From NCBI RefSeq assembly GCF_000473165.1, contig NZ_KI421504.1:1146501-1210500 (forward strand): a stretch of DNA of 64,000 nucleotides, in the 5' to 3' direction. Positions 1-64,000 of the stretch are shown piece by piece (within the stretch, counting starts at the first letter, position 1; each line of letters begins with the position of its first letter). A program made the position numbers and the translations under genes. The stretch is from Leisingera aquimarina DSM 24565 (GTDB lineage: Bacteria > Pseudomonadota > Alphaproteobacteria > Rhodobacterales > Rhodobacteraceae). The notes below the pieces were generated by a model. The model worked only from the letters and a program-made list of their open reading frames with translations. It made no database searches and had not been told where the DNA came from.

Positions 1-1
1 T

Positions 2-115
2 GAAATCGAGCTTGAGGGCAGGAAGGGGACTAAGAATTGGTTGGTTTCAGTAGACCTATTTAATCTTTTGGAAGGGGTGATGGATACGATCTGCTTTTTC
101 AAAGCAAAGGGCTAA
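2..115 (+). CDS. C-terminal end of an unidentified gene (partial)
   Basis: An open frame enters from the left edge and ends at TAA 113-115, giving a 37-residue tail that finishes TICFFKAKG. The start lies outside the window. Base composition is clearly AT-richer than the ribosomal genes that follow, which suggests an accessory gene. No family is recognised from so short a piece, and it could be a chance open frame. Confidence 0.35.
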   Translation, partial: EIELEGRKGTKNWLVSVDLFNLLEGVMDTICFFKAKG

Positions 116-241
116 TTTCCAAGACTTTGGATAGTTAGTTTGGAGTGGTCAATCTGCCCTCCTAAACCTCCCTTTAACACTCCCAAACAAACCCCAAACC
201 CACCGTCCGCCGCAAACGCAACCGTTTCGCCGCGAAACCCC

Positions 242-270
242 TTGCCACATTGCCCTATCAGGCGTATAGC
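242..270 (+). promoter_or_regulatory. Putative sigma-70 promoter for the rpsJ block
   Basis: TTGCCA (242-247) and TATAGC (265-270) are separated by exactly 17 bases, about 120 bases before rpsJ. This fits a housekeeping promoter for rpsJ-rplC-rplD-rplW. The leader between it and rpsJ can fold locally (GAGGG pairing with CCCTC), but no recognisable L4-binding leader was identified. Confidence 0.5.
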
Positions 271-390
271 GCGCAGGTTCGCCATGTGCGGATAGAGGCG
301 GGGTGATTCCCGCCTTTTGGGTTCGACGAGGGTTCCGCGGTGGTCGCAGGCCCTCCTCTCAACCTCAACGCCTCAATAAAGGCAGATGTA

Positions 391-705
391 ATGCAAAGCC
401 AAAACATTCGCATTCGGCTGAAGGCATTCGATTACCGCGTTCTGGATGCCAGCACGCAGGAAATCGTCAACACAGCCAAGCGCACCGGCGCTCAGGTTCG
501 TGGCCCGATCCCGATGCCGAACAAGATCGAGAAATTCACTGTTCTGCGTGGCCCCCACGTTGACAAGAAATCCCGTGACCAGTTCGAAATCCGGACGCAC
601 AAGCGTCTTCTCGACATCGTTGATCCGACCCCCCAGACCGTGGACGCGCTGATGAAGCTCGACCTCGCCGCTGGTGTGGACGTCGAAATCAAGCTGCAGT
701 CGTAA
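391..705 (+). CDS. rpsJ: 30S ribosomal protein S10
   Basis: This 104-residue protein has the normal S10 length and begins [20 protein letters not shown]10 sits in the head of the 30S subunit and, as NusE, joins NusB in antitermination. The conserved loop segment around [21 protein letters not shown] is clear. The frame stays open upstream to 340, but the ATG at 391 matches the conserved family start. It is the first gene of block 1 of the locus, 18 bases before rplC, and is presumably transcribed from the promoter near 242. Confidence 0.97.
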
Positions 706-723
706 GATCGGAGGGTAATGAAT

Positions 724-1449
724 ATGCGCTCTGGTATTATCGCAAAGAAAGTCGGCATGACCCGGCTGTTCCTGGAAGACGGCAAGCAGATCCCTGTGAC
801 CGTTCTGTCGCTGGACGGCCTGCAGGTTGTTGCGCAGCGCACCGATGACAAAGACGGCTACACCGCCGTTCAGCTCGGTGCTGGTTCCGCCAAGGCAAAG
901 CGCACGTCGCAAGCCATGCGCGGCCATTTCGCAGCAGCCAAGGTTGCGCCGAAGCGCAAGCTCGTGGAATTCCGCGTGCCCGCAGACGCCCTGATCGAAG
1001 TCGGCGCCGAGATTTCGGCCGAACACTTCCTGGCTGGCCAGAAAGTGGACGTCACCGGCACCTCGATCGGTAAAGGTTTCGCCGGTGCCATGAAGCGGCA
1101 CAACTTCGGCGGCCTGCGCGCCACGCACGGTGTGTCGATCTCGCACCGTTCGCACGGCTCCACCGGTCAGTGTCAGGATCCGGGCAAAGTCTTCAAAGGC
1201 AAGAAGATGGCCGGCCACATGGGCGCAGCCCGCGTGACCACCCAGAACCTGGAAGTGGTGAAAACCGACGCCGACCGCGGCCTGGTCTTCATCAAAGGCG
1301 CCGTTCCCGGCCCGAAATCCGGCTGGGTCACCGTCAAGGACGCCGTGAAGAAGAAAGCGCCCGAAGGTCTGCCGTTCCCGGCCGGTCTGAAAGCGGCTGC
1401 AACCGATGCACCGGCTGTTGAAGCCCCCGCGGAAGGTGGTGAAGCATGA
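724..1449 (+). CDS. rplC: 50S ribosomal protein L3
   Basis: L3 (241 residues) helps assemble 23S rRNA near the peptidyl-transferase centre. The signature [17 protein letters not shown] contains the glutamine region that PrmB methylates in other bacteria. Two ATGs are close together (718 and 724). The GGAGGG ribosome-binding site at 710-715 lies only 2 bases from the first but 8 from the second, so 724 is chosen. The C-terminus carries a low-complexity Ala/Pro/Glu tail beyond the conserved domain. It overlaps rplD by four bases. Confidence 0.97.
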
Positions 1450-2063
1450 AACTTGACGTGATCAAACTCGACGGCGGCAAGTCCGGCGACATCGAGCTGT
1501 CCGAAGACCTGTTCGGCCTGGAGCCGCGTGCGGACATCCTGCACCGTGTGGTCCGCTGGCAGCGCAACAACGCGCAGGCCGGCACCCACAAGGTGAAGAC
1601 CCGCTCGGAGACCTCCTATTCGACCAAGAAGATCTATCGCCAGAAGGGCACCGGCGGCGCACGCCACGGTGACCGCAACGCGCCGATCTTCCGCAAGGGC
1701 GGTATCTACAAAGGCCCGGTTGTCCGTTCGCACGGCCACGATCTGACCAAGAAGTTCCGCAAGCTGGGTCTGCGCCACGCGCTGTCCGCAAAGGCAAAAG
1801 CGGGCGAGCTGGTCATCATCGAGGATGCAGCCTCCGAAGGCAAAACCGCCGCTCTGGCCAAACAGGTGAAAAACCTGGGCTGGAAACGCGCGCTGGTCAT
1901 CGACGGCTCTTCGGTCAACGAAGACTTCCTGAAAGCGTCGCGCAACATTGAAGGCCTGGATATCCTGCCGACAATGGGCGCAAACGTCTATGATATCCTG
2001 AAGCGTGACACCCTGGTGATCACCAAAGCGGGTATCGAAGCACTGGAGGCTCGCCTGAAATGA
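1446..2063 (+). CDS. rplD: 50S ribosomal protein L4
   Basis: This 205-residue protein is L4, which lines the peptide exit tunnel. The extended loop is visible in the segment with [13 protein letters not shown] followed by APIFRKGG. Its ATG overlaps the rplC stop and its own stop overlaps rplW (ATGA-type junctions), implying translational coupling through the block. In E. coli L4 represses its own operon at the S10 leader; no matching leader was recognised upstream here. Confidence 0.97.
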
Positions 2064-2356
2064 GCGCTAAAGCTGAACACTACGATGTGGTCCGCAAGCC
2101 GATCATCACCGAGAAAACCACCATGGCGTCCGAAAACGGCGCGGTAGTTTTCGAAGTGGCAATCGACTCGAACAAGCCGATGATCAAAGAAGCTGTTGAG
2201 GCTCTCTTTGGCGTCAAGGTGAAGGCGGTCAACACCACCATCACCAAAGGCAAGGTCAAGCGGTTCCGCGGCCAGATGGGCCGTCGCAAAGACGTCAAAA
2301 AAGCCTATGTGACCCTGGAAGAAGGCAACACAATCGACGTGTCCACCGGACTCTGA
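2060..2356 (+). CDS. rplW: 50S ribosomal protein L23
   Basis: This 98-residue L23 starts [20 protein letters not shown]; the KPIITEK segment is the family hallmark. L23 sits at the tunnel exit and is the docking point for trigger factor and the signal recognition particle. It is coupled to rplD by a four-base overlap. In most bacteria rplB follows directly, but here a terminator and a 2.9 kb insert separate them. Confidence 0.97.
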
Positions 2357-2379
2357 GATCTGCCTCTTTGAGACTTTGG

Positions 2380-2409
2380 AAGGCCCTCGCTAAAAGCGGG
2401 GGCCTTTTT
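2380..2409 (+). terminator. Rho-independent terminator after rplW
   Basis: An 11-bp stem (AAGGCCCTCGC against GCGGGGGCCTT, one G-T wobble) with a TAAAA loop is followed by a T run. It ends transcription of block 1 in the middle of what is normally one continuous S10 operon. Confidence 0.85.
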
Positions 2410-2607
2410 CATATGCGCAGGGCGGGCATGTCTGCATGGCGGGTCCCTTGGTGAAGTCCATCCGCTGATTAATAGCCGCTGGCGGTTAAGATCCGCGAAG
2501 CCCTGCGTGCGCTGCCTGCGCAACGGGCGGCGTTCAAAAACGGCGCCCCGGCCCTATCATTCCTGGCGCTATAGCGTATGGGAGGGGGGCCTTAAGGAGA
2601 ATGAACG

Positions 2608-3120
2608 ATGGGACCTTCACAGAGTTTACCTGAACTGGTCGCGGCGGCGCGGGCCAATGCCAAGACGCTTGAGGATCGCATCACGGCGGCGCAAACCCCT
2701 GACGGCGGGCCGGCGGGATCTGCGGGCCAAGTTGAGGAGCTTCGCGCGGCCACGGTTGCGCTGGAAGCGCAAGCGGTCGATATCTTCACCCTGTTCGAGG
2801 CGCGGATGCAGCACCACTTCAGGCGCGGGCCGTTCTCGCGGAAATTGACATCCCTGCTGTCGCAGTCCGGGCAAACCGGCCTCGCCGAAAGGGTCCATCA
2901 GTATTATCTGGTGATCAACGTTTTGAAGCACGGCAAGGGTGCGAGCTACCGGGAATTGCTGAATGCTCCGGGGTCCAAATTTGCCGTGAACACCAGCCGG
3001 GACACTGCCGCCGATGATGCACAGCAATCAGTTGGGCTGGTAGACATCAGTTTCCCCGGCTTCTTTGCCGGGCTGACCGAAACCATTCTGGAAGCCAGTC
3101 GGTTCCTCGAAAAGCAATAG
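2608..3120 (+). CDS. Conserved-looking hypothetical protein, 170 aa
   Basis: No family is recognised with confidence. The start is supported by AAGGAG about ten bases before ATG 2608. The protein is soluble, with no signal or membrane segment. The N-terminal third (to about residue 55) is Ala/Glu-rich and probably helical. The middle part (LAERVHQYYLVINVLKHGKG) looks helical in the style of HEPN-like bundles, but the R-x(4-6)-H ribonuclease motif is absent, so that link is weak. GC content and codon use match the core genes, unlike the next cassette. It stands alone between the rplW terminator and a convergent gene. Confidence 0.75.
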   Translation: MGPSQSLPELVAAARANAKTLEDRITAAQTPDGGPAGSAGQVEELRAATVALEAQAVDIFTLFEARMQHHFRRGPFSRKLTSLLSQSGQTGLAERVHQYYLVINVLKHGKGASYRELLNAPGSKFAVNTSRDTAADDAQQSVGLVDISFPGFFAGLTETILEASRFLEKQ

Positions 3121-3338
3121 GGCGCATCCCGCCGCGCCAGCGTCATGCTGAAAGCTTGGCTAAGGTAGGACCCGGCCCCATGAGGCGCTGAACGGGCGTC
3201 TTGTCCCCGGCGCGGAATCAAGGCCGCAGGCCGCCGCGCCAGCGCCGTCCCGCCCCCATTGGGCGGCGCTTTGGCTGGTGTTCAGCGTGTCTGTGGGGTC
3301 TTGGGGATTTGGCCGGGATAAAGTGGCCTACGCGACGT

Positions 3339-3370
3339 TGACAGCGCCACCCCGCGGGACGGCGCTGTCA
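3339..3370. repeat. Perfect inverted repeat downstream of the small membrane protein gene
   Basis: TGACAGCGCC (3339-3348) and GGCGCTGTCA (3361-3370) are perfect complements around a second small palindrome, CCCGCGGG (3351-3358). It lies just beyond the minus-strand stop at 3384, so it could be that transcript's terminator, although there is no T tract. It could equally be an end of the inserted cassette. Confidence 0.6.
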
Positions 3371-3379
3371 CGGCTCTGA
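3345..3379 (+). repeat. Imperfect direct repeat, left copy flanking the AIPR cassette
   Basis: From CGCCAC at 3345 to TGA at 3379 this stretch resembles 4952-4982 in the same orientation. Shared blocks are CGCCAC, GCGGGA, GGCGCTG, CACGGCT and TGA, with a few gaps and two substitutions. The pair brackets the minus-strand cassette 3384-4747. Confidence 0.5.
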
Positions 3380-3383
3380 CTTG

Positions 3384-3512
3384 CTATGCTACGGAAGCGT
3401 ATGCGACAACGCAGAAGACAGCGAAAACAATAAGAATAGCAAGGCGGCCTGTGGCGTTGGCTTCAAAGTTCTGTCCGACTTTGATCAGCAGCTTTTCCTT
3501 CTCTCCAGGCAT
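3384..3512 (-). CDS. Small single-span membrane protein (42 aa) coupled to the AIPR-like gene
   Basis: ATG 3512-3510 overlaps the TAA of the upstream minus-strand gene in a TAATG arrangement, and the frame ends at TAG 3386-3384. The 42-residue product has a charged amphipathic start (MPGEKEKLLIKVGQNFEANA) and then one hydrophobic helix, LAILIVFAVFCVVAYASVA, running to the C-terminus. This is the pattern of a small tail-anchored or pore-like membrane peptide. Its tight junction with the AIPR-like gene implies co-translation and a joint function. A role as membrane effector in phage defence is inference only. It is too short for standard ORF calling. Confidence 0.6.
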   Translation of the reverse strand: MPGEKEKLLIKVGQNFEANATGRLAILIVFAVFCVVAYASVA

Positions 3513-4747
3513 TACTCAGTCCCCGCGGTAAGGCGTTCGATTTGTTCCCGGAGGTAGAAGTTTTCGACGGTCTTATAGAGACCTGCCCAGTGGTTTCGGT
3601 TTTTGCCTAGAACGTTGGGTGCGGGCCCAATTTCCTTGACCGTTGCATGGGTTTCATTGAAGAGGTCATGTGCAACCTGTTTCCAAACATGCTTTACATG
3701 ATCGAATCCGCCTTCCCACTCTGCGAAGCCTGTTGTCGGGTCTATTCGAACATAGTTCCGGAAGGCTCCCAAAAGCGGATAGGTGGCACCTTTTGTCAGC
3801 CTCTTATCGTGGCGATCGAGTTTTGCGAAGGGGAATTCAAAGCTACCTGCCTTCTTTGAGGCCACCTCAATGTATGCAGGGGTAGCTCCCTTTTGGCCGA
3901 TGATCTCGGAACGAACTCTTAGGAAGTCTCTGCGGATGATGTCATAAAGTTCGAGGATTTGGGGGAGCAGCGGTTCAAGTTTAGCGTATTTCCGTTGCTC
4001 CGGATGGGCGCGGTTTTCCTTGAAGTCCTCTCCGAACCTCTTTAATGGCAAAGACCATTTTTCGTAGGCTGAGATTGGGTACTTTCCGCTGCGATTGGGG
4101 TAGTCGATTACATTCATGATCTCTAGGGCCGAGATCAATTCCCTAACATCGACAGCATTGGTATCGCTTTCCTTGTAGGAAACATCGTTGGCCCAATCCT
4201 GGGGCGCAATAACGTCTTTTATCCCTTGAAACGCCCCGTCTAGATCGAAAATGGATTGGGGCTTCACAGCAATTCCAGTGTTCTGCCCCCGAGCAATGTC
4301 CACTCGTAGAGTATGATCGTTGGCGCCTTCTACTCCGGTAATGATGCGAATTTCAACGTGCTGGCCTTCCGCTATTGAGTCGTCATCTTGACATTCCCAA
4401 ATGAGGTTGGCGGTGTGTCCGCCATTTGCAATGCCGTACTCATCGTCGATCATGACGTCAAAGGTGCGTTTCTCTACAGTCTTGACCTCTTCCCCGATGA
4501 TGGTGATGCCGAGGTTGAGTAGGTCGAATGTACCCGGTAAAGCCTCGTTACCTCTAAGGCTCTCTCTAACATCCTTATAGACAGAGCGGTTCATACCGGT
4601 TGCTTCACGCAGGTTTGCTTTCTGAGGCAAGTTCTTCGGAAGGTTTGCTGCAGGGACTAGGAATATGTGCTTTTGGATGTTCGGAAAGTGAGGGTGTCTG
4701 AAGCTACGCGCTTCCGAAACCTCAAAACGATAAGGTTTAATAGCCAT
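3512..4747 (-). CDS. AIPR-like (abortive infection phage resistance type) protein
   Basis: This 411-residue soluble protein carries the ordered motifs typical of the AIPR family: VRESLRGNE (about 60-68), FDLLNLGITII (74-84) and YGIANGGHT (104-112), which match the family pattern of R-G...NNGITI...VNGxQT. AIPR proteins are found in abortive-infection and restriction-linked phage defence loci; the biochemical activity is not established. The rest (about 190-411) has no domain I recognise. The start is backed by AAAAAGGAG nine bases upstream. Codon use and GC (near 50%) are lower than in the flanking ribosomal genes, and orientation is opposite, so recent transfer is likely. It overlaps a 42-aa membrane protein gene. 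A DGQHR/DndB-like relationship is an alternative reading. Confidence 0.65.
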   Translation of the reverse strand: MAIKPYRFEVSEARSFRHPHFPNIQKHIFLVPAANLPKNLPQKANLREATGMNRSVYKDVRESLRGNEALPGTFDLLNLGITIIGEEVKTVEKRTFDVMIDDEYGIANGGHTANLIWECQDDDSIAEGQHVEIRIITGVEGANDHTLRVDIARGQNTGIAVKPQSIFDLDGAFQGIKDVIAPQDWANDVSYKESDTNAVDVRELISALEIMNVIDYPNRSGKYPISAYEKWSLPLKRFGEDFKENRAHPEQRKYAKLEPLLPQILELYDIIRRDFLRVRSEIIGQKGATPAYIEVASKKAGSFEFPFAKLDRHDKRLTKGATYPLLGAFRNYVRIDPTTGFAEWEGGFDHVKHVWKQVAHDLFNETHATVKEIGPAPNVLGKNRNHWAGLYKTVENFYLREQIERLTAGTE

Positions 4748-4951
4748 ATAAAGGCTCCTTTTTCAGTGCCGACGGCGCGGCCTAAGACCTGCAGGCACGA
4801 TGGCCTTTCACAGGGAACACGGTGGTTCATTCTTTGGGTAGCACACTTATGGTGCGTGCACAATTAATGGGGTATGTCCGTTTCTATTTTGTTCCAAGAT
4901 GCCCGCTGGGACGGCAACGTCAAGTGGGTCTGTTGACGAACTGGCGCACAC

Positions 4952-4982
4952 CGCCACGCGGGAGGCGCTGCCACGGCTTTGA
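4952..4982 (+). repeat. Imperfect direct repeat, right copy flanking the AIPR cassette
   Basis: This is the partner of 3345-3379: CGCCAC, GCGGGA, GGCGCTG, CACGGCT and TGA occur in the same order with small gaps. The upstream GTTGAC is also shared (3336 and 4932). It may mark the edge of the inserted segment, or simply be a dispersed intergenic repeat. Confidence 0.5.
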
Positions 4983-5057
4983 GGCATAGCTCACGATCCC
5001 TGCAAGGAACCTATAGACTCCCCCAAACACCTCTGCTAAGCCGCACCAATCCTGCAG

Positions 5058-5078
5058 ACCCCGGATTCGTTCCGGGGT
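5058..5078 (+). terminator. Hairpin before the rplB promoter
   Basis: ACCCCGGA and TCCGGGGT form an 8-bp perfect stem with loop TTCGT, followed by a moderately T-rich stretch. It may insulate rplB from upstream transcription. The region 4748-5057 otherwise holds only the right-hand repeat and the minus-strand leader of the AIPR-like gene. Confidence 0.45.
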
Positions 5079-5098
5079 TGTTACGTTTGTCAGGATGT

Positions 5099-5129
5099 TT
5101 GAACTTTGGGACCTTCGGGGCCCTATATC
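5099..5129 (+). promoter_or_regulatory. Putative promoter of the rplB block
   Basis: TTGAAC (5099-5104) is followed, 19 bases on, by TATATC (5124-5129; CTATAT with 18-base spacing also fits). A fresh promoter is needed because block 1 ends in a terminator and the intervening cassette runs the other way. Confidence 0.4.
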
Positions 5130-5243
5130 TCAGGCAACCCTAGTAGGGCGTCTCATCGTGGGACAACCGGGCGGGGGGCTTACACATAGCGGGTCCAAAG
5201 ACAAAAACCTAAGGGCCTGCACGCTAAACGGAAGACAGAAAGC

Positions 5244-6086
5244 ATGGCACTCAAGTCGTATAAGCCGACGACGCCGGGCCAGCGTGGGCTGGTTCTGATC
5301 GACCGTTCGGAGCTTTGGAAAGGGCGTCCGGTCAAATCTCTCACTGAGGGTCTGACCAAATCGGGCGGCCGGAACAACACCGGACGGATTACTGCACGCC
5401 GCCGCGGCGGCGGGGCAAAGCGCCTCTACCGGATCGTTGACTTCAAACGGAACAAATTTGATGTAGCGGCCACCGTTGAGCGGATCGAATACGACCCGAA
5501 CCGGACCGCATTCATCGCGCTGATCAAATACGAAGATGGCGAGCAAGCCTACATCCTGGCGCCGCAGCGTCTGGCTGTCGGTGACAAGGTCGTCGCCTCT
5601 GCCAAGGCAGACATCAAGCCGGGCAACGCAATGCCGTTCTCGGGCATGCCGATCGGTACCATCGTTCACAACATCGAAATGAAGCCCGGCAAAGGCGGCC
5701 AGATCGCCCGTGCAGCCGGTACTTACGCTCAGTTCGTTGGCCGTGACGGCGGTTACGCCCAGATCCGCCTGTCCTCGGGCGAGCTGCGTCTGGTGCGTCA
5801 GGAATGCATGGCCACCATCGGTGCCGTGTCGAACCCCGACAACTCGAACCAGAACTTCGGTAAAGCCGGCCGTATGCGCCACAAGGGCAAGCGTCCTTCT
5901 GTGCGTGGTGTGGTTATGAACCCGATCGACCACCCCCACGGCGGTGGTGAAGGCCGGACCTCCGGTGGCCGCCACCCGGTGACCCCCTGGGGCAAACCGA
6001 CCAAGGGCAAACGGACCCGCAACAAAAACAAGGCGTCGCAGAAGCTTATCGTCCGCTCGCGCCACGCCAAGAAGAAAGGCCGCTAA
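5244..6086 (+). CDS. rplB: 50S ribosomal protein L2
   Basis: This 280-residue L2 starts [21 protein letters not shown]2 is needed for subunit association and peptidyl-transferase activity. The conserved C-terminal segment [14 protein letters not shown] includes the histidine linked to peptidyl-transferase function. Its tail is basic ([10 protein letters not shown]). It is the first gene of block 2, three bases before rpsS, with a leader of about 115 bases from the proposed promoter. Confidence 0.97.
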
Positions 6087-6089
6087 TCC

Positions 6090-6368
6090 ATGGCACGTTC
6101 CGTATGGAAAGGCCCCTTCGTTGATGCTTATGTCCTGAAAAAGGCCGAAGCAGCGCGTGAATCGGGCCGCAATGAAGTGATCAAGATCTGGTCGCGCCGT
6201 TCCACCATCCTGCCGCAGTTTGTCGGTCTGACCTTTGGTGTCTACAACGGCAAAAAGCACATCCCAGTCAACGTCTCGGAAGACATGATCGGTCAGAAGT
6301 TCGGTGAATACTCGCCGACCCGCACCTATTATGGCCACGCCGCAGACAAAAAAGCGAAGCGGAAGTAA
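6090..6368 (+). CDS. rpsS: 30S ribosomal protein S19
   Basis: This 92-residue S19 starts [21 protein letters not shown]19 lies in the 30S head and contacts the A-site tRNA region and S13. The family segments [19 protein letters not shown] and [12 protein letters not shown] are intact. It lies three bases from both neighbours, within the rplB-rplP block. Confidence 0.97.
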
Positions 6369-6371
6369 GTC

Positions 6372-6752
6372 ATGGGTAAGGAAAAGAATCCCCGCCGCGT
6401 GGCAGACAACGAAGCAATGGCAAAACTGCGCATGCTCCGTACCTCGCCGCAGAAACTGAACCTGGTGGCTCAGATGATCCGTGGCAAGAAAGTCGAGAAG
6501 GCGCTGACCGACCTGACGTTCTCCAACAAGCGGATTGCAGCAGACGTGAAGAAATGCCTTCAGTCCGCCATCGCAAACGCGGAAAACAACCACAACCTGG
6601 ACGTCGATGAACTGGTCGTCGCCGAGGCATGGGTTGGCAAGAACCTGACCATGAAGCGCGGCCGTCCGCGTGCCCGTGGCCGGTTCGGCAAAATCCTGAA
6701 GCCGTTCGCGGAGATCACCATCAAGGTGCGTCAAGTTGAGGAGCAAGCCTAA
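6372..6752 (+). CDS. rplV: 50S ribosomal protein L22
   Basis: This 126-residue L22 forms part of the peptide exit tunnel, where its beta hairpin helps build the constriction. The hairpin and C-terminal signature are seen in [23 protein letters not shown]. It starts [20 protein letters not shown], with a short extra N-terminus relative to the E. coli protein. Its TAA overlaps the rpsC ATG (TAATG), so translation of the two is coupled. Confidence 0.97.
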
Positions 6753-7462
6753 TGGGTCATAAAGTCAATCCGATCGGCATGCGCCTGCAGGTGAACCGCA
6801 CCTGGGACAGCCGCTGGTACGCCGACACCAAAGACTACGGTGATCTGCTGCTCGAGGACCTGAAAATCCGCGAGTTCATCAAAACTGAGTGCAAGCAGGC
6901 AGGTATTGCGCGGGTCATCATCGAGCGCCCGCACAAGAAATGCCGCGTCACCATCCACACGGCCCGTCCGGGTGTCATCATCGGCAAGAAAGGCGCGGAC
7001 ATTGAAGTCCTGCGTAAAAAACTGGCCGCGATGACCGACAGCGAGCTGCACCTGAACATCGTTGAAGTCCGCAAGCCGGAACTCGACGCTGCGCTGGTCG
7101 GCGAGTCCATCGCTCAGCAGCTGGAACGCCGTGTGTCCTTCCGCCGCGCGATGAAACGTGCCGTGCAGAACGCCATGCGCATGGGCGCCCTGGGTATCCG
7201 GGTGAACGTCGCGGGCCGTCTGGGCGGTGCTGAGATCGCCCGTACCGAATGGTACCGCGAAGGCCGCGTGCCGCTGCACACCCTGCGTGCCGACATCGAT
7301 TACGCACCCACCGAAGCGATGACCCCCTATGGGATCATCGGGATCAAGGTCTGGATCTTCAAAGGCGAGATCATGGAGCACGATCCTTCGGCGCGTGACC
7401 GTAAAGCACAAGAAATCCAGGACGGCCCAGCACCTCGCGGTGCCGGTGGCGGCCGTCGCTAA
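6752..7462 (+). CDS. rpsC: 30S ribosomal protein S3
   Basis: This 236-residue S3 starts [20 protein letters not shown]. It lies at the mRNA entry tunnel with helicase activity alongside S4 and S5. The KH domain motif [14 protein letters not shown] is plain near residues 70-83, followed by the C-terminal S3 domain with [22 protein letters not shown]. The tail is glycine/arginine-rich. It is coupled to rplV by a TAATG overlap, and rplP follows after AAGGAGG. Confidence 0.97.
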
Positions 7463-7474
7463 GGAGGATTTGAG

Positions 7475-7888
7475 ATGCTTCAGCCAAAGCGCACTAAATT
7501 CCGCAAAATGCATAAGGGCCGGATCCACGGCCTGGCAAAAGGCGGTTCCGACCTGAACTTCGGCACCTATGGCCTGAAGGCAACCACTCCTGAGCGTGTA
7601 ACTGCACGCCAGATTGAGGCTGCCCGCCGTGCCATGACCCGGCACATGAAACGCCAGGGCCGTGTCTGGATCCGTATCTTCCCGGACACTCCGGTGACCT
7701 CGAAGCCGACCGAAGTCCGTATGGGTAAAGGTAAAGGCTCCGTGGATTACTGGGCAGCCAAGGTTAAGCCTGGCCGCGTGATGTTCGAGATCGACGGCGT
7801 GACCGACGAAGTCGCCCGCGAGGCCCTGCGCCTGGCAGCGATGAAACTGCCGGTCAAGACCCGCGTCGTGGTTCGCGAAGACTGGTAA
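7475..7888 (+). CDS. rplP: 50S ribosomal protein L16
   Basis: This 137-residue L16 starts [21 protein letters not shown]16 organises the A-site and central protuberance of the 50S subunit. The motif [19 protein letters not shown] is the family hallmark. A strong AAGGAGG lies nine bases upstream. It ends block 2; rpmC, normally next, is 2.6 kb away, past a strong terminator and three unrelated genes. Confidence 0.97.
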
Positions 7889-7915
7889 AATCTGCCAGCT
7901 TTAAATCACTAGAAG

Positions 7916-7944
7916 CCCCCGCTGAGCAATCAGCGGGGGTTTTT
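7916..7944 (+). terminator. Strong terminator after rplP
   Basis: CCCCCGCTGA and TCAGCGGGGG form a perfect 10-bp stem with loop GCAA, followed by TTTTT. This is a textbook intrinsic terminator closing the rplB-rplP block. Confidence 0.95.
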
Positions 7945-7961
7945 CGTTGCGCCCGTCAGCA

Positions 7962-8026
7962 GGGGGGGGGCGCTGCCCCCGCCGCCCTTGGCGGCTCCCC
8001 CGGAGTATTTGCAACCAGAAAGAAGC
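7962..8026 (+). repeat. Dispersed intergenic repeat, copy 1
   Basis: This GGGGCGCTGCCCCC hairpin, followed by a GGC/GCC-bounded spacer and then CCCCGGAGTATTT with CCAGAAAGAAGC, matches similar sequence at 25725-25795 and 39600-39664 (both inverted) and a shorter one at 28601-28636. All copies are intergenic. Confidence 0.65.
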
Positions 8027-8084
8027 GGCGCCGCTTTGCAGGATGCATCTCGCCAAGGCTGGGGCGCTGAGGTATCAGAGCGCC

Positions 8085-8705
8085 ATGGCCCAGATTGAAT
8101 CGCTCTTTGTGACCCGCCTTTACCGCGCGCAATTGTCCGAACACGGACCTGAGATTGACGCGCAGGAACTGGAAAACTCTTGTCTTGTGATCGCCGGCGA
8201 CGACGATGCCGGCCAGGATTGGTGCGAGGAGAACGGCTATCCCGGCTATACTTCCTATGCCTCGCTGACCGATCTGCCCTGGCGGTTCCCAATCTTTGCC
8301 GATCTGGTGAAATCGCTGGATGCCCATGTGGCGGCTTTTGCCAGGGATCTTGAGCTGGACCTGGACGGCCGCGCGCTGGTGCTGGAGGATCTGTGGATCA
8401 ACATTCTGCCGGAGGGCGGCACCCATGCCAGCCACATCCACCCGCATTCAGTGATTTCCGGCACCACCTATGTTGCCATGCCCGAAGGGGCCTCGGCGCT
8501 GAAGCTGGAGGATCCGCGCCACGCGATGATGATGGCGCATCCGCCGCGGATGAAAGACTGCCGCCAGGAGCTGAGGACCTTTGTCTACCAATCGCCGGCG
8601 GTTGGCGATGTGCTGTTGTGGGAAAGCTTTATCCGCCACGAAGTGCCGCTGAACATGGCGGAGGAAGAGCGGATCTCGGTCAGTTTTAATTACAAGTGGG
8701 AATGA
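8085..8705 (+). CDS. Putative 2OG-Fe(II) oxygenase family protein (TIGR02466-like)
   Basis: The 206-residue product resembles small uncharacterised 2-oxoglutarate/Fe(II) dioxygenases found in many Roseobacter genomes. The core stretch HASHIHPHSVISGTTYV supplies the metal-ligand histidines, and a later RHEV could supply the distal ligand. The fold, not the substrate, is what can be inferred. The frame opens further upstream (to 7947), but that part lies in a repeat and is not protein-like, so ATG 8085 is used. It sits alone between rplP and rpmC, where ribosomal genes normally abut. Confidence 0.75.
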   Translation: MAQIESLFVTRLYRAQLSEHGPEIDAQELENSCLVIAGDDDAGQDWCEENGYPGYTSYASLTDLPWRFPIFADLVKSLDAHVAAFARDLELDLDGRALVLEDLWINILPEGGTHASHIHPHSVISGTTYVAMPEGASALKLEDPRHAMMMAHPPRMKDCRQELRTFVYQSPAVGDVLLWESFIRHEVPLNMAEEERISVSFNYKWE

Positions 8706-8800
8706 GAAGGCTTCCCGGAAACGCTCCTGGGGGCGTTTCACCTGCGAACGGGCGGAGCTCAAGGTTATTGGCGTACTGTGGTGGCTAAGGAAGCAAACCC

Positions 8801-9145
8801 TTGACCGGGTTCTTAGAACTGGCCGGGTTTTATGTGTATCTCGCTGGATTTATCGGTCTGTGGGCCGTGCTCTTGGTTCTCTACATCAAGACTATGTTTT
8901 GGTTTCTAAGATGGATGCTCGTCGTGATGCTGACTGCGGCTGTGGCGTCCTTCCCTGTCTTCGTTGCGCTTGGGGTGCTTGAGACGCAGTTCGATTGGCC
9001 CAAGGAGATCACTCGCAGGCTTTCAGGCATCGTCTATCTCATCTTCATGCTTTGCTCTGTGGCGAACATTTCCAGAAGAAAACGGCGGGAGCACTGCAAG
9101 AAGATCCTATCCAATGGCGAGGGGGCTGCCGGTCCTCATGGTTGA
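8801..9145 (+). CDS. Small hypothetical membrane protein
   Basis: The frame has no ATG near its beginning. TTG at 8801 preceded by AAGGAAG is the only sensible start after the in-frame stop at 8786. The 114-residue product has about three hydrophobic helices (roughly residues 8-28, 32-58 and 74-90) and a basic, probably cytoplasmic tail (SRRKRREHCKK). No family is recognised. The location between rplP and rpmC gives no functional clue. Confidence 0.55.
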   Translation: MTGFLELAGFYVYLAGFIGLWAVLLVLYIKTMFWFLRWMLVVMLTAAVASFPVFVALGVLETQFDWPKEITRRLSGIVYLIFMLCSVANISRRKRREHCKKILSNGEGAAGPHG

Positions 9146-9263
9146 GGATGAGCGGTTCTCTGGCAGTTTCAACTTTGCCTGTGCCTAAGCTGCTGCCAGC
9201 GCGATTGCCTAAACTGTAGAACTTGCTAAGCCTGTTCGGAACATTCCCTGGAAAGGCTTTGCC

Positions 9264-10304
9264 ATGGCGACCCGTCCTGACTTTGAAATTGGCGGTTTCC
9301 AGATCCCCGCCGGCACCCGCCGCACGGTGGACCTGCCAGTGAGCGTGCTGTCGGATCACACGCCGGTCACTATGTCTGCCCATGTGATCCACGGGGCGGA
9401 GGACGGGCCAACCTTGTTTGTCTCTGCCGCCATTCACGGCGATGAGGTGATCGGAGTGGAAATTGCCCGCCGCCTGCTGCGCAGCCGCAAGTTTTCCCGC
9501 CTTCAGGGCACCCTGATCGTGGTGCCGATTGTGAACACCTTCGGTTTTTTGAACCATTCCCGCTACCTGCCGGACCGGCGCGATCTGAACCGCTGTTTTC
9601 CGGGCAGCTGGGGCGGCTCGCTGGCCAGCCGCCTGGCGCATCTGTTCATGACCGAAGTGGTGGACCGCTGCGACCTGGGTATCGACCTGCACTCCGCCGC
9701 GATCCACCGCACCAACATGCCGCAGATCCGGGTGTCACCGAAACACGAAAAAACGTTGGCCTATGCCGATGCCTTTGGCGCGCCGGTGGTGATCCGTTCG
9801 GGCCTGCGCGACGGCTCCCTGCGCAAGGAGGCGCAGGCGCGCGGGGTCGACATCCTGCTGTATGAGGCCGGCGAGGGCCTCAGGTTCGATGAGCAGTCCG
9901 CCCGGGTGGGGGTGGCCGGCATCCTGCGGGTGATGCACGCGCTGGACATGATCCCCGAAGACGGGGTGCCGCTGGCCGAGGTTGTGCCGGTCCGTGCGGG
10001 CAGCAGCAGCTGGGAGCGCGCGCCGGCCGGCGGGTTGCTGCGGACCTACAAGACCACCGGCGAAATGGTGGAGGAAGGCGACCTGCTGGGCGTTGTTTCC
10101 GATCCCTTCGGCGAAAACGAAGAAGAGTTGCACGCAGGGCAGGCGGGCCTGATCATCGGCCGCGCCAACATGCCCATCGTGAATGAAGGCGATGCCCTGT
10201 TCCACATTGCCAAGGTCAACACGCCAGAGGCCGAAAGCCGCATCGAAAGCCTGCACGCGCAGCTTGAGGATGCGGCGATGTTCGACGAGGATGAGATTAT
10301 CTGA
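9264..10304 (+). CDS. Succinylglutamate desuccinylase/aspartoacylase family zinc hydrolase
   Basis: This 346-residue protein belongs to the AstE/AspA group of the M14 zinc-carboxypeptidase fold, which deacylates N-acyl amino acids. Zinc-ligand motifs are visible as HGDE (near residue 54), DLHS (about 142) and the catalytic-glutamate region EAGEG. RDLNRCFPGS is the usual substrate-pocket signature. The last third looks like a beta-rich accessory domain. ATG 9264 is the natural start. The true substrate is not given by context, since neighbours are unrelated. Confidence 0.85.
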   Translation: MATRPDFEIGGFQIPAGTRRTVDLPVSVLSDHTPVTMSAHVIHGAEDGPTLFVSAAIHGDEVIGVEIARRLLRSRKFSRLQGTLIVVPIVNTFGFLNHSRYLPDRRDLNRCFPGSWGGSLASRLAHLFMTEVVDRCDLGIDLHSAAIHRTNMPQIRVSPKHEKTLAYADAFGAPVVIRSGLRDGSLRKEAQARGVDILLYEAGEGLRFDEQSARVGVAGILRVMHALDMIPEDGVPLAEVVPVRAGSSSWERAPAGGLLRTYKTTGEMVEEGDLLGVVSDPFGENEEELHAGQAGLIIGRANMPIVNEGDALFHIAKVNTPEAESRIESLHAQLEDAAMFDEDEII

Positions 10305-10457
10305 ACCGGTGCTGCCGCTGGGCGTGCGGGCTTCCGGCTCATTGCCTATCTTTCCCTTGCCCCTGCACCCTGTCTCCTCTATAGGGACCCATCGCCTGTC
10401 CCCAATCCGTTCCGGATCCGGGCCGGGTGATTCTTTTTTGCCGCGTCTTTGGCGCGG

Positions 10458-10486
10458 TTGACATAACCCACCAGGTCAAAGGTTAC
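10458..10486 (+). promoter_or_regulatory. Putative promoter of the rpmC-rpmD block
   Basis: A perfect TTGACA (10458-10463) is followed after 17 bases by GGTTAC, a poor -10 match. It lies about 40 bases before rpmC in a gap that needs a promoter. The strong -35 and the context support it; the -10 does not. Confidence 0.4.
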
Positions 10487-10527
10487 CCATCGGGGCCTTC
10501 TGGTGCTTTGGACAAGGAACAAAGGCG

Positions 10528-10728
10528 ATGAACGCCAATGATCTGCGCGACAAAACCGTGGATGAACTCCGCGACGCCCTCGCATCCCTGAAAAAAGAGA
10601 GCTTCAACCTGCGTTTTCAGCAGGCGACCGGTCAGCTGGAAAACACTGCAGGCATCAAAGCGGCCCGCCGCAACGCTGCCAAAGTGAAGACCATCCTGAA
10701 CGAAAAAGCTGCTGCAGCAGCTGAATAA
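10528..10728 (+). CDS. rpmC: 50S ribosomal protein L29
   Basis: This 66-residue, two-helix L29 starts [20 protein letters not shown] and contains the family segment [18 protein letters not shown]29 lies at the tunnel exit beside L23. ACAAAGGCG precedes the ATG. It opens the third block of the split locus, instead of following rplP directly, and is 11 bases before rpsQ. Confidence 0.96.
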
Positions 10729-10739
10729 GGAGCGACACG

Positions 10740-10970
10740 ATGCCCAAACGTATTCTCACTGGCACCGTGACCAGCGATGCCAACGCCCAGACCGTAACTG
10801 TCTCGGTTGAACGCCGCTTCACGCATCCGGTTCTGAAGAAAACCATCCGTAAGTCCAAGAAATACCGGGCTCACGATGAAAAGAACGCTTTCAAGGTCGG
10901 CGACTCTGTACGCATCATCGAATGCGCGCCGAAATCGAAAACGAAACGCTGGGAAGTTCTGGAAGCCTAA
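10740..10970 (+). CDS. rpsQ: 30S ribosomal protein S17
   Basis: This 76-residue S17 is an OB-fold 16S rRNA binder important early in 30S assembly. It starts [20 protein letters not shown] and contains the conserved stretch [29 protein letters not shown] lies directly upstream. A 7-bp hairpin and 100 noncoding bases separate it from rplN. Confidence 0.96.
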
Positions 10971-10988
10971 GAGTCTCATCCGAGACTC
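10971..10988 (+). other. Hairpin between rpsQ and rplN
   Basis: GAGTCTC and GAGACTC form a perfect 7-bp stem with loop ATCC immediately after the rpsQ stop. There is no T tract, so it is more likely an mRNA-processing or attenuating hairpin than a terminator. Confidence 0.4.
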
Positions 10989-11070
10989 CTGGCGACTGGG
11001 CTGAAAAGCAAAGTCGAAACCCTGGGGGATCACGCCACGCATCGGCGCCCCATAGGTCGGGAGAAACCAC

Positions 11071-11439
11071 ATGATCCAGATGCAAACAAATCTGGATGTT
11101 GCTGACAACTCCGGCGCCCGCCGAGTTCAGTGCATCAAGGTTCTGGGTGGCTCCAAGCGTAAATACGCATCCGTAGGCGACATCATTGTCGTTTCGGTCA
11201 AGGAAGCCATCCCGCGCGGCCGCGTGAAAAAAGGCGACGTCCGTAAGGCCGTTGTCGTGCGCACCGCCAAAGAAGTCCGCCGCGAAGACGGCACTGCAAT
11301 CCGGTTCGACCGGAACGCAGCCGTTATCCTGAACACCAACAACGAGCCGGTCGGTACCCGGATCTTTGGCCCGGTTGTTCGTGAACTGCGCGCGAAAAAC
11401 TTCATGAAGATCATCTCGCTTGCTCCGGAGGTGCTGTAA
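11071..11439 (+). CDS. rplN: 50S ribosomal protein L14
   Basis: This 122-residue L14 starts [20 protein letters not shown], an almost invariant family opening. L14 contacts L19 and the subunit interface and is where RsfS binds. It is the classical first gene of the spc operon. The gap of 100 bases before it is the largest in this part of block 3 and could hold a secondary promoter. rplX follows after two bases. Confidence 0.97.
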
Positions 11440-11441
11440 TC

Positions 11442-11747
11442 ATGGCTGCTAAACTCCGCAAAGGCGACAAGGTCGTCGTGCTGTCCGGCAAAGACAAAGG
11501 CAAAGAAGGCGCCATCGCCTCCGTTGACCCGAAAGCCGGCAAAGCCATCGTCGACGGCGTGAACATGGCCATCCGCCATACCCGCCAGTCGCAGAACGAA
11601 CAGGGCGGCCGTCTGCCCAAAGCACTGCCGATCGACCTGTCGAACCTGGCGCTGCTGGACAGCAACGGCAAAGCAACCCGCGTCGGCTTCCGCGAGGAAG
11701 ACGGCAAGAAGGTGCGCTTCGCCAAGACCACCGGGGAGACTGTCTGA
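11442..11747 (+). CDS. rplX: 50S ribosomal protein L24
   Basis: This 101-residue L24, an assembly initiator of the 50S subunit, starts [20 protein letters not shown]. The KOW motif ([17 protein letters not shown]) is near the N-terminus, and [16 protein letters not shown] follows mid-protein. Its last base overlaps the first base of the rplE ATG (TGATG), so the two are translated in a coupled fashion. Confidence 0.97.
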
Positions 11748-12310
11748 TGCTTGACGCTGCAACCTACACCCCGCGCCTGAAAACTCTTTACAAGGACACC
11801 ATCCGTGGCGCCCTGAAAGAAGAGTTCGCATATAAGAACGACATGATGCTCCCCAAGCTGGAGAAAATCGTTCTGAACATCGGCTGTGGCCGCGCTGCTG
11901 TCAAAGACAGCAAGAAAGCCAAGTCCGCTCAGGCCGACCTGACCCTTATCGCGGGCCAGAAAGCTCTGACCACCGTGGCAAAGAACTCCATCGCCGGCTT
12001 CCGCGTTCGCGAAGGCATGCCGATGGGCGCCAAGGTGACCCTGCGCGGTGACCGGATGTACGAATTCCTCGACCGTCTGATCACCATTGCGATGCCCCGT
12101 ATCCGCGACTTCCGCGGCGTTTCGGGCACCTCTTTCGACGGCCGCGGCAACTATGCCATGGGTCTGAAAGAGCATCTCGTGTTCCCGGAAATCGATTTCG
12201 ATAAGATCGATGAAAACTGGGGCATGGACATCGTGATCGCCACCACCGCGAAAACTGACGCGGAAGCAAAGGCGCTGTTGAAAGCTTTCAACATGCCCTT
12301 CAACAGCTGA
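11747..12310 (+). CDS. rplE: 50S ribosomal protein L5
   Basis: This 187-residue L5 binds 5S rRNA in the central protuberance. Family segments include [34 protein letters not shown] and [17 protein letters not shown]. It starts [20 protein letters not shown], overlapping the rplX stop by one base. rpsN follows 19 bases later. Confidence 0.97.
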
Positions 12311-12329
12311 GCGCGGGAAGGACAGAGAC

Positions 12330-12635
12330 ATGGCTAAGAAAAGCATGATCGAACGCGAGAAGAAGCGCGAGCGTCTGGTGGCAAAATATGCCGCAAAACG
12401 CGCCGAGCTGAAAGAGATCGCGACAGACGAAAGCCGCCCGATGGAAGAGCGTTTCAAAGCGCGTCTGAAACTGGCGAAACTGCCGCGCAACTCGTCGGCA
12501 ACCCGTCTTCACAACCGCTGCCAGCTCACCGGCCGTCCGCACGCTTACTACCGTAAGCTGAAGGTCAGCCGTATTGCGCTGCGCGAGCTGGGTTCTGCTG
12601 GTCAGATCCCCGGCATGGTGAAATCGAGCTGGTAA
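12330..12635 (+). CDS. rpsN: 30S ribosomal protein S14
   Basis: This is the long, zinc-independent form of S14 (101 residues), as expected in proteobacteria; the C-x2-C zinc motif of the short form is absent. It starts [20 protein letters not shown] and ends with the conserved region [22 protein letters not shown]14 is part of the 30S head. Confidence 0.97.
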
Positions 12636-12648
12636 GGGAGAGACAGAT

Positions 12649-13041
12649 ATGAACGATCCTATCGGCGATATGCTCACCCGTATCCGTAACTCTCAGATGC
12701 GCGGCAAATCCACCGTCCTGACCCCGGCTTCCAAGCTGCGGGCCTGGGTGCTGGACGTGCTGGCAGACGAGGGCTACATCCGCGGTTATGAGAAGATGAC
12801 TGGTGCCAATGGCCACCCGGCCATCGAAATCAGCCTGAAGTACTTCGACGGCGAACCTGTCATTCGCGAGCTTAAGCGGGTCTCCAAGCCCGGCCGCCGC
12901 GTTTACATGGGCGTCAATGACATCCCGTCGGTCCGTCAGGGCCTGGGCGTGTCGATTGTCTCCACCCCCCAGGGTGTGATGTCGGACGCAAGCGCACGCG
13001 CAGCCAACGTTGGCGGCGAAGTGCTCTGCACCGTCTTCTAA
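12649..13041 (+). CDS. rpsH: 30S ribosomal protein S8
   Basis: This 130-residue S8 starts [20 protein letters not shown] and ends with GGEVLCTVF, both family hallmarks. S8 binds the central domain of 16S rRNA, and in E. coli it represses spc translation at a site near rplE. A corresponding target was not identified here. AAGGAGG precedes the next gene, rplF. Confidence 0.97.
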
Positions 13042-13053
13042 GGAGGCTCGCAG

Positions 13054-13587
13054 ATGTCCCGTATTGGTAAAAAACCGGTCGAACTGCCCAGCGGCGTGTC
13101 CGCTGCCGTGTCCGGCCAGACCATCGAAGTGAAAGGCCCGAAAGGCGCCCGCACCTTCACTGCCACCGACGATGTCACCCTGTCGGTCAACGACAATGTT
13201 GTCACCATCGAGCCGCGCGGCAAGTCCAAGCGTGCCCGTCAGCAGTGGGGCATGTCCCGCACTCAGGTGGCCAACCTCGTGACCGGCGTGACCCAGGGCT
13301 TCAAGAAAGAACTGGAGATCCAGGGTGTGGGTTACCGGGCTCAGATGCAGGGCAACACCCTGAAGCTGAACCTGGGCTACAGCCACGATGTCGACTTCAC
13401 CGCGCCTGATGGCATCACCATCACCGCACCGAAGCAGACCGAAATCGTTGTGGAAGGTATCGACCAGCAGCAGGTGGGCGAAGTCGCGGCGAAAATCCGC
13501 GAATGGCGCCGTCCCGAGCCCTACAAAGGCAAAGGCATCCGCTACAAGGGCGAATTCATCTTCCGCAAGGAAGGCAAGAAGAAGTAA
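13054..13587 (+). CDS. rplF: 50S ribosomal protein L6
   Basis: This 177-residue L6 starts [21 protein letters not shown]6 has two related alpha/beta domains and sits near the factor-binding centre. The C-terminal signature [15 protein letters not shown] is intact. A strong AAGGAGG lies nine bases upstream. rplR follows after 11 bases. Confidence 0.97.
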
Positions 13588-13598
13588 GGACCAGCAAA

Positions 13599-13958
13599 AT
13601 GGCAAACAGCAAACGTACCCTGTTTCTGAAGCGCCGGCTGCGCGTCCGGAACAAGCTTCGCAAAGTGAACGCAGGCCGTCCGCGTCTGTCCGTGCACCGT
13701 TCGAACAAGAACATCTCTGTTCAGTTGATCGACGACCTGCGCGGCGTGACCGTGGCTTCCGCGTCCACCCTGGAAAAAGATCTCGGCGTTGTTGGCAAAA
13801 ACAACGTCGAAGCAGCGACCAAAGTTGGTGCTCTGATCGCCGAACGCGCAAAAGCGGCCGGTGTCAGCGAAGCCTACTTCGACCGCGGCGGCTTCCTGTT
13901 CCACGGCAAGGTGAAGGCTCTGGCCGACGCTGCGCGTGAAGGCGGCCTGAAGATCTAA
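13599..13958 (+). CDS. rplR: 50S ribosomal protein L18
   Basis: This 119-residue L18 binds 5S rRNA with L5 and L25. It starts [20 protein letters not shown] and contains [20 protein letters not shown] and the C-terminal segment [26 protein letters not shown]. The frame opens upstream to 13503 inside rplF, but ATG 13599 has its own AAGGA site. It is followed by a hairpin and a 131-base gap before rpsE, unusual for these two genes. Confidence 0.96.
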
Positions 13959-13966
13959 ATCCCATG

Positions 13967-13990
13967 CGGGCGGCCTTCAGGGGCCGCCCC
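13967..13990 (+). other. Strong hairpin between rplR and rpsE
   Basis: GGGCGGCC and GGCCGCCC make a perfect 8-bp GC stem (extendable by C-G at the base) just after rplR. No T tract follows, so it may act in transcript processing or partial termination rather than as a full terminator. Confidence 0.45.
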
Positions 13991-14089
13991 GATGATCCGG
14001 GAGGCCGGCTTTGCGCCGGACCTCACCAGGATTGGAACAACAGGCGCCCCGTGCTTTGTGCCGTGCGCCTCTTTTAAAAGGAATGCCTG

Positions 14090-14659
14090 ATGGCAGAACG
14101 TGATAACCGCCGCGGCCCGCGCCGCGACCGTGACGAAACACCGGAATTCGCCGACCGCCTGGTCGCGATCAACCGCGTGTCCAAAACCGTAAAAGGCGGT
14201 AAGCGCTTTGGTTTTGCAGCCCTGGTTGTTGTTGGCGACCAAAAAGGCCGCGTCGGCTTTGGCAAGGGTAAAGCAAAAGAAGTGCCCGAGGCGATCCGCA
14301 AGGCGACCGAGCAGGCCAAGCGTCAGATGGTCCGTGTGCCGCTGAAAGAGGGCCGCACCCTGCACCACGACATGGCCGGCCGTCACGGCGCAGGCAAAGT
14401 TGTGATGCGTACCGCGCCTGAAGGTACCGGTATCATCGCAGGTGGTCCGATGCGTGCCGTCTTCGAAATGCTCGGCGTCAAAGACGTTGTTTCGAAGTCG
14501 ATCGGTTCGCAGAACCCCTACAACATGATCCGCGCCACCCTGAACGGCCTGCAAAAAGAGCAGAGCCCGCGTTCGGTGGCTCAGCGCCGCGGTAAAAAGG
14601 TCGCCGACATCCTGCCCAAGCGGGACGAAGCACCGGCAGCCGCCGAAGCTGAAGCGTAA
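14090..14659 (+). CDS. rpsE: 30S ribosomal protein S5
   Basis: This 189-residue S5 starts [20 protein letters not shown], with a charged N-terminal extension. S5 supports translational accuracy and mRNA unwinding with S3 and S4. The double-stranded-RNA-binding-like domain contains [20 protein letters not shown] and [20 protein letters not shown]. An Ala/Glu-rich tail ends the protein. The gene stands 131 bases from rplR with AAAAGGAATG upstream; rpmD follows after 13 bases. Confidence 0.97.
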
Positions 14660-14672
14660 GGAGTAGAGAAAC

Positions 14673-14861
14673 ATGGCAAAAACCATCGTGATCAAGCAGA
14701 TCGGCTCGCCGATCCGCCGTCCTGCCAAACAGCGCGCAACCCTGATTGGCCTGGGCCTGAACAAGATGCACAAGACCCGTGAGCTGGAGGATACTCCTTC
14801 GGTCCGCGGCATGGTCAACTCGATCCCGCATATGGTTCAGATCATCGAAGAGCGCGGCTAA
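14673..14861 (+). CDS. rpmD: 50S ribosomal protein L30
   Basis: This 62-residue L30 starts [20 protein letters not shown] and contains the conserved [28 protein letters not shown] is immediately upstream. It closes block 3; rplO, normally adjacent, is 1.5 kb away beyond a terminator and two DUF1127 genes. Confidence 0.96.
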
Positions 14862-14886
14862 GCCCTTTTCGATACCTGACTGATTT

Positions 14887-14916
14887 AAACGCCTCCGGGA
14901 AACCGGGGGCGTTTTT
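14887..14916 (+). terminator. Terminator after rpmD
   Basis: AAACGCC-T-CCGG and CCGG-G-GGCGTTT pair around a GAAA tetraloop, with the T run TTTTT at the end. It is an intrinsic terminator for the long rpmC-rpmD block. Confidence 0.9.
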
Positions 14917-15106
14917 CGTTGTTGCGTGCCTTCCGGCAAGGGCAGGGCGTTAACCTGCGGGAAAGGCCCCTTGCAGCGCGCGCATAGCGGCTTGCCGGTT
15001 GCGTCAGTTGTTGGAATCGCAGCGCCCCCCTATCTCGGGGTCACAGCAAATGACCAAACACAGACCACCGGGAATAGGCCCGGTATCAGAGATAAGGATT
15101 GTTACG

Positions 15107-15319
15107 ATGGCACATGTTATCAGCACCGCACACGGCACCCACAGCCTCACCGCCCGCATCCGTTCTACCGTAAAAGGCCTGGCCGATTCCTGGGTGAAGG
15201 CCCGCGAATTCCAGCGTACCTACAACGAGCTGGACGCGTTGAGCGATCATGAGCTGTCCGACATCGGCGTGCGCCGCGACGATATCGCCGACCTGGCGCG
15301 CCAGCACGTCTACGGCTAG
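15107..15319 (+). CDS. DUF1127 domain-containing small protein (first of two)
   Basis: This 70-residue basic protein starts MAHVISTAHGTHSLTARIRS and ends with the DUF1127 core ELDALSDHELSDIGVRRDDI. DUF1127 proteins are short arginine-rich proteins common in Rhodobacterales. Some family members elsewhere bind RNA or affect phosphate and stress physiology; the function of this one is unknown. Start choice: ATG 15107 follows AAGGATT. The frame also opens upstream to 14999, but that segment is not family-like. It has its own terminator at 15377 and lies within the split spc operon, 287 bases before a paralogue. Confidence 0.85.
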   Translation: MAHVISTAHGTHSLTARIRSTVKGLADSWVKAREFQRTYNELDALSDHELSDIGVRRDDIADLARQHVYG

Positions 15320-15376
15320 GAATTCCCTCCTTCCCGGACGCTTCTCTCCTCCTCCTCTTTCGTGTCCGGGCCAAAG

Positions 15377-15407
15377 CGCTCCTGCCCTGTCCGGGCGGGA
15401 GCGTTTT
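15377..15407 (+). terminator. Terminator after the first DUF1127 gene
   Basis: CGCTCC-T-GCCC pairs with GGGC-G-GGAGCG (one T-G wobble) around a five-base loop and is followed by TTTTCTTTT. It implies a monocistronic transcript. Confidence 0.9.
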
Positions 15408-15587
15408 CTTTTGCGCGCCCTTCAAGATGCTTCACACAATCGTGCTATGCGGGGGCTGCATAGCCGCCAGACCAAAGCATCCATTGCTCCCCGTCCGGGC
15501 CGTGCTTATGTCCCGTTCACTTCAGACGAACAGATCATGCACCGCACCGGGAGCACGTCCCGGCACCGATGTGAAGGAACAAGAACA

Positions 15588-15800
15588 ATGGCATATTCAA
15601 CTCTCTCCGTCCCCTCTGCCGGGATCTCCGCCCGTTTTGCAGGCTTTGCCGCCGGGCTGATCCAGAACTGGAAGCTGCGCCGCGATTACAAGGCAACCGT
15701 CAGCGCCCTGCGCGCGATGTCCGCCCGCGACCTGGCCGACATCGGCCTGACCCGCTGCGCTATCCCCGGCGTCGCGCGCGAGCACGTCTACGGCAAGTAA
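15588..15800 (+). CDS. DUF1127 domain-containing small protein (second of two)
   Basis: This 70-residue protein starts MAYSTLSVPSAGISARFAGF and ends with the family core ALRAMSARDLADIGLTRCAI followed by EHVYGK. It is a diverged tandem paralogue of the gene at 15107; both end in an HVYG motif. GAAGGAACAAGAACA precedes ATG 15588. The longer frame from 15249 overlaps the first paralogue and a terminator and is rejected. It too carries its own terminator (15852). Confidence 0.85.
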   Translation: MAYSTLSVPSAGISARFAGFAAGLIQNWKLRRDYKATVSALRAMSARDLADIGLTRCAIPGVAREHVYGK

Positions 15801-15851
15801 CCTCCCCGGCCGGCTGACGGATCCTCCTCCCTCTCCGAAAGCCCGGCCCGA

Positions 15852-15884
15852 AAGCGCCCCTGCCATCCCGGCGGGGGCGCTTTT
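15852..15884 (+). terminator. Terminator after the second DUF1127 gene
   Basis: AGCGCCCC-T-GCC pairs with GGC-G-GGGGCGCT around ATCCC, followed by TTTTG. Its architecture closely matches the terminator at 15377, as if the gene-plus-terminator unit had been duplicated. Confidence 0.9.
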
Positions 15885-16006
15885 GTTTGCAGAGGTGTTG
15901 CGCAGCCGCCGTACGCCCCGCCCACTTGGATTTAACGCGGCTGCACCATGCTGGTCCCCGGTCATGATCACCCGCCGGGCCTGACACCCCCGGCACTTGG
16001 AACAGG

Positions 16007-16028
16007 GCTCCGGTCTGGCACCCGGAGC
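16007..16028 (+). other. Hairpin in the long rplO upstream region
   Basis: GCTCCGG and CCGGAGC form a 7-bp stem with an 8-base loop. The gap 15885-16337 has no convincing gene; besides this hairpin it holds a GGGG/CCCC mini-hairpin near 16050 and the rplO promoter at 16213. Confidence 0.3.
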
Positions 16029-16212
16029 GCGCGATACGCGTACTCGCATGGGGGCACCCCCATCCCACCTCCACCCCGGCGGCGCCGCCACCCTTTAACG
16101 GACGGCCAGCAGCGGAACGGACACAGAGACAGACGGCAGGACACGCAACCGGCAGGGCAGGGGCCTTGGCGGCGGGAGCCGCGCGCACGGAATGTTGGCA
16201 AGGCTGCGGGGC

Positions 16213-16241
16213 TTGATCCCGTCCCCCATCGGGTCTATAGG
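16213..16241 (+). promoter_or_regulatory. Putative promoter of rplO-secY-adk
   Basis: TTGATC (16213-16218) and TATAGG (16236-16241) are spaced by 17 bases, about 95 bases before rplO. A promoter is required here because the preceding genes each end in terminators. Confidence 0.55.
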
Positions 16242-16337
16242 CACCCGGTGGCGTGCTGCGCCATGGAATCACCAATCAAGAAACGCCGCGGTTGGCCCAT
16301 TCCGCTTCGGGGGCCACATCCGGCAAGGAGAAGCGAC

Positions 16338-16808
16338 ATGAAACTTCACGAACTCAGCGACAATCCTGGCGCAACCAAAAAACGCATGCGCGTTGCCCGT
16401 GGCCCCGGCTCCGGCAAGGGCAAGATGGGCGGCCGTGGTATCAAAGGCCAAAAATCTCGTTCGGGTGTGTCGATCAACGGCTACGAAGGCGGTCAGATGC
16501 CCTTGTACCAGCGTCTGCCCAAGCGCGGCTTCAACAAGCCGAACCGCAAGGCATACGCCGTTGTGAACCTGGGCCTGATCCAGAAATTCATCGACCTGGG
16601 CAAGCTGGACGCCGCGAACATCACCGAAGATTCGATGGTCGCATCGGGTCTGGTGCGCCGCAAGCTGGACGGTGTCCGCGTTCTGGCCAAAGGCGAAATC
16701 ACCGCCAAAGCCACCATCGCTGTGACCGGCGCATCGGCTGCTGCCGTTGACGCCGTTGCAAAAGCTGGCGGCGCTCTGACTGTGGCAACTGCAGCCGCCG
16801 CAGAGTAA
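16338..16808 (+). CDS. rplO: 50S ribosomal protein L15
   Basis: This 156-residue L15 starts [20 protein letters not shown] and carries [20 protein letters not shown], the glycine-rich N-terminal extension that threads into 23S rRNA. AAGGAG precedes ATG 16338; a longer frame reaching to 15948 is noncoding upstream. It is normally followed directly by secY, but here a hairpin with a T run lies between. Confidence 0.96.
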
Positions 16809-16859
16809 CGGCTTGTGAGCGGCGCCAATGCCGCTTACATAGTCTTCGAGTTTTCCTAG

Positions 16860-16898
16860 AACGCCGCCCGAGCCGGAAAACGGTTCCGGGCGGCGTTT
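16860..16898 (+). terminator. Terminator-like hairpin between rplO and secY
   Basis: AACGCCGCCCG pairs with CGGGCGGCGTT (11 bp), with an inner AGCCG/CGGTT arm around AAAA, followed by only three T. It may reduce read-through so that secY-adk is made at a lower level than ribosomal proteins. Confidence 0.65.
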
Positions 16899-16919
16899 CG
16901 CTAAAGAAGAGACCTTTTC

Positions 16920-18284
16920 ATGGTATCAGCAGCAGAACAAATGGCGGCGAACACCAGCTGGGCTGCCCTGGGCAAGGCCACGGATCTGCGCAACCGGATC
17001 CTGTTCACCATCGGCCTTTTGATTGTCTACCGCCTGGGCACGTTCATTCCGGTTCCGGGCATTGATTCAGGCGCCCTGCGCCAGTTCATGGAGCAGGCAG
17101 GCCAGGGCATCGGCGGCATGGTGTCGATGTTCACCGGCGGCGCGCTTGGCCGGATGGGGATTTTTGCCCTCGGCATCATGCCCTATATCTCCGCTTCCAT
17201 TATCGTTCAGCTTCTGACTTCGATGGTGCCTTCGCTTGAGCAGCTCAAGAAAGAGGGCGAGCAGGGCCGCAAGAAAATCAACCAGTACACCCGCTATGGC
17301 ACCGTGGCGCTGGCAACCGCGCAGGCCTATGGCCTGGCGGTGTCGCTGGAATCGGGTGATCTGGCGACCGATCCGGGCATGTATTTCCGCATGGCCTGCA
17401 TGATCACCCTGGTGGGCGGGACCATGTTCCTGATGTGGCTGGGCGAGCAGATCACCCAGCGCGGCATCGGCAACGGTATTTCGCTGATCATCTTTGTCGG
17501 CATCATCGCCGAGGTTCCGGCCGCAATCGCCCAGTTCTTTGCCTCCGGCCGTTCCGGTGCGATCAGCCCCGCCGTGATCATCGGTGTGATCCTGATGGTG
17601 ATCGGCGTGATCATGTTCGTGGTGTTCATGGAACGCGCCCTGCGCAAGATCCACATCCAGTACCCGCGCCGCCAAGTCGGCATGAAGGTCTATGACGGCG
17701 GCTCCTCGCATCTGCCGGTCAAGGTGAACCCGGCGGGCGTGATCCCGGCGATCTTTGCCTCGTCGCTTTTGCTGCTGCCGACCACCATCTCGGCGTTCTC
17801 CTCAGGCGCGGCAACCGGTCCGGTGATGTCCTGGCTCTTGGCCAACTTCGGCCCCGGCCAGCCGCTGTACCTGTTGTTCTTCGTCGTGATGATCGTGTTC
17901 TTTGCCTATTTCTACACCTTCAACGTCTCCTTCAAACCGGAGGACGTGGCCAACAACCTGAAGAACCAGAACGGCTTTGTCCCCGGCATCCGCCCCGGCA
18001 AGAAAACTGCCGAATACATCGAATATGTGGTCAACCGCATCCTGGTTATGGGCTCCGGCTATCTGGCGCTGGTCTGCCTGCTGCCTGAGGTCCTCCGCGG
18101 CCAATTCGCCATTCCCGTCTATTTTGGCGGCACGTCCGTTCTGATTGTGGTATCCGTCACCATGGACACCATTCAACAGGTGCAAAGCCACCTCCTCGCG
18201 CATCAGTATGAGGGGCTTATCGAAAAGAGCCAGCTGCGCGGGCGCAACAAGAAACGGACAAAACGGGGACCCTCTCGCCGATGA
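16920..18284 (+). CDS. secY: Preprotein translocase subunit SecY
   Basis: SecY (454 residues) forms the protein-conducting channel of the Sec translocon in the inner membrane, with SecE and SecG. The sequence shows about ten hydrophobic spans. The N-terminal signature [20 protein letters not shown] is followed by the plug region and the cytoplasmic loop near residues 240-260. The tail is basic ([15 protein letters not shown]). The start ATG 16920 follows AAGAAGAG. Its stop overlaps adk by four bases, as in many bacteria. Confidence 0.97.
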
Positions 18285-18928
18285 GCAACATTATTCTTCT
18301 TGGCCCGCCGGGGGCGGGCAAAGGTACGCAAGCGCGCTACCTGGTTGAATCCCGCGGCATGGTGCAACTCAGCACCGGTGACATGCTGCGCGATGCCCAG
18401 ACCTCCGGAACCGAAATGGGCAAGAAGGTTGCTGCCATCATGGCCGAGGGCAAGCTGGTCACCGACCAGATCGTCATTGGCCTGATCCGCGAGAAGCTGC
18501 AGGGCGGCGCCGAAGGCGGTTTCATCTTTGACGGCTTCCCGCGCACCCTGGCCCAGGCCGATGCGCTGGCCAAGCTGCTGGACGAGATGGGCCTGAAACT
18601 TGACGCGGTGATCGAGATGCAGGTCGATGATGACGCGCTGGTCGCCCGCATCACCGGCCGCTCCACCTGCGGCGGCTGCGGCGAGGTCTATCATGACCAG
18701 ACCAAACCCTGGCCGGCTGACGGCAAATGCGCCAACTGCGGCAGCGATGATGTGAAACGCCGTGCGGACGACAATGAGGACAGCCTCAAGACCCGTCTGA
18801 TGGAGTATTACAAAAAGACCTCGCCGCTGATCGGCTACTACTATGCCAAGGGCAATCTGCAGCGTCTTGACGGCCTTGCCTCGATTGAGGAAGTCCGCAA
18901 GAACATGGCGTGGATCATGGGCGAATAA
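18281..18928 (+). CDS. adk: Adenylate kinase with zinc-type LID
   Basis: Adenylate kinase (215 residues) interconverts ATP + AMP and 2 ADP. The P-loop [11 protein letters not shown] is near residues 7-17, and [16 protein letters not shown] and [13 protein letters not shown] mark the AMP-binding and catalytic segments. The LID holds [10 protein letters not shown] and CANCG, giving a four-cysteine cluster that likely binds zinc, as in Gram-positive enzymes and some alphaproteobacteria. The gene overlaps secY by four bases. Confidence 0.97.
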
Positions 18929-18978
18929 CGCCTGCCGCAGGCATCGGGGCGGCGGCGCCTCCGCTTGCCGGAATGCCC

Positions 18979-19005
18979 AAGCCCTGCCGGTCCGGCGGGG
19001 CTTTT
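18979..19005 (+). terminator. Terminator after adk
   Basis: AAGCCCTGCCGG and CCGGCGGGGCTT pair almost completely and are followed by TTTTCCTTT. It separates secY-adk from the rpsM block. Confidence 0.8.
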
Positions 19006-19015
19006 CCTTTAGGGC

Positions 19016-19044
19016 TTGACGGCCCATTTCCCAGCCCCTAGTTA
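19016..19044 (+). promoter_or_regulatory. Putative promoter of the rpsM-rpsK-rpoA-rplQ block
   Basis: TTGACG (19016-19021) and TAGTTA (19039-19044) have a 17-base spacer, immediately after the adk terminator. It leaves a leader of about 150 bases before rpsM, room for control by S4 or another protein, though no such structure was identified. Confidence 0.6.
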
Positions 19045-19198
19045 CCCACATCCCTTCTGGGAATGATTCCCCGCGGGCAGATTCGTTTGCCCGCTGAACT
19101 ACCTCGAAATGCTGGACCCCCTGGCCACACTGCCAAGGTCAAGTGTTGTGAAAAAAGGTTCCGGCGCTACGGAACCGCAACGAAAAGGAAAGTGACAC

Positions 19199-19567
19199 GT
19201 GGCACGTATTGCCGGCGTTAACATCCCGACTGCAAAGCGGGTTCCCATCGCCCTCACCTACATCACCGGTATCGGTAACACCTCGGCGAAAGCTATCTGC
19301 GAAGCCGTTGGCATCGACGCAGCCCGCCGTGTGAACGAACTCAGCGACGCAGAAGTCCTGGCCGTGCGCGAGCACATCGACGCCAACTTCACCGTCGAAG
19401 GCGACCTGCGCCGCGAAGTTCAGATGAACATCAAGCGCCTGATGGACCTTGGCTGCTACCGTGGCCTGCGCCACCGCCGCAACCTGCCGGTCCGCGGTCA
19501 GCGTACCCACACCAACGCTCGCACCCGCAAAGGCCCCGCAAAGGCCATTGCCGGTAAGAAGAAGTAA
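19199..19567 (+). CDS. rpsM: 30S ribosomal protein S13
   Basis: This 122-residue S13 begins with a GTG start (19199) after [31 protein letters not shown]13 lies in the 30S head and contacts the 50S subunit (bridges B1a/b) and P-site tRNA. Conserved helix-two-turn-helix and basic tail segments are present ([20 protein letters not shown]). It opens block 5, 15 bases before rpsK. Confidence 0.97.
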
Positions 19568-19582
19568 GGGAGGGTTTGATCA

Positions 19583-19972
19583 ATGGCACGTGATAAGACT
19601 CGCATTAAGCGTAAAGAGCGCAAGAACATCGCAACCGGCGTTGCGCATGTGAACTCGTCGTTCAACAACACCAAAATCCTGATCTCCGACGTGCAGGGCA
19701 ACGCGATCTCCTGGTCGTCCGCCGGCACCATGGGTTTCAAGGGTTCGCGGAAATCCACCCCCTATGCCGCTCAGATGGCTGCAGAAGATGCAGGCAAAAA
19801 GGCACAGGACCACGGTGTGAAGACGCTGGAAGTCGAAGTTCAGGGCCCCGGCTCTGGCCGTGAATCGGCTCTGCGCGCACTGGCTGCCGTCGGTTTCAAC
19901 ATCACTTCGATCCGTGATGTGACCCCGATCGCGCACAACGGCTGCCGCCCGCCGAAGCGCCGCCGCGTCTAA
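19583..19972 (+). CDS. rpsK: 30S ribosomal protein S11
   Basis: This 129-residue S11 starts [20 protein letters not shown] and ends [21 protein letters not shown]11 shapes the 30S platform and mRNA exit region. The isoaspartate-prone asparagine region (AHNG) is present. In gammaproteobacteria rpsD comes next; here a hairpin and rpoA follow, the normal alphaproteobacterial order. Confidence 0.97.
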
Positions 19973-19985
19973 TTCGAATTTTTTG

Positions 19986-20016
19986 CTGGGGCCCCGCTTG
20001 ATTCGCAGGGCCCCAG
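19986..20016 (+). other. Perfect hairpin between rpsK and rpoA
   Basis: CTGGGGCCC and GGGCCCCAG form a 9-bp perfect stem with a 13-base loop, 14 bases after the rpsK stop. The T run lies upstream of the stem, not downstream, so it is not a normal plus-strand terminator. It may set the ratio of rpoA to ribosomal protein mRNA. Confidence 0.5.
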
Positions 20017-20085
20017 TGCGTCATTTAAACCTCGGGCGTCCTTGGCCTTCCGGACATGGGGCAAGGACAGGAATGGAGGGAACGC

Positions 20086-21102
20086 ATGATCCATAAGAAC
20101 TGGGCAGAGCTGATCAAGCCGGCACAGCTGGAAGTGAAGCCGGGCAACGATCCTGCACGTCAGGCAACTGTCGTCGCAGAGCCGCTGGAACGCGGTTTCG
20201 GCCTGACCCTGGGCAACGCGCTGCGCCGCGTCCTGATGAGCTCGCTGCAAGGCGCGGCCATCACCAGCGTGCAGATCGACAACGTGCTGCACGAGTTTTC
20301 CAGTGTTGCCGGTGTGCGCGAAGACGTCACCGACATCATCCTGAACCTCAAGGGCGTGTCCCTGCGCATGGAAGTCGAAGGCCCCAAGCGGCTTTCGGTC
20401 AATGCCAAGGGCCCGGCAGTTGTCACCGCTGGCGACATCGCTGAAACCGCCGGTATCGAGGTTCTGAACCGCGATCACGTAATCTGCCACCTGGACGACG
20501 GCGCCGACCTGTTCATGGAACTGACCGTGAACACCGGCAAAGGCTATGTCTCGGCAGACAAGAACAAGCCGGAAGACGCACCGATCGGCCTGATTCCGAT
20601 CGACGCCATCTATTCGCCGGTCAAGAAGGTCTCCTATGACGTTCAGCCTACCCGTGAGGGCCAGGTGCTGGACTATGACAAGCTGACCATGAAGGTGGAA
20701 ACCGACGGCTCCATCTCCCCTGACGATGCGGTGGCCTATGCCGCCCGCATTCTGCAGGACCAGCTGTCGATCTTCGTCAACTTCGACGAGCCGGAATCGG
20801 CAAACCGCCAGGACGAGGACGATGGCCTCGAGTTCAACCCGCTTCTGTTGAAGAAAGTGGACGAGCTGGAACTGTCGGTGCGGTCTGCAAACTGCCTGAA
20901 GAACGACAACATCGTCTATATCGGCGACCTGATCCAGAAGACCGAAGCCGAGATGCTGCGCACCCCGAACTTCGGCCGCAAGTCGCTGAACGAGATCAAA
21001 GAAGTGCTGTCGGGCATGGGCCTGCACCTTGGCATGGACGTCGAGGACTGGCCGCCGGACAACATCGAAGATCTGGCGAAGAAGTTCGAAGACAGCTTCT
21101 AA
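20086..21102 (+). CDS. rpoA: DNA-directed RNA polymerase subunit alpha
   Basis: RpoA (338 residues) dimerises to start RNA polymerase assembly and contacts UP elements and activators through its C-terminal domain. The N-terminal domain has [19 protein letters not shown], and the C-terminal domain contains [16 protein letters not shown] and [19 protein letters not shown] 20086 follows GGAGGG; the extra ten upstream codons from 20056 are not conserved in the family. rplQ follows after 139 bases. Confidence 0.97.
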
Positions 21103-21241
21103 GACTTAGAGAGGGGGGCTGCGGCCCTCCTCTTCAATGCCCGGACCTGCCGGGGACGACATGGGCATCCGCCCCAAGGTGAGTGGCTGACACGCATCAG
21201 CTGCCTGACAAAGCAAAAACGTAGATCAAAGGACTATCAAA

Positions 21242-21670
21242 ATGCGTCACGCACGTGGTTACCGCCGCCTGAACCGTACTCATGAGCACCGCAAAGCCCT
21301 GTTTTCGAACATGTGCGGCTCGCTGATCGAGCACGAGCAGATCAAGACAACCCTGCCCAAAGCAAAAGAACTGCGCCCGATCATCGAAAAGATGATCACC
21401 CTGGCAAAACGCGGCGACCTGCACGCCCGCCGTCAGGCCGCTTCCAAGCTGAAACAGGACAAGGACGTCGCGAAACTGTTCGAGGTTCTGGGCCCGCGCT
21501 ACAAGGACCGTCAGGGCGGCTATGTCCGTATCCTGAAGGCCGGTTTCCGTTACGGCGACATGGCTCCGATGGCGATCATCGAGTTTGTCGACCGCGACAC
21601 TGCCGCCAAGGGTGCAGCCGACAAGGCCCGCCTGGAAGCAGCGGAAGCAGCTGCTGAAGCAGACGAATAA
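21242..21670 (+). CDS. rplQ: 50S ribosomal protein L17
   Basis: This 142-residue L17 starts [20 protein letters not shown], with the family core [20 protein letters not shown]. It lies near the tunnel exit. The C-terminus extends in an Ala/Glu-rich tail (about residues 122-142) beyond the E. coli length, common in alphaproteobacteria. It is the last gene of the ribosomal locus and is followed by a strong terminator. Confidence 0.97.
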
Positions 21671-21701
21671 GACGCGCTGAACTTTCCGGTTCAGTTATCT
21701 G

Positions 21702-21732
21702 GCCCCCGCTCCGCCCGGAGCGGGGGCTTTTC
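21702..21732 (+). terminator. Terminator at the end of the ribosomal locus
   Basis: GCCCCCGCTCC and GGAGCGGGGGC form an 11-bp perfect stem with loop GCCC, followed by TTTTCTTT. Confidence 0.95.
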
Positions 21733-21843
21733 TTTACCTGACGGCATCCGGACAATGTTTAGAATGCACTTTTTGTGCGAAAGGGAATCGTAATTTTCTT
21801 CTGATTTTACTGCCGCATCCAAGCAAGCCCGGGGACGGAAGTA

Positions 21844-24255
21844 ATGACTGCAAAGAACACCACCGCGGCCAGGCGGTTCTCACTGGCGAACCTCAGCGCC
21901 AAGACAAAGATCATTTCGGTGGCGGTGTTGCCGCTGCTGCTGGTTCTTGGGGTTGGGGTGCTGGCGGTCGTTAACCTGGGCCGTATGGACAAGACTGCGC
22001 AGGCCGTTGACCACACCCAGAAGATTTTGACCGAAGCGCAGGCGCTGGCGCAAGCCGCCTCTGGCATGGAGGCCGGGCTGAGAGGGTATTTGCTGGCCGG
22101 GCAGGATGAATATCTGGTGCCGTTTGAGGACGGCAGCGCCAAAGTTGCCGGCTCCCTGAACAGTTTGCGCACCCTGGCAGAGGGCAATCCGGACTTGCTG
22201 GCTGACCTCGATACGGCAGAGCAGACATTGGCCGGCTGGCAGGAGGATGTTGCGGCCGGCGCCATCGCGTTGCGCCGAGATATCGGCGACGCCCTGACCA
22301 TGAACGACATGGCGGCAGAGGTGAAACAGTCCAAAGGCCGGGTCTACTTCGAGGACTTCCGCGCGGAGATGGCCAAGGTCATCGAAGAAGAGGAAGTCGA
22401 GCTGAACAACCGGCGCAACACTTTTTCTTCCCTGGTGAATGCCGGGATTGCCGATTCGGATTACCTGAGCACCTCGCTGCAGGCGGTGGAGCAGACCCAC
22501 AAGGTAATCAGCAGCGCCAAGGACCTGCTGTCGGCGGCGGTCGACATGGAAACCGGGATGCGCGGCTTCCTTCTGGCGGGCGACCGGGAATTTCTCGATC
22601 CGTATATGGAGGGCAACGGGCGCTTCAACGAGGTGCTGGCCGACCTCCACCTGGCGCTGGCTGACAACCTGATGCAGGCAAACCGCCTGGATAACGTGGC
22701 CAAGATCGTTGACGAATGGCGCAGCAGCGTGGTGGTTCCGATGCTGCAGCTGCGCCGGGTGATCGGCAGCGCGGCGACCATGGATGACATGGCCGATCTT
22801 GTCGCCCAGGGGCGGGGCAAGGCGTATTTCGACAGCTTCCGGGCCACCATGGAATCGATCGAGGCCAAAGGGGCTGAGGCAATGGCCGCCCGCCGCGCCG
22901 CCAATGAGGCGCTTGCCGCCCAGACCCGCATCATGATTCCCGGGGCAATTGCTGCGGCGATCCTGATCGGCGCGGTGATGGCGCTGATCACCGGGTCCGG
23001 GATTGCCTCAGGCCTGCGGCGCATCGTGGTGTCGATGCGCGGATTGGCCGAGGGCAACAATGCCGTCGAGATCAATGGCCAGAACCGCGGCGACGAGGTT
23101 GGCGATATGGCCCGCGCGCTGGATAAATTCCGCGCTGAACTGGTGCGGATGCAGGAGGCCGAACAGCAGAAAGCGGAGAGCAAGGATGCCGAGCTGTCCG
23201 GCGTTGTCCGTCAGCTGAGCGAACGTCTGGCCCGCCTGTCGCATGGCGACCTGACCATCCGCATTGCCGAGGAATTCCCGGAGGAATACGAACAACTGCG
23301 CGCCGATTTCAACGGTTCGATAGACAACCTAAACAACACCGTGCAGCAGGTGATCGGCGCTGCCTCCAGCATCCGCAGCGGAGCCGCGGAAATCAGCCAG
23401 GCCTCCGACGACCTGTCGCACCGCACTGAAAGCCAGGCCGCCACGCTCGAGGAAACCGCGGCGGCGATTGATGAGCTGACAGCCTCGGTGAAATCTGCCG
23501 CCAAGGGTGCCCGCAACGTCGAGGCGACCGTACGCGACGCGCGCCAGGAGGCGGAAAACAGCGGCGAGGTGGTGCAAAGCGCCGTGGCCGCGATGAGCGG
23601 GATCGCGGAAAGCTCGAACAAGATTTCCCAGATCATTTCGGTGATTGACGACATCGCCTTTCAGACCAACCTGCTGGCGCTGAATGCGGGGGTCGAGGCC
23701 GCCCGAGCAGGCGAGGCGGGCCGCGGCTTTGCGGTGGTCGCCTCGGAGGTGCGGGCGCTGGCGCAGCGGTCTTCGGATGCGGCGATGGAGATCAAGACCC
23801 TGATCGGCGACAGTTCGCGTCAGGTCGGGGAGGGGGTGGATCTGGTCGGCCGCGCCGGTGACGCACTGCAGTCGATTGTCGGCCAGGTCAGCCATATCTC
23901 GCAACTGGTGTCGGAGATCGCCGAAGGCGCCGAGGAGCAATCCACCGGCCTGCTTGAGATCAACACCGGCGTCACCCAGCTGGACCAGGTGACTCAGCAG
24001 AACGCGGCCATGGTTGAGGAAGCCACGGCGGCAGGCCATTTGCTGAACACCGATGCGGGCAAGCTGTCAGAGATTGTGGCGCAGTTTCAGGTCGATGGCT
24101 CCGCGGCTGCGGTTCCGGCAGCGGCTCCCGCGCCGGAAGCCGCAGTGCCCACCGCGCATGGAGGTGATGACTGGGAGCTTGAGGCCAGCCCCGCGCCGGC
24201 GATGGCACCGGTGCAGGACGGCAACGCAGCCCGGGACCTGTGGCAGGATTTCTGA
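21844..24255 (+). CDS. Methyl-accepting chemotaxis protein with two CHASE3 modules
   Basis: This 803-residue transmembrane receptor relays ligand signals to CheA/CheW. TM1 spans about 23-43 and TM2 363-383. Between them are two copies of a CHASE3-type helical module, seen as [20 protein letters not shown] (about 74-93) and [20 protein letters not shown] (234-253), each followed by a similar tail ([14 protein letters not shown] and [14 protein letters not shown]). A HAMP domain follows TM2, and the signalling tip [20 protein letters not shown] lies near residue 605. The C-terminus ends in LWQDF, which fits the W-x-x-F pattern of CheR-docking pentapeptides. No che genes lie nearby. The ligand is unknown. 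Confidence 0.93.
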
Positions 24256-24275
24256 TCCGCAAAACGCACGCGGCA

Positions 24276-24300
24276 CAGGCCCTCCCCGGCGGAGGGCCTG
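24276..24300 (+). terminator. Hairpin after the chemoreceptor gene
   Basis: CAGGCCCTCC and GGAGGGCCTG form a 10-bp perfect stem with loop CCGGC, 21 bases after the receptor stop. The following bases are only weakly T-rich, so termination may be partial. Confidence 0.6.
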
Positions 24301-24352
24301 CTGCTGATTTTCCGGGGTGACAGCTGCCCGAATCTCCGCTAGCGTCCGGCCC

Positions 24353-24430
24353 ATGACCCGCACCTATGCCGCATTCTGGTATTTCTTTTATCCGCGCCAC
24401 ATGGCGGACGGAGGGGTCAGCGCATTCTGA
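24353..24430 (+). CDS. Putative aromatic-rich leader peptide of the DAHP synthase gene
   Basis: A 25-codon frame beginning MTRTYAAFWYFFYPRHM and ending at TGA 24430 has tyrosine at position 5 and then six aromatic codons in a row at positions 8-13 (F-W-Y-F-F-Y). This is the arrangement of attenuator leader peptides, in which ribosome stalling on scarce Phe/Tyr/Trp tRNAs controls a downstream terminator. It lies 180 bases before the first enzyme of aromatic synthesis. A clear ribosome-binding site is lacking; an in-frame GTG at 24317 is an alternative start. Confidence 0.7.
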   Translation: MTRTYAAFWYFFYPRHMADGGVSAF

Positions 24431-24489
24431 GCACATAGATCGGAACGCACCAGGATACCAACCGCCCGCAGTCCGCAGGCGGTCTTTTT
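24391..24489 (+). promoter_or_regulatory. Putative transcription attenuator before the DAHP synthase gene
   Basis: Alternative pairings are visible. Segment 1 (TCCGC, 24391-24395), directly after the aromatic codons, pairs with segment 2 (GCGGA, 24404-24408). Segment 2 extended (GCGGAC, 24404-24409) can instead pair with GTCCGC (24471-24476). That last segment lies inside the terminator formed by ACCGCC (24461-24466) and GGCGGT (24478-24483), which is followed by CTTTTTG. Stalling on the leader would free segment 2 and break the terminator. Confidence 0.65.
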
Positions 24490-24532
24490 GTATCCGCCGC
24501 AGCGCCCGGGCCCCCGCCAAGGAAGCAGACCC

Positions 24533-25621
24533 ATGACACCGCAAACCGAAAACCTCCGCATCACCGGCATGCAGGAACTGATCTCGCCCGAAGACCTCGC
24601 GTCGCAGCTGCCCGGTACGGCGGCGGCCACGGATACCGTGCTGGCCAGCCGCACAGCGATCCAGGATGTGCTGCATGGCCGCGATGACCGGGTGGTTGCC
24701 GTGGTCGGCCCTTGCTCGATCCACGACCCCATGGCGGCGATGGAATATGCCGAACGGCTGGCACCGCTGCGTGAACGCCTGGCCGGGCAGCTGGAAATCG
24801 TCATGCGGGTCTACTTCGAGAAACCCCGCACCATCTCGGGCTGGAAAGGGCTGATCAACGATCCCGGCCTCGACGGCTCGTTCCGCATCAACGAAGGGCT
24901 GGGGCTGGCCCGCCGCCTGTGCCTGGACATCAACGCCCTGGGCCTGCCGGTCGGCACCGAATTCCTGGACACGGCGGTGCCGCAGTACATCTCAGATATG
25001 GTCGCCTGGGCCGCCATTGGCGCCCGCACCACCGAAAGCCAGATCCACCGCGAGATGGCCTCCGGCCTTTCCTGCCCGGTAGGGTTCAAGAACGGCACCC
25101 GCGGCAATCTGCAGATCGCGGTTGATGCGGTGCGCTCGGCGGCGCATCCGCACCATTTCATGGCATTGGCCAAATCAGGCCGTGCGGCGATTGCGGCGAC
25201 CAGCGGCAATCCGGACGGCCACCTGATCCTGCGCGGCGGCGGCGGCACCAACTATGACGCAGCCTCGGTCGATGCGGCCTGCAAACTGGCGGAAAAGGAC
25301 GGCATCCGCGGCCATGTAATGATCGACGCCAGCCATGCCAACAGCGGCAAGGACCCCATGAAGCAGCCCGCCGTGCTGCGCGGCATCGCCGGGCAGATCG
25401 CTGGCGGTGATGCGCGCATTACGGGCGTGATGATCGAAAGCCATCTGGTGGCCGGCCGTCAGGATCTGGGCAAAGGGGACCTCACTTACGGGCAGTCGGT
25501 TACCGATGGCTGCCTGGGCTGGGCGGATACAGTACAAGAACTGGAGGCGCTGGCAGAAGCCGTCACTGCACGGCGTGCCCATGCGGGACGGGCGGCTGAA
25601 CCGAGCCTGGCAGAAGCCTGA
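24533..25621 (+). CDS. aroG: 3-deoxy-7-phosphoheptulonate synthase (class I DAHP synthase)
   Basis: This 362-residue enzyme joins phosphoenolpyruvate and erythrose 4-phosphate, the first step to chorismate. Class I (AroF/G/H type) is shown by VVAVVGPCSIHDPMAAMEYA, YFEKPRTISGWKGLINDP and the C-terminal HANSGKDP and QSVTDGC motifs. The isoenzyme type (Phe-, Tyr- or Trp-sensitive) cannot be read from sequence. ATG 24533 follows AAGGAAG. The leader peptide plus terminator upstream suggests attenuation by aromatic amino acid supply. Confidence 0.93.
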   Translation: MTPQTENLRITGMQELISPEDLASQLPGTAAATDTVLASRTAIQDVLHGRDDRVVAVVGPCSIHDPMAAMEYAERLAPLRERLAGQLEIVMRVYFEKPRTISGWKGLINDPGLDGSFRINEGLGLARRLCLDINALGLPVGTEFLDTAVPQYISDMVAWAAIGARTTESQIHREMASGLSCPVGFKNGTRGNLQIAVDAVRSAAHPHHFMALAKSGRAAIAATSGNPDGHLILRGGGGTNYDAASVDAACKLAEKDGIRGHVMIDASHANSGKDPMKQPAVLRGIAGQIAGGDARITGVMIESHLVAGRQDLGKGDLTYGQSVTDGCLGWADTVQELEALAEAVTARRAHAGRAAEPSLAEA

Positions 25622-25724
25622 TGCTGCAAAGGGGCACATGCCTGGCGGCGCGTGCCTCCCTTGCAGCGGCGGGACTGCGGATATGCCGGCAAGTAAGAAA
25701 GCCTGATGCGCCTGGCCGGCCGCC

Positions 25725-25795
25725 GGCTTCTTTCTGGTCCAAAATACCTCGGGGTGAATTGGCCGCAAGGCCAAGAGGGGCTGCGTCCCTGTGCC
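25725..25795 (-). repeat. Dispersed intergenic repeat, copy 2
   Basis: Read on the minus strand this has GGGACGCAGCCCC, a GGCC-bounded hairpin, then CACCCCGAGGTATTTTGGAC and CAGAAAGAAGCC. It matches the element at 7962-8026 and is very similar to 39600-39664. It lies in the gap between the DAHP synthase and protease genes. Confidence 0.65.
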
Positions 25796-25869
25796 GTCGC
25801 AACTGCTCATGTCTTGCAATCCGGGCGCGCGCTCCGCATATCCATCGCACAGCAACAAACGGAGCCCCC

Positions 25870-27261
25870 ATGATCCGCCCAGTCCTGACCGCCCTTGCCA
25901 TTGTTCTCGCCCTGCCGGCCGCAGCCGAAACCCGGGTGCCGCAGAACCAGGCGGACATCGCGCTGGGCTTTGCGCCGCTGGTCAAAGACGCCTCGCCGGC
26001 AGTGGTCAACATCTACGCCAAGGTAGTGCGCCAGGTGCAGCAGCGCCGCCGTTCGCCGTTCATGAACGATCCGTTCTTTGATGATTTCTTCCGCGGCTTC
26101 GCCAAGCCGCAGCCGCGGGTGGAGAACTCGCTGGGCTCGGGCGTGATCCTGTCGGGCGACGGTATCGTGGTCTCCAACTTTCATGTTGTGGGCATGGCCA
26201 CCGAAATCCGGGTGGTGACCTCTGACCGGCGCGAATACAATGCGCGGGTGATCCTGGGCGACAAGGCCAGCGACCTGGCGATCCTGCAGCTGGAAGCCGC
26301 CGAAGACCTGCCGCATCTGGACCTGCGCGACAGCGATCAGGTCGAGGTGGGCGAACTGGCGCTGGCCATCGGCAACCCGTTCGGGGTCGGCCAGACCGTC
26401 AGCAGCGGCATCATCTCAGGCCTTGCTCGCACCGGCATGGGGGCAGGCGACGGGTTTGGCTACTACATCCAGACCGACGCGCCGATCAACCCTGGCAACT
26501 CGGGCGGCGCGCTGATCGACGTGAATGGCGACCTCATCGGCATCAACACCCGCATCCTGTCCCGCTCCGGCGGCTCCAACGGCATCGGCTTTGCCATCCC
26601 GGCCAACCTGGTGAAGGAATTTGTCAGCCAGGCCCGCAAGGGCGCCGAGGAGTTCCGGCGTCCCTGGGCCGGCATGGCCGGGCAGCCGGTGGATGCAGAC
26701 CTGGCGGCCTCGCTGGGGATGGATGTGCCCGAGGGCATGGTGATTTCCGACCTGCATGTTGAAAGCCCCTTTGCCAAGGCCGGTTTCAAGGTGGGCGATG
26801 TGATCACCCATGTGGATGGCGAGGTGGTGAATTCGCCGTCCGAGATGGTGTTCCGGATGTCGGTGGCAGGGCTGGACGGCATGTCCGCGATCACTCGTCT
26901 TCGCGGTGAGGAAAGGCAGGAGATTGCGGTGCCGATGATCGTGGCACCTGATCAGCCTCCCGCAAACCCGGTGCAGCTGGATGAAGGCACGGCATTGCCG
27001 GGGCTGACCGTGGCGCGGATCAATCCGCAGGTGATTGCGCGGCTGGGCCTGCCGCTGTCGGCACAGGGCGTGGTGATCACGGATCCTGGCCCTTACGCCG
27101 GGCGCGGCGGGGTGCAGCCCGGCGATGCGCTCTTGGCGGTGAATGGCCAGCCTGTCGCCAGCACCGATGACGTTTATACAATTCTGGCAAACAGCGGCCG
27201 CTGGATTCAGCTGGATCTGAACCGGCGCGGCCAGCGTGTCACTTTGCGGTTCCGGACCTGA
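25870..27261 (+). CDS. Do/HtrA-family periplasmic serine protease
   Basis: This 463-residue protein has a signal peptide (MIRPVLTALAIVLALPAAAE), a trypsin-like domain and two PDZ domains (about 240-340 and 360-460). The catalytic triad appears as His105 in SNFHVVG, Asp135 in SDLAIL and Ser211 in GNSGGAL. It is a DegP/DegQ-type protease-chaperone for misfolded envelope proteins. The frame is open upstream to 25621, but only ATG 25870 gives a signal peptide. Its TGA overlaps the rarA ATG (TGATG). Confidence 0.93.
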   Translation: MIRPVLTALAIVLALPAAAETRVPQNQADIALGFAPLVKDASPAVVNIYAKVVRQVQQRRRSPFMNDPFFDDFFRGFAKPQPRVENSLGSGVILSGDGIVVSNFHVVGMATEIRVVTSDRREYNARVILGDKASDLAILQLEAAEDLPHLDLRDSDQVEVGELALAIGNPFGVGQTVSSGIISGLARTGMGAGDGFGYYIQTDAPINPGNSGGALIDVNGDLIGINTRILSRSGGSNGIGFAIPANLVKEFVSQARKGAEEFRRPWAGMAGQPVDADLAASLGMDVPEGMVISDLHVESPFAKAGFKVGDVITHVDGEVVNSPSEMVFRMSVAGLDGMSAITRLRGEERQEIAVPMIVAPDQPPANPVQLDEGTALPGLTVARINPQVIARLGLPLSAQGVVITDPGPYAGRGGVQPGDALLAVNGQPVASTDDVYTILANSGRWIQLDLNRRGQRVTLRFRT

Positions 27262-28577
27262 TGGCGGATCTGTTCGGCAGTCCTGCGCCTGCGGGCCGCG
27301 ATGCGCCGCAGCCGAACCGGCCGCTGGCCGACCGGCTGCGGCCGCAGTCGCTGGCGGATGTGATCGGCCAGCAACAGGTGCTGGGACCGGAGGCGCCGCT
27401 GGGCGTGATGCTGGCGTCCGGCTCCTTGTCGTCGCTGATCTTCTGGGGGCCGCCGGGCGTGGGCAAGACCACCATCGCGCGGCTCTTGGCGCAGGAGACT
27501 GATCTGCATTTTGTGCAGATCTCGGCGATCTTCACCGGCGTGCCGGAGCTGCGCAAAGTGTTCGAGGCCGCCAAAATCCGCCGCCAGAACGGCCAAGGGA
27601 CGCTCTTGTTCGTGGATGAGATCCACCGGTTCAACAAGGCCCAGCAGGACGGTTTCCTGCCGCATATGGAGGATGGCACTATCCTGCTGGTGGGGGCGAC
27701 AACCGAGAACCCCTCGTTTGAGCTGAACGCCGCTGTGCTTTCGCGTTCTCAGGTTTTGGTGCTGGAGCGGCTGTCGCTGGCGGACCTTGAACGTCTGACC
27801 CAGCGTGCCGAGAAGGAGCTGGGCCGGGCGCTGCCGCTGTCGGGCGTTGCCCGCGATGCGCTGCACGAGATGGCGGACGGCGACGGGCGGGCGCTGCTTA
27901 ATCTGATCGAACAGGTTGCCGCCTGGAAGGTAGAGGCGCCGCTGGGACGCGAGGCGCTGTCGGCGCGGCTGATGCGGCGTGCGGCCAAGTTCGACAAGTC
28001 CGGCGACGAGCATTACAACCTGATTTCCGCCCTGCACAAGTCGATCCGCGGCTCCGACCCGGATGCGGCATTGTACTGGCTGGCGCGGATGCTGGAGGGC
28101 GGCGAGGATCCGCGGTTTCTGGCCCGGCGGCTGACGATGATGTCGACCGAAGATATCGGCATGGCCGATCCGCAGGCCAATACTGTCTGCCTCAATGCCT
28201 GGCAGACGTATGAGCGCCTTGGCAGCCCGGAGGGCGAGCTGGCGCTGGCCAATGCTGCCGTCTATCTGGCGCTGGCGCCGAAATCCAACGCGGTTTACGT
28301 GGGCATCAAAGCCGCCCGGCGGCTGGCCAAGACCACCGGCAGCGCTCCGCCGCCCAAGCATATCCTGAACGCACCGACCAAGCTGATGTCCGAGCAGGGC
28401 TATGGCGATGGCTATGCCTATGACCATGACGCCGAGGACGGTTTTTCCGGGCAGAACTACTTCCCCGACGGCGTGAAGCGCCCGGTGCTGTATCAGCCGG
28501 TGGAGCGGGGTTTCGAGCGCGAGCTGAAGCGGCGCACGGATTATTTTGCGAACCTCAGGCTGAAGCGGAACACGTAA
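27261..28577 (+). CDS. rarA: Replication-associated recombination protein A (AAA+ ATPase)
   Basis: RarA/MgsA (438 residues) is a clamp-loader-like AAA+ ATPase acting at stalled replication forks. Walker A is GPPGVGKTT near residues 64-72, Walker B is LLFVDEIHRFN (about 114-124), and sensor 1 follows in LVGATTENPSFELN. The C-terminal tetramerisation domain contains EDIGMADPQA and the conserved APKSNAVYVG. It is coupled to the upstream protease gene by a one-base overlap. Confidence 0.95.
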   Translation: MADLFGSPAPAGRDAPQPNRPLADRLRPQSLADVIGQQQVLGPEAPLGVMLASGSLSSLIFWGPPGVGKTTIARLLAQETDLHFVQISAIFTGVPELRKVFEAAKIRRQNGQGTLLFVDEIHRFNKAQQDGFLPHMEDGTILLVGATTENPSFELNAAVLSRSQVLVLERLSLADLERLTQRAEKELGRALPLSGVARDALHEMADGDGRALLNLIEQVAAWKVEAPLGREALSARLMRRAAKFDKSGDEHYNLISALHKSIRGSDPDAALYWLARMLEGGEDPRFLARRLTMMSTEDIGMADPQANTVCLNAWQTYERLGSPEGELALANAAVYLALAPKSNAVYVGIKAARRLAKTTGSAPPPKHILNAPTKLMSEQGYGDGYAYDHDAEDGFSGQNYFPDGVKRPVLYQPVERGFERELKRRTDYFANLRLKRNT

Positions 28578-28600
28578 AGCGGCTTTCCATGGGAAAACCG

Positions 28601-28636
28601 CTGCCCCGGCGGGAGTATTTGGGAAAAGATGAAGCC
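28601..28636 (+). repeat. Dispersed intergenic repeat, short copy
   Basis: CTGCCCCGGCGGGAGTATTT followed by GGGAAAAGATGAAGCC is a degenerate short form of the element at 7962-8026, retaining the G-rich hairpin edge and the GGAGTATTT core. It lies between rarA and crcB. Confidence 0.5.
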
Positions 28637-28732
28637 GGTGTGAACGCGCAGGATCGGCCCGGCCGGAGCCTTGCAAGCGGTGCAATACGGGGAAAACTTG
28701 ACATCCCGGCGCGCCCGCGCGACAGGACGGGG

Positions 28733-29113
28733 ATGATGTCTTCGGTTTCCATGGTGGCCCTTGGCGGCGCAATCGGGGCGGTGTGCCGCTATCTGGCCGG
28801 GCTGGGGATTATCCGCCTGTTCGGCCATCACGATTTCCCGGTGGCGGTGATGACGGTCAATGTGATCGGCTCTTTCCTGATGGGGGTGTTTGTGGTTGCC
28901 GCAGCGATGCGCGGTCTGACCCACCTCAGCCCCTTGGTGATGACCGGGCTTCTGGGCGGGTTCACCACCTTCTCGGCGTTCTCTTTGGAGACCGCCAACC
29001 TGATCGAGCGCGGCGCCTTCGGGCAGGCGGCGCTGTACGTATGTTTGTCCGTGGGCCTGTCGGTTGGCGGATTGTTTCTGGGCCTGATGGCCGCAAGAGG
29101 AGTGTTCGCATGA
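28733..29113 (+). CDS. crcB: Fluoride efflux channel CrcB/Fluc
   Basis: This 126-residue protein has four hydrophobic helices and the Fluc motifs GGAIGAVCRY, NVIGSFLMG and GLLGGFTTFSAFSLE, including the central sodium-site and phenylalanine-box regions. Fluc dimers export fluoride across the inner membrane. Two adjacent ATGs (28733 and 28736) follow AGGACGGGG; the first is chosen. The frame also opens to 28589 but without membrane-protein character. It overlaps the RluC-type gene by four bases. Confidence 0.93.
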   Translation: MMSSVSMVALGGAIGAVCRYLAGLGIIRLFGHHDFPVAVMTVNVIGSFLMGVFVVAAAMRGLTHLSPLVMTGLLGGFTTFSAFSLETANLIERGAFGQAALYVCLSVGLSVGGLFLGLMAARGVFA

Positions 29114-30156
29114 GCGGCGTTCAGATGATTACCGTCAGCGAAGACGATGGCGGCCAGCGCATTGACCGCTGGCTGCGGCGGCTGTTTCCGCATGTGAACC
29201 AGGGCCGCATTGAGAAGATGTGCCGCAAGGGCGAGCTGCGGCTGGACGGTGGCCGGGTGAAGGCCAATACCCGGGTCGAGACCGGGCAGGTGGTGCGGGT
29301 GCCGCCGCTGGCGGACAGCGATCTGAAACCTGCCGCGCCGCGGGAGATTAGGGTTTCCGACGCCGATGCCAAGATGATCCAGTCTTGCGTGATTTACCGC
29401 GACGACGACGTGATTGTGCTGAACAAGCCCGCAGGCCTGGCGGTGCAGGGCGGCTCCGGCACCACCAAACATGTGGACGGTCTGGCGGAGGCGCTGAAGT
29501 TCGGGCTGGAGGACAAGCCCAAGCTGGTGCATCGGATCGACAAGGACACATCCGGCATTCTGGTGCTGGCGCGCAACCGCAAGGCCGCGCAGGGGCTGAC
29601 CGCTGCCTTCCGCCACAAGAATACCCGCAAGATCTATTGGGCCTTGGTGGCCGGTGTGCCGACGCCCTACCTGGGCGAAATCAAGAACGGGCTGGTGAAG
29701 GCGCCGGGGCATGGTAAGAGCGGCGAAGGCGAGAAGATGATCAACGTCCATCCGCAGGACATTGACGATACATACGGCGCCAAGCGGGCGCATACGCTCT
29801 ATGCGACGCTTTACCGGGTGGCCAGCCGTGCGGCCTGGGTGGCGATGGAGCCGGTCACCGGCCGCACCCATCAGCTGCGGGCGCATATGTCCGGCATGGG
29901 CCATCCCATTGCAGGCGATGGCAAATACGGCGGTTCGGGCCAGGAGAACCTGGGCGACGGCTGGGGCGCGCAGCTGGGCGGGGTGATTTCCAAAAAACTG
30001 CATCTGCATGCGCGCCGGATGGTGTTTGAACATCCGGTGACCCACAAGAATGTCTCGGTGGTGGCGCCTTTGCCTGATCACATGAAAGACAGCTGGGACA
30101 CCTTCGGCTGGAGCGAGGACCTGGCGGCGGATGACCCGTTTGAGGATCTGAAGTGA
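29110..30156 (+). CDS. rluC: RluA-family 23S rRNA pseudouridine synthase (RluC-type)
   Basis: This 348-residue enzyme has an N-terminal S4 RNA-binding domain (about 12-75) followed by the RluA catalytic domain. Its aspartate lies in HRIDKDTSGILVLARN, and GRTHQLRAHM is the second hallmark. It likely modifies uridines 955/2504/2580 of 23S rRNA if truly RluC; RluD specificity cannot be excluded. ATG 29110 overlaps the crcB stop (ATGA) and its own TGA overlaps the next GTG (GTGA), making a coupled operon. Confidence 0.9.
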   Translation: MSGVQMITVSEDDGGQRIDRWLRRLFPHVNQGRIEKMCRKGELRLDGGRVKANTRVETGQVVRVPPLADSDLKPAAPREIRVSDADAKMIQSCVIYRDDDVIVLNKPAGLAVQGGSGTTKHVDGLAEALKFGLEDKPKLVHRIDKDTSGILVLARNRKAAQGLTAAFRHKNTRKIYWALVAGVPTPYLGEIKNGLVKAPGHGKSGEGEKMINVHPQDIDDTYGAKRAHTLYATLYRVASRAAWVAMEPVTGRTHQLRAHMSGMGHPIAGDGKYGGSGQENLGDGWGAQLGGVISKKLHLHARRMVFEHPVTHKNVSVVAPLPDHMKDSWDTFGWSEDLAADDPFEDLK

Positions 30157-30821
30157 GTTCACCGCTGCGGCTGATCCTGTTTGATGTGGATGGCACGCTG
30201 GCGGACAGCCAGGGCGCCATCACAGGTGCGATGGCGGAGGCGTTTGAAGGCGCGGGCCTGCCCGTGCCGCCGCGGGACGCGATCCTGTCCATCGTCGGGT
30301 TGTCGCTGCCCCTGGCGATGCGGGAGCTGGCGCCGGGTCAGGATGCTGCCACCGTCGAGGCACTGGTTGAGGGCTACAAGTCCTCTTACATGCTGGCGCG
30401 TGAGGCGGCGGGGGCCGGGCATTCGCCGCTGTATCCTGGTGCACGCGAAGCGCTGGCGGAACTGAATGCAATTCCGGAATACCTGCTGGGGGTCGCCACC
30501 GGCAAGTCCCAGCGCGGGGTGGAGGCGTTGATTGCGGCGCATGGGCTGGAGTGTTTCGTGACCCGGCAAGTGGCCGATCACCACCCGTCCAAGCCGCACC
30601 CGTCGATGGTGCTGACGGCGATGGCGGAAACCGGGGTGGACCGGACCAGCACCGTGATGATCGGCGATACGCGGTTTGACATTGAAATGGGGCGCGCAGC
30701 GGGGGTCACCACCATCGCCGTGCCTTGGGGCTATCATCCGGCAGAGACATTGGGCGCCGATTACCTGATCCGCGATTTCGCGGAGCTGCGTCCGCTGCTG
30801 GCAGAGATTTGGAAGGTGTAA
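30153..30821 (+). CDS. HAD-family hydrolase (phosphoglycolate phosphatase-like)
   Basis: This 222-residue HAD-IA enzyme has motif I DVDGTLADS at residues 10-18, with both catalytic aspartates, motif II in VATGKS, motif III in KPHPSM and motif IV in IGDTRFDIEM. The cap domain lies at about 19-85. It dephosphorylates a small phosphorylated metabolite; the substrate is not known. It starts with GTG (30153), overlapping the RluC stop by four bases, and is followed within three bases by the ATP12 gene. Confidence 0.88.
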   Translation: MSSPLRLILFDVDGTLADSQGAITGAMAEAFEGAGLPVPPRDAILSIVGLSLPLAMRELAPGQDAATVEALVEGYKSSYMLAREAAGAGHSPLYPGAREALAELNAIPEYLLGVATGKSQRGVEALIAAHGLECFVTRQVADHHPSKPHPSMVLTAMAETGVDRTSTVMIGDTRFDIEMGRAAGVTTIAVPWGYHPAETLGADYLIRDFAELRPLLAEIWKV

Positions 30822-30824
30822 GAG

Positions 30825-31529
30825 ATGAGCGGCTGGGCACAGAAGCGGTTCTGGAAAGACGTCACGGTTGCGCAGACCGAAGACGGGTTTGCGGTGGAGC
30901 TGGACGGGCGCCGGGTGAAGACGCCGGCCAAAGCGCCGCTGGCGGTGCCGACCCGGGCTATGGGCGACGCCATCGCTGCAGAATGGGACGCACAGACCGA
31001 ATCAGTTGATCCCGGAACCATGCCCTGCACCCGGTCCGCCAATGCTGCAATTGACAAGGTGACACATCAGCACAGCGAAGTGGCCGCCATGCTGGCCGAA
31101 TACGGCGATTCCGACCTGCTGTGCTACCGCGCCGACGCGCCGGTTGAATTGACGTTGCGTCAAGCGCAGGAATGGGACCCGGCGCTGGACTGGGCGGCAG
31201 GGGCGCTGGGCGTGCGGCTGCAGCCCCGGACCGGCATTCTGCACCAGCCGCAGGAGACCGCGGCGCTGTCGGCGCTGGCGGATAAGGTGCATGCGATGAC
31301 AGCGTTTCAGCTGGCGGCTTTCCATGATTTGGTAGGGATTTCCGGCTCTTTGATCCTTGGCTTTGCTGCTGCGCAGGGCTGGCGCAGTGCCGATGAGATC
31401 TGGAAACTGTCGCGTCTGGACGAGCGCTGGCAGGAAGAGCAATGGGGTGTCGATGAGGACGCCCAGGCTGCGGCGGAGGTGAAGCGGCAGGAATTTCTGC
31501 ACGCCAAGCGGTTTTACGATTTCTCCTGA
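30825..31529 (+). CDS. ATP12-family F1-ATPase assembly chaperone
   Basis: This 234-residue protein resembles the ATP12 chaperone, which in mitochondria holds the F1 alpha subunit before assembly. It is common in alphaproteobacteria. Typical segments are KRFWKDVTV near the N-terminus, ELDGRRVKTPAKAPL, SVDPGTMPCTRSANAAIDKV and DSDLLCYRADAP. AGAGATG overlaps the start. It is the last gene of the run from crcB and is followed by an inverted repeat at 31554. Confidence 0.92.
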   Translation: MSGWAQKRFWKDVTVAQTEDGFAVELDGRRVKTPAKAPLAVPTRAMGDAIAAEWDAQTESVDPGTMPCTRSANAAIDKVTHQHSEVAAMLAEYGDSDLLCYRADAPVELTLRQAQEWDPALDWAAGALGVRLQPRTGILHQPQETAALSALADKVHAMTAFQLAAFHDLVGISGSLILGFAAAQGWRSADEIWKLSRLDERWQEEQWGVDEDAQAAAEVKRQEFLHAKRFYDFS

Positions 31530-31553
31530 GAGAACAGAAAATTACCGAATGAC

Positions 31554-31584
31554 CCCGTGAGACGTAAATAAATTTACTCACGGG
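31554..31584. promoter_or_regulatory. Nested palindromes upstream of the bzt operon
   Basis: CCCGTGAG (31554-31561) and CTCACGGG (31577-31584) are perfect inverted repeats. Inside lies the near-palindrome GTAAATAAATTTAC (31564-31577). Reasonable readings are the terminator of the ATP12 gene or an operator controlling bztA. Confidence 0.45.
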
Positions 31585-31646
31585 CAATCTGTGCGTATGC
31601 CGCGCATCGAATTTCCTGATCCCACCCTTGACGTTTGTTGATGAAT

Positions 31647-31664
31647 GCGCCCACACTTGGGCGC
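31647..31664 (+). other. Hairpin in the bztA leader
   Basis: GCGCCCA and TGGGCGC form a 7-bp perfect stem with loop CACT. A second hairpin (CCGGCG/CGCCGG, 31698-31715) follows. Both precede the tandem repeat at 31727, so the leader is highly structured. Confidence 0.4.
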
Positions 31665-31726
31665 GAAAAAGGGGTAAACCCTTCTTCAGTCTCAATTCCG
31701 GCGGGGGATCGCCGGTTAATAAGAAC

Positions 31727-31766
31727 CGCCGAATGGCGGACTATTCCGCTGAATGGCGGGCTATCA
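31727..31766 (+). repeat. Tandem 20-bp repeat directly before bztA
   Basis: Two adjacent 20-base units, CGCCGAATGGCGGACTATTC and CGCTGAATGGCGGGCTATCA, agree at 16 of 20 positions. They end 13 bases before the bztA start, touching its ribosome-binding site, so a regulator bound there could control expression. Confidence 0.6.
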
Positions 31767-31779
31767 GGAAGAGGTAAAT

Positions 31780-32796
31780 ATGAAAAAATCCGTACTTTTG
31801 GGCGCAATGGCTTTTGCCGGTCTTGCGGCTGGCGCAGCATCCGCCGGAACGCTGGACGATGTGAAGGCGCGCGGCAAGCTGAACTGCGGCGTCACCGTCG
31901 GCCTGGTCGGCTTTGCGGCTCCGAATGCGAACGGGGAATGGGAAGGGTTCGACGTTGCCGTTTGCCGGGCTGTGGCTGCAGCTGTGCTGGGCGACTCGAC
32001 TGCTGTTGAATTCGTGCCGACCACCGGCAAGACCCGCTTTACCGCGCTGGCGTCCGGCGAGATCGACATGCTGGCCCGCAACACCACCTGGACCTTCAGC
32101 CGCGATGTCGATCTGAAGTTCGAATTCACCGGCGTCAACTATTATGACGGCCAGGGCTTTATGGTCCCGAAAGATCTGGGCGTGTCCTCGGCCAAGGAAC
32201 TGGACGGCGCCACCGTTTGCATCCAGACCGGCACCACCACCGAGCTGAACCTGGCGGATTTCTTCCGCTCCAACAACATCTCGTATGAGCCGGTTCCGAT
32301 CGAAACCAACGCCGAAGCGCAGCAGCAGTACCTGGCCGGTGCCTGCGACGTTTACACCACCGACGCGTCCGGCCTGGCTGCGACCCGCGCCACCTTTGAC
32401 GATCCGGGCGCACATGTGCTGCTGCCGGAAATCATCTCCAAGGAGCCGCTGGGCCCGCTGGTCCGCCATGGCGACAACGAATGGGGCGATGTGGTCCGCT
32501 GGACTCTGAACGCGCTGGTCTCGGCTGAAGAGCTGGGCATCACCTCGGCCAACCTGAGCGAAATGTCCGCCGGCACCGAGAACCCGGAAATCAACCGTCT
32601 GCTGGGCAGCGAAGGCACGCTGGGCGAGATGCTCGGCCTGGACGCCACCTGGGCCCAGAAGGCCATCGCTTCGCAGGGCAACTACGGTGAAATCTTCGCC
32701 AAGAACATCGGCGAAGACACTCCGGTCGGCCTGGCCCGCGGCCTGAACGCACAGTGGACCGAAGGCGGCCTGCTGTACGCTCCGCCGTTCCGCTAA
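31780..32796 (+). CDS. bztA: General L-amino acid ABC transporter, substrate-binding protein
   Basis: This 338-residue periplasmic protein is the BztA/AapJ receptor for glutamate, glutamine, aspartate and other amino acids. A signal peptide (MKKSVLLGAMAFAGLAAGAA) precedes the mature family-3 binding protein, with GVTVGLVGFAAPNANGEWEG, FDVAVCRAVAAAVLG and TTGKTRFTALASGEIDML. ATG 31780 after GGAAGAGG is preferred to the in-frame start at 31753. A strong stem-loop after the gene probably protects its mRNA so that more binding protein than permease is made. Confidence 0.93.
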   Translation: MKKSVLLGAMAFAGLAAGAASAGTLDDVKARGKLNCGVTVGLVGFAAPNANGEWEGFDVAVCRAVAAAVLGDSTAVEFVPTTGKTRFTALASGEIDMLARNTTWTFSRDVDLKFEFTGVNYYDGQGFMVPKDLGVSSAKELDGATVCIQTGTTTELNLADFFRSNNISYEPVPIETNAEAQQQYLAGACDVYTTDASGLAATRATFDDPGAHVLLPEIISKEPLGPLVRHGDNEWGDVVRWTLNALVSAEELGITSANLSEMSAGTENPEINRLLGSEGTLGEMLGLDATWAQKAIASQGNYGEIFAKNIGEDTPVGLARGLNAQWTEGGLLYAPPFR

Positions 32797-32809
32797 ACAC
32801 ACCACCGGG

Positions 32810-32840
32810 AAGGGCGCAGGAGTTTCCTGCGCCCTTTTCC
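32810..32840 (+). other. Stem-loop between bztA and bztB
   Basis: AAGGGCGCAGGA and TCCTGCGCCCTT form a 12-bp perfect stem with a three-base loop, followed by TTCC. Such hairpins behind binding-protein genes commonly act as partial terminators or mRNA stabilisers. Confidence 0.8.
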
Positions 32841-32923
32841 TATCAGAAAATAAGCTCCGGACCGCTGCGGAGCGGGGACAACCCCGCCAGGACAGAATAC
32901 CGGAGCCCAGGGGATCACACTAT

Positions 32924-34192
32924 ATGTCAACGTTAACTGACCCTCCAAAGGAGCAGTTCCGGCTGTCTATGCTCCTTTATGACACCCGGTACCGGTCGGG
33001 GACCATTCAGGTCATCGCCATGTTCGGGTTCATGCTTCTGGCAGCTTGGCTGATCAACAACACGCTGAGCAACCTGGCCGCACTGGGCAAGCCGATCGAT
33101 TTCGGCTTCTTCTCGGAACCGGCCGGCTACGATATCAACCAGCGCCTGCTGGAATACACCTCGCGCGACAGCCACCTGCGGGCCGCGCTGATGGGGCTTT
33201 TGAACACGCTGGTTGTGGCTTTCCTCGGCTGTATCACCGCAACAATCCTGGGCGTAATCATCGGCGTTCTGCGGCTGTCGTCGAACTGGCTGGTGGCCCG
33301 TCTGATGGCGGTCTATGTCGAGCTGTTCCGCAATGTGCCGGTGCTTCTTTGGATTGTCTTTGTGATGGCGATCCTGATCGAAACCCTGCCGGCGCCACGG
33401 GCATTCCGGGGCGAAAACCCTGAAGCCACGATGAGCCTGGCCGACAGCGTTGCCGTGACCAACCGCGGTGTCTATATCCCCGAGCCGCTGTTCTCACGTT
33501 CGCTGGGCGATGCGCATCTGTTTGGTGAATCCTCGCTGCGGTTTGATGTCAGCCTGGACCTGATGGCCATTCTGGTGGTGCTGGGCCTCAGCCTGTTTGC
33601 CTCGATCAAGATCCGCCAGCGTGCGGACCGTATCCAGGAAGCCACCGGCGACCGTCCGGCAACCTGGCATGTGCGCACCGCCGTGGTGGTGGTGCCGATG
33701 GCGATCCTGCTGGCCGTGCTGGGCTTTTACCTGGGCTACCCCGAGCTGAAGGGCTTTAACTTCAAGGGCGGCACACATTTGCGCAACTCGCTGATTGCGC
33801 TGTGGCTGGCACTGTCGCTGTACACCGCTGCCTTCATCGCGGAAATCGTGCGCGCCGGGATCATGGCGATCTCCAAAGGCCAGACCGAAGCCGCCGAGGC
33901 GCTGGGCCTGCGCTCCAACAAGATCATGTCGCTGGTGGTTCTGCCGCAGGCGCTGCGGGTGATTATTCCGCCGCTGATCTCCAACTATCTGAACCTGACC
34001 AAGAACTCGTCGCTGGCGATTGCCGTGGGCTACATGGACATCACCGGCACCCTGGGCGGTATCACCATGAATCAGACCGGCCGCGAGCTGGAATGCGTTT
34101 TGCTGCTGATGCTGGTGTATCTGGCGATCTCGCTGACCATTTCCGGGATCATGAACTGGTACAACGAAGCCGTGAAGCTGAAGGAGCGCTGA
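32924..34192 (+). CDS. bztB: General L-amino acid ABC transporter permease BztB/AapQ
   Basis: This 422-residue inner-membrane permease has about eight hydrophobic spans. It belongs to the long permease class of this transporter: the HisMQ-type domain is split by a periplasmic insert between roughly residues 150 and 230. The EAA-type loop is visible in GQTEAAEALGLRSNKIMSLV followed by LPQALRVIIPPLISNYLNL. It pairs with BztC to form the channel. The start ATG 32924 lies 127 bases after bztA; bztC begins one base after its stop. Confidence 0.93.
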   Translation: MSTLTDPPKEQFRLSMLLYDTRYRSGTIQVIAMFGFMLLAAWLINNTLSNLAALGKPIDFGFFSEPAGYDINQRLLEYTSRDSHLRAALMGLLNTLVVAFLGCITATILGVIIGVLRLSSNWLVARLMAVYVELFRNVPVLLWIVFVMAILIETLPAPRAFRGENPEATMSLADSVAVTNRGVYIPEPLFSRSLGDAHLFGESSLRFDVSLDLMAILVVLGLSLFASIKIRQRADRIQEATGDRPATWHVRTAVVVVPMAILLAVLGFYLGYPELKGFNFKGGTHLRNSLIALWLALSLYTAAFIAEIVRAGIMAISKGQTEAAEALGLRSNKIMSLVVLPQALRVIIPPLISNYLNLTKNSSLAIAVGYMDITGTLGGITMNQTGRELECVLLLMLVYLAISLTISGIMNWYNEAVKLKER

Positions 34193-34193
34193 G

Positions 34194-35498
34194 ATGTCTG
34201 ATATCGGATTTGTCCGCACCGAAATGCTTCCCGAGCAGGATCCTCCGGCCTCTGAGGTCGGGATCATCGGCTGGGCGCGGCATAACCTGTTTTCCAGCTG
34301 GTTCAACTCGATCCTGACCATTGCGTCGTTCACAGCGGTCTATTTCGTTCTGGCCGCCATTGTTCCCTGGATCCTGTCGCCCACTTGGGACGGCACCTCG
34401 CTGTCCAATTGCCGTGAAACGCTGGCAGCAGCGGGCCATGGCGATGCCCATGGCGCCTGTTGGGGTGTGATCAAGGAACGCTGGGTTCAGCTGATCTTCG
34501 GGTTTTACCCGAGCCACCTGTACTGGCGCCCCGTCGCCGCCTTTGTCCTGCTGGGCGCAGCATTGGCCCCAGTGCTGTTTTCGGACCGGGTGCCGTCGAA
34601 GATGCTGATCTTTTCGGCGCTTTACCCGTTCATCTTCCCCTGGCTTTTGTGGGGCGGCACCATCTGGATGCCGATCGCCGCGCTGGCGGGTTTCGTCATC
34701 GGCGGTCTGGTCTACAAGTTCGCCGCAGAAGCGCTGAGCACCCTTCTGGGCGTGATCCTGGGCGTTGCGGCGGCGCTTGTCTGGTGGATGCTGCTGGCTG
34801 CTCCGGTCTCGGGCGCGCTAGACTCGATCCTGCCCATCGGCATCGAAGCGGTGGAAAGCCGCAAGTTCGGCGGCTTCATGCTGTCGGTGACCATCGGTGT
34901 TGTGGCAATCGCCTGTTCCTTGCCGATCGGCATTGTGCTGGCGCTGGGCCGCCAGTCGGACCTGCTGATCGTCAAATACATCTGCGTCGGCTTTATCGAG
35001 TTCATCCGGGGTGTGCCGCTCATCACGCTGCTGTTCGTGGCCTCGACCCTGCTGAACATTTTCATGCCGCCCGGAACCAACTTCGACATCATCCTGCGGG
35101 TGCTGATCATGGTGACGCTGTTTGCCTCGGCCTATATGGCCGAAGTGATCCGCGGCGGCCTGGCAGCCTTGCCCCGCGGCCAGTACGAGGGCGCCGACAG
35201 CCTTGGCCTCAACTACTGGCAGGCGCAGCGGCTGATCATCATGCCGCAAGCGCTGAAGATCTCGATCCCCGGCATCGTTTCGACCTTCATCGGCGTCTTC
35301 AAGGACACCACGCTGGTCTCGATCATCGGGCTTCTGGATCCTCTGGGCCTGTCGAACGCCATCCGCGCGGACGCCAACTGGAACGGCATTGTCTGGGAAC
35401 TGTATGGCTTTATCGCCCTGTTGTTCTTCGTCTTCTGCTTCTCCATGTCCCGCTATTCCATGTATCTGGAGCGCAAGCTTCAGACTGGCCACCGTTAA
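34194..35498 (+). CDS. bztC: General L-amino acid ABC transporter permease BztC/AapM
   Basis: This 434-residue permease is the partner of BztB. Hydrophobic spans are clustered at about 40-60, 100-200 and 215-430. The EAA-type loop reads GQYEGADSLGLNYWQAQRLI then MPQALKISIPGIVSTFIGVF. The family segment EFIRGVPLITLLFVAS is plain. The N-terminal half is a poorly conserved membrane extension, normal for AapM/BztC. bztB ends two bases before it and bztD follows after 12 bases. Confidence 0.93.
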   Translation: MSDIGFVRTEMLPEQDPPASEVGIIGWARHNLFSSWFNSILTIASFTAVYFVLAAIVPWILSPTWDGTSLSNCRETLAAAGHGDAHGACWGVIKERWVQLIFGFYPSHLYWRPVAAFVLLGAALAPVLFSDRVPSKMLIFSALYPFIFPWLLWGGTIWMPIAALAGFVIGGLVYKFAAEALSTLLGVILGVAAALVWWMLLAAPVSGALDSILPIGIEAVESRKFGGFMLSVTIGVVAIACSLPIGIVLALGRQSDLLIVKYICVGFIEFIRGVPLITLLFVASTLLNIFMPPGTNFDIILRVLIMVTLFASAYMAEVIRGGLAALPRGQYEGADSLGLNYWQAQRLIIMPQALKISIPGIVSTFIGVFKDTTLVSIIGLLDPLGLSNAIRADANWNGIVWELYGFIALLFFVFCFSMSRYSMYLERKLQTGHR

Positions 35499-35510
35499 GG
35501 AGTTCAACAT

Positions 35511-36302
35511 ATGTCTGAACTTATGACCGACCGTCAAATCGACCGTTCCAAGATGCAGGTGAGCGACGAGGTCGCCATTGAAATCTCCAACATGAACAAG
35601 TGGTACGGGTCCTTTCACGTGCTGCGCGATATCAACCTGACGGTGAACCAGGGCGAGCGTATCGTCATCGCCGGCCCGTCCGGCTCGGGTAAATCCACCC
35701 TGATCCGCTGTCTGAATGCCCTGGAAGAGCATCAGCAGGGCAGGATTGAGGTGGATGGCACCGTCTTGTCAAATGACCTCAAGAACATTGACAAGATCCG
35801 GTCCGAGGTTGGCATGGTGTTCCAGCACTTCAACCTGTTCCCGCATCTGTCGATCCTGGAGAACTGCACCCTGGCGCCGATCTGGGTCCGCAAGACGCCC
35901 AAGAAAGAAGCCGAAGAGCGGGCGATGCATTTCCTGGAGAAGGTCAAGATCCCCGAGCAGGCCGACAAATACCCCGGTCAGCTGTCGGGCGGCCAGCAGC
36001 AGCGTGTGGCGATTGCGCGCTCACTTTGCATGATGCCGCGCATCATGCTGTTCGACGAGCCGACCTCGGCGCTGGACCCGGAGATGATCAAAGAGGTGCT
36101 CGACACCATGATCGAGCTGGCCGAAGAAGGCATGACCATGCTCTGCGTGACCCACGAGATGGGCTTTGCCCGTCAGGTGGCGAACCGGGTGATCTTTATG
36201 GATGCGGGCCAGATCGTGGAGCAGAACGAGCCGGAGGAGTTCTTCAACAATCCCAAAAGCGAGCGGACCAAACTGTTCCTTAGCCAGATCCTGGGTCACT
36301 AA
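35511..36302 (+). CDS. bztD: General L-amino acid ABC transporter ATPase BztD/AapP
   Basis: This 263-residue ATPase energises the transporter. Walker A is GPSGSGKST (about 52-60), the ABC signature is [15 protein letters not shown], and Walker B with the catalytic glutamate is [14 protein letters not shown]. The H-loop lies in [16 protein letters not shown] precedes ATG 35511. It ends the bztABCD operon and is followed by a terminator at 36324. Confidence 0.95.
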
Positions 36303-36323
36303 AGCAGCGGCATCACGCAACAA

Positions 36324-36354
36324 AAAGGTCGGGCACAGCGCCCGGCCTTTTTTT
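36324..36354 (+). terminator. Terminator after bztD
   Basis: AAAAGG-T-CGGGC pairs with GCCCG-G-CCTTTT around ACAGC, ending in a run of seven T. It closes the bzt operon and faces the convergent DUF411 gene, which may share it. Confidence 0.9.
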
Positions 36355-36384
36355 GTTCAGGTTTTATTGGTCAGGCCGTCTTGA

Positions 36385-36840
36385 TCAGGAGTGGCTGGCA
36401 AAGACTTCGGTGCTGCCATCGGCCAGGATCAGCAGGGTGTCGAACGGCTCGCGTTCATCCCCCATCTCCATGCCGGGTGAGCCGATCGGCATCCCCGGCA
36501 CAGCCAGACCCAACGCCGCAGGCTGTTCCGCCAGCAGCCGTTGGATGTCGCTGGCTGGGACATGGCCCTCGATCACATAGGGCCCGGCCATCGCGGTGTG
36601 GCAGGAGGCCAGATCGCTGGTGATCCCCAGCCGGTCCTTCATTGCCCACAGCTGATCATCAGGAACATTGCGCAGCTCGGTTTTCAGCCCCGCAGCGGCC
36701 AGATGCTCTGCCCAGGCGGTGCAGCAGCCGCAACTGGGCGATTTCATGATCCGGATGGTGTCCTGTGCTGCGGCAAAGGCGGGAATTGCGGCAAGGGGTA
36801 GGGCGGCGGCTGCGGCCAGCAGCAGGTAGCGGCGGTGCAT
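36385..36840 (-). CDS. DUF411 family protein (putative periplasmic metal-binding protein)
   Basis: The 151-residue product begins MHRRYLLLAAAAALPLAAIP, a signal-like sequence with twin arginines. The DUF411 core follows: MKSPSCGCCTAWAEHLAAAG (Cys-rich), MKDRLGITSDLASCHTAMAG and YVIEGHVPASDIQRLLAEQP. DUF411 proteins are often found in copper-resistance loci, and the conserved cysteines suggest metal handling. A TTG seven codons upstream (36861) is possible, but ATG 36840 starts the signal peptide. It converges with bztD. Confidence 0.85.
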   Translation of the reverse strand: MHRRYLLLAAAAALPLAAIPAFAAAQDTIRIMKSPSCGCCTAWAEHLAAAGLKTELRNVPDDQLWAMKDRLGITSDLASCHTAMAGPYVIEGHVPASDIQRLLAEQPAALGLAVPGMPIGSPGMEMGDEREPFDTLLILADGSTEVFASHS

Positions 36841-36956
36841 GGTGGTTTCCAGTCCTGGCAAATACGGGGCTGTCAGGCACTTAGGTCCGCGCTTGCAGCG
36901 GCGCCATGCCCCTCCCGCGCAGGATGCGCAGGATGCGCGGTATTGCCGCAGCCGCG

Positions 36957-37454
36957 CTATTCCCCCAGCAGTTCGCGCGGAACGGCAAAGTCGACGGGTT
37001 TGCCGCTGCTCCAGGCCAGGTCGCGCCAGCTGCTGATATCAAACTCCGCCACCAGCGTTGCTCCGGTCGGGTAATCGTCGAACCGCGAATGATCCGGCGG
37101 GCTGGAGACGATGGAATGGGCAAAGGCGGCAATGCCGGGATTGTGCCCGATCAGCATGACCCGCGGCTGCTCGGCCTCAATCAGCACCTTGAACATCATT
37201 TCCGAATTGGCGTGGTACAGCCGTTCGGTGAACTGCGCAGGCACGCCCAGCTCCATCAGCTCGCAGGTTTCGCGGGTGCGTTGCGCAGAGGATGAGATCA
37301 CTTGATCAGGCAGGTAGCCGTTATCCCGCAGCCAGGCGGCAATGGCCGGGGCAGACCGGCGCCCCCGTTTGTTCAGCGAACGGGCGTGGTCGCTGGGGAC
37401 ATTTGCGTCCCAGGCGGATTTGGCATGGCGGGTCAGGATCAGGGTGCAGGTCAT
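36957..37454 (-). CDS. SixA-like histidine phosphatase family protein
   Basis: This 165-residue protein is a compact branch-1 histidine phosphatase, as in SixA. The catalytic motif LTRHAKSAW lies at residues 7-15, the second arginine is near SSSAQRTRET, and the second histidine is in LIGHNPGI. SixA acts on phosphohistidine in phosphorelay or PTS-Ntr proteins; the target here is not known. It overlaps the upstream 4Fe-4S protein gene by four bases, so the two are co-expressed. Confidence 0.88.
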   Translation of the reverse strand: MTCTLILTRHAKSAWDANVPSDHARSLNKRGRRSAPAIAAWLRDNGYLPDQVISSSAQRTRETCELMELGVPAQFTERLYHANSEMMFKVLIEAEQPRVMLIGHNPGIAAFAHSIVSSPPDHSRFDDYPTGATLVAEFDISSWRDLAWSSGKPVDFAVPRELLGE

Positions 37455-38161
37455 TGGGGGTGAAAATGCCTCATGTGATGTGCGGTTTGTTCCGGGTCCC
37501 GGCTGGCGTTGCGGCTCAGCGGGCAGGCGCGGCGGGCCAGACAGCCGCCTGCCATGCAGCCAGTGCCGGCGGGCGTGTCGAGATAGTCATGGCAGGCTGC
37601 CAGATCGTAGGGGCCGCCGTCTGCCAATGCGCTGACGGGACAAGCGCTGAGACAGGGGCGGGAGGAGCAGCTGTGGCAGGGAGACTCTGCCAAAGGCGGA
37701 GGGGGAATGTCAAATTCCTGTTTGAAATGAAGGGCCCCCCGCAAGGATATCAGCATGCCGGCGCGATCATGCACCATCATCTGTGACGGTGATGTGAAAA
37801 ACCGGCCCGACGCCAGCGCCCAGTTGATGAAAGGCGTGTAGGGCGGCCCGCCAAACGGAAAATAGGCGCTGCCGCGCAGGTCCTGGGCCAGGGCGCCGAC
37901 CACCCGCTCGGACCAGCGGTCCACCGGGTGCGGGGCGCCATCGCGGTGCTCGGGGCTGGTCTTGAAGACGGGCCAGAACGCCCCGGCTGTGCCCAGCAGG
38001 ATCAATGTCCCGCCCTCCAGCGCCTTGACGGGCTGGCGCTGCGGGTGCAGGGCGCCGCAGACCGCAAGCCCGGCCTGCGCGGCGGCAGCTTCGATCTCAG
38101 GATAAGACAGCGTGCCTTGGGCGCGGCGGTCTGGCAGGTCGGTCAGGGGCATATGCGGCAT
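37451..38161 (-). CDS. 4Fe-4S ferredoxin-type protein related to epoxyqueuosine reductase
   Basis: This 236-residue protein has two cysteine clusters near its C-terminus: PCHSCSSRPCLSACPVSALA (about 160-179) and CMAGGCLARRACPLSR, consistent with iron-sulfur binding. The layout recalls the iron-sulfur part of QueG-like proteins, but the corrinoid-binding portion is not evident and the protein is shorter than QueG (about 350 residues). The electron partner is unknown. It overlaps the SixA-like gene by four bases. Confidence 0.75.
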   Translation of the reverse strand: MPHMPLTDLPDRRAQGTLSYPEIEAAAAQAGLAVCGALHPQRQPVKALEGGTLILLGTAGAFWPVFKTSPEHRDGAPHPVDRWSERVVGALAQDLRGSAYFPFGGPPYTPFINWALASGRFFTSPSQMMVHDRAGMLISLRGALHFKQEFDIPPPPLAESPCHSCSSRPCLSACPVSALADGGPYDLAACHDYLDTPAGTGCMAGGCLARRACPLSRNASRDPEQTAHHMRHFHPQ

Positions 38162-38260
38162 CCGGTCAGGGGGCTTGGCACAAGCCTAACAGCGCAAGCC
38201 TGCTTGCCAGAGTGCAAAAACGTCCCGTCCTGTCCTGCCGGCGTCTTCCCGCCGGCGGCG

Positions 38261-39055
38261 TCAGAAGCGGCGGAACGGCAGCCTCAGGCTCCAGCCCAGC
38301 CGGCCCGGGCGTCCGTCCTGCCAGCGCAGTCCCACAGTCATGCCCTTATGCCCTGCACCGGGCCGGGCCGTATAGGTTCCCAACATGCGGTCCCAGATGG
38401 AAAGGGCAAAGCCGTAGTTGCTGTCGTGCTCCGCGCGGCTGGTGGAATGATGCACCCGGTGCATGTCCGGTGTCACCAGCAACAGCCGCAAGACCCGGTC
38501 GACCCCCGCTGGAAGCGCTAGATTGGCGTGGTTGAACAATGCGGTGCCGTTCAGCAGCATCTCAAACAGCACCACCGCCAGAGCTGACGGTCCCAGCAGG
38601 TAGACCAGCCCGATCTTCAGCAGCATCGACAGGGCGATCTCAATGGGATGAAAGCGCACCGCTGTGGTTACATCCATGTCCGTGTCGGCGTGGTGCACCC
38701 GGTGCAGCCGCCACAACAGCGGCACCTTATGGGTGATCAGATGCTGCAGCCAGATCGCGAAATCCAGCACCAGAACCGCCAGCAGACCCTCCAGCCAGCC
38801 GGGCCAGTTCAGGTGGTTGAGCAGCCCCCAGCCGTGTTCAGCGGCGTCCCAAGCCGCCCCGGCTGCCAGCAAAGGCAGCCCAAGGGCCAGTGCCCGCAAG
38901 GTCAATGTGTTAATAACGGACATGGACAGGTTGGTCAGCCAACGCCGCCGCCGGGGCAGGCGCCGCCCGCGCCGCGGCGCCCAGGCCTCGGCTATGGCAA
39001 ACAGCGCAAACAGGCCCAGGAAAACAGCAAGGCGGAGGAGGTTCTCATGATCCAT
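38261..39055 (-). CDS. Sterol desaturase/fatty acid hydroxylase family membrane protein
   Basis: This protein has four or more hydrophobic helices and the histidine clusters of the di-iron hydroxylase superfamily: HRVHHADTDMD, a preceding HLITHK, and HRVHHSTSRAEHDSNYG near the C-terminus. It likely hydroxylates or desaturates a lipid; the substrate cannot be named. The frame opens to 39115. The ATG at 39055 (MDHENLLRLAVFLG) is preferred because it opens directly before the first membrane helix, though neither start has a clear ribosome-binding site. Confidence 0.85.
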   Translation of the reverse strand: MDHENLLRLAVFLGLFALFAIAEAWAPRRGRRLPRRRRWLTNLSMSVINTLTLRALALGLPLLAAGAAWDAAEHGWGLLNHLNWPGWLEGLLAVLVLDFAIWLQHLITHKVPLLWRLHRVHHADTDMDVTTAVRFHPIEIALSMLLKIGLVYLLGPSALAVVLFEMLLNGTALFNHANLALPAGVDRVLRLLLVTPDMHRVHHSTSRAEHDSNYGFALSIWDRMLGTYTARPGAGHKGMTVGLRWQDGRPGRLGWSLRLPFRRF

Positions 39056-39225
39056 ATATGCAGCAATGCGCATATATAGGTAAAAAGCAAGCCCCGCTGT
39101 CGGCATTGCACTCATATGCCAGAACGCCGGAATGTGCTATGGTCCGGCCCCGGGGGGATGCGGGCCGGACTGTGCGGCATTGGGCCCATCGTCGGCTTGC
39201 AGGTTTCGCCCCAGGGAGAGTCAGA

Positions 39226-39558
39226 ATGCCAAGATTTATCGTCACCGGCTGCTATACATCCTCAGCAATGAAAGCGATGATTGAAAACCCCAGTGACCGC
39301 GAAGGGGCAGCCCGCGCAGTTGTCGAAGCGGCAGGCGGGACTTTGGAAAGCTACTATCTGACCACTGGCGAGAGCGATTTTGCGATCCAGGTGACAATTG
39401 ACGACGCATCCGGCCTGCTTGCGGGGCTGATGGCAACCGGTGCCAGCGGGGCCGTCAGCAACCTGAAAACCGTGCGGGCGTTCACCTCGGACGAATTCAC
39501 CGCCATTCAGAAGAAGGCCGGCGGCATCGCCAAAGCCTACAAAGCGCCAGGAAGCTAA
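39226..39558 (+). CDS. GYD domain-containing protein
   Basis: This 110-residue protein begins MPRFIVTGCYTSSAMKAMIE and contains the GYD-family ESYYLTTGESDFAIQVTIDD segment, a ferredoxin-like alpha/beta fold of unknown function widespread in proteobacteria. AGGGAGAG precedes ATG 39226; the open frame upstream to 39058 overlaps the divergent gene's start region and is not protein-like. It stands alone on the plus strand. Confidence 0.85.
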   Translation: MPRFIVTGCYTSSAMKAMIENPSDREGAARAVVEAAGGTLESYYLTTGESDFAIQVTIDDASGLLAGLMATGASGAVSNLKTVRAFTSDEFTAIQKKAGGIAKAYKAPGS

Positions 39559-39599
39559 CGCAGTCAGCGGCCGGACGGCAGCCTCCCGCTGTCATCCGG

Positions 39600-39664
39600 T
39601 TTCTTTCTGGTCAAAATCACTTCGGGGTGAATTGGCCTGGCCGGGCCAAGGGGGCAGCGCCCCT
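39600..39664 (-). repeat. Dispersed intergenic repeat, copy 3
   Basis: On the minus strand this reads GAGGGGCGCTGCCCCCTTGG, a GGCC-GGCC hairpin, CACCCCGAAGTGATTTTGAC and CAGAAAGAAACC. It is closely similar to the element at 25725-25795 and matches the 7962 copy in its GGGGCGCTGCCCCC end. It lies between the GYD gene and argB. Confidence 0.65.
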
Positions 39665-39684
39665 CAAATCAACGCGGGCAGCCG

Positions 39685-40545
39685 TCAGGCGCGGATCATC
39701 GAGCCTGCGCCGTGATCGGTGAACAGCTCCAGCAAAACGGAGTTCTGCACCCGCCCGTCAACGATGGTGCAGGCGCGCACACCATTGCGCACCGCATCCA
39801 GCGCGGTTTCGGTTTTGGGGATCATACCGCCGGCAATCACGCCGCTGGCGGTCATTTCGTCGACGTCCGCGGCCTTCAGTTCGGTCACCACTTCGCCTTC
39901 GCCGTTCTTGACGCCTGCAACGTCGGTCAGCAGCAGCAGCCGGTCGGCCTGCAGCGCCTTGGCGATGGCCCCGGCAGCAGTGTCGCCATTGATGTTGAAG
40001 GTCTCGCCGTCCCGGCCGGCGCCGATCGGGGCGATCACCGGGATCATGTCTTTCTCGAACAGCCCGTACAGCACCTTGGGGTCCAAATCGGCCGGGGCGC
40101 CGACAAAGCCAAGGTCCGGATCGGCCTGATCACAGGTGATCAGATTGGCATCCTTGCCCGAAAGGCCGACGGCACGGCCGCCCTGGCGGTTGATCGCCTG
40201 CACAATGCGTTTGTTCACCACGCCGGACAGCACCATTTCCACCACCTCCATGGTGGCGGCATCGGTGACCCTCTTGCCGTTGACGAACTCGGACTGGATC
40301 TGCAGCTTTTCCAGCATCGCATTGATCATCGGCCCGCCGCCGTGCACGATCACCGGGTTCACACCGACCTGACGCATCAGCACGATATCGCGGGCAAAGG
40401 TCTCCATCGCCTCGTCGCTGCCCATGGCGTGGCCGCCCAGCTTGATGACAACAATGGCCCCGTCATAGCGCTGCAGGTAAGGCAGGGCGCTTGAGAGGGT
40501 CTCGGCAGTGGCAATCCAGTCGCGGTTCATGTTCTGTGTCTTCAT
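39685..40545 (-). CDS. argB: Acetylglutamate kinase
   Basis: ArgB (286 residues from this start) phosphorylates N-acetylglutamate, the second step of arginine synthesis. Family hallmarks are [47 protein letters not shown] and [17 protein letters not shown]. Four in-frame ATGs lie close together (40557, 40554, 40545, 40530); AGGGA ends right against the first two, so 40545 ([10 protein letters not shown]) is chosen. It is monocistronic here, in contrast to arginine clusters elsewhere. Confidence 0.95.
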
Positions 40546-40691
40546 CGCTGTCATCATCCCTATGAACGATTGGTTTAGGCGCTTCTTGGGCTGGTGCCAA
40601 GGGTCGCCTGCGTCCCGGCCATTGCAGATGCCGGTGCCGGTGCTAGGCTCTGGCCGCAGATCCCTGCAGTGAATCCCTTGAAGAGGACCGC

Positions 40692-41423
40692 ATGATGCGT
40701 CAGAAAACCCTGCTCCTGACCGGAGCCAGCCGCGGTATCGGCCACGCCACCGTGCGCCGCTTCAATGCCGAGGGCTGGCGGGTGATCACCTGCTCGCGCC
40801 AGCCGTTCCCGGCGGAATGCCCCTGGGGCGGCGGCCAGGAGAACCATGTTCAGCTGGATCTGTCGGACCCGTCGGACACGATCAACGCGGTTGGCCAGAT
40901 CCAGGAGCTGCTGGACGGCCGGCTGGACGCGCTGGTCAACAATGCCGGAATTTCACCTAAGGGGCCGGAGGGTGAACGGCTGAATACGCTCAACACCGAT
41001 CTGATGGACTGGGGCAAGGTGTTTCATGTTAATTTCTTTGCCTCGGTGGTGCTGGCGCGGGGCTTGAAGGATGAGCTGGCTGCGGCCAAGGGATCGGTGG
41101 TCAATGTGACCTCGATCGCGGGCAGCCGGGTGCATCCCTTTGCTGGCGCGGCCTATGCCACCTCCAAGGCGGCGCTAGCGGCGCTGACACGTGAGATGGC
41201 GCATGATTTCGGGCCCATGGGGGTGCGGGTCAATGCCATCGCGCCGGGCGAGGTGGAAACCGCTATCCTGTCGCCCGGCACCGACAAGATCGTCGAGAAG
41301 CTGCCGATGCAGCGGCTGGGCCAGCCCGAGGAGGTGGCCTCGGCGATCTACTTCCTGTGTTCGGAAGGGAGTTCCTATATCTCCGGCGCCGAGATCGAGG
41401 TGAACGGCGCGCAGCACGTGTGA
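40692..41423 (+). CDS. SDR-family NAD(P)-dependent oxidoreductase
   Basis: This 243-residue classical short-chain dehydrogenase has the cofactor motif [12 protein letters not shown] (about 10-21), NNAGIS, the catalytic serine region NVTSIAGS and the Tyr/Lys pair in YATSKAAL. The C-terminal end [15 protein letters not shown] is typical of FabG-like enzymes. The substrate is unknown. GAAGAGGA precedes the double ATG at 40692. It is divergent from argB and stands alone. Confidence 0.92.
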
Positions 41424-41483
41424 GCGCACTGAACCGGGAGGCCTTGTTCCGGGCAGCGGTTCTGAATGTGCGGCAGAGCAATG

Positions 41484-41524
41484 GCTGCGCGGCGTCTCAA
41501 AGGACGCAAAAGACGCCGCGCAGC
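41484..41524. repeat. Perfect 14-bp inverted repeat in an intergenic gap
   Basis: GCTGCGCGGCGTCT (41484-41497) and AGACGCCGCGCAGC (41511-41524) are exact complements around a 13-base loop. The gap 41424-41704 has no other convincing feature. It lies between two convergent genes, so a bidirectional terminator is plausible, but there is no T run on either side. Confidence 0.7.
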
Positions 41525-41704
41525 TCCCGGCTTTGCCAAAGACGGGACATAGCCGGTATCGGGCACGCACCGCGGTCCTTTTGCCGGTCGAACAGCGTCC
41601 TCAGGACAGAGAGACGCCATTGACCGGGGCCAGGGATGCAAATCCGCAGCACATGCCTGATAAGGCGCCCGCCGGTGAGGGACTGGCGGGCGCGTGTTCC
41701 AATG

Positions 41705-43102
41705 TCAGGACACCGCGCGTTTCAGCGGCGGCAGGTTGCCCAGCAGCAGCACGTCAAAGGCCAGCACCGCCAGCAGCGCCAGACCGGTCAGCGGGAAGGC
41801 CAGCGACACCAGCACGGCAATCAGCGCAGCCCCCTTCCAGAACGGCATCTCTGCCGGTTCCGGCGGTGCTGCTAGGCGGCTGGCACCTGCGGGGCGGCGC
41901 TTCATCCACATCACCAGGCCGGAGACGCAGACAAAGATCACCGCGAGGCAGAACACCACATTCAGCAGAAAGCTCCAGGTGCCCATCAGCCCCATGTGGA
42001 AGGGGATGCTGACAGCCATCGCCTTGCCCGCCAAGGAGTAGTCCTCGTATTTCACGTCAGCGAGGATCTTGCCGCTGTACTGATCTATATGGATGGTGCG
42101 GTCGATGAAGGGATCGCCGCCATCGCCGCTCATGCTGTCGCGGTTGATGGTCCAGACACCATTTCCACCACCGGGATACGCGAGGCGGAAGCGGCCCTCC
42201 ATACCCAAGGCGCGGCCTAGGGCGATAATGCTGCCTGCATCCACCGCCTGGCCTTCAGGAACGCCGGTGATCCCGGCCTCGGATCCTGAGGCGGGCATCG
42301 GGGTCTGTTCCAGCGCCCAGGGCACGTCGTTGGTGGCGCCGTGGTTCATACTGGCGTGAATGTCGTCCGACAGGGGCACGTTGTCCCATTTGGCTGCCGG
42401 GAAGGTGCTCCAGGCCTGCACCATCTGGCCGCCCCAGATGCCGGTCCACGACAGGCCTGAGATCAGGAAGATCACCAGCAGCGCCGACATCCAGAAGCCG
42501 GTGACCGTGTGCAGGTTCTTCCACAGGGCGCGGCCCCTGGCGCGGAAGTTGGGGACAAAGGCACTGGCGGCATTGCCGCGCGGCCACCACAGGTAAAGCC
42601 CGGTCAGCACCAGCACGATGCCGAGGCCCGCGGCGATTTCGATCAGCCGGTCGCCGGTGTCGCCGATCAGAAGGGTGGAATGGATGTTGTCGGTAAAATC
42701 ATACCAGCCCGAGCGGCGGTCCCAGACCTCGATCACCTCGCCGCTGTACTGGTTCAGGGCCACCAGCCGCTGGCCGTCATCTGTTTTTACGCGGAACACC
42801 GCGGCCAGACCGGGGGCCTTGGGGCCGATCCATTCGGCAATGGTGCCGGGCTGGGCGGCCAGAACGGCGGCCTCCTGCTCAGGAATGCTCAGCTCGGCTG
42901 CGCCTTGCGTCACGCTGATTTTCTCACCGTCGCGGCCGTCGAACTGGGTGATGAACATCATCATCAGGCCGGTCACCGCCAGCATGATCAGGAAGGGGAT
43001 CACAAACAGGCCGGCATAGAAGTGCCAGCGCCAGGCGGCGAAGTAGAATTTCTCGGAAAGCGGGCGCGATGGGCCCGCGGATTGCGGTTGGCTGGTTGCC
43101 AT
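41705..43102 (-). CDS. PepSY-associated TM helix protein
   Basis: This 465-residue inner-membrane protein has the PepSY-TM layout: an N-terminal helix WRWHFYAGLFVIPFLIMLAV, a large periplasmic part with PepSY-like strands (NQYSGEVIEVWDRRSGWY), the helix with GLYLWWPRG, and two C-terminal helices. Histidines at the helix ends (HFYAG, NIHSTLL, HTVTGFW) resemble those proposed to carry haem in the ferric reductase-like members near siderophore uptake genes. The function here is inferred. A DUF2946 gene lies directly upstream. Confidence 0.85.
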   Translation of the reverse strand: MATSQPQSAGPSRPLSEKFYFAAWRWHFYAGLFVIPFLIMLAVTGLMMMFITQFDGRDGEKISVTQGAAELSIPEQEAAVLAAQPGTIAEWIGPKAPGLAAVFRVKTDDGQRLVALNQYSGEVIEVWDRRSGWYDFTDNIHSTLLIGDTGDRLIEIAAGLGIVLVLTGLYLWWPRGNAASAFVPNFRARGRALWKNLHTVTGFWMSALLVIFLISGLSWTGIWGGQMVQAWSTFPAAKWDNVPLSDDIHASMNHGATNDVPWALEQTPMPASGSEAGITGVPEGQAVDAGSIIALGRALGMEGRFRLAYPGGGNGVWTINRDSMSGDGGDPFIDRTIHIDQYSGKILADVKYEDYSLAGKAMAVSIPFHMGLMGTWSFLLNVVFCLAVIFVCVSGLVMWMKRRPAGASRLAAPPEPAEMPFWKGAALIAVLVSLAFPLTGLALLAVLAFDVLLLGNLPPLKRAVS

Positions 43103-43184
43103 GGGGGCTCTCCATACCGGAACAGGCTGGGCACATTGGCGCCGGCGGAAATGTCAGTGTTTGTTCGGGAAAAGGGCCGCAGCC

Positions 43185-43550
43185 CTAGGAGAGCGCGGGC
43201 GGGCCGCGGGCGTCATAGCGCCAGTGGAAGCCGGCGGTATGGTGGGTGAAGGCCTCGCGCGACCAGCGGTCAGTCAGCGGGGTCTCAATGTTCAGATCAA
43301 TCAGGCTGTCCGGCAGCAATGCCACCGTGCCAAGCGCCGCAAAGGGGCAGCTGCGGTCATCCATCGGTTCCGCGGGACCATGCGACCCGCCATCGCCCAG
43401 ATCGACCCAGGCTTCCTGTATGCCATTTGAGGTGCAGATCACCAGCAGCACCTTGCCGTCCTGCGCCGAGGCGGGCATCCAGCCAGCCGGGATCAGACCG
43501 GCAACAGCCAGGGCAATCACAACCAGAAAGGAGGCGAGCCGGTCAAACAC
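43185..43550 (-). CDS. DUF2946 family protein
   Basis: This 121-residue protein has an N-terminal hydrophobic segment (LVVIALAVAGLIPAGWMPAS) ending in the GWMP motif of DUF2946, then VLLVICTSNGIQEAWVDLG and a conserved CPFA cysteine. DUF2946 proteins are small, probably exported proteins often near copper or haem/iron genes. The PepSY-TM gene follows 82 bases downstream on the same strand, suggesting a shared metal-related role. Confidence 0.75.
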   Translation of the reverse strand: MFDRLASFLVVIALAVAGLIPAGWMPASAQDGKVLLVICTSNGIQEAWVDLGDGGSHGPAEPMDDRSCPFAALGTVALLPDSLIDLNIETPLTDRWSREAFTHHTAGFHWRYDARGPPALS

Positions 43551-43553
43551 CCG

Positions 43554-44201
43554 TCACAAATTAGCGATAATGGACCGCAGGGTCGAGATGCCATCGCCCT
43601 TTTCCGAGGACGTCAGAACGATTTCCGGATAGGCGGCAGGGTGTTTCGCCAAGGCGCCCCTGACCTGTTCCAGCACCTTGGCGCGGTCCTTTTCCTTGAC
43701 CTTGTCGGCCTTGGTCATGACGCATTGGAAGGTGACCGCGGAAGAGTCCAGCAGCTTCATGATCTCAGCGTCCACGGCTTTTACCCCATGGCGGCTGTCG
43801 ATCAGCACAAAGGCGCGGCGCAGGTTCTGGCGGCCTGACAGGTAGCGCTTCAGCAGTTTCTGCCATTGCTCCACCACCTTCAGCGGGGCGTTGGCATAGC
43901 CGTAGCCGGGCAGGTCGACCAGATACAGCTCCGGGCCTTGGGTGAAGAAGTTGATCTCTTGTGTGCGGCCCGGCGTGTTGGAGGCGCGCGCGATGCCCTT
44001 GGTGCCGGTCAGCGCGTTGATCAGGCTCGACTTGCCGACGTTGGAACGGCCGGCAAAGCAGACCTCCAGCCGGTCGGCATCAGGCAGGCCGTTCATCGCG
44101 ACCACGCCCTTCAGGAACTCGGTCTCGCCGGCAAACAGCTTGCGGCCCTTTTCGGCAGAGATGTCATCCGGCGCTTCGGCCAGGGAGAATTGCATTTGCA
44201 T
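43554..44201 (-). CDS. engB: Ribosome biogenesis GTP-binding protein YihA/YsxC/EngB
   Basis: EngB (215 residues) is an essential GTPase for 50S assembly. G1 is AGRSNVGKSS, G3 is VDLPGYGYA and G4 is MTKADK; the G5-like SSEKGDG is near the end. ATG 44201 overlaps the MOSC gene stop (TGATG). It is the last gene of the coupled yidC-MOSC-engB run; the DUF2946 gene starts four bases beyond its stop. Confidence 0.95.
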   Translation of the reverse strand: MQMQFSLAEAPDDISAEKGRKLFAGETEFLKGVVAMNGLPDADRLEVCFAGRSNVGKSSLINALTGTKGIARASNTPGRTQEINFFTQGPELYLVDLPGYGYANAPLKVVEQWQKLLKRYLSGRQNLRRAFVLIDSRHGVKAVDAEIMKLLDSSAVTFQCVMTKADKVKEKDRAKVLEQVRGALAKHPAAYPEIVLTSSEKGDGISTLRSIIANL

Positions 44202-44953
44202 CACAGCACCTTTACCGCGTCGCCAAGGCGGATGTCTCCGCTGCGCACCACTTCGGCGTAGACCGAGAAATCCTGGTGGCCCCAATTGTCTTTCAGGGTC
44301 TTCAGCGTGTCGGCGTCGCGTTCGCCGGTTTCGGGGTTGGCAGTGGTCGCCAGGCAGCGCACCACTCGTTCGCGCACCGCAAAGACGGCCTCGCCGATCT
44401 GAACTTCGCGGCCCAGCCAGTCGTTCTCGGCCCAGGGTTCATCCAGGTCGAACCAGATGTTGCCGCGCCAGCGCAGGGGCGACAGGCCGTGGCCGATGGC
44501 CTGCTCCACCGCGCGGTGGGAAGCCCGGTTGCACAAGGAGACCGAGGGAAAATCTGTATCGGTCATGCCGCGTCCCGGCACCCGGATGATCCGGGCAGAG
44601 GCGGCGCGGCCCGCGGGTGTCAGCGGTTTTTCCCACTCCAGGAAGCGTTGCAGATCCTCGGGGTTTTCCGGGTCGAATGTCAGGTCAGGCTGGTGCGGGT
44701 GGGTCAGCGTCAGCTGGCCGGCGGCATCGTCCAGCCGGGCGCCGATCGCCATCAGCCCGGGCGCCTTGGAGCCGCGGGTGAAATTGGCGCAGGGTGCCCA
44801 TTCGGAACCGTCCGCAGCGGACGCCTCATGCGCGACCGCCCAAACGCGATCGCCGGGCATGGTTTGCCCGGCGGTCAGGGTTACGGTGTCCAGTGCCTCA
44901 CGCCCGTGTGATTTGAGCGGGTGGCGCCAGATATCTGTAACTTGGTGCGCCAT
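44201..44953 (-). CDS. MOSC domain-containing protein
   Basis: This 250-residue protein has the MOSC N-terminal barrel opening IWRHPLKSHGREALDTV and a MOSC core with DTDFPSVSLCNRASHRAVEQ and the conserved cysteine in VRCLATTANPETGERD. MOSC proteins handle sulfur or molybdenum cofactor chemistry, and members act on N-hydroxylated compounds. The substrate here is unknown. Its start overlaps the yidC stop and its stop overlaps the engB start, one base each, a strongly coupled arrangement. Confidence 0.9.
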   Translation of the reverse strand: MAHQVTDIWRHPLKSHGREALDTVTLTAGQTMPGDRVWAVAHEASAADGSEWAPCANFTRGSKAPGLMAIGARLDDAAGQLTLTHPHQPDLTFDPENPEDLQRFLEWEKPLTPAGRAASARIIRVPGRGMTDTDFPSVSLCNRASHRAVEQAIGHGLSPLRWRGNIWFDLDEPWAENDWLGREVQIGEAVFAVRERVVRCLATTANPETGERDADTLKTLKDNWGHQDFSVYAEVVRSGDIRLGDAVKVL

Positions 44954-46755
44954 CAGCTGTCAGCCTTGGGCTTCTTCTTGAAGCTAGACTTGATGTTGCC
45001 GAACACGTCCGGCTTGTAGCCGTGGCTGCGCATGATCAGGTACTGCTGGCTGAAGGTGATCGTGTTGTTGGCAATCCAGTAGACCACCAGGCCGGAGGCA
45101 AAGCCGCCGAGCATGAACATGAATACCCAGGGCATCCAGGCAAAGATCATTTGCTGAGTCGGATCGGTGGGCGCCGGGTTCAGTTTCTGCTGCAGCCACA
45201 TCGAGATACCCAGCAGGATCGGCAGGATACCGATGAAGACCAGCGCCATGATGCTTTCCGGTGCCGGGGAGGCAAAGGGCAGCAGGCCGAACAGGTTCAT
45301 GACCGAGGTCGGATCCGGCGCGCTGAGGTCCTGGAAAGGGCCGAAGAAGGGCGCGTGGCGCAGTTCCAGAGTGACAAAGATCACCTTGTAGAGCGAGAAG
45401 AAGATCGGGATCTGGATCAGGATCGGCAGACAGCCCGCGGCGGGGTTCACCTTTTCCTTCTTGTAGAGCTCCATCATCTCCTTTTGCATCTTCTGGCGGT
45501 CGTCGCCGGCGCGCTCCTTGAGCTTCTCCATCTCCGGCTGAAGCTCTTTCATCTTGGCCATGGAGGCATAAGATTTATAGGCCAGCGGGAATACCAGGAT
45601 CTTGATCACCACGGTCAGGCCGATGATGGCCCAGCCCATGTTGCCGATCAGCACGTTCAGATTGTGCAGCAGCCAGAACATCGGCTTGGTCAGGAAGAAG
45701 AACCAGCCCCAGTCGATGACGTCCAGGAAGCCCGCGATGCCTGCCTTTTCGTAGCCGCGGATGGCTTCCCATTCCTTGGCGCCGGCAAACAGCTGGGTGG
45801 TGACTTCCGACGACTGGCCGTCAGCGACAGTCACGGTCGGCAGCACGATATCGGTTTGGTAGATTTCGCGGCGTTCGTCGAACTTCGCGATCGAGCGGAA
45901 GGCCTGACCCGGTTCGGGGATCAGGGTCGACATCCAGTAGTGGTCGGTAAAGCCGATCCAGCCGTTCTCTGCGACCTGTTTGACTTCGGCCTTGGACCCG
46001 TCGCGGGGATTGGGCTCGAAATCAGTCATGTCGTCATAGTCGGTTTCGGCCAGCTCACCGTCCGACATGCCGACCAGGCCTTCGTGCAGGATGAAGAAGT
46101 TTTTCAGGTCCGCAGGCTGGCCATGGCGTGCCAGGGTGCCGTAGGGCGCCAGGGCGACGCTGCCGCCAGAGGCGTTGGCCACCGACTGGGTGACCGAGAA
46201 CATGTAGTCCTCATCCACCGCGATGGTGCGGGAGAAGGTCAGGCCCTTGCCGTTGTCCCAGGTCAGGGTGACGGGGCTGTCTGTGGACAGTGCGGCGTTT
46301 GCCGGAGCGGTCCAGACGGTGTTGGCTCCCGGCACATCGTCCAGCGACAGGCCGGCACCTGGCGCCCAGCCGTAGAGCGCGTAATAAGCGCCGGCGTCGC
46401 CCACGGGCTTCAGCAGTTTGACGATCGGAGACCCTTCGTCCAGCGTCTCGCGGTAGTCCTTCAGCGACAGATCGTCGATCCGGCCGCCCTGCAGCGAGAT
46501 GCTGCCGGCCAGGCGCGCGGTGTCGATGGCCACACGGGGGGCATCCGGGGCTCCGGCCTCTTCTGCGGCGGTATCCGCCACAGCATCCGCTGCAGCGCTG
46601 GGGGCCAGGGCGGTATCGCCTGCGGGCGCGGTTTCGCTGACCGCGGTTTCCGGCGCCTGTTCCGGCTCCGGCGGCGGGAAAAAGGTGTACCACCCCAGGA
46701 TCACCAGAAAGCTGAGTACGGTTGCGAGAATAAGATTTTTGTTCTGATCGTCCAT
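44953..46755 (-). CDS. yidC: Membrane protein insertase YidC
   Basis: YidC (600 residues) inserts and folds inner-membrane proteins alone or with Sec. Features: TM1 near residues 5-25 after DDQNKN, a Pro/Ala/Glu-rich linker, a large periplasmic beta domain (about 80-350), and a C-terminal bundle with NMGWAIIGLTVVIKILVFPL and the coiled cytoplasmic loop ELQPEMEKLKERAGDDRQKM. The family motif AGCLPILIQIPIFFSLYKVI is clear. In most bacteria it follows yidD directly; here ttcA and an EAL-domain gene intervene. Confidence 0.96.
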   Translation of the reverse strand: MDDQNKNLILATVLSFLVILGWYTFFPPPEPEQAPETAVSETAPAGDTALAPSAAADAVADTAAEEAGAPDAPRVAIDTARLAGSISLQGGRIDDLSLKDYRETLDEGSPIVKLLKPVGDAGAYYALYGWAPGAGLSLDDVPGANTVWTAPANAALSTDSPVTLTWDNGKGLTFSRTIAVDEDYMFSVTQSVANASGGSVALAPYGTLARHGQPADLKNFFILHEGLVGMSDGELAETDYDDMTDFEPNPRDGSKAEVKQVAENGWIGFTDHYWMSTLIPEPGQAFRSIAKFDERREIYQTDIVLPTVTVADGQSSEVTTQLFAGAKEWEAIRGYEKAGIAGFLDVIDWGWFFFLTKPMFWLLHNLNVLIGNMGWAIIGLTVVIKILVFPLAYKSYASMAKMKELQPEMEKLKERAGDDRQKMQKEMMELYKKEKVNPAAGCLPILIQIPIFFSLYKVIFVTLELRHAPFFGPFQDLSAPDPTSVMNLFGLLPFASPAPESIMALVFIGILPILLGISMWLQQKLNPAPTDPTQQMIFAWMPWVFMFMLGGFASGLVVYWIANNTITFSQQYLIMRSHGYKPDVFGNIKSSFKKKPKADS

Positions 46756-46888
46756 TGGGGACTGCCACCTCGTGTAGGGAAGGACACGTGGGGTTCAACA
46801 GAGGTGGGCCGCAAAGGTCAAGCAGAATCGCGGTGCGCCGGGGCGGCATAGGGCCCCGGCGCAGCAGAAAATCAAAGGAATTGAATAA

Positions 46889-48433
46889 TCAAGGGGTCTG
46901 GCGGCCGATCACAGGTGTATCCTGCAGTTTGGCTTCATGGGCGGTGATCCAGTCCAGCGTCTGGTCAAAGGGCATCGGGCGGCCGATGCCAAAGCCCTGC
47001 ACATGGCCGCAGCCCAGCTGCGCCAAGAGCGCGTGTTCGCCTGCGGTTTCGACCCCTTCGGCCAGGGTTTCCAGCTCAAGCCGTTCGGCCATGGTGAGGA
47101 TCGCGGAGATCAGTTTCTGCTGTTCCGGGTCCTGATCCGCCTTCATCACAAAAGACCGGTCGATCTTGATGCGCGAGATGCTGAAACGGCGCACCGCAGC
47201 GATGGAGGCATGGCCGGTGCCGAAATCATCCAGGTCGATGTGGCAGCCCAGATCGCTGAGGGCGAGGATGTTGCGGGTGATCACGTCGTCGGGCTGATCG
47301 GTCATCACGGTTTCCAGGATCTCCACACACAGGCGGCTGGGCGGCAGCTCAAAACGTTCAAGCTCCCATTTGATGCGCCCTGCAAGGCCGGGATTGCGTA
47401 GCTCCTGGGTGGCAAAGTTCACCCCGACGCAGGGCACCTGGACGCCGGCGGCATCCCAAGCCTTGATCGCCACCAGGGAATTGTAAAGCATCACCTGGCT
47501 CAGCCGGTCCATCAGCCCGGCTTCCTCCAGCGCGGGCAGGAAGGTCGAGGGCGGGATCAGCCCCTGCACCGGGTGCGACCAGCGGGCCAGAGCCTCGAAC
47601 CCGGAAATCCGGCCGGTGTCAGTGCAGATCTGCGGCTGGAACCAGGCCTGAATCTGACCGGACTCCAGCGCCGAGGCGGCCTCTTCGCGCAGGTTGGAGC
47701 GAGCCCCGCCGCGCCCGGACATATCCACCGAAAACGCGCGGATGCCGCCGGGCCCGTTGCTTTGCGCCTCGGCCAGGGCCGCCACGGCTGCGCCGGTCCA
47801 GTCGGTCCCGGCCTTGCCCGGGGCCCGGTTGCGCTGGCAGAACCCGATGGAGGAGGTCACGTAGATGTTGGTGCCATCCAGCGGCACAGGTTCCTCGGCG
47901 GCGGTTTGCATCCGGCCGGCCAGCTGAATGCACAACTCCAGATCCAGTTGCAGGGTCGGGGCCAGGCAGATGGCAAAGCGGCTGTCGCCGATTCGGGCAA
48001 TGGTATCGTGCTGGCGCAGGATCGAAGCGATCTGCGTGCCGCAGTGCTGAACGATGCGGTCGCCGGCCTCATGGCCGTGCCGGTCTGCCAGTTCTTTGTA
48101 ATCGTCCAGCTCCAGGATGAAGACAGCGGAGCGCAGATCCGTGTCCGCGCATTCTTCATAGATCCGGGCGGTCTCATGCTCAAACCCGTCACGCAGCATC
48201 ATGCCGGTGACACTGTCGCGCGGCAGGCCGCCGCCGCCCAGCTTGCTGAATCCGCCTGCGACGGCAATCAGCACAGGCAGGCCAAGCGCCACCGAAAGCA
48301 ATGCGGTTTCGCCGCCGAGCCAATAGGTGGCCAGGGTCAGGGCAGGCAGGAAAGCGAGCACCGGCGGCCCGAAAAGAGCCGGGGCAAGGGTTTGCCGGAG
48401 CCGTGCCAGGAGACCTGATCCCGTGTTTGTCAT
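46889..48433 (-). CDS. EAL-domain c-di-GMP phosphodiesterase with degenerate GGDEF
   Basis: This 514-residue protein has two short N-terminal hydrophobic segments (about 20-62), a GGDEF-type domain (about 75-240) and an EAL domain (260-510). The cyclase signature R-x-GGDEF is replaced by RIGDSRF at 147-153, so cyclase activity is unlikely. The EAL side keeps FEALARW (EAL at 280-282), ETVMT, LDDFGTGHAS, KIDRSF and EGVET, so phosphodiesterase activity is likely. It may be regulated by GTP at the degenerate domain. It sits between yidC and ttcA, an unusual place. Confidence 0.88.
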   Translation of the reverse strand: MTNTGSGLLARLRQTLAPALFGPPVLAFLPALTLATYWLGGETALLSVALGLPVLIAVAGGFSKLGGGGLPRDSVTGMMLRDGFEHETARIYEECADTDLRSAVFILELDDYKELADRHGHEAGDRIVQHCGTQIASILRQHDTIARIGDSRFAICLAPTLQLDLELCIQLAGRMQTAAEEPVPLDGTNIYVTSSIGFCQRNRAPGKAGTDWTGAAVAALAEAQSNGPGGIRAFSVDMSGRGGARSNLREEAASALESGQIQAWFQPQICTDTGRISGFEALARWSHPVQGLIPPSTFLPALEEAGLMDRLSQVMLYNSLVAIKAWDAAGVQVPCVGVNFATQELRNPGLAGRIKWELERFELPPSRLCVEILETVMTDQPDDVITRNILALSDLGCHIDLDDFGTGHASIAAVRRFSISRIKIDRSFVMKADQDPEQQKLISAILTMAERLELETLAEGVETAGEHALLAQLGCGHVQGFGIGRPMPFDQTLDWITAHEAKLQDTPVIGRQTP

Positions 48434-48499
48434 TCTCAGACCTTTCGTCTGCAGCCAGTCGTTCCGGCATAAGACTAGGGTGCTGATCTAACCCTGGAG

Positions 48500-49387
48500 T
48501 TAACGCAGCTTGGGGATTTCCGGTATTTCCGCTTCAGAATCCTCATTCTTCAGGTCCAAACCGGCAAAATCGAACAGTTTCGGGTCCAGAAGATGCGAGG
48601 GCCGGGCATTCATCAGTGCGCGGAACATCACCTGGCGGCGGCCCGGGCTGTTTGATTCCCACTGATCCAGGATCTGTTTCACCTGCTGGCGCTGCAGCCC
48701 GTCCTGGCTGCCGCAGAGATCGCAGGGAATGATCGGATAGTTCATTGCGCGGGCAAATTTCCCGCAGTCGGCCTCGGCCACATGGGCCAGCGGGCGGAAC
48801 ACAAAGAGGTCGCCTTCTTCGTTCACCAGCTTCGGCGGCATGGTCGCCAGGCGGCCGCCGTGAAACAGGTTCATGAAGAAGGTTTCCAGGATGTCATCGC
48901 GGTGATGACCCAGCACCACGGCGGAGCAGCCTTCCTCGCGCGCGATGCGGTAGAGATTGCCGCGGCGCAGGCGCGAACACAGGGCGCAATAGGTGCGCCC
49001 CTGAGGCACCTTGTCCATCACGATGGAATAGGTGTCCTGGTATTCGATCCGGTGCGGCACGCCCATCTTTTCCAGGAACTCCGGCAGCACCGTGGCCGGA
49101 AAACCGGGCTGGCCCTGATCCAGATTGCAAGCCAGCAGATCCACCGGCAGCAACCCGCGCCATTTCAGCTCGTACAGTACCGCCAGCAGGGTATAGCTGT
49201 CCTTGCCGCCCGACAGGCAGACCAGCCATTTCGGGGTGCTGCCGTCTGCGCGGCGCTCCACCATGCCGTATTGGTCGATCGCCTCGCGCGCATAGCGCAC
49301 GATGCGCTTCCTGAGCTTCTTGAACTCGGTGGTCGAGGGGGCGCCGGCAAACAGCGGGTGGATTTCGTCCAGATCATCATCAAGCAT
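48500..49387 (-). CDS. ttcA: tRNA 2-thiocytidine(32) synthetase TtcA
   Basis: TtcA (295 residues) thiolates cytidine 32 of some tRNAs, including tRNA-Arg species. The PP-loop [10 protein letters not shown] lies near residues 59-68; the two CxxC pairs, [10 protein letters not shown] and CDLCGSQDG, hold the iron-sulfur cluster. Downstream segments ([22 protein letters not shown]) are family-typical. It is 55 bases from yidD and 66 bases before the EAL gene on the same strand. Confidence 0.94.
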
Positions 49388-49442
49388 GGCCGCGCCCTAG
49401 CTGAGGAAGTGCATTTTGCCAAGAAAAAAAGGTGTTCCGGCG

Positions 49443-49673
49443 TCAGTTCTTGGTGTCCGGGACCGGGTCATAGCCATCGCCGCCAAGCGGATGGCAGCGG
49501 CCTATGCGGCGGACGGTGAGCCAGGCGCCTTTCACAGCGCCATGTTTTTCCAGTGCTTCCAACGCGTAGGCCGAGCAGGTGGGCTGGTAGCGGCAGTTAA
49601 AACCGACCCAAGGGCTGAACAGCAGCCGGTAGGCGCGCACAGGCAGGGCGAGGATATGGGCCAGAGGGGTCAT
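49443..49673 (-). CDS. yidD: Membrane protein insertion efficiency factor YidD
   Basis: YidD is a small protein (76 residues from this start) aiding YidC insertion. The conserved sequence LPVRAYRLLFSPWVGFNCRY and PTCSAYALEALEKHG with CHPLGGDGYDPVP is complete. The frame opens upstream to 49778, but MTPLAHILALPVRAYR at 49673 fits the family length. It lies after rnpA in the usual rpmH-rnpA-yidD order. Confidence 0.92.
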   Translation of the reverse strand: MTPLAHILALPVRAYRLLFSPWVGFNCRYQPTCSAYALEALEKHGAVKGAWLTVRRIGRCHPLGGDGYDPVPDTKN

Positions 49674-49827
49674 GCGGATTAGATAAGGTGAGCTGCGCCG
49701 CATGGCAATGAGGGCAGCGCCCTCCCGTGGGGAGGGGCGGGCGCTGTCCGGCCTATCGGCCGGACGAACGGCATCCATAGTGGCACGGACTTCCCGCGGG
49801 CATGCGCGGAGCCTGGTTTTTGCTGGC

Positions 49828-50253
49828 TTACTGGCCGTGGATCTTTTTCAGCGCATAGATCAGATCGCGCTTCAGCTCCTCAAACGGGCGCTGGGCGGTC
49901 TCCACCGCGCGGCCGATCAGCACGTAATCCCAGCCCGGGCGGCCATGCGCGGGAAGAATCATCCGCGCGGCCTCGCGCAGCCGTCGTTTGGCGCGGTTGC
50001 GGGCAACGGCATTGCCGACCTTTTTGGAGCAGGTGAAGCCCATCCGGATACCGGCGTCATCGGCACGGTTGCGGCCCTGAACCATCATCCCCTTGGTGCC
50101 CTGCTTGCGGGCAGGGGAGCGGGCACAGGCAAGGAAATCACGGCGCTTGGCCATGACCTCGATCTTTGGCGCAACAGCTGCGCAAACGGACACCGCCGGA
50201 GGCGTGTCCCCTCGGGCAGCAGTGCCGTCCTTGGGGGCCTCCGGCGGTGTCAT
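49828..50253 (-). CDS. rnpA: Ribonuclease P protein component
   Basis: RnpA (141 residues) is the protein part of RNase P, which matures tRNA 5-prime ends. The signature RNRAKRRLREAARMI follows MGFTCSKKVGNAV. The conserved part starts near AKRRDFLACARS (residue 35), so the first 30-odd residues (MTPPEAPKDGTAARGD...) are an extension. A start at the internal ATG for MAKRRDF (50151) is an alternative. rpmH lies 23 bases upstream, as is nearly universal. Confidence 0.93.
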   Translation of the reverse strand: MTPPEAPKDGTAARGDTPPAVSVCAAVAPKIEVMAKRRDFLACARSPARKQGTKGMMVQGRNRADDAGIRMGFTCSKKVGNAVARNRAKRRLREAARMILPAHGRPGWDYVLIGRAVETAQRPFEELKRDLIYALKKIHGQ

Positions 50254-50276
50254 GTCCGTCAGAACGGGAACTGAGC

Positions 50277-50411
50277 TTATGCGCTCAGTTCTTTCCGGCC
50301 GCGGGCGCGGCGTGCGTTCAGGATCTTGCGGCCAGCTTTGGTGGCCATGCGCGCACGGAAGCCGTGGCGGCGTTTACGAACCAGGTTCGAAGGCTGATAG
50401 GTGCGTTTCAT
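50277..50411 (-). CDS. rpmH: 50S ribosomal protein L34
   Basis: The 44-residue product starts [20 protein letters not shown] and ends [12 protein letters not shown], a textbook L34; TAA is at 50279-50277. It heads the rpmH-rnpA-yidD run on the minus strand. It is below the length limit of routine ORF calling but unambiguous. Confidence 0.97.
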
Positions 50412-50733
50412 CGCTCCGGTCTCCACATTGTATCTTCGGGCAGGGCGCGGAATCGCCTCCCGGGGGTCTATCTCGAAGCCCGGTCTTTAGGAGGGAACGG
50501 CGGGTAAGTCAAACCCTGCGGCACGGGTTTTCGGAGAGTTGTGCAACATTTCTGCCAAAAACCGCACCGGAACAGCCTCCGGGCAGGGCGGATGTAACAT
50601 CGGGGCAGTGATTCTGCCACAAACCTCACGAATCCGGGGGCGGGCGATCAAGCAGCCGTGAGGCAGGGCTGCCCGGCCTCGCCTGCGGGCCATTTAACAC
50701 GTAGCAACAAGGCACTGTTACAGAGACGGACGT
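50412..50733. other. Divergent intergenic region upstream of rpmH
   Basis: This 322-base gap separates rpmH (minus) from the TVP38-type gene (plus) and should hold both promoters. No DnaA boxes, repeats or RNA gene were recognised, so there is no sign of a replication origin here. Confidence 0.5.
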
Positions 50734-51519
50734 ATGAACGACATGAGCGAGACCCCCAAGACCGATTCCCCGCCGGCGGATCAGCCAGCGGCCAAGCCCG
50801 GGTTGATCCGCCACCTGCCGCTGATCGCCGTGGTGGCGGTGGCGCTGATCGGGGCGGTGACGTTGAAGGACTACCTGACCTTTGACACGCTGCGCGACAA
50901 CCGTGAGGCGCTGATGGCATTCCGGGACCAGAATTTCCTCGGCCTCGTGGCGCTGTTCATGGGCATCTATATTGTGATCGTAGTGTTTTCGCTGCCCGGT
51001 GCGGCAGTGGCCTCGGTCACCGGCGGGTTCCTGTTCGGGCTGGTGACGGGCACCGCGGTCAATGTAATCTCTGCCACCATCGGTGCTGCGGGCATCTTTC
51101 TGGCGGCGCGCTGGGGGCTGGGGGCGGCGCTGACCGCCAGAATGGAAGCGGCAGAAGGCCGGGTTCAGATGCTGAAGCAAGCGTTGCGCGAGAATGAAGT
51201 CGAGGTGCTGCTGCTGTTGCGGCTGGTGCCGGCGGTGCCGTTCTTTGTCGCCAACCTGCTGCCCGCGCTTGTGGGCGTGAAATTCAGCAACTTCCTGTGG
51301 ACCACGGCGGCGGGCATTATTCCGGGCGCCATTGTGTTTACTTGGATCGGGGTCGGTGTCGGGTCGGTGTTCGACCGCGGTGAAGACCCGGACCTGAGCC
51401 TGTTGTGGGAGCCGCATGTGATCGGGCCGATTCTGGGGCTGTGTGTGCTGGCGGCGATGCCGATCCTGGTCAAATCCGTCCGCGGCTCCCTGCGCGGCCC
51501 AAAAAGCAAGGATACCTGA
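50734..51519 (+). CDS. TVP38/TMEM64 (DedA-like) membrane protein
   Basis: This 261-residue membrane protein has about five helices. The SNARE-associated (VTT) domain is shown by FSLPGAAVASVTGGFLFGLV with TGTAVNVISATIGAAGIFLA, and by LLLLRLVPAVPFFVANLLPA with the conserved re-entrant prolines. Related proteins act in lipid scrambling or envelope homeostasis. A charged Pro-rich N-terminus precedes the first helix. The FAD oxidoreductase gene starts two bases after its stop, a pairing common in proteobacteria. Confidence 0.9.
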   Translation: MNDMSETPKTDSPPADQPAAKPGLIRHLPLIAVVAVALIGAVTLKDYLTFDTLRDNREALMAFRDQNFLGLVALFMGIYIVIVVFSLPGAAVASVTGGFLFGLVTGTAVNVISATIGAAGIFLAARWGLGAALTARMEAAEGRVQMLKQALRENEVEVLLLLRLVPAVPFFVANLLPALVGVKFSNFLWTTAAGIIPGAIVFTWIGVGVGSVFDRGEDPDLSLLWEPHVIGPILGLCVLAAMPILVKSVRGSLRGPKSKDT

Positions 51520-51521
51520 AC

Positions 51522-52940
51522 ATGAGCCGCATTGAATGTGATCTCCTGGTGATCGGCGCCGGGTCGGGCGGGCTGTCGGTGGCCGCTGGGGCCAGTCAGA
51601 TGGGTGCCTCTGTGGTGCTGCTCGAAGGCCATAAGATGGGCGGCGACTGCCTGAACTATGGCTGTGTGCCCTCCAAGGCGCTGCTGGCCAGCGGCAAGGC
51701 GGCGCACGCCCAGGCGCATACCCAAGCGTTCGGCGTGGCGGATCAGCAACCGCAGCCGGACTATGCCGCGGCCAAGGATCATGTGCAGGCGGTGATTGAT
51801 ACCATCGCCCCGGTCGACAGTCAGGAACGGTTCGAGGGCTTTGGCGTGCAGGTGATCCGCGAGTTCGGCCGTTTCGTTTCGCCAACAGAAGTCGAAGCAG
51901 GCCCGCATAGGATCATCGCGCGGCGGGTGGTGATCGCCACGGGGTCTTCGCCGCTGGTCCCGCCGATACCGGGGCTGGACAAGGTGCCGTATGAGACCAA
52001 CGAAACCCTGTTTGAGCTGCGCGAAAAGCCGGAGCATCTGTTGATCATCGGCGGCGGTCCGATCGGCATGGAAATGGCGCAGGTGCATATCCGTTTGGGC
52101 AGCAAAGTCACTGTGATCGAAGGTTTCAAAGCGCTGGGCAAGGATGATCCGGAGGCCGCATCGCTGGTACTGGACAGCTTGCGCGCAGAAGGCGTGGAGA
52201 TCGTGGAAGGCGCCATGGTGTCCCGCATCGGCGGTCAGGCGGGTACGATTGAGGTGGAGACGAAGGACGGCAGCCGGTTCAAGGGCAGCCACCTGCTGAT
52301 GGCGGTGGGGCGCAAGGCCAATATGGAGCGGCTGAACCTGGCCGCCGCCGGGATTGAGACCAAGGGCAACGGCATCAAAGTAGACGACAGCCTGCTGACC
52401 ACCAACAGACAGGTCTATGCCATCGGCGATGTGGCCGGCGGGCTGCAGTTCACCCATGTAGCTGGCTATCACGCAGGCATTATCATCCGCTCGGCGCTGT
52501 TCGGCCTGCCGTCCAAGGCCAAGATCAGCCATATCCCCTGGGCCACCTATACCGACCCGGAACTGGCCCAGGTTGGCCTGACCGAAGCGCAGGCGCGGGA
52601 TATCTACGGCGTCAAACTGGAGGTGGCCCGGTTCGACTACCATCACAACGACCGCGCCATTGCTGAACGAAAGACCAAAGGTTTTATAAAGGTGATGGTG
52701 TTCAAGGGCCGTCCCGTGGGGGCCACGATCGCAGGCCATCAGGCGGGCGAATTGATCAGCCTGTGGTCGATGACGCTGGCCAACCGTCTGAAAATGAGCC
52801 AGATTGCAGCCATGGTTGCGCCTTACCCCTCCTTCAGCGAGCTTAACAAACGGGTGGCAGGGGCCTATTTCTCCCCGCGGCTGTTTGAGAGCGGTTTTGT
52901 GAAACGCGCAGTGCGCTTTGTTCAGCGCTGGATACCTTGA
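51522..52940 (+). CDS. Pyridine nucleotide-disulfide oxidoreductase (MerA/Lpd-like)
   Basis: This 472-residue flavoenzyme has the FAD motif LLVIGAGSGGLSVAAGA, the redox disulfide GGDCLNYGCVPSKALLASG (about 41-59), the NAD-binding motif LIIGGGPIGMEMAQV, and VYAIGDVAGG for the second FAD site. The dimerisation domain is at about 345-460. It lacks the N-terminal metal domain of MerA and the typical context of lipoamide dehydrogenase, so the substrate is unclear. It lies two bases from the TVP38 gene. Confidence 0.9.
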   Translation: MSRIECDLLVIGAGSGGLSVAAGASQMGASVVLLEGHKMGGDCLNYGCVPSKALLASGKAAHAQAHTQAFGVADQQPQPDYAAAKDHVQAVIDTIAPVDSQERFEGFGVQVIREFGRFVSPTEVEAGPHRIIARRVVIATGSSPLVPPIPGLDKVPYETNETLFELREKPEHLLIIGGGPIGMEMAQVHIRLGSKVTVIEGFKALGKDDPEAASLVLDSLRAEGVEIVEGAMVSRIGGQAGTIEVETKDGSRFKGSHLLMAVGRKANMERLNLAAAGIETKGNGIKVDDSLLTTNRQVYAIGDVAGGLQFTHVAGYHAGIIIRSALFGLPSKAKISHIPWATYTDPELAQVGLTEAQARDIYGVKLEVARFDYHHNDRAIAERKTKGFIKVMVFKGRPVGATIAGHQAGELISLWSMTLANRLKMSQIAAMVAPYPSFSELNKRVAGAYFSPRLFESGFVKRAVRFVQRWIP

Positions 52941-52955
52941 GGTAAGGGCGGCGGG

Positions 52956-54341
52956 ATGCTCAACACGCTTTCGGGCAGATTTCTGATCCTGACCACGGTC
53001 TTTGTGATGCTGGCCGAGGTGCTGATCTTTGTGCCCTCGATTGCGCGGTTCCGCGAGGATTACCTGGCCGACCGGCTGCAGCGGGCGCAGATCGCCTCGC
53101 TGGCGCTTCTGGCCGACGACATGCTGGAGACAGAGCTGGAAGCGGAACTTCTGGAGAATGCCGGTGTCTACAACGTTGTTCTGCGCCGGGACGAGATCCG
53201 CCAGCTGATGCTGGCCTCGCCGATCCCGCGGCAGATCACCGGCACTTATGATCTGCGCATGGCAGGCGCGATGATGCTGATCAAGGATGCGATGATGCGG
53301 CTGATCCGTCGGGAGAATGAGATCATCCGGGTGATCGGCGCACCGGTGCGCGATGCGGGCCTGCTGATCGAGGTCACCATGGAAACCGCGCCGCTGCGGG
53401 TGGCGATGATCGACTACGGGGTGCGGATCCTGATCCTGTCGGCGGTGATCTCCATTTTCACCGCGCTGCTGCTGTTCGTTGCGGTGCGGATTGTGCTGGT
53501 GAAACCGATCAAGAGCGTCGTTGGCTATATGCAGCGCTATGCGGCGGCACCGGAAGATGCGCGCGGCATCATCCATCCAAGTTCCAGCGTGGTGGAACTG
53601 CGCGAGGCCGAAGAGGCGCTGATGCAGTTGCAGACCGAGCTGACACATGCGCTGAAGCAGCGCGAGCGGCTGGCCCAGCTGGGCGGCGCGGTCGCCAAGG
53701 TGAGCCATGATCTGCGCAACATCCTGACCTCGGCGCAGCTGTTCACCGACCGTATCGAGATGAGCGAGGACCCCCTGGTTCGCCGGCTGGCTCCGAAGCT
53801 GGTGAATTCGATCACCCGTGCGGTTTCCTTATGTGAGGGAACCCTGGCGTTCGGCCGGGCGGAGGAGCCCTCGCCCACCTTTGCAGTGGTTTGCCTGCAT
53901 GAAATCACTGCGGATATTGCTGAAAGCGAGCTGCTGGCCGCGGACAGCCAGCTGGTCGGGATCGTCAATGCGGTGCCCAAACCGATGATGCTGCGCGCCG
54001 ATTCCGAACAGCTGTTCCGCATTGTCATGAACCTGGTGCGCAATGCCCGTCAGGCGATCACTGCCTCCGGAAAGCCGGGACGGATCACGGTCGGGGCGCA
54101 TGAGGAAGAAGACGCCTGGTACATCACCGTTGCCGACACCGGCCCCGGTTTGCCGAAGAAGGCGCAGGACAATCTGTTCACCCCGTTTCAGGGCGGTGCC
54201 CGCAAGGGCGGCACCGGGCTGGGGCTGGCCATAGCGGGCGAGCTGGCCCGCGGCCATGGCGGATCGGTCGTGCTGAAGGAAACCAGTCCGGCAGGCACCG
54301 TTTTCGAGATCTGCCTGCCCAAGGGCGACGGCACGATTTGA
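52956..54341 (+). CDS. Sensor histidine kinase
   Basis: This 461-residue kinase has TM1 (about 8-28), a periplasmic sensor of roughly 130 residues, TM2 near 160-180 (ILILSAVISIFTALLLFVAV), a HAMP-like linker, the H-box AKVSHDLRNILTSA (phospho-accepting histidine near residue 250) and a HATPase domain with NLVRNARQAI, DTGPGLP and GGTGLGLAIAGEL. The signal is unknown. No response regulator gene lies nearby, so it is an orphan. It begins 15 bases after the flavoenzyme gene and may share its transcript. Confidence 0.92.
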   Translation: MLNTLSGRFLILTTVFVMLAEVLIFVPSIARFREDYLADRLQRAQIASLALLADDMLETELEAELLENAGVYNVVLRRDEIRQLMLASPIPRQITGTYDLRMAGAMMLIKDAMMRLIRRENEIIRVIGAPVRDAGLLIEVTMETAPLRVAMIDYGVRILILSAVISIFTALLLFVAVRIVLVKPIKSVVGYMQRYAAAPEDARGIIHPSSSVVELREAEEALMQLQTELTHALKQRERLAQLGGAVAKVSHDLRNILTSAQLFTDRIEMSEDPLVRRLAPKLVNSITRAVSLCEGTLAFGRAEEPSPTFAVVCLHEITADIAESELLAADSQLVGIVNAVPKPMMLRADSEQLFRIVMNLVRNARQAITASGKPGRITVGAHEEEDAWYITVADTGPGLPKKAQDNLFTPFQGGARKGGTGLGLAIAGELARGHGGSVVLKETSPAGTVFEICLPKGDGTI

Positions 54342-54442
54342 CCGCGGCAAGCGGGCTGGCGTGAACTATGTCAGCCGGAGGAAACTAATTTTGGGTTTTG
54401 GGGTTGCGACTCCCCGGCGCTATGAGTAAACCCCGCCGCAGT

Positions 54443-54519
54443 GGACCGATAGCTCAGCTGGATAGAGTACTTGACTACGAATCAAGGGGTCGGGGGTTCG
54501 AATCCTCCTCGGTCCGCCA
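54443..54519 (+). tRNA. tRNA-Arg (anticodon ACG)
   Basis: The acceptor GGACCGA (54443-54449) pairs fully with TCGGTCC, followed by discriminator G and an encoded CCA (54517-54519). The D arm is AGCTCAGCTGGATAGAGT, the anticodon stem-loop is CTTGA-CTACGAA-TCAAG with ACG at the anticodon, and the T arm contains GGGGGTTCGAATCCTCC. The A34 implies TadA deamination to inosine for reading CGN codons. It stands directly before the insertion-sequence graveyard. Confidence 0.97.
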
Positions 54520-54709
54520 CTTCTTCTGTTGTAAGACGACACATAGTTCTGACTTTTGCGACAGAACATTGCCTTTGCGCCGCATAGCTTTGCCTTCGGC
54601 CCTGTGATGACGCTGAACATATTTCCCTCTTTCAAAACTGGTTTTGAGCGAAGCCCTTCAGGGCGCTCGTCTCTAAAACCTGCTCCCGGCGAGGGTTGGG
54701 GATAGCAAG

Positions 54710-54784
54710 TGCAATACAATTCGATGGGGTTGGTGCGGCCCGCAAGCGTCAGCCGAGGACACCGCCATGTCTAATTGTATTGCA
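54710..54784. repeat. 12-bp perfect inverted repeat in the gap after tRNA-Arg
   Basis: TGCAATACAATT (54710-54721) and AATTGTATTGCA (54773-54784) are exact complements 51 bases apart. The gap 54520-55072 holds no convincing gene; a 76-codon frame at 54767 is AT/GC-mixed and unlike any family. The pair may be the ends or target of a lost mobile element. Confidence 0.55.
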
Positions 54785-55072
54785 GGCGCGTGGGGACGAC
54801 GTCCCCTAGCTCTTTTGTTGGGTAGGTCGGGCGGAATGCGGTTCTCTGTTTGCGGGATCGTCAAGTGCGGGTTCTATTGCCGTTCGGGGTCCTGGTTCTC
54901 TGCGAAGTCGGTGTTTCCGCTTCCTGATGGCGTCCGGGAGCTGACCGGCCAGAATGTCATTCGCGAAGTGAGCGTTACGCTCCTTCCACCGCTTTAGACT
55001 GGCTTGATCCGCCGCCGTCCCGAAGGACGCTGAACCCGCCCTGTCTCTGGTGGGCGGGGTCTCAGTTGGTTG

Positions 55073-55924
55073 TCAGGTGATGAGCTTCTTTTCCGGTTCG
55101 AAAACTGTCCCGTCGCGCCAGATGCACATCATGACGACAGCGAGTTTTCGGGATGCCGCTACCGCAGCTTTCTTGAAGCCCTTCCGGTCTTGCAGCTTCT
55201 TGGCCCACGCGCGCAATTGTGACGGCTTTCTGACCTGGGTGATCAAGCTGGTTGCAGCGGAGTAGAGCAATCTGCGCAGATCGCGATCTCCGCATTTCGA
55301 TATCCGGCCGGACAAGTCCATGTCGCCGGATTGATGCCGCCGCGGCGTGAGGCCGAGGAAGGCACCGACGTCTCGCGATCTCCGGAAGCGGCCTGCGTTG
55401 TCGAGGGTTGCGATAAAGGACAGCGCCATGACAGGCCCGACGCCCGGGACGGTCATGAGGCGGCGGGCAAGGCCGCTTTGGCGCGCGATGAGCCTGAGAT
55501 CTTCATCCATCGCTTCCGCAGCCGCGCACAGGGCCCTGTGGATCGGGATGAACATGTCGGCCATCACGCCGAGTGCCGGGTTGGTCTGGCCTGCCTCAGC
55601 GAACTGGTCGCGGAAGCCCTGCCGCAGGTTTGCCCGGCCTACTGAACCCATACAGATCCCGAAAACCTTCAGCACACCGCGAACATGCGCCTCCAGGTCC
55701 TTGCGCATCCTGATCAGGCGCTCCCGAGCGCCAATGAGCACGCGAACCCGCTCTGACGCCTCGCTTCTGATGTGAACCCGGCTGAACCATCCGGTGCGGG
55801 CCAGATGCGCCAGCCCTTCGGCATCACCAGGATCGGACTTGTTGATCCGCCCCGACAGCGCCTTGTGCGCCAGGCGTGCATCAATGCAGATGATCGGAAG
55901 GCCGCGTTTCTGCAGCTCGCGGTT
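55073..55924 (-). pseudogene. IS110-family transposase, 5-prime truncated
   Basis: The minus-strand frame contains the IS110 C-terminal domain (MTVPGVGPVMALSFIATLDN and FLGLTPRRHQSGDMDLSGRI) and part of the N-terminal DEDD domain: LPIICIDARLAHKALSGRIN then KSDPGDAEGLAHLARTG. The N-terminus is missing: at about 55922 the sequence switches to an IS3-family transposase on the other strand. The remaining frame is open without internal stops, but no start codon of its own is left. An internal ATG at 55741 would give only the C-terminal half. Confidence 0.85.
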
Positions 55925-56860
55925 GAGGGATCACATCTGCCCACCCAAATGACCCTCGACATGCAGGGCATTCCGCGCACGACTTTCTAGCGTTGGTATG
56001 ATCGCTACGTTGAAGGCGGGTTCGATGCCCTTGCAGATCACTCGCCCCGCCCAAAGTCGGTCTGGAACCGTATTCCACAGGCCAGGCGGGATGACCTGAC
56101 CTGGTTTGCGTTGGAGCATGAAGCGCTGACGACACGCGAACTGGCGGTCAAATACACCGATGAGAAGCGGTATTTTGTCTCTGAATCATCCGCTTACCGC
56201 ATTCTGAAGGCCGCCGATCCGATCACCGCGCCCGAGTATGTGGTGATCAAGGCTGCCGGCGAGTTCAAAGACAAGACGACAGCCATCAGCCAGATGCGGC
56301 AGACGGATTTCACCTGCTTCAAAATCATCGGTTGGGGTTGGTATTACCTCAGCACGATCCTGGACGACTACAGCCGCTGCATCATCGCCTGGAAACTTTG
56401 CACGAACATGCGGGCCGAGGATGTGACAGACACGATTGAACTGGCTTTGACAGCATCGGGCTGCGACCAGGCAGTCGTACGCCACAAGCCGCGCCTGCTC
56501 AGCGACAATGGCTCGTGCTGCATCTCTGGCGACTTGGCTGAGTGGTTGGAAAAACAAAAGATGACCCATGTGCGCGGAGCACCATTCCGCCCGCAAACCC
56601 AGGGCAAGATTGAACGCTGGCATCAGACCATGAAAAACCGGGTCCTGCTGGAAAACTACTACCTCCCCGGCGACCTCGAACGCCAGATCGGGGCCTTTGT
56701 CGACGACTACAACAACCAGCGCTGCCACGAGAGCCTGAGCAGCGTCACACCCGCCGACGTCTGCTTCGGAAGGGACAAAGCCATTCTGAGAGAACGGGAG
56801 AAGATCAAGAAGTTGACGATCCGACAGCGCCGATTGCAACATCAAAAACAGGCAGCATAA
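55922..56860 (+). pseudogene. IS3-family transposase with amber stop, 5-prime truncated
   Basis: In one frame, VEGSHLPTQMTLDMQGIPRTTF is interrupted by TAG (55988-55990) where the family has tyrosine (TTFYRWYDRY), and then continues RWYDRYVEGGFDALADHSPR through the catalytic core QTDFTCFKIIGWGWYYLSTI, LDDYSR, LLSDNG and GKIERWH to TAA 56860. The N-terminal end is lost at the IS110 junction. The part after 56111 is intact, so a truncated product is possible but lacks the DNA-binding helix-turn-helix. Confidence 0.85.
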
Positions 56861-56944
56861 TCATTCACGCAACCGAACCAGAGCCTCCAATGCTCAAGCC
56901 GCTCTGAAGTCCCATTTTATTTGACGACGGACACCGCCTAGCAT

Positions 56945-57212
56945 CGCCGGACCTGCCGGCCGCGGCTTGAAGGTCCAGCACCTTCCATATAATCCGCGTC
57001 ATGCCTGCAAAGATATTTTCGATGGAGGCGCGGAGAACGGCGGTGCCCGGCTCGCGCTCAATTACAAGCACTCCGGCCGCAACGGCATCCAGCGCATTTC
57101 CTGTGATCTGCCGCCGACCGGTCTTCTGCAACTTGTGCTCTTCGCGGAAGCGCTCAGCCTGCGCAAACGCTTCGGGACTCCGGTTGTATCGGATGTACCA
57201 ATCGATGGGCTA
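56945..57212 (-). pseudogene. Unrecognised gene fragment cut by the IS3 element
   Basis: A minus-strand frame reads PIDWYIRYNRSPEAFAQAER, FREEHKLQKTGRRQITGNAL and EREPGTAVLRASIENIFAG before running into the IS3 end. It starts just after an in-frame TAG (57212-57210), upstream of which the same frame stays open (ALPFPTGNPIRQSRVLG). I do not recognise the family; it may be a decayed remnant or a chance frame. Confidence 0.3.
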
Positions 57213-57279
57213 GCCGAGGACACGGCTCTGTCGAATGGGGTTGCCCGTGGGGAAGGGCAGCGCCCTCAGCTTGACGGCC

Positions 57280-57393
57280 ATCCGGTCCGAACGCCGGCTC
57301 TGCAAGGAGGTGCATCTGAACTTGGCGTATCGGTGGTTCTGTCGGCTTGATCTGAGTGACCGGGTTCCGGATCACTCGGCGTTTTCGAAGAAC
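57280..57393 (+). pseudogene. IS5/IS1182-like transposase fragment
   Basis: The short frame contains IRSERRLCKEVHLNLAYRWF then CRLDLSDRVPDHSAFSKN, the conserved N-terminal DUF772 region of IS5/IS1182-type transposases. Both ends are missing: there is no catalytic DDE domain. It is the third broken transposase in 2.3 kb. Confidence 0.75.
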
Positions 57394-57583
57394 CCCGAGT
57401 TTTTCAGCAGTCTGTTAACTGTGCTTCCGCCTGAGCGCTGCCCATAAGGGCTTGCAAAGGCACAGGTATTCCTGAAGCGCATAGCTTCAATGTGCAGGTT
57501 GCATACCCTATGCGATATCGGCATTTCACAGATGCCGCGCCACCGGATAGCGTTCACGCCATAATCACAGGGGAGTATGCCTA

Positions 57584-59143
57584 ATGACGAAATTTGTCAG
57601 AAGCCTGGCGGCTGCTGCGGTGGTGGCGATGGCACCGGTTGCCTACGCCGAAACCACCGTGCGCGTTGCCTATGACGCTGACCCGGTCTCGCTGGATCCG
57701 CATGAACAGTTGTCCGGCGGCACGCTGCAGCTGTCGCACATGGTCTTTGACCCGCTGGTGCGCTGGACCCAGGACCTGCAGTTCGAACCGCGCCTGGCTG
57801 AAAGCTGGGAGCAGATCGACGGCACCACCATGCGCTTCAAGCTGCGCAGCGGCGTGACCTTCCACAGCGGCAACCCGCTGACCGCCAAGGACGTTGACTG
57901 GACCTTTGACCGGCTCAAAGAAAGCGACGATTTCAAAGGCATTTTCTCCCCGTTCAGCGATGTTGAAGTCGTCGATGACATGACTTTCGACCTCAAGACC
58001 TCGGAGCCTTATCCGCTGGTCCTGCACACCGCGACCTACATCTTTCCGATGGACAGCGCCTATTATTCCGGCACCACCGCTGACGGCAAAGACAAGGCCG
58101 AGATCGTCAAGCATGGCGACAGCTTTGCCTCCCGCAACGTCTCCGGCACCGGCCCGTTCATCGTCTCCGAGCGTGAGCAGGGCGTGCGCGTGGTGTTCGA
58201 CCGTTTCGCCGATTACTGGGACGCAGACGCCGGCAATGTCGACAAGATCGTGCTGACCCCGATCAAGGAAGACCCGACCCGGGTGGCGGCGCTGCTGTCC
58301 GGCGATGTCGATTTCATTGCTCCGGTTCCGCCGACTGACCTCAAGCGCGTGGCGGAGGCCCAGGGCGTTGATCTGATCACCATGCCCGGCACCCGCATCA
58401 TCACCTTCCAGATGAACCAGGACCGTGTTGAGGCCTTTAAGGACGCCCGTGTGCGCAAGGCGATCGACTATGCGGTGAACAACTCCGGCATCGTTGACCG
58501 CATCATGCGCGGCTTCGGCACCGTGGGCGGCCAGGCCAGCCCGGCGGGCTACCTGGGCTACAGCGAAGGCTTCGCGCCGCGCTTTGACCTGGAAAAAGCC
58601 AAGGCACTGATGGCCGAAGCAGGCTATGCCGATGGGTTCTCGATCACCATGATGGCACCGAACAACCGCTATGTGAACGACGACAAGATCGCCCAGGCGG
58701 TGGCCTCGATGCTGGCTCAGATCAACATCAAGGTGGATCTGCAGACCATGCCCAAGGCCCAGTACTGGCCGACGTTTGACGAGCGCGCGGCGGACATGAT
58801 GATGATCGGCTGGCACGCGGATACCGAAGATTCCGCCAACTTCCACCAGTTCCTGACCGCCTGCCCGGATGAAGCAACCGGCAATGGCCAGTACAACTCC
58901 GGCAACTACTGCAACGAAGAAGCCGATGCGCTGATGAACGCTGCCAATGCGGAAACCGACCCGGCCAAGCGCACCGAGCTGCTGCAGAAGCTGGAAGGCA
59001 TCCTGTACGACGAGGCAGCCTTTATCCCGCTGCACTGGCAGAACCTGGCATGGGGCGCCAAGTCCGGCATGAACGCAGCCGACATCGTGAACGCGCTGAA
59101 CTTCCCCTACTTCGGTGATCTGATTGTCGAGACAGGCAGCTAA
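57584..59143 (+). CDS. Dipeptide/oligopeptide ABC transporter substrate-binding protein
   Basis: This 519-residue periplasmic protein belongs to the SBP_bac_5 family. A signal peptide (MTKFVRSLAAAAVVAMAPVA) is followed by SLDPHEQLSGGTLQLSHMVF and PLVRWTQDLQFEPRLAESWE, the family signature region. AGGGGAG precedes ATG 57584. A hairpin (59172-59199) follows the gene, then two permeases and two ATPases, giving a complete transporter. Peptides are the default substrate guess; nickel, glutathione or opines are possible for this family. Confidence 0.92.
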   Translation: MTKFVRSLAAAAVVAMAPVAYAETTVRVAYDADPVSLDPHEQLSGGTLQLSHMVFDPLVRWTQDLQFEPRLAESWEQIDGTTMRFKLRSGVTFHSGNPLTAKDVDWTFDRLKESDDFKGIFSPFSDVEVVDDMTFDLKTSEPYPLVLHTATYIFPMDSAYYSGTTADGKDKAEIVKHGDSFASRNVSGTGPFIVSEREQGVRVVFDRFADYWDADAGNVDKIVLTPIKEDPTRVAALLSGDVDFIAPVPPTDLKRVAEAQGVDLITMPGTRIITFQMNQDRVEAFKDARVRKAIDYAVNNSGIVDRIMRGFGTVGGQASPAGYLGYSEGFAPRFDLEKAKALMAEAGYADGFSITMMAPNNRYVNDDKIAQAVASMLAQINIKVDLQTMPKAQYWPTFDERAADMMMIGWHADTEDSANFHQFLTACPDEATGNGQYNSGNYCNEEADALMNAANAETDPAKRTELLQKLEGILYDEAAFIPLHWQNLAWGAKSGMNAADIVNALNFPYFGDLIVETGS

Positions 59144-59171
59144 GCCATTGAAAAGGCATCACTGATAGGAT

Positions 59172-59199
59172 CCGGGCCGGTCTCCCCCGGCCGGCCCGG
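59172..59199 (+). other. Stem-loop after the binding-protein gene
   Basis: CCGGGCCGG and CCGGCCCGG form a 9-bp GC-only stem with a 10-base loop in the 160-base gap before the first permease gene. Like the bztA-bztB hairpin, it likely protects the binding-protein message or partly terminates. Confidence 0.65.
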
Positions 59200-59303
59200 G
59201 CCACCCACATAACAAGCGGCCGCCAAGGCTGTGTTTGCAGGATCCGCGTCCCGCTTGGACATTGCGCCCTGCGCTGTAACCAAACTCTACAAAGGTCAGG
59301 AAG

Positions 59304-60284
59304 ATGTTTGCCTATCTCGCCAAGCGAGTGATCCAGGCGATTGCCGTGATGTTCGTCATCTCGCTGATTGCCTTCGCCATCCAGGGCAACCTGGGCGACC
59401 CGCTGCGCGAGCTGGTCGGACAGTCGGTTTCGGAAGAAGTGCGCCAGCAGCTGCGCGATGAGCTGGGGCTGAACGACAGCTTCGTGACGCAATACCTGCG
59501 GTTTGCGGGCAATGCGCTGCAGGGCGATCTGGGCACCTCCTATTTCTTCAAGGAGCCGGCGCTGGACGTGATCCTGAAGAAGCTGCCGGCAACGCTGGAG
59601 CTGGTGTTCGGCGCGACGCTGATCATCGTCGGCCTGTCGGTGCCGCTGGGTGTCTATACCGCGATCAAGCCCAATTCGATCCTGAGCCGTATAATCATGG
59701 GGCTGTCGATCATTGGTATTTCGATCCCGGTGTTCCTGACCGCGATCCTGATGATCTTTGTGTTCTCGGTGGAATACGGCTGGCTGCCCTCTTACGGGCG
59801 CGGCGATACCGTGCAGGTCTGGGGCTATTGGCAGACCAACTTTGCCACTGCCGATGGCTGGCTGCATATCATCCTGCCCTCAATTGCGCTGGCCTCAATC
59901 ATGCTGCCGTTGTTTGTCCGCCTGATCCGGGCAGAGATGATGGAAGTGCTGCAATCCGAATACGTCAAATACGCCAAGGCCAAGGGCATCAATCCGTGGC
60001 GCATCTATTTTGTCCATGCTTTGAAGAACACGCTCTTGCCGGTGATCACCGTGGGCGGGGTGCAGATCGGCACCATGGTGGCCTATACCATCCTGACCGA
60101 GACGGTGTTCCAGTGGCCGGGCATGGGGTTCATGTTCCTTGAGGCGGTGAACCGCGTCGATACCCCGCTGATCGTGGCTTATCTGATTGTCGTCGGCTTC
60201 ATCTTTGTGGTCACCAACACCATTGTCGATCTGGTCTATGGCCTGGTGAACCCGACTGTGAATATTGCGAGGATGGGCGCATGA
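59304..60284 (+). CDS. Peptide ABC transporter permease (DppB-type)
   Basis: This 326-residue permease starts MFAYLAKRVIQAIAVMFVIS, the typical DppB/OppB N-terminal helix. About six membrane spans and the EAA loop (RAEMMEVLQSEYVKYAKAKG then INPWRIYFVHALKNTLLPVI) are present. It forms the channel with the DppC-type protein, whose gene overlaps its stop by four bases. AAAGGTCAGGAAG precedes the ATG. Confidence 0.93.
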   Translation: MFAYLAKRVIQAIAVMFVISLIAFAIQGNLGDPLRELVGQSVSEEVRQQLRDELGLNDSFVTQYLRFAGNALQGDLGTSYFFKEPALDVILKKLPATLELVFGATLIIVGLSVPLGVYTAIKPNSILSRIIMGLSIIGISIPVFLTAILMIFVFSVEYGWLPSYGRGDTVQVWGYWQTNFATADGWLHIILPSIALASIMLPLFVRLIRAEMMEVLQSEYVKYAKAKGINPWRIYFVHALKNTLLPVITVGGVQIGTMVAYTILTETVFQWPGMGFMFLEAVNRVDTPLIVAYLIVVGFIFVVTNTIVDLVYGLVNPTVNIARMGA

Positions 60285-61231
60285 GCACCGAAACGCTTTC
60301 CCCGAAATCCGAACCGTCGCGCTGGTCCAAGGCCTGGAATTCCAACATGGGCTACAGCTTCCGCCGCAATCCGGTGGCGGTGGTCAGCATGATCATCTTT
60401 CTGCTGATTGCCGTGGCCGCCTTTCTGGCGCCTGTGATCGCGCCTTATGATCCGTATGACCCGGCGCAGATGGACATCATGAACTCGGAATACCCGCCGG
60501 TTTGGGTGAATGGCGCGCTGCCGGAGTTCATGCTGGGCACCGATGATCAGGGCCGCGACCTGTGGTCGACCATCCTTTACGGCACCCGGCTGTCGTTGCT
60601 GATCGGCATCTGCGCGGTGGCGCTGCAGGCCTTCCTGGGCATCTCCATCGGGCTGGTGGCCGGCTATGTCGGCGGCCGTCTGGACAGTCTGCTGATGCGC
60701 TTGGCCGATATCCAGCTGTCGTTCTCGACCCTGATGGTGGCGATCATCTTCCTCGCCGTGACACAGGCGATGTTCGGAACTGATACGTTTAACCGCTATG
60801 CGGTGGTGTTCCTGATCGCGGTGATCGGGGTGGCAGAATGGCCGCAATACGCCCGCACCGTGCGCGCCACTGTTCTGGCCGAGAAGAAAAAGGAATACGT
60901 CGATAGCGCCCGTGTGCTGGGATTCGGCCCGATGCGGATCATGGTGCGGCACATCCTGCCGAACTCGCTGTCGCCGATTTTCGTGATCTCAACCGTGCAG
61001 GTCGCCAATGCGATCATTTCCGAGGCGTCGCTCAGTTTTCTGGGTCTGGGCATGCCGCCCAGCCAGCCGTCGCTGGGCTCGCTGATTTCCTCGGGGTTTG
61101 ACTACATCTTCTCGGGCAGCTGGTGGATCACCGCCATTCCCGGCGTGGTGCTGGTGGTGCTGGTCCTGGTCATCAATCTGCTGGGCGACTGGATGCGCGA
61201 CGTCCTGAACCCGAAACTCTACAAGGGGTGA
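60281..61231 (+). CDS. Peptide ABC transporter permease (DppC-type)
   Basis: This 316-residue permease has the DppC layout: a cytoplasmic N-terminus, TM1 (AVVSMIIFLLIAVAAFLAPV), a periplasmic loop with EFMLGTDDQGRDLWSTILYG (the GTD-x-GRD signature), and the EAA loop LAEKKKEYVDSARVLGFGPM. It overlaps the DppB-type gene by four bases and lies four bases before the first ATPase gene. Confidence 0.93.
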   Translation: MSTETLSPKSEPSRWSKAWNSNMGYSFRRNPVAVVSMIIFLLIAVAAFLAPVIAPYDPYDPAQMDIMNSEYPPVWVNGALPEFMLGTDDQGRDLWSTILYGTRLSLLIGICAVALQAFLGISIGLVAGYVGGRLDSLLMRLADIQLSFSTLMVAIIFLAVTQAMFGTDTFNRYAVVFLIAVIGVAEWPQYARTVRATVLAEKKKEYVDSARVLGFGPMRIMVRHILPNSLSPIFVISTVQVANAIISEASLSFLGLGMPPSQPSLGSLISSGFDYIFSGSWWITAIPGVVLVVLVLVINLLGDWMRDVLNPKLYKG

Positions 61232-61235
61232 CGCG

Positions 61236-62231
61236 ATGAGCCTTCTTTCCGTTCGCGACCTGACCGTGAAATTCGCCATGCGCGACGAGACGGTCACTGC
61301 CCTCAACGGCATTTCCTTTGACCTGGCCAAGGGCGAGCGCCTTGGCATTGTCGGCGAAAGCGGTGCGGGCAAGTCGATCACCGGGTTTTCGCTGATGAAC
61401 CTTCTCAGCCGTCCTGGTTATATCGACAACGGCCAGATCCTGTTCGATGGCGAGGACGTCGTGCAGATGAACGACAAGCGCCTGCGCACCCTGCGCGGCA
61501 ACCGGATGGCGATGATCTTTCAGGATCCGATGGTGACGCTGAACCCGGTGCTGACCATCGGCCAGCAGATGGTTGAAACCCTGCTGGCGCACCGCAAGCT
61601 GAGCCGTGAGGAAGCGCGCCAGATTGCCATCGTCAAACTGCGCGAGGTCTATATCCCCTCGCCGGAGGAACGCCTGGAGCAATACCCGCACGAGCTGTCG
61701 GGCGGCATGCGCCAGCGGATCATCATTGCGATTGCGCTGCTCTTGGACCCGCAGCTGATCATCGCGGACGAACCCACGACGGCGCTGGACGTGACCATTC
61801 AGGCCGACATCATGGAGCTGATGCTGGAACTGTGCCAGTCGAACCAGGTGGGGCTGATCCTGATTACCCACGATCTGGGCGTGGTCAGCCAGATGACCGA
61901 GCGCACGCTGGTGATGTATGCGGGCCGGATCATCGAGGCCGGGCGCACACGGGAAATCATCAACGACCCGCAGCACCCTTATACCCAAGGGCTGATCAAT
62001 GCGCTGCCGCAGCAGACCGTGCCCGGCCAGCGGCTGAAGCAGATCCCCGGCAACATGCCGGGATTGACCAGCATTCCCACCGGCTGCGCCTTTAACCCGC
62101 GTTGCAAATACGCTACTGACCTGTGCCGCAGCCGGGTGCCGGACATCGTGCAATACGGCGAGGTCGCAGTGGCCTGCCACGAGGTGCAGCGCCTGAACAG
62201 CGATGAAGACCGTCAGGAGGCACGGGCATGA
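61236..62231 (+). CDS. Peptide ABC transporter ATP-binding protein (DppD-type)
   Basis: This 331-residue ATPase has Walker A GESGAGKSI (about 38-46), the signature LSGGMRQRI, and Walker B LIIADEPTTALD; the H-loop is in LITHDLGV. The oligopeptide-transporter C-terminal domain with IPTGCAFNPRCKYATDLC is complete and includes the cysteines seen in iron-sulfur-linked family members. Its stop overlaps the DppF-type gene by four bases. Confidence 0.94.
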   Translation: MSLLSVRDLTVKFAMRDETVTALNGISFDLAKGERLGIVGESGAGKSITGFSLMNLLSRPGYIDNGQILFDGEDVVQMNDKRLRTLRGNRMAMIFQDPMVTLNPVLTIGQQMVETLLAHRKLSREEARQIAIVKLREVYIPSPEERLEQYPHELSGGMRQRIIIAIALLLDPQLIIADEPTTALDVTIQADIMELMLELCQSNQVGLILITHDLGVVSQMTERTLVMYAGRIIEAGRTREIINDPQHPYTQGLINALPQQTVPGQRLKQIPGNMPGLTSIPTGCAFNPRCKYATDLCRSRVPDIVQYGEVAVACHEVQRLNSDEDRQEARA

Positions 62232-63271
62232 GTGACGCAAAAACAGACCGCCCGCTGCTGCAGATCAAGAACCTGGAAAAGCGGTTCGATCTGGATCAGG
62301 GCTTCCTCGAGACGCTGAAGTTCAAACAGGGCAAGATCGTCCGCGAAAGCCGCTCGGTTCACGCGGTGAACAACGTCTCGCTGGACGTGGGCCGTGGCGA
62401 GGCGCTGTGTGTGGTTGGCGAGTCGGGCTGCGGCAAGTCCACTGTGGCGCGGCTGGTCGCGGGCCTGCTGACCCCCACCGCGGGCGAAATCCATTATGAC
62501 GGCCAGCGCATTGATGACCTGTCGCGTGGCGCCATGCAGCCCCTGCGCAAGAAGATCCAGATGATCTTCCAGAATCCCTATGCCTCGCTCAACCCGCGCA
62601 TGACCATCCGGCAAGCGCTGGAAGAACCCGTGCGCCACCACAACCCCGGCGCCTCGGCGGCGGAGGTGCGCGACAAGGTCACCGAGGTGATGTTGTCGGT
62701 GGGTGTCGATCCCAGCTGGGCCAAACGCTATCCGCATGAGTTTTCCGGAGGCCAGCGCCAGCGGATCGCCATTGCCCGCGCCCTGACGGTGGATCCGGAG
62801 TTCATCATCGCGGATGAGCCGATCAGCGCGCTGGACGTGTCGATCCAGGCGCAGGTGCTGAACCTGATGCTGGAAGCCAAGGAAAGCCGCGGCCTCACCT
62901 ATTTGTTCATTACCCACGACCTGAGTGTGGTGGAACATTTTGGTACCCGTGTTGCGGTTCTTTACCTTGGGTCGGTTTGCGAGGTTGCGGACACCGCGAC
63001 ATTGTTCTCCAACCCGAAACACCCTTATACTCGGGCCTTGCTGTCCGCAGTGCCGCAGCTCAAGGATGACCGGCCGAACCATATTCGCCTCAAGGGCGAG
63101 ATCCCGACGCCGATCAATCTGCCGCAAGGCTGCCCTTTCCAAAGCCGCTGCGCCTTTGCGGACGCTCGATGCAAGAGTGAACAGCCAAAAGCCATTCACC
63201 AGCCCGATGGCAGCCTTGTGGCCTGCCATGCTGTCGAAGAAGACAGGCTGGATGCGGTGGCCGCCGGTTAA
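62228..63271 (+). CDS. Peptide ABC transporter ATP-binding protein (DppF-type)
   Basis: This 347-residue ATPase has Walker A GESGCGKST (about 64-72), signature FSGGQRQRI, Walker B FIIADEPISALD and the H-loop LFITHDLSV. The C-terminal OppF-type domain with LPQGCPFQSRCAFADARC is present. It completes the SBP-permease-permease-ATPase-ATPase operon. The LysR-type regulator gene begins 14 bases after its stop. Confidence 0.94.
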   Translation: MSDAKTDRPLLQIKNLEKRFDLDQGFLETLKFKQGKIVRESRSVHAVNNVSLDVGRGEALCVVGESGCGKSTVARLVAGLLTPTAGEIHYDGQRIDDLSRGAMQPLRKKIQMIFQNPYASLNPRMTIRQALEEPVRHHNPGASAAEVRDKVTEVMLSVGVDPSWAKRYPHEFSGGQRQRIAIARALTVDPEFIIADEPISALDVSIQAQVLNLMLEAKESRGLTYLFITHDLSVVEHFGTRVAVLYLGSVCEVADTATLFSNPKHPYTRALLSAVPQLKDDRPNHIRLKGEIPTPINLPQGCPFQSRCAFADARCKSEQPKAIHQPDGSLVACHAVEEDRLDAVAAG

Positions 63272-63285
63272 GACGGGACGCCCAG

Positions 63286-64000
63286 TTGGACATCATCTGG
63301 CTTAAGGACTTCGAGGCTTTGGTCGCGTGCAAGAATTTCTCGCGCGCGGCCGAGGAGCGCAATGTCAGCCAGCCGGCTTTCTCCCGCCGCATCCGGGCGC
63401 TGGAGAATGAGATCGGCGTGCGGCTGATCAACCGCGAAACCCTGCCGCTGACGCTGACCCCGGCCGGCGAGGTGTTTCTGTCGCAGTCCCGCATCATGCT
63501 GCGCACCTACGAGGAAACCATTGAGCGCTGCCAGACGATTGATGCTGCGGGCGAAAATGTGATCCGCTTTGCCACGTCTCAGTCGCTTTACATGACGCAT
63601 TACAAGACGCTGATCGCGCCCCTGGCCAGCGAGGGCGGGGTGGATACCGATCTGAACTCCACCTCATGGGCTGCGGACCAGTTCGTCAGTGCGCTGCAGC
63701 AGGGCTATTGCGATGTGATCCTGACCTACTGGCATCCGTCGATGGATTTCCTGGGCCCGCTGGAGGTTGCCAATTTCGATCATCTGACCCTGTCCACCGA
63801 CCGTTATGTGCCGGTTTCCCGGACAACCCCTGACGGCGTGCCGGAGTTTTCCTTTCCCAAGGGCGGCAAGGATGCGGTGCCGCTGCTGTCTTATGGCGCT
63901 GTCTCGGCGTTGCGCTCGGTACAGGAATTCGCGCTGGCGCAGCTGTTGCCCGGCCAGAAGGTCTTTGTGGTCAATCAGAACGCGCTGGCCAATAGCGTCA
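63286..64000 (+). CDS. LysR-family transcriptional regulator (partial)
   Basis: The frame starts at TTG 63286 (MDIIWLKDFEALVACKNFSR) and stays open to the window edge (238 codons). The N-terminal helix-turn-helix is typical of LysR proteins: AAEERNVSQPAFSRRIRALE then NEIGVRLINRETLPLTLTPA. The start of the effector-binding domain follows from about residue 90. It directly follows the peptide transporter operon on the same strand, so it may be co-transcribed with or regulate it. The TTG start is supported by the family start; the ribosome-binding site is weak. Confidence 0.88.
   Translation, partial: MDIIWLKDFEALVACKNFSRAAEERNVSQPAFSRRIRALENEIGVRLINRETLPLTLTPAGEVFLSQSRIMLRTYEETIERCQTIDAAGENVIRFATSQSLYMTHYKTLIAPLASEGGVDTDLNSTSWAADQFVSALQQGYCDVILTYWHPSMDFLGPLEVANFDHLTLSTDRYVPVSRTTPDGVPEFSFPKGGKDAVPLLSYGAVSALRSVQEFALAQLLPGQKVFVVNQNALANSV

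Follow-up and report, generated by a model that had tools for sequence, protein, structure and literature searches.

We analysed 64,000 nucleotides of the Leisingera aquimarina DSM 24565 genome (the window), in which a minus-strand gene for a compact AIPR-family protein and a second, very short gene lie between the ribosomal-protein genes rplW and rplB (Table 1). The 411-aa product of the longer gene scored 62.1 bits in a Pfam search against PF10592 (curated cutoff 25), a clear match that bears out the family assigned, subject to such a search, by a first-pass annotation. The low GC content remarked on there was also confirmed, with 49.9% for the AIPR gene and 49.6% for the 42-aa gene, compared to 61.6% for the window (rplW, 54.2%; rplB, 61.8%). 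The annotation had pictured a defence-type cassette docked inside an otherwise unbroken operon. From this picture the AIPR membership, the gene pair and the docking site stood, and the unbroken operon and a slot dedicated to defence did not.

Table 1. Features at the rplW-rplB junction, in window coordinates
Feature	Position	Strand	Basis or remark
rplW (L23), last gene before the gap	2060-2356	+	ORF; match in 21/21 genus genomes
Terminator-like hairpin after rplW, left edge of the slot	2382-2409	+	GGCCCTCGCT/AGCGGGGGCC stem, then TTTTT
170-aa ORF, the other resident of the slot	2608-3120	+	No Pfam, NCBIfam or PADLOC family at E <= 10
GC-rich imperfect repeat, left cassette edge	3346-3379		By eye; resembles 4953-4982
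42-aa single-TM protein gene, AIPR partner	3384-3512	-	ORF; homologues; selection; no Pfam family
AIPR-family gene, compact	3512-4747	-	411 aa; PF10592 match, E 9.4e-17
Leader hairpin 3 (GCCG-CGCCGT-CGGC)	4768-4781	-	
Leader hairpin 2 (AGGC-CATCGT-GCCT)	4793-4806	-	5-bp lower stem
Leader hairpin 1 (GAAC-CACCGT-GTTC)	4815-4828	-	
Candidate promoter TTGTGC-17-TACCCA	4835-4863	-	By eye, weak; just upstream of hairpin 1
GC-rich imperfect repeat, right cassette edge	4953-4982		By eye; resembles 3346-3379
L2-Alphaproteobacteria ribosomal leader (RF03142) of rplB, right edge of the slot	5107-5241	+	44.7 bits; gathering score 37.8
rplB (L2), first gene of the downstream unit	5244-6086	+	ORF

The rplW-rplB junction and its cargo

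The minimum-energy fold of 2360-2425, downstream of rplW, reached -32.8 kcal/mol; a consensus scanner did not report the hairpin. On the other side of the gap, the L2 leader preceded rplB in 19 of 20 family gap loci (20 of 51 fetched; family denotes the grouping applied by the search tool), in 15 of 16 genus loci and also in locus L189, and an excerpt of PMC7247131 lists RF03142 for rplB-rpsS-rplV-rpsC. Given a terminator after rplW and an L2 leader before rplB, the two genes look like the ends of two transcription units. Gap statistics were obtained from the 152 genomes with both rplW and rplB among the matches listed. The genes were colinear in 129 of these, with gaps of 24-5766 bp (median 611) that measured at least 600 bp in 66 and at least 1000 bp in 51. 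Without the 11 other members of the over-sampled genus, the counts were 55 and 41 of 118, respectively, and the median was 480. In 19 of the 152 genomes the two genes were on different contigs, which is indistinguishable from assembly breaks. Within the genus, 11 of the 20 other genomes were colinear (gaps of 957-2470 bp), eight had no rplW in at least 8.9 kb upstream of rplB, and one could not be judged. The earlier view that the S10 operon is normally unbroken at this point had to be abandoned, as rplW has its terminator, rplB its own L2 leader, and the spacing is variable, with the genes sometimes far apart. The junction also serves as a breakpoint of rearrangements: four of the 152 genomes, from four genera (G018, G029, G063 and G065), carry rplW and rplB on a single contig but in opposite orientation, separated by 10 kb to 2.9 Mb; in G018, a gene for an SLFN_AlbA_2 protein follows rplW.

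The edges of the insertion were located by DNA homology to the 11 colinear genus members. On the rplW side, homology stopped at 2410-2526 in nine of them and at 3315-3375 in the two closest; on the rplB side it started at 5009-5032. At the closest AIPR-less site (G017), 3376-5030 was missing, with 141 other bases instead. The imperfect repeats seen by eye at the cassette edges were not reported by a repeat search, which returned only the inverted pair 3233-3253/3354-3374. Repeat-driven insertion was rejected, since that search found no long flanking repeat. The block 3120-3385 had six other partial matches in its own genome (best E 2e-10). Because these matches are partial and a long flanking repeat is absent, we claim no integration mechanism. 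The GC-rich sequence at 3119-3377 contains inverted repeats, including the pair above, and parts of it recur in the slots of several genus members and, weakly, at other places of its own genome.

We surveyed the cargo of the slot at 63 gap loci, comprising the window, family gaps of at least 700 bp and 11 genus gaps, and found it to differ between most of them. From these loci 118 cargo ORFs of at least 90 aa were chosen mechanically, so that some are not genes; 85 (75 plus ten) were scanned against Pfam and PADLOC, the 33 left out being mostly short or doubtful. Pfam returned 54 families for the 75 ORFs (both window ORFs included). Among the 25 families listed, metabolic and DUF families predominated; ParE, SocA/Panacea and kinase families each had a single match. 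PADLOC returned 42 models for the same 75 ORFs; 22 of the 25 listed were PD-T4-6 models with one protein each, very likely reflecting the protein kinase that Pfam lists too. With cargo this mixed, and mostly metabolic or DUF among the listed families, the proposal that the slot is reserved for defence genes was rejected; it looks permissive rather than dedicated to defence.

Low-GC genes (46-51%), singly or in twos, made up the cargo in eight of the 11 genus gaps. Of ten encoded proteins searched, nine were without a Pfam family above cutoff and one, in G009, was a ClpP-like SDH protease; eight of the ten gave no Pfam match at E <= 0.1, and there was one weak PADLOC match (PD-T7-3, 17 bits). 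Two further low-GC genus proteins gave no Pfam match either. Low-GC slot genes lacking an above-cutoff Pfam family were noted in seven genus members (L055, L057, L058, L062, L065, L069 and L070) and are a possible source of uncharacterised accessory functions. The most widespread cargo traced was the 170-aa ORF: four further genomes, two of the genus and two from other genera, have a homologue in the slot, making five genomes and three genera in total. It is perhaps older cargo than the AIPR pair.

A second AIPR gene was found between rplW and rplB in another genus (G859, L189). It encodes a protein of 36% identity, has a GC content of 47% and lies on the same strand as rplB, directly ahead of the L2 leader, whereas the window AIPR has the opposite orientation. 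Thus, two of the six intact Rhodobacteraceae AIPR copies located (G000, G859, G806, L138, L139 and L141) occupy this slot. The docking site suggested by the first-pass annotation is indeed recurrent, with cargo varying among most genomes and an AIPR gene in the same slot of another genus. Variable cargo at a fixed site is a feature also of the P2/P4 satellite defence hotspots, for which the legend of a figure on P4 cargo in PMC9122126 names AIPR. The window site differs in lying between two ribosomal-protein transcription units and in its mixed cargo.

The AIPR protein and its 42-aa partner

The Pfam AIPR domain spans residues 44-361 of the 411-aa protein, and no second Pfam domain was found. 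The PADLOC AbiU model aligned just over positions 247-369 of its 537. No HEPN family was detected in Pfam at E <= 10, in a profile search that a diverged HEPN could escape; likewise, profile searches revealed no HEPN or other toxin domain in the AIPR/peptide module, and no toxin-antitoxin family for the AIPR in Pfam, NCBIfam or PADLOC. A structure model computed from close sequences and three distant relatives from viral contigs (pLDDT 72, pTM 0.56; five close sequences alone gave pLDDT 36.6) predicted an N-terminal ParB/Srx-like fold and a helical C-terminal half. In VIA-align, rows 1-9 for this model all belonged to the ParB/Srx superfamily (ParB, Noc, PadC, SspE, Srx), with SspE in row 7. 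A PDB sequence search with the 10-row AIPR profile gave zero matches. Residues G109 and H111-T112 were invariant in sets of 10 and 8 sequences, and the model has a strand (106-108) followed by a helix (110-121) around the GGHT motif, the DGQHR-type Arg being absent. Most likely, the AIPR carries a ParB/sulfiredoxin-type nucleotide-binding domain, like that of DndB, SspE and GmrS, followed by a helical domain. The model lends the ParB fold moderate support, and the protein may bind NTP.

The window AIPR belongs to a known family, and its arrangement is new. As in the AbiU1/AIPR family, the protein has an AIPR domain and relatives beside restriction-modification genes, an association described in excerpts of PMC2292703 and PMC3506569. 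The latter excerpt calls the N-terminal part of AIPR HEPN. However, the HEPN-type region located upstream of the AIPR domain in AbiU1 was not found in the window protein by profile search. In an excerpt of PMC3710099, AbiU2 is listed among HEPN proteins and AIPR is not named. Relative to the AbiU1/AIPR family, the window module adds a 42-aa TM partner and a tandem-hairpin leader. Compact AIPRs of Gram-positive plasmids (L142-L146, 389-408 aa) aligned over their full length at 25-28% identity with the invariant motifs in common. Unlike the window gene, all five have a divergent HTH regulator gene upstream, and they are without a similar TM partner (L145 has one weakly hydrophobic, unlike ORF). 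For DndB/DGQHR-type proteins, grouped with GmrS/DUF262/SspE in the ParB/Srx superfamily, QR, DGQHR and FxxxN motifs are described in part of PMC4619093, and the N-terminal domain of DndB is placed in the AIPR family in the above excerpt of PMC3506569. The N-x-R, (N/D)GGHT and A-xxx-N motifs of the window AIPR resemble these, with GGHT instead of DGQHR. Dnd or Ssp genes were not seen beside the window AIPR. The open-licence PMC literature consulted on AIPR reports neither a two-gene AIPR/42-aa module nor the hairpin leader, an absence that is weak evidence, and it contains no settled AIPR mode of action.

The ATG of the 42-aa gene overlaps the AIPR stop codon as TAATG, and the protein is probably co-translated with AIPR. 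It has one hydrophobic segment (Kyte-Doolittle 17-residue maximum 2.76). A 42-aa partner was present in all six intact loci with an AIPR at least 62% identical (window, L138-L141 and L187), with the stop-start overlap in five (window, L138, L139, L140 and L141) and a short gap in G806. In all five relatives the homologue was directly downstream of AIPR, at 56-78% identity in four and 39-48% in G806. AIPR identity to the window protein was 75% in Marivita and Thiosulfatihalobacter (both of which we take to be Rhodobacteraceae) and in a Rhodobacteraceae MAG, 64% in Corticibacterium and 62% in G806. Comparison of the window with L138-L141 gave pS values of 0.79-0.85 (saturated) and pN values of 0.16-0.25 for AIPR, and 0.76-0.86 (saturated) and 0.16-0.32 for the 42-aa gene. 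Both genes are under purifying selection in these copies and are more than chance ORFs, because synonymous differences are saturated while pN is low. Thus, the tiny membrane protein gene noticed at first pass is a genuine partner, recurring in five other genomes and under purifying selection where compared. One genome, G147, has a decayed copy of both genes.

No 42-aa-type partner was found beside nine more distant AIPRs (L152, 49-50% identity; L189, 36%; L153, L159 and L142-L146, 25-28%), indicating that the peptide belongs to one AIPR subfamily. When the 42-aa protein was searched in 181 class genomes, its own copy was the sole convincing match, the rest being chance-like (best E 0.001, in a 428-aa frame). 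Among plasmids, it matched only two Methylocystis records (35%, E 0.5), which was judged chance, and the L140 version gave zero matches.

The AIPR gene is rare. It was present in one of 21 genus genomes (own included), in two of 394 family genomes (own and one remnant) and, with the alignment as query, in three of 196 order genomes (own included), frequencies that argue against a core housekeeping pair, the alternative raised at first pass. A search of the class with the 10-row AIPR alignment gave matches in four of 385 genomes, its own and three weaker ones. Viral contigs gave zero matches when the window AIPR or either of two Gram-positive AIPRs was the query, and two loci with the 10-row alignment. 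L138, L139, L141, L152 and G806 (L190) each have a tyrosine integrase gene no more than 4 kb from AIPR, and the neighbours of AIPR relatives include phage capsid/protease genes in L139, a terminase gene in L152 and HsdR and HsdS genes in L138. In L140, AIPR is among core-looking genes, and the ORFs listed there showed no integrase. The association with restriction-modification or mobile genes thus occurs in relatives (L138, L139, L141, L152, L147 and G806) and not at the window locus. Because AIPR relatives have mobile or defence neighbours, a defence role is plausible.

Some of these loci have further features. On L147 (95-4150), a gut contig filed as phage, genes for an N6/N4 methylase, Mrr, DpnII endonuclease, TIR and AIPR stand in a row, AIPR being split in two ORFs. 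In L139, a Pfam-less 312-aa protein is encoded at 4842-5780, divergent from the AIPR pair, and a similar short ORF was seen by eye at L138 5491-5781; the two are perhaps shared remains of one mobile element.

The tandem-hairpin leader

The AIPR gene is preceded by an 81-nt leader with three 4-bp hairpins in tandem, each with a 6-nt loop, which reaches near the ribosome-binding site. Hairpin 3 ends ~20 nt before the AIPR ATG, and no terminator was seen between them. The candidate promoter upstream has a like -35 and spacing in L138 and L139; the consensus scanner did not report the window one. DNA homology upstream of AIPR stopped at 4829, the edge of the hairpins, in three of four comparisons. 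Among five copies (10 pairwise comparisons), the handful of sequences on which leader conservation rests, leader identity was 79-96%. The 90 nt beyond it were 44-61% identical in nine of the ten pairs, and 82% in the sister pair L138/L139 (leader 96%).

Four loci have three hairpins, L187 has two, and L141 has one intact and one mismatched. The two hairpins of the G806 (L187) leader are GGGC-CATCGT-GCCC and GGTC-CATCGT-GACC. In the window, L138, L139 and L140, 17 of 17 tested leader pairs were formable (wobble counted), and three had been altered on both sides (A-U/G-C twice, C-G/G-C once), in a hand alignment that omits L141 (mismatched hairpin) and L187 (two hairpins) and amounts to about three independent sequences, since L138 and L139 are near-identical. 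Thus, stems vary and mostly stay paired, and loops stay near CATCGT. Judged from the sequences, this pattern would be more readily explained by an RNA hairpin recognised through its loop than by a DNA operator. Two results speak against this reading: all three hairpins appeared in the minimum-energy folds of the window, L139 and L140, and not in those of L138 or L141, and folding energies showed no excess stability over shuffled sequences. No Rfam family matched the leader at E <= 1. The hairpin 3 pattern, which is unable to detect the G806 leader, had four matches in 374 family genomes (its own and three in non-leader-like surroundings), with five for a reversed control, and a longer leader pattern had zero matches in viral contigs.

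Possible roles of the module

Our preferred reading, held tentatively and at a little under an even chance, is that a module of regulatory leader, AIPR and membrane peptide was acquired horizontally and settled in the permissive spacer between the ribosomal-protein units. On this reading the module is mobile and probably anti-phage. The 42-aa protein would reside in the inner membrane, with its conserved LLI(K/R)(I/V)G..FEANATGRLAI stretch at or just before the membrane. The AIPR would sense an infection-related change, either in the nucleotide pool or through phage DNA, and would switch the peptide as a membrane effector, or be tethered by it, to halt the cell in abortive infection. The tandem-hairpin leader would keep the dose low, perhaps via binding of AIPR to its own mRNA.

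Two other assignments of roles appear unlikely to us. In the first, the 42-aa peptide is a membrane toxin and AIPR the antitoxin and autorepressor of a toxin-antitoxin pair that chiefly stabilises mobile elements, any anti-phage effect being secondary or absent. Consistent with this arrangement are the small size and linkage of the two genes, whose stop and start overlap, the mobile contexts of relatives and the autoregulatory-looking leader. However, the nine more distant AIPR loci do without the peptide, suggesting that AIPR has a role of its own, and no toxin-antitoxin family matched AIPR or, in Pfam, the peptide. In the second, to which we give the same low credence, AIPR itself is the effector, a putative ParB/Srx enzyme with nucleotide-degrading or nicking activity, and the role of the peptide is limited to anchoring it to the membrane. 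Its ParB-like motifs are conserved, and excerpts of PMC10853773 and PMC12839542 propose that ParB/Srx relatives in conflict systems are nucleases or NTPases; yet the GGHT motif is without the terminal Arg of DGQHR/DGQQR. More doubtful still is the idea that such modules form a new class of defence system, the ParB/Srx-like AIPR, the dedicated 42-aa membrane peptide and a self-regulatory mRNA leader of tandem hairpins with near-constant CAUCGU-type loops acting as a single circuit, and that the rplW-rplB junction of this family is a genuine hotspot of integration, having captured AIPRs twice.

The pair could also be a passenger with no present role, retained since the slot tolerates insertions, as the varied cargo, the rarity of the pair and the decayed copy in G147 might suggest. 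We regard this as improbable in view of the purifying selection on both genes and the constraint on the leader across divergent copies, evidence that is not specific to the window copy. In type III toxin-antitoxin systems, tandem RNA repeats are followed by a terminator and then by a ToxN-type toxin gene. The position of the repeated RNA-like units directly upstream of AIPR recalls this order, but it is very improbable that they are an antitoxin RNA for AIPR, as no terminator was seen between repeats and gene, the hairpins extend near the ribosome-binding site and AIPR matched no type III toxin family in Pfam or PADLOC.

A compact AIPR that comes with its own membrane peptide and a conserved leader constitutes a small, testable system. 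The locus also indicates that even a core ribosomal cluster can host a swap site where a terminator and an independent leader divide it in two. Comparing rplW-rplB gaps between genomes may be an inexpensive route to uncharacterised accessory genes.
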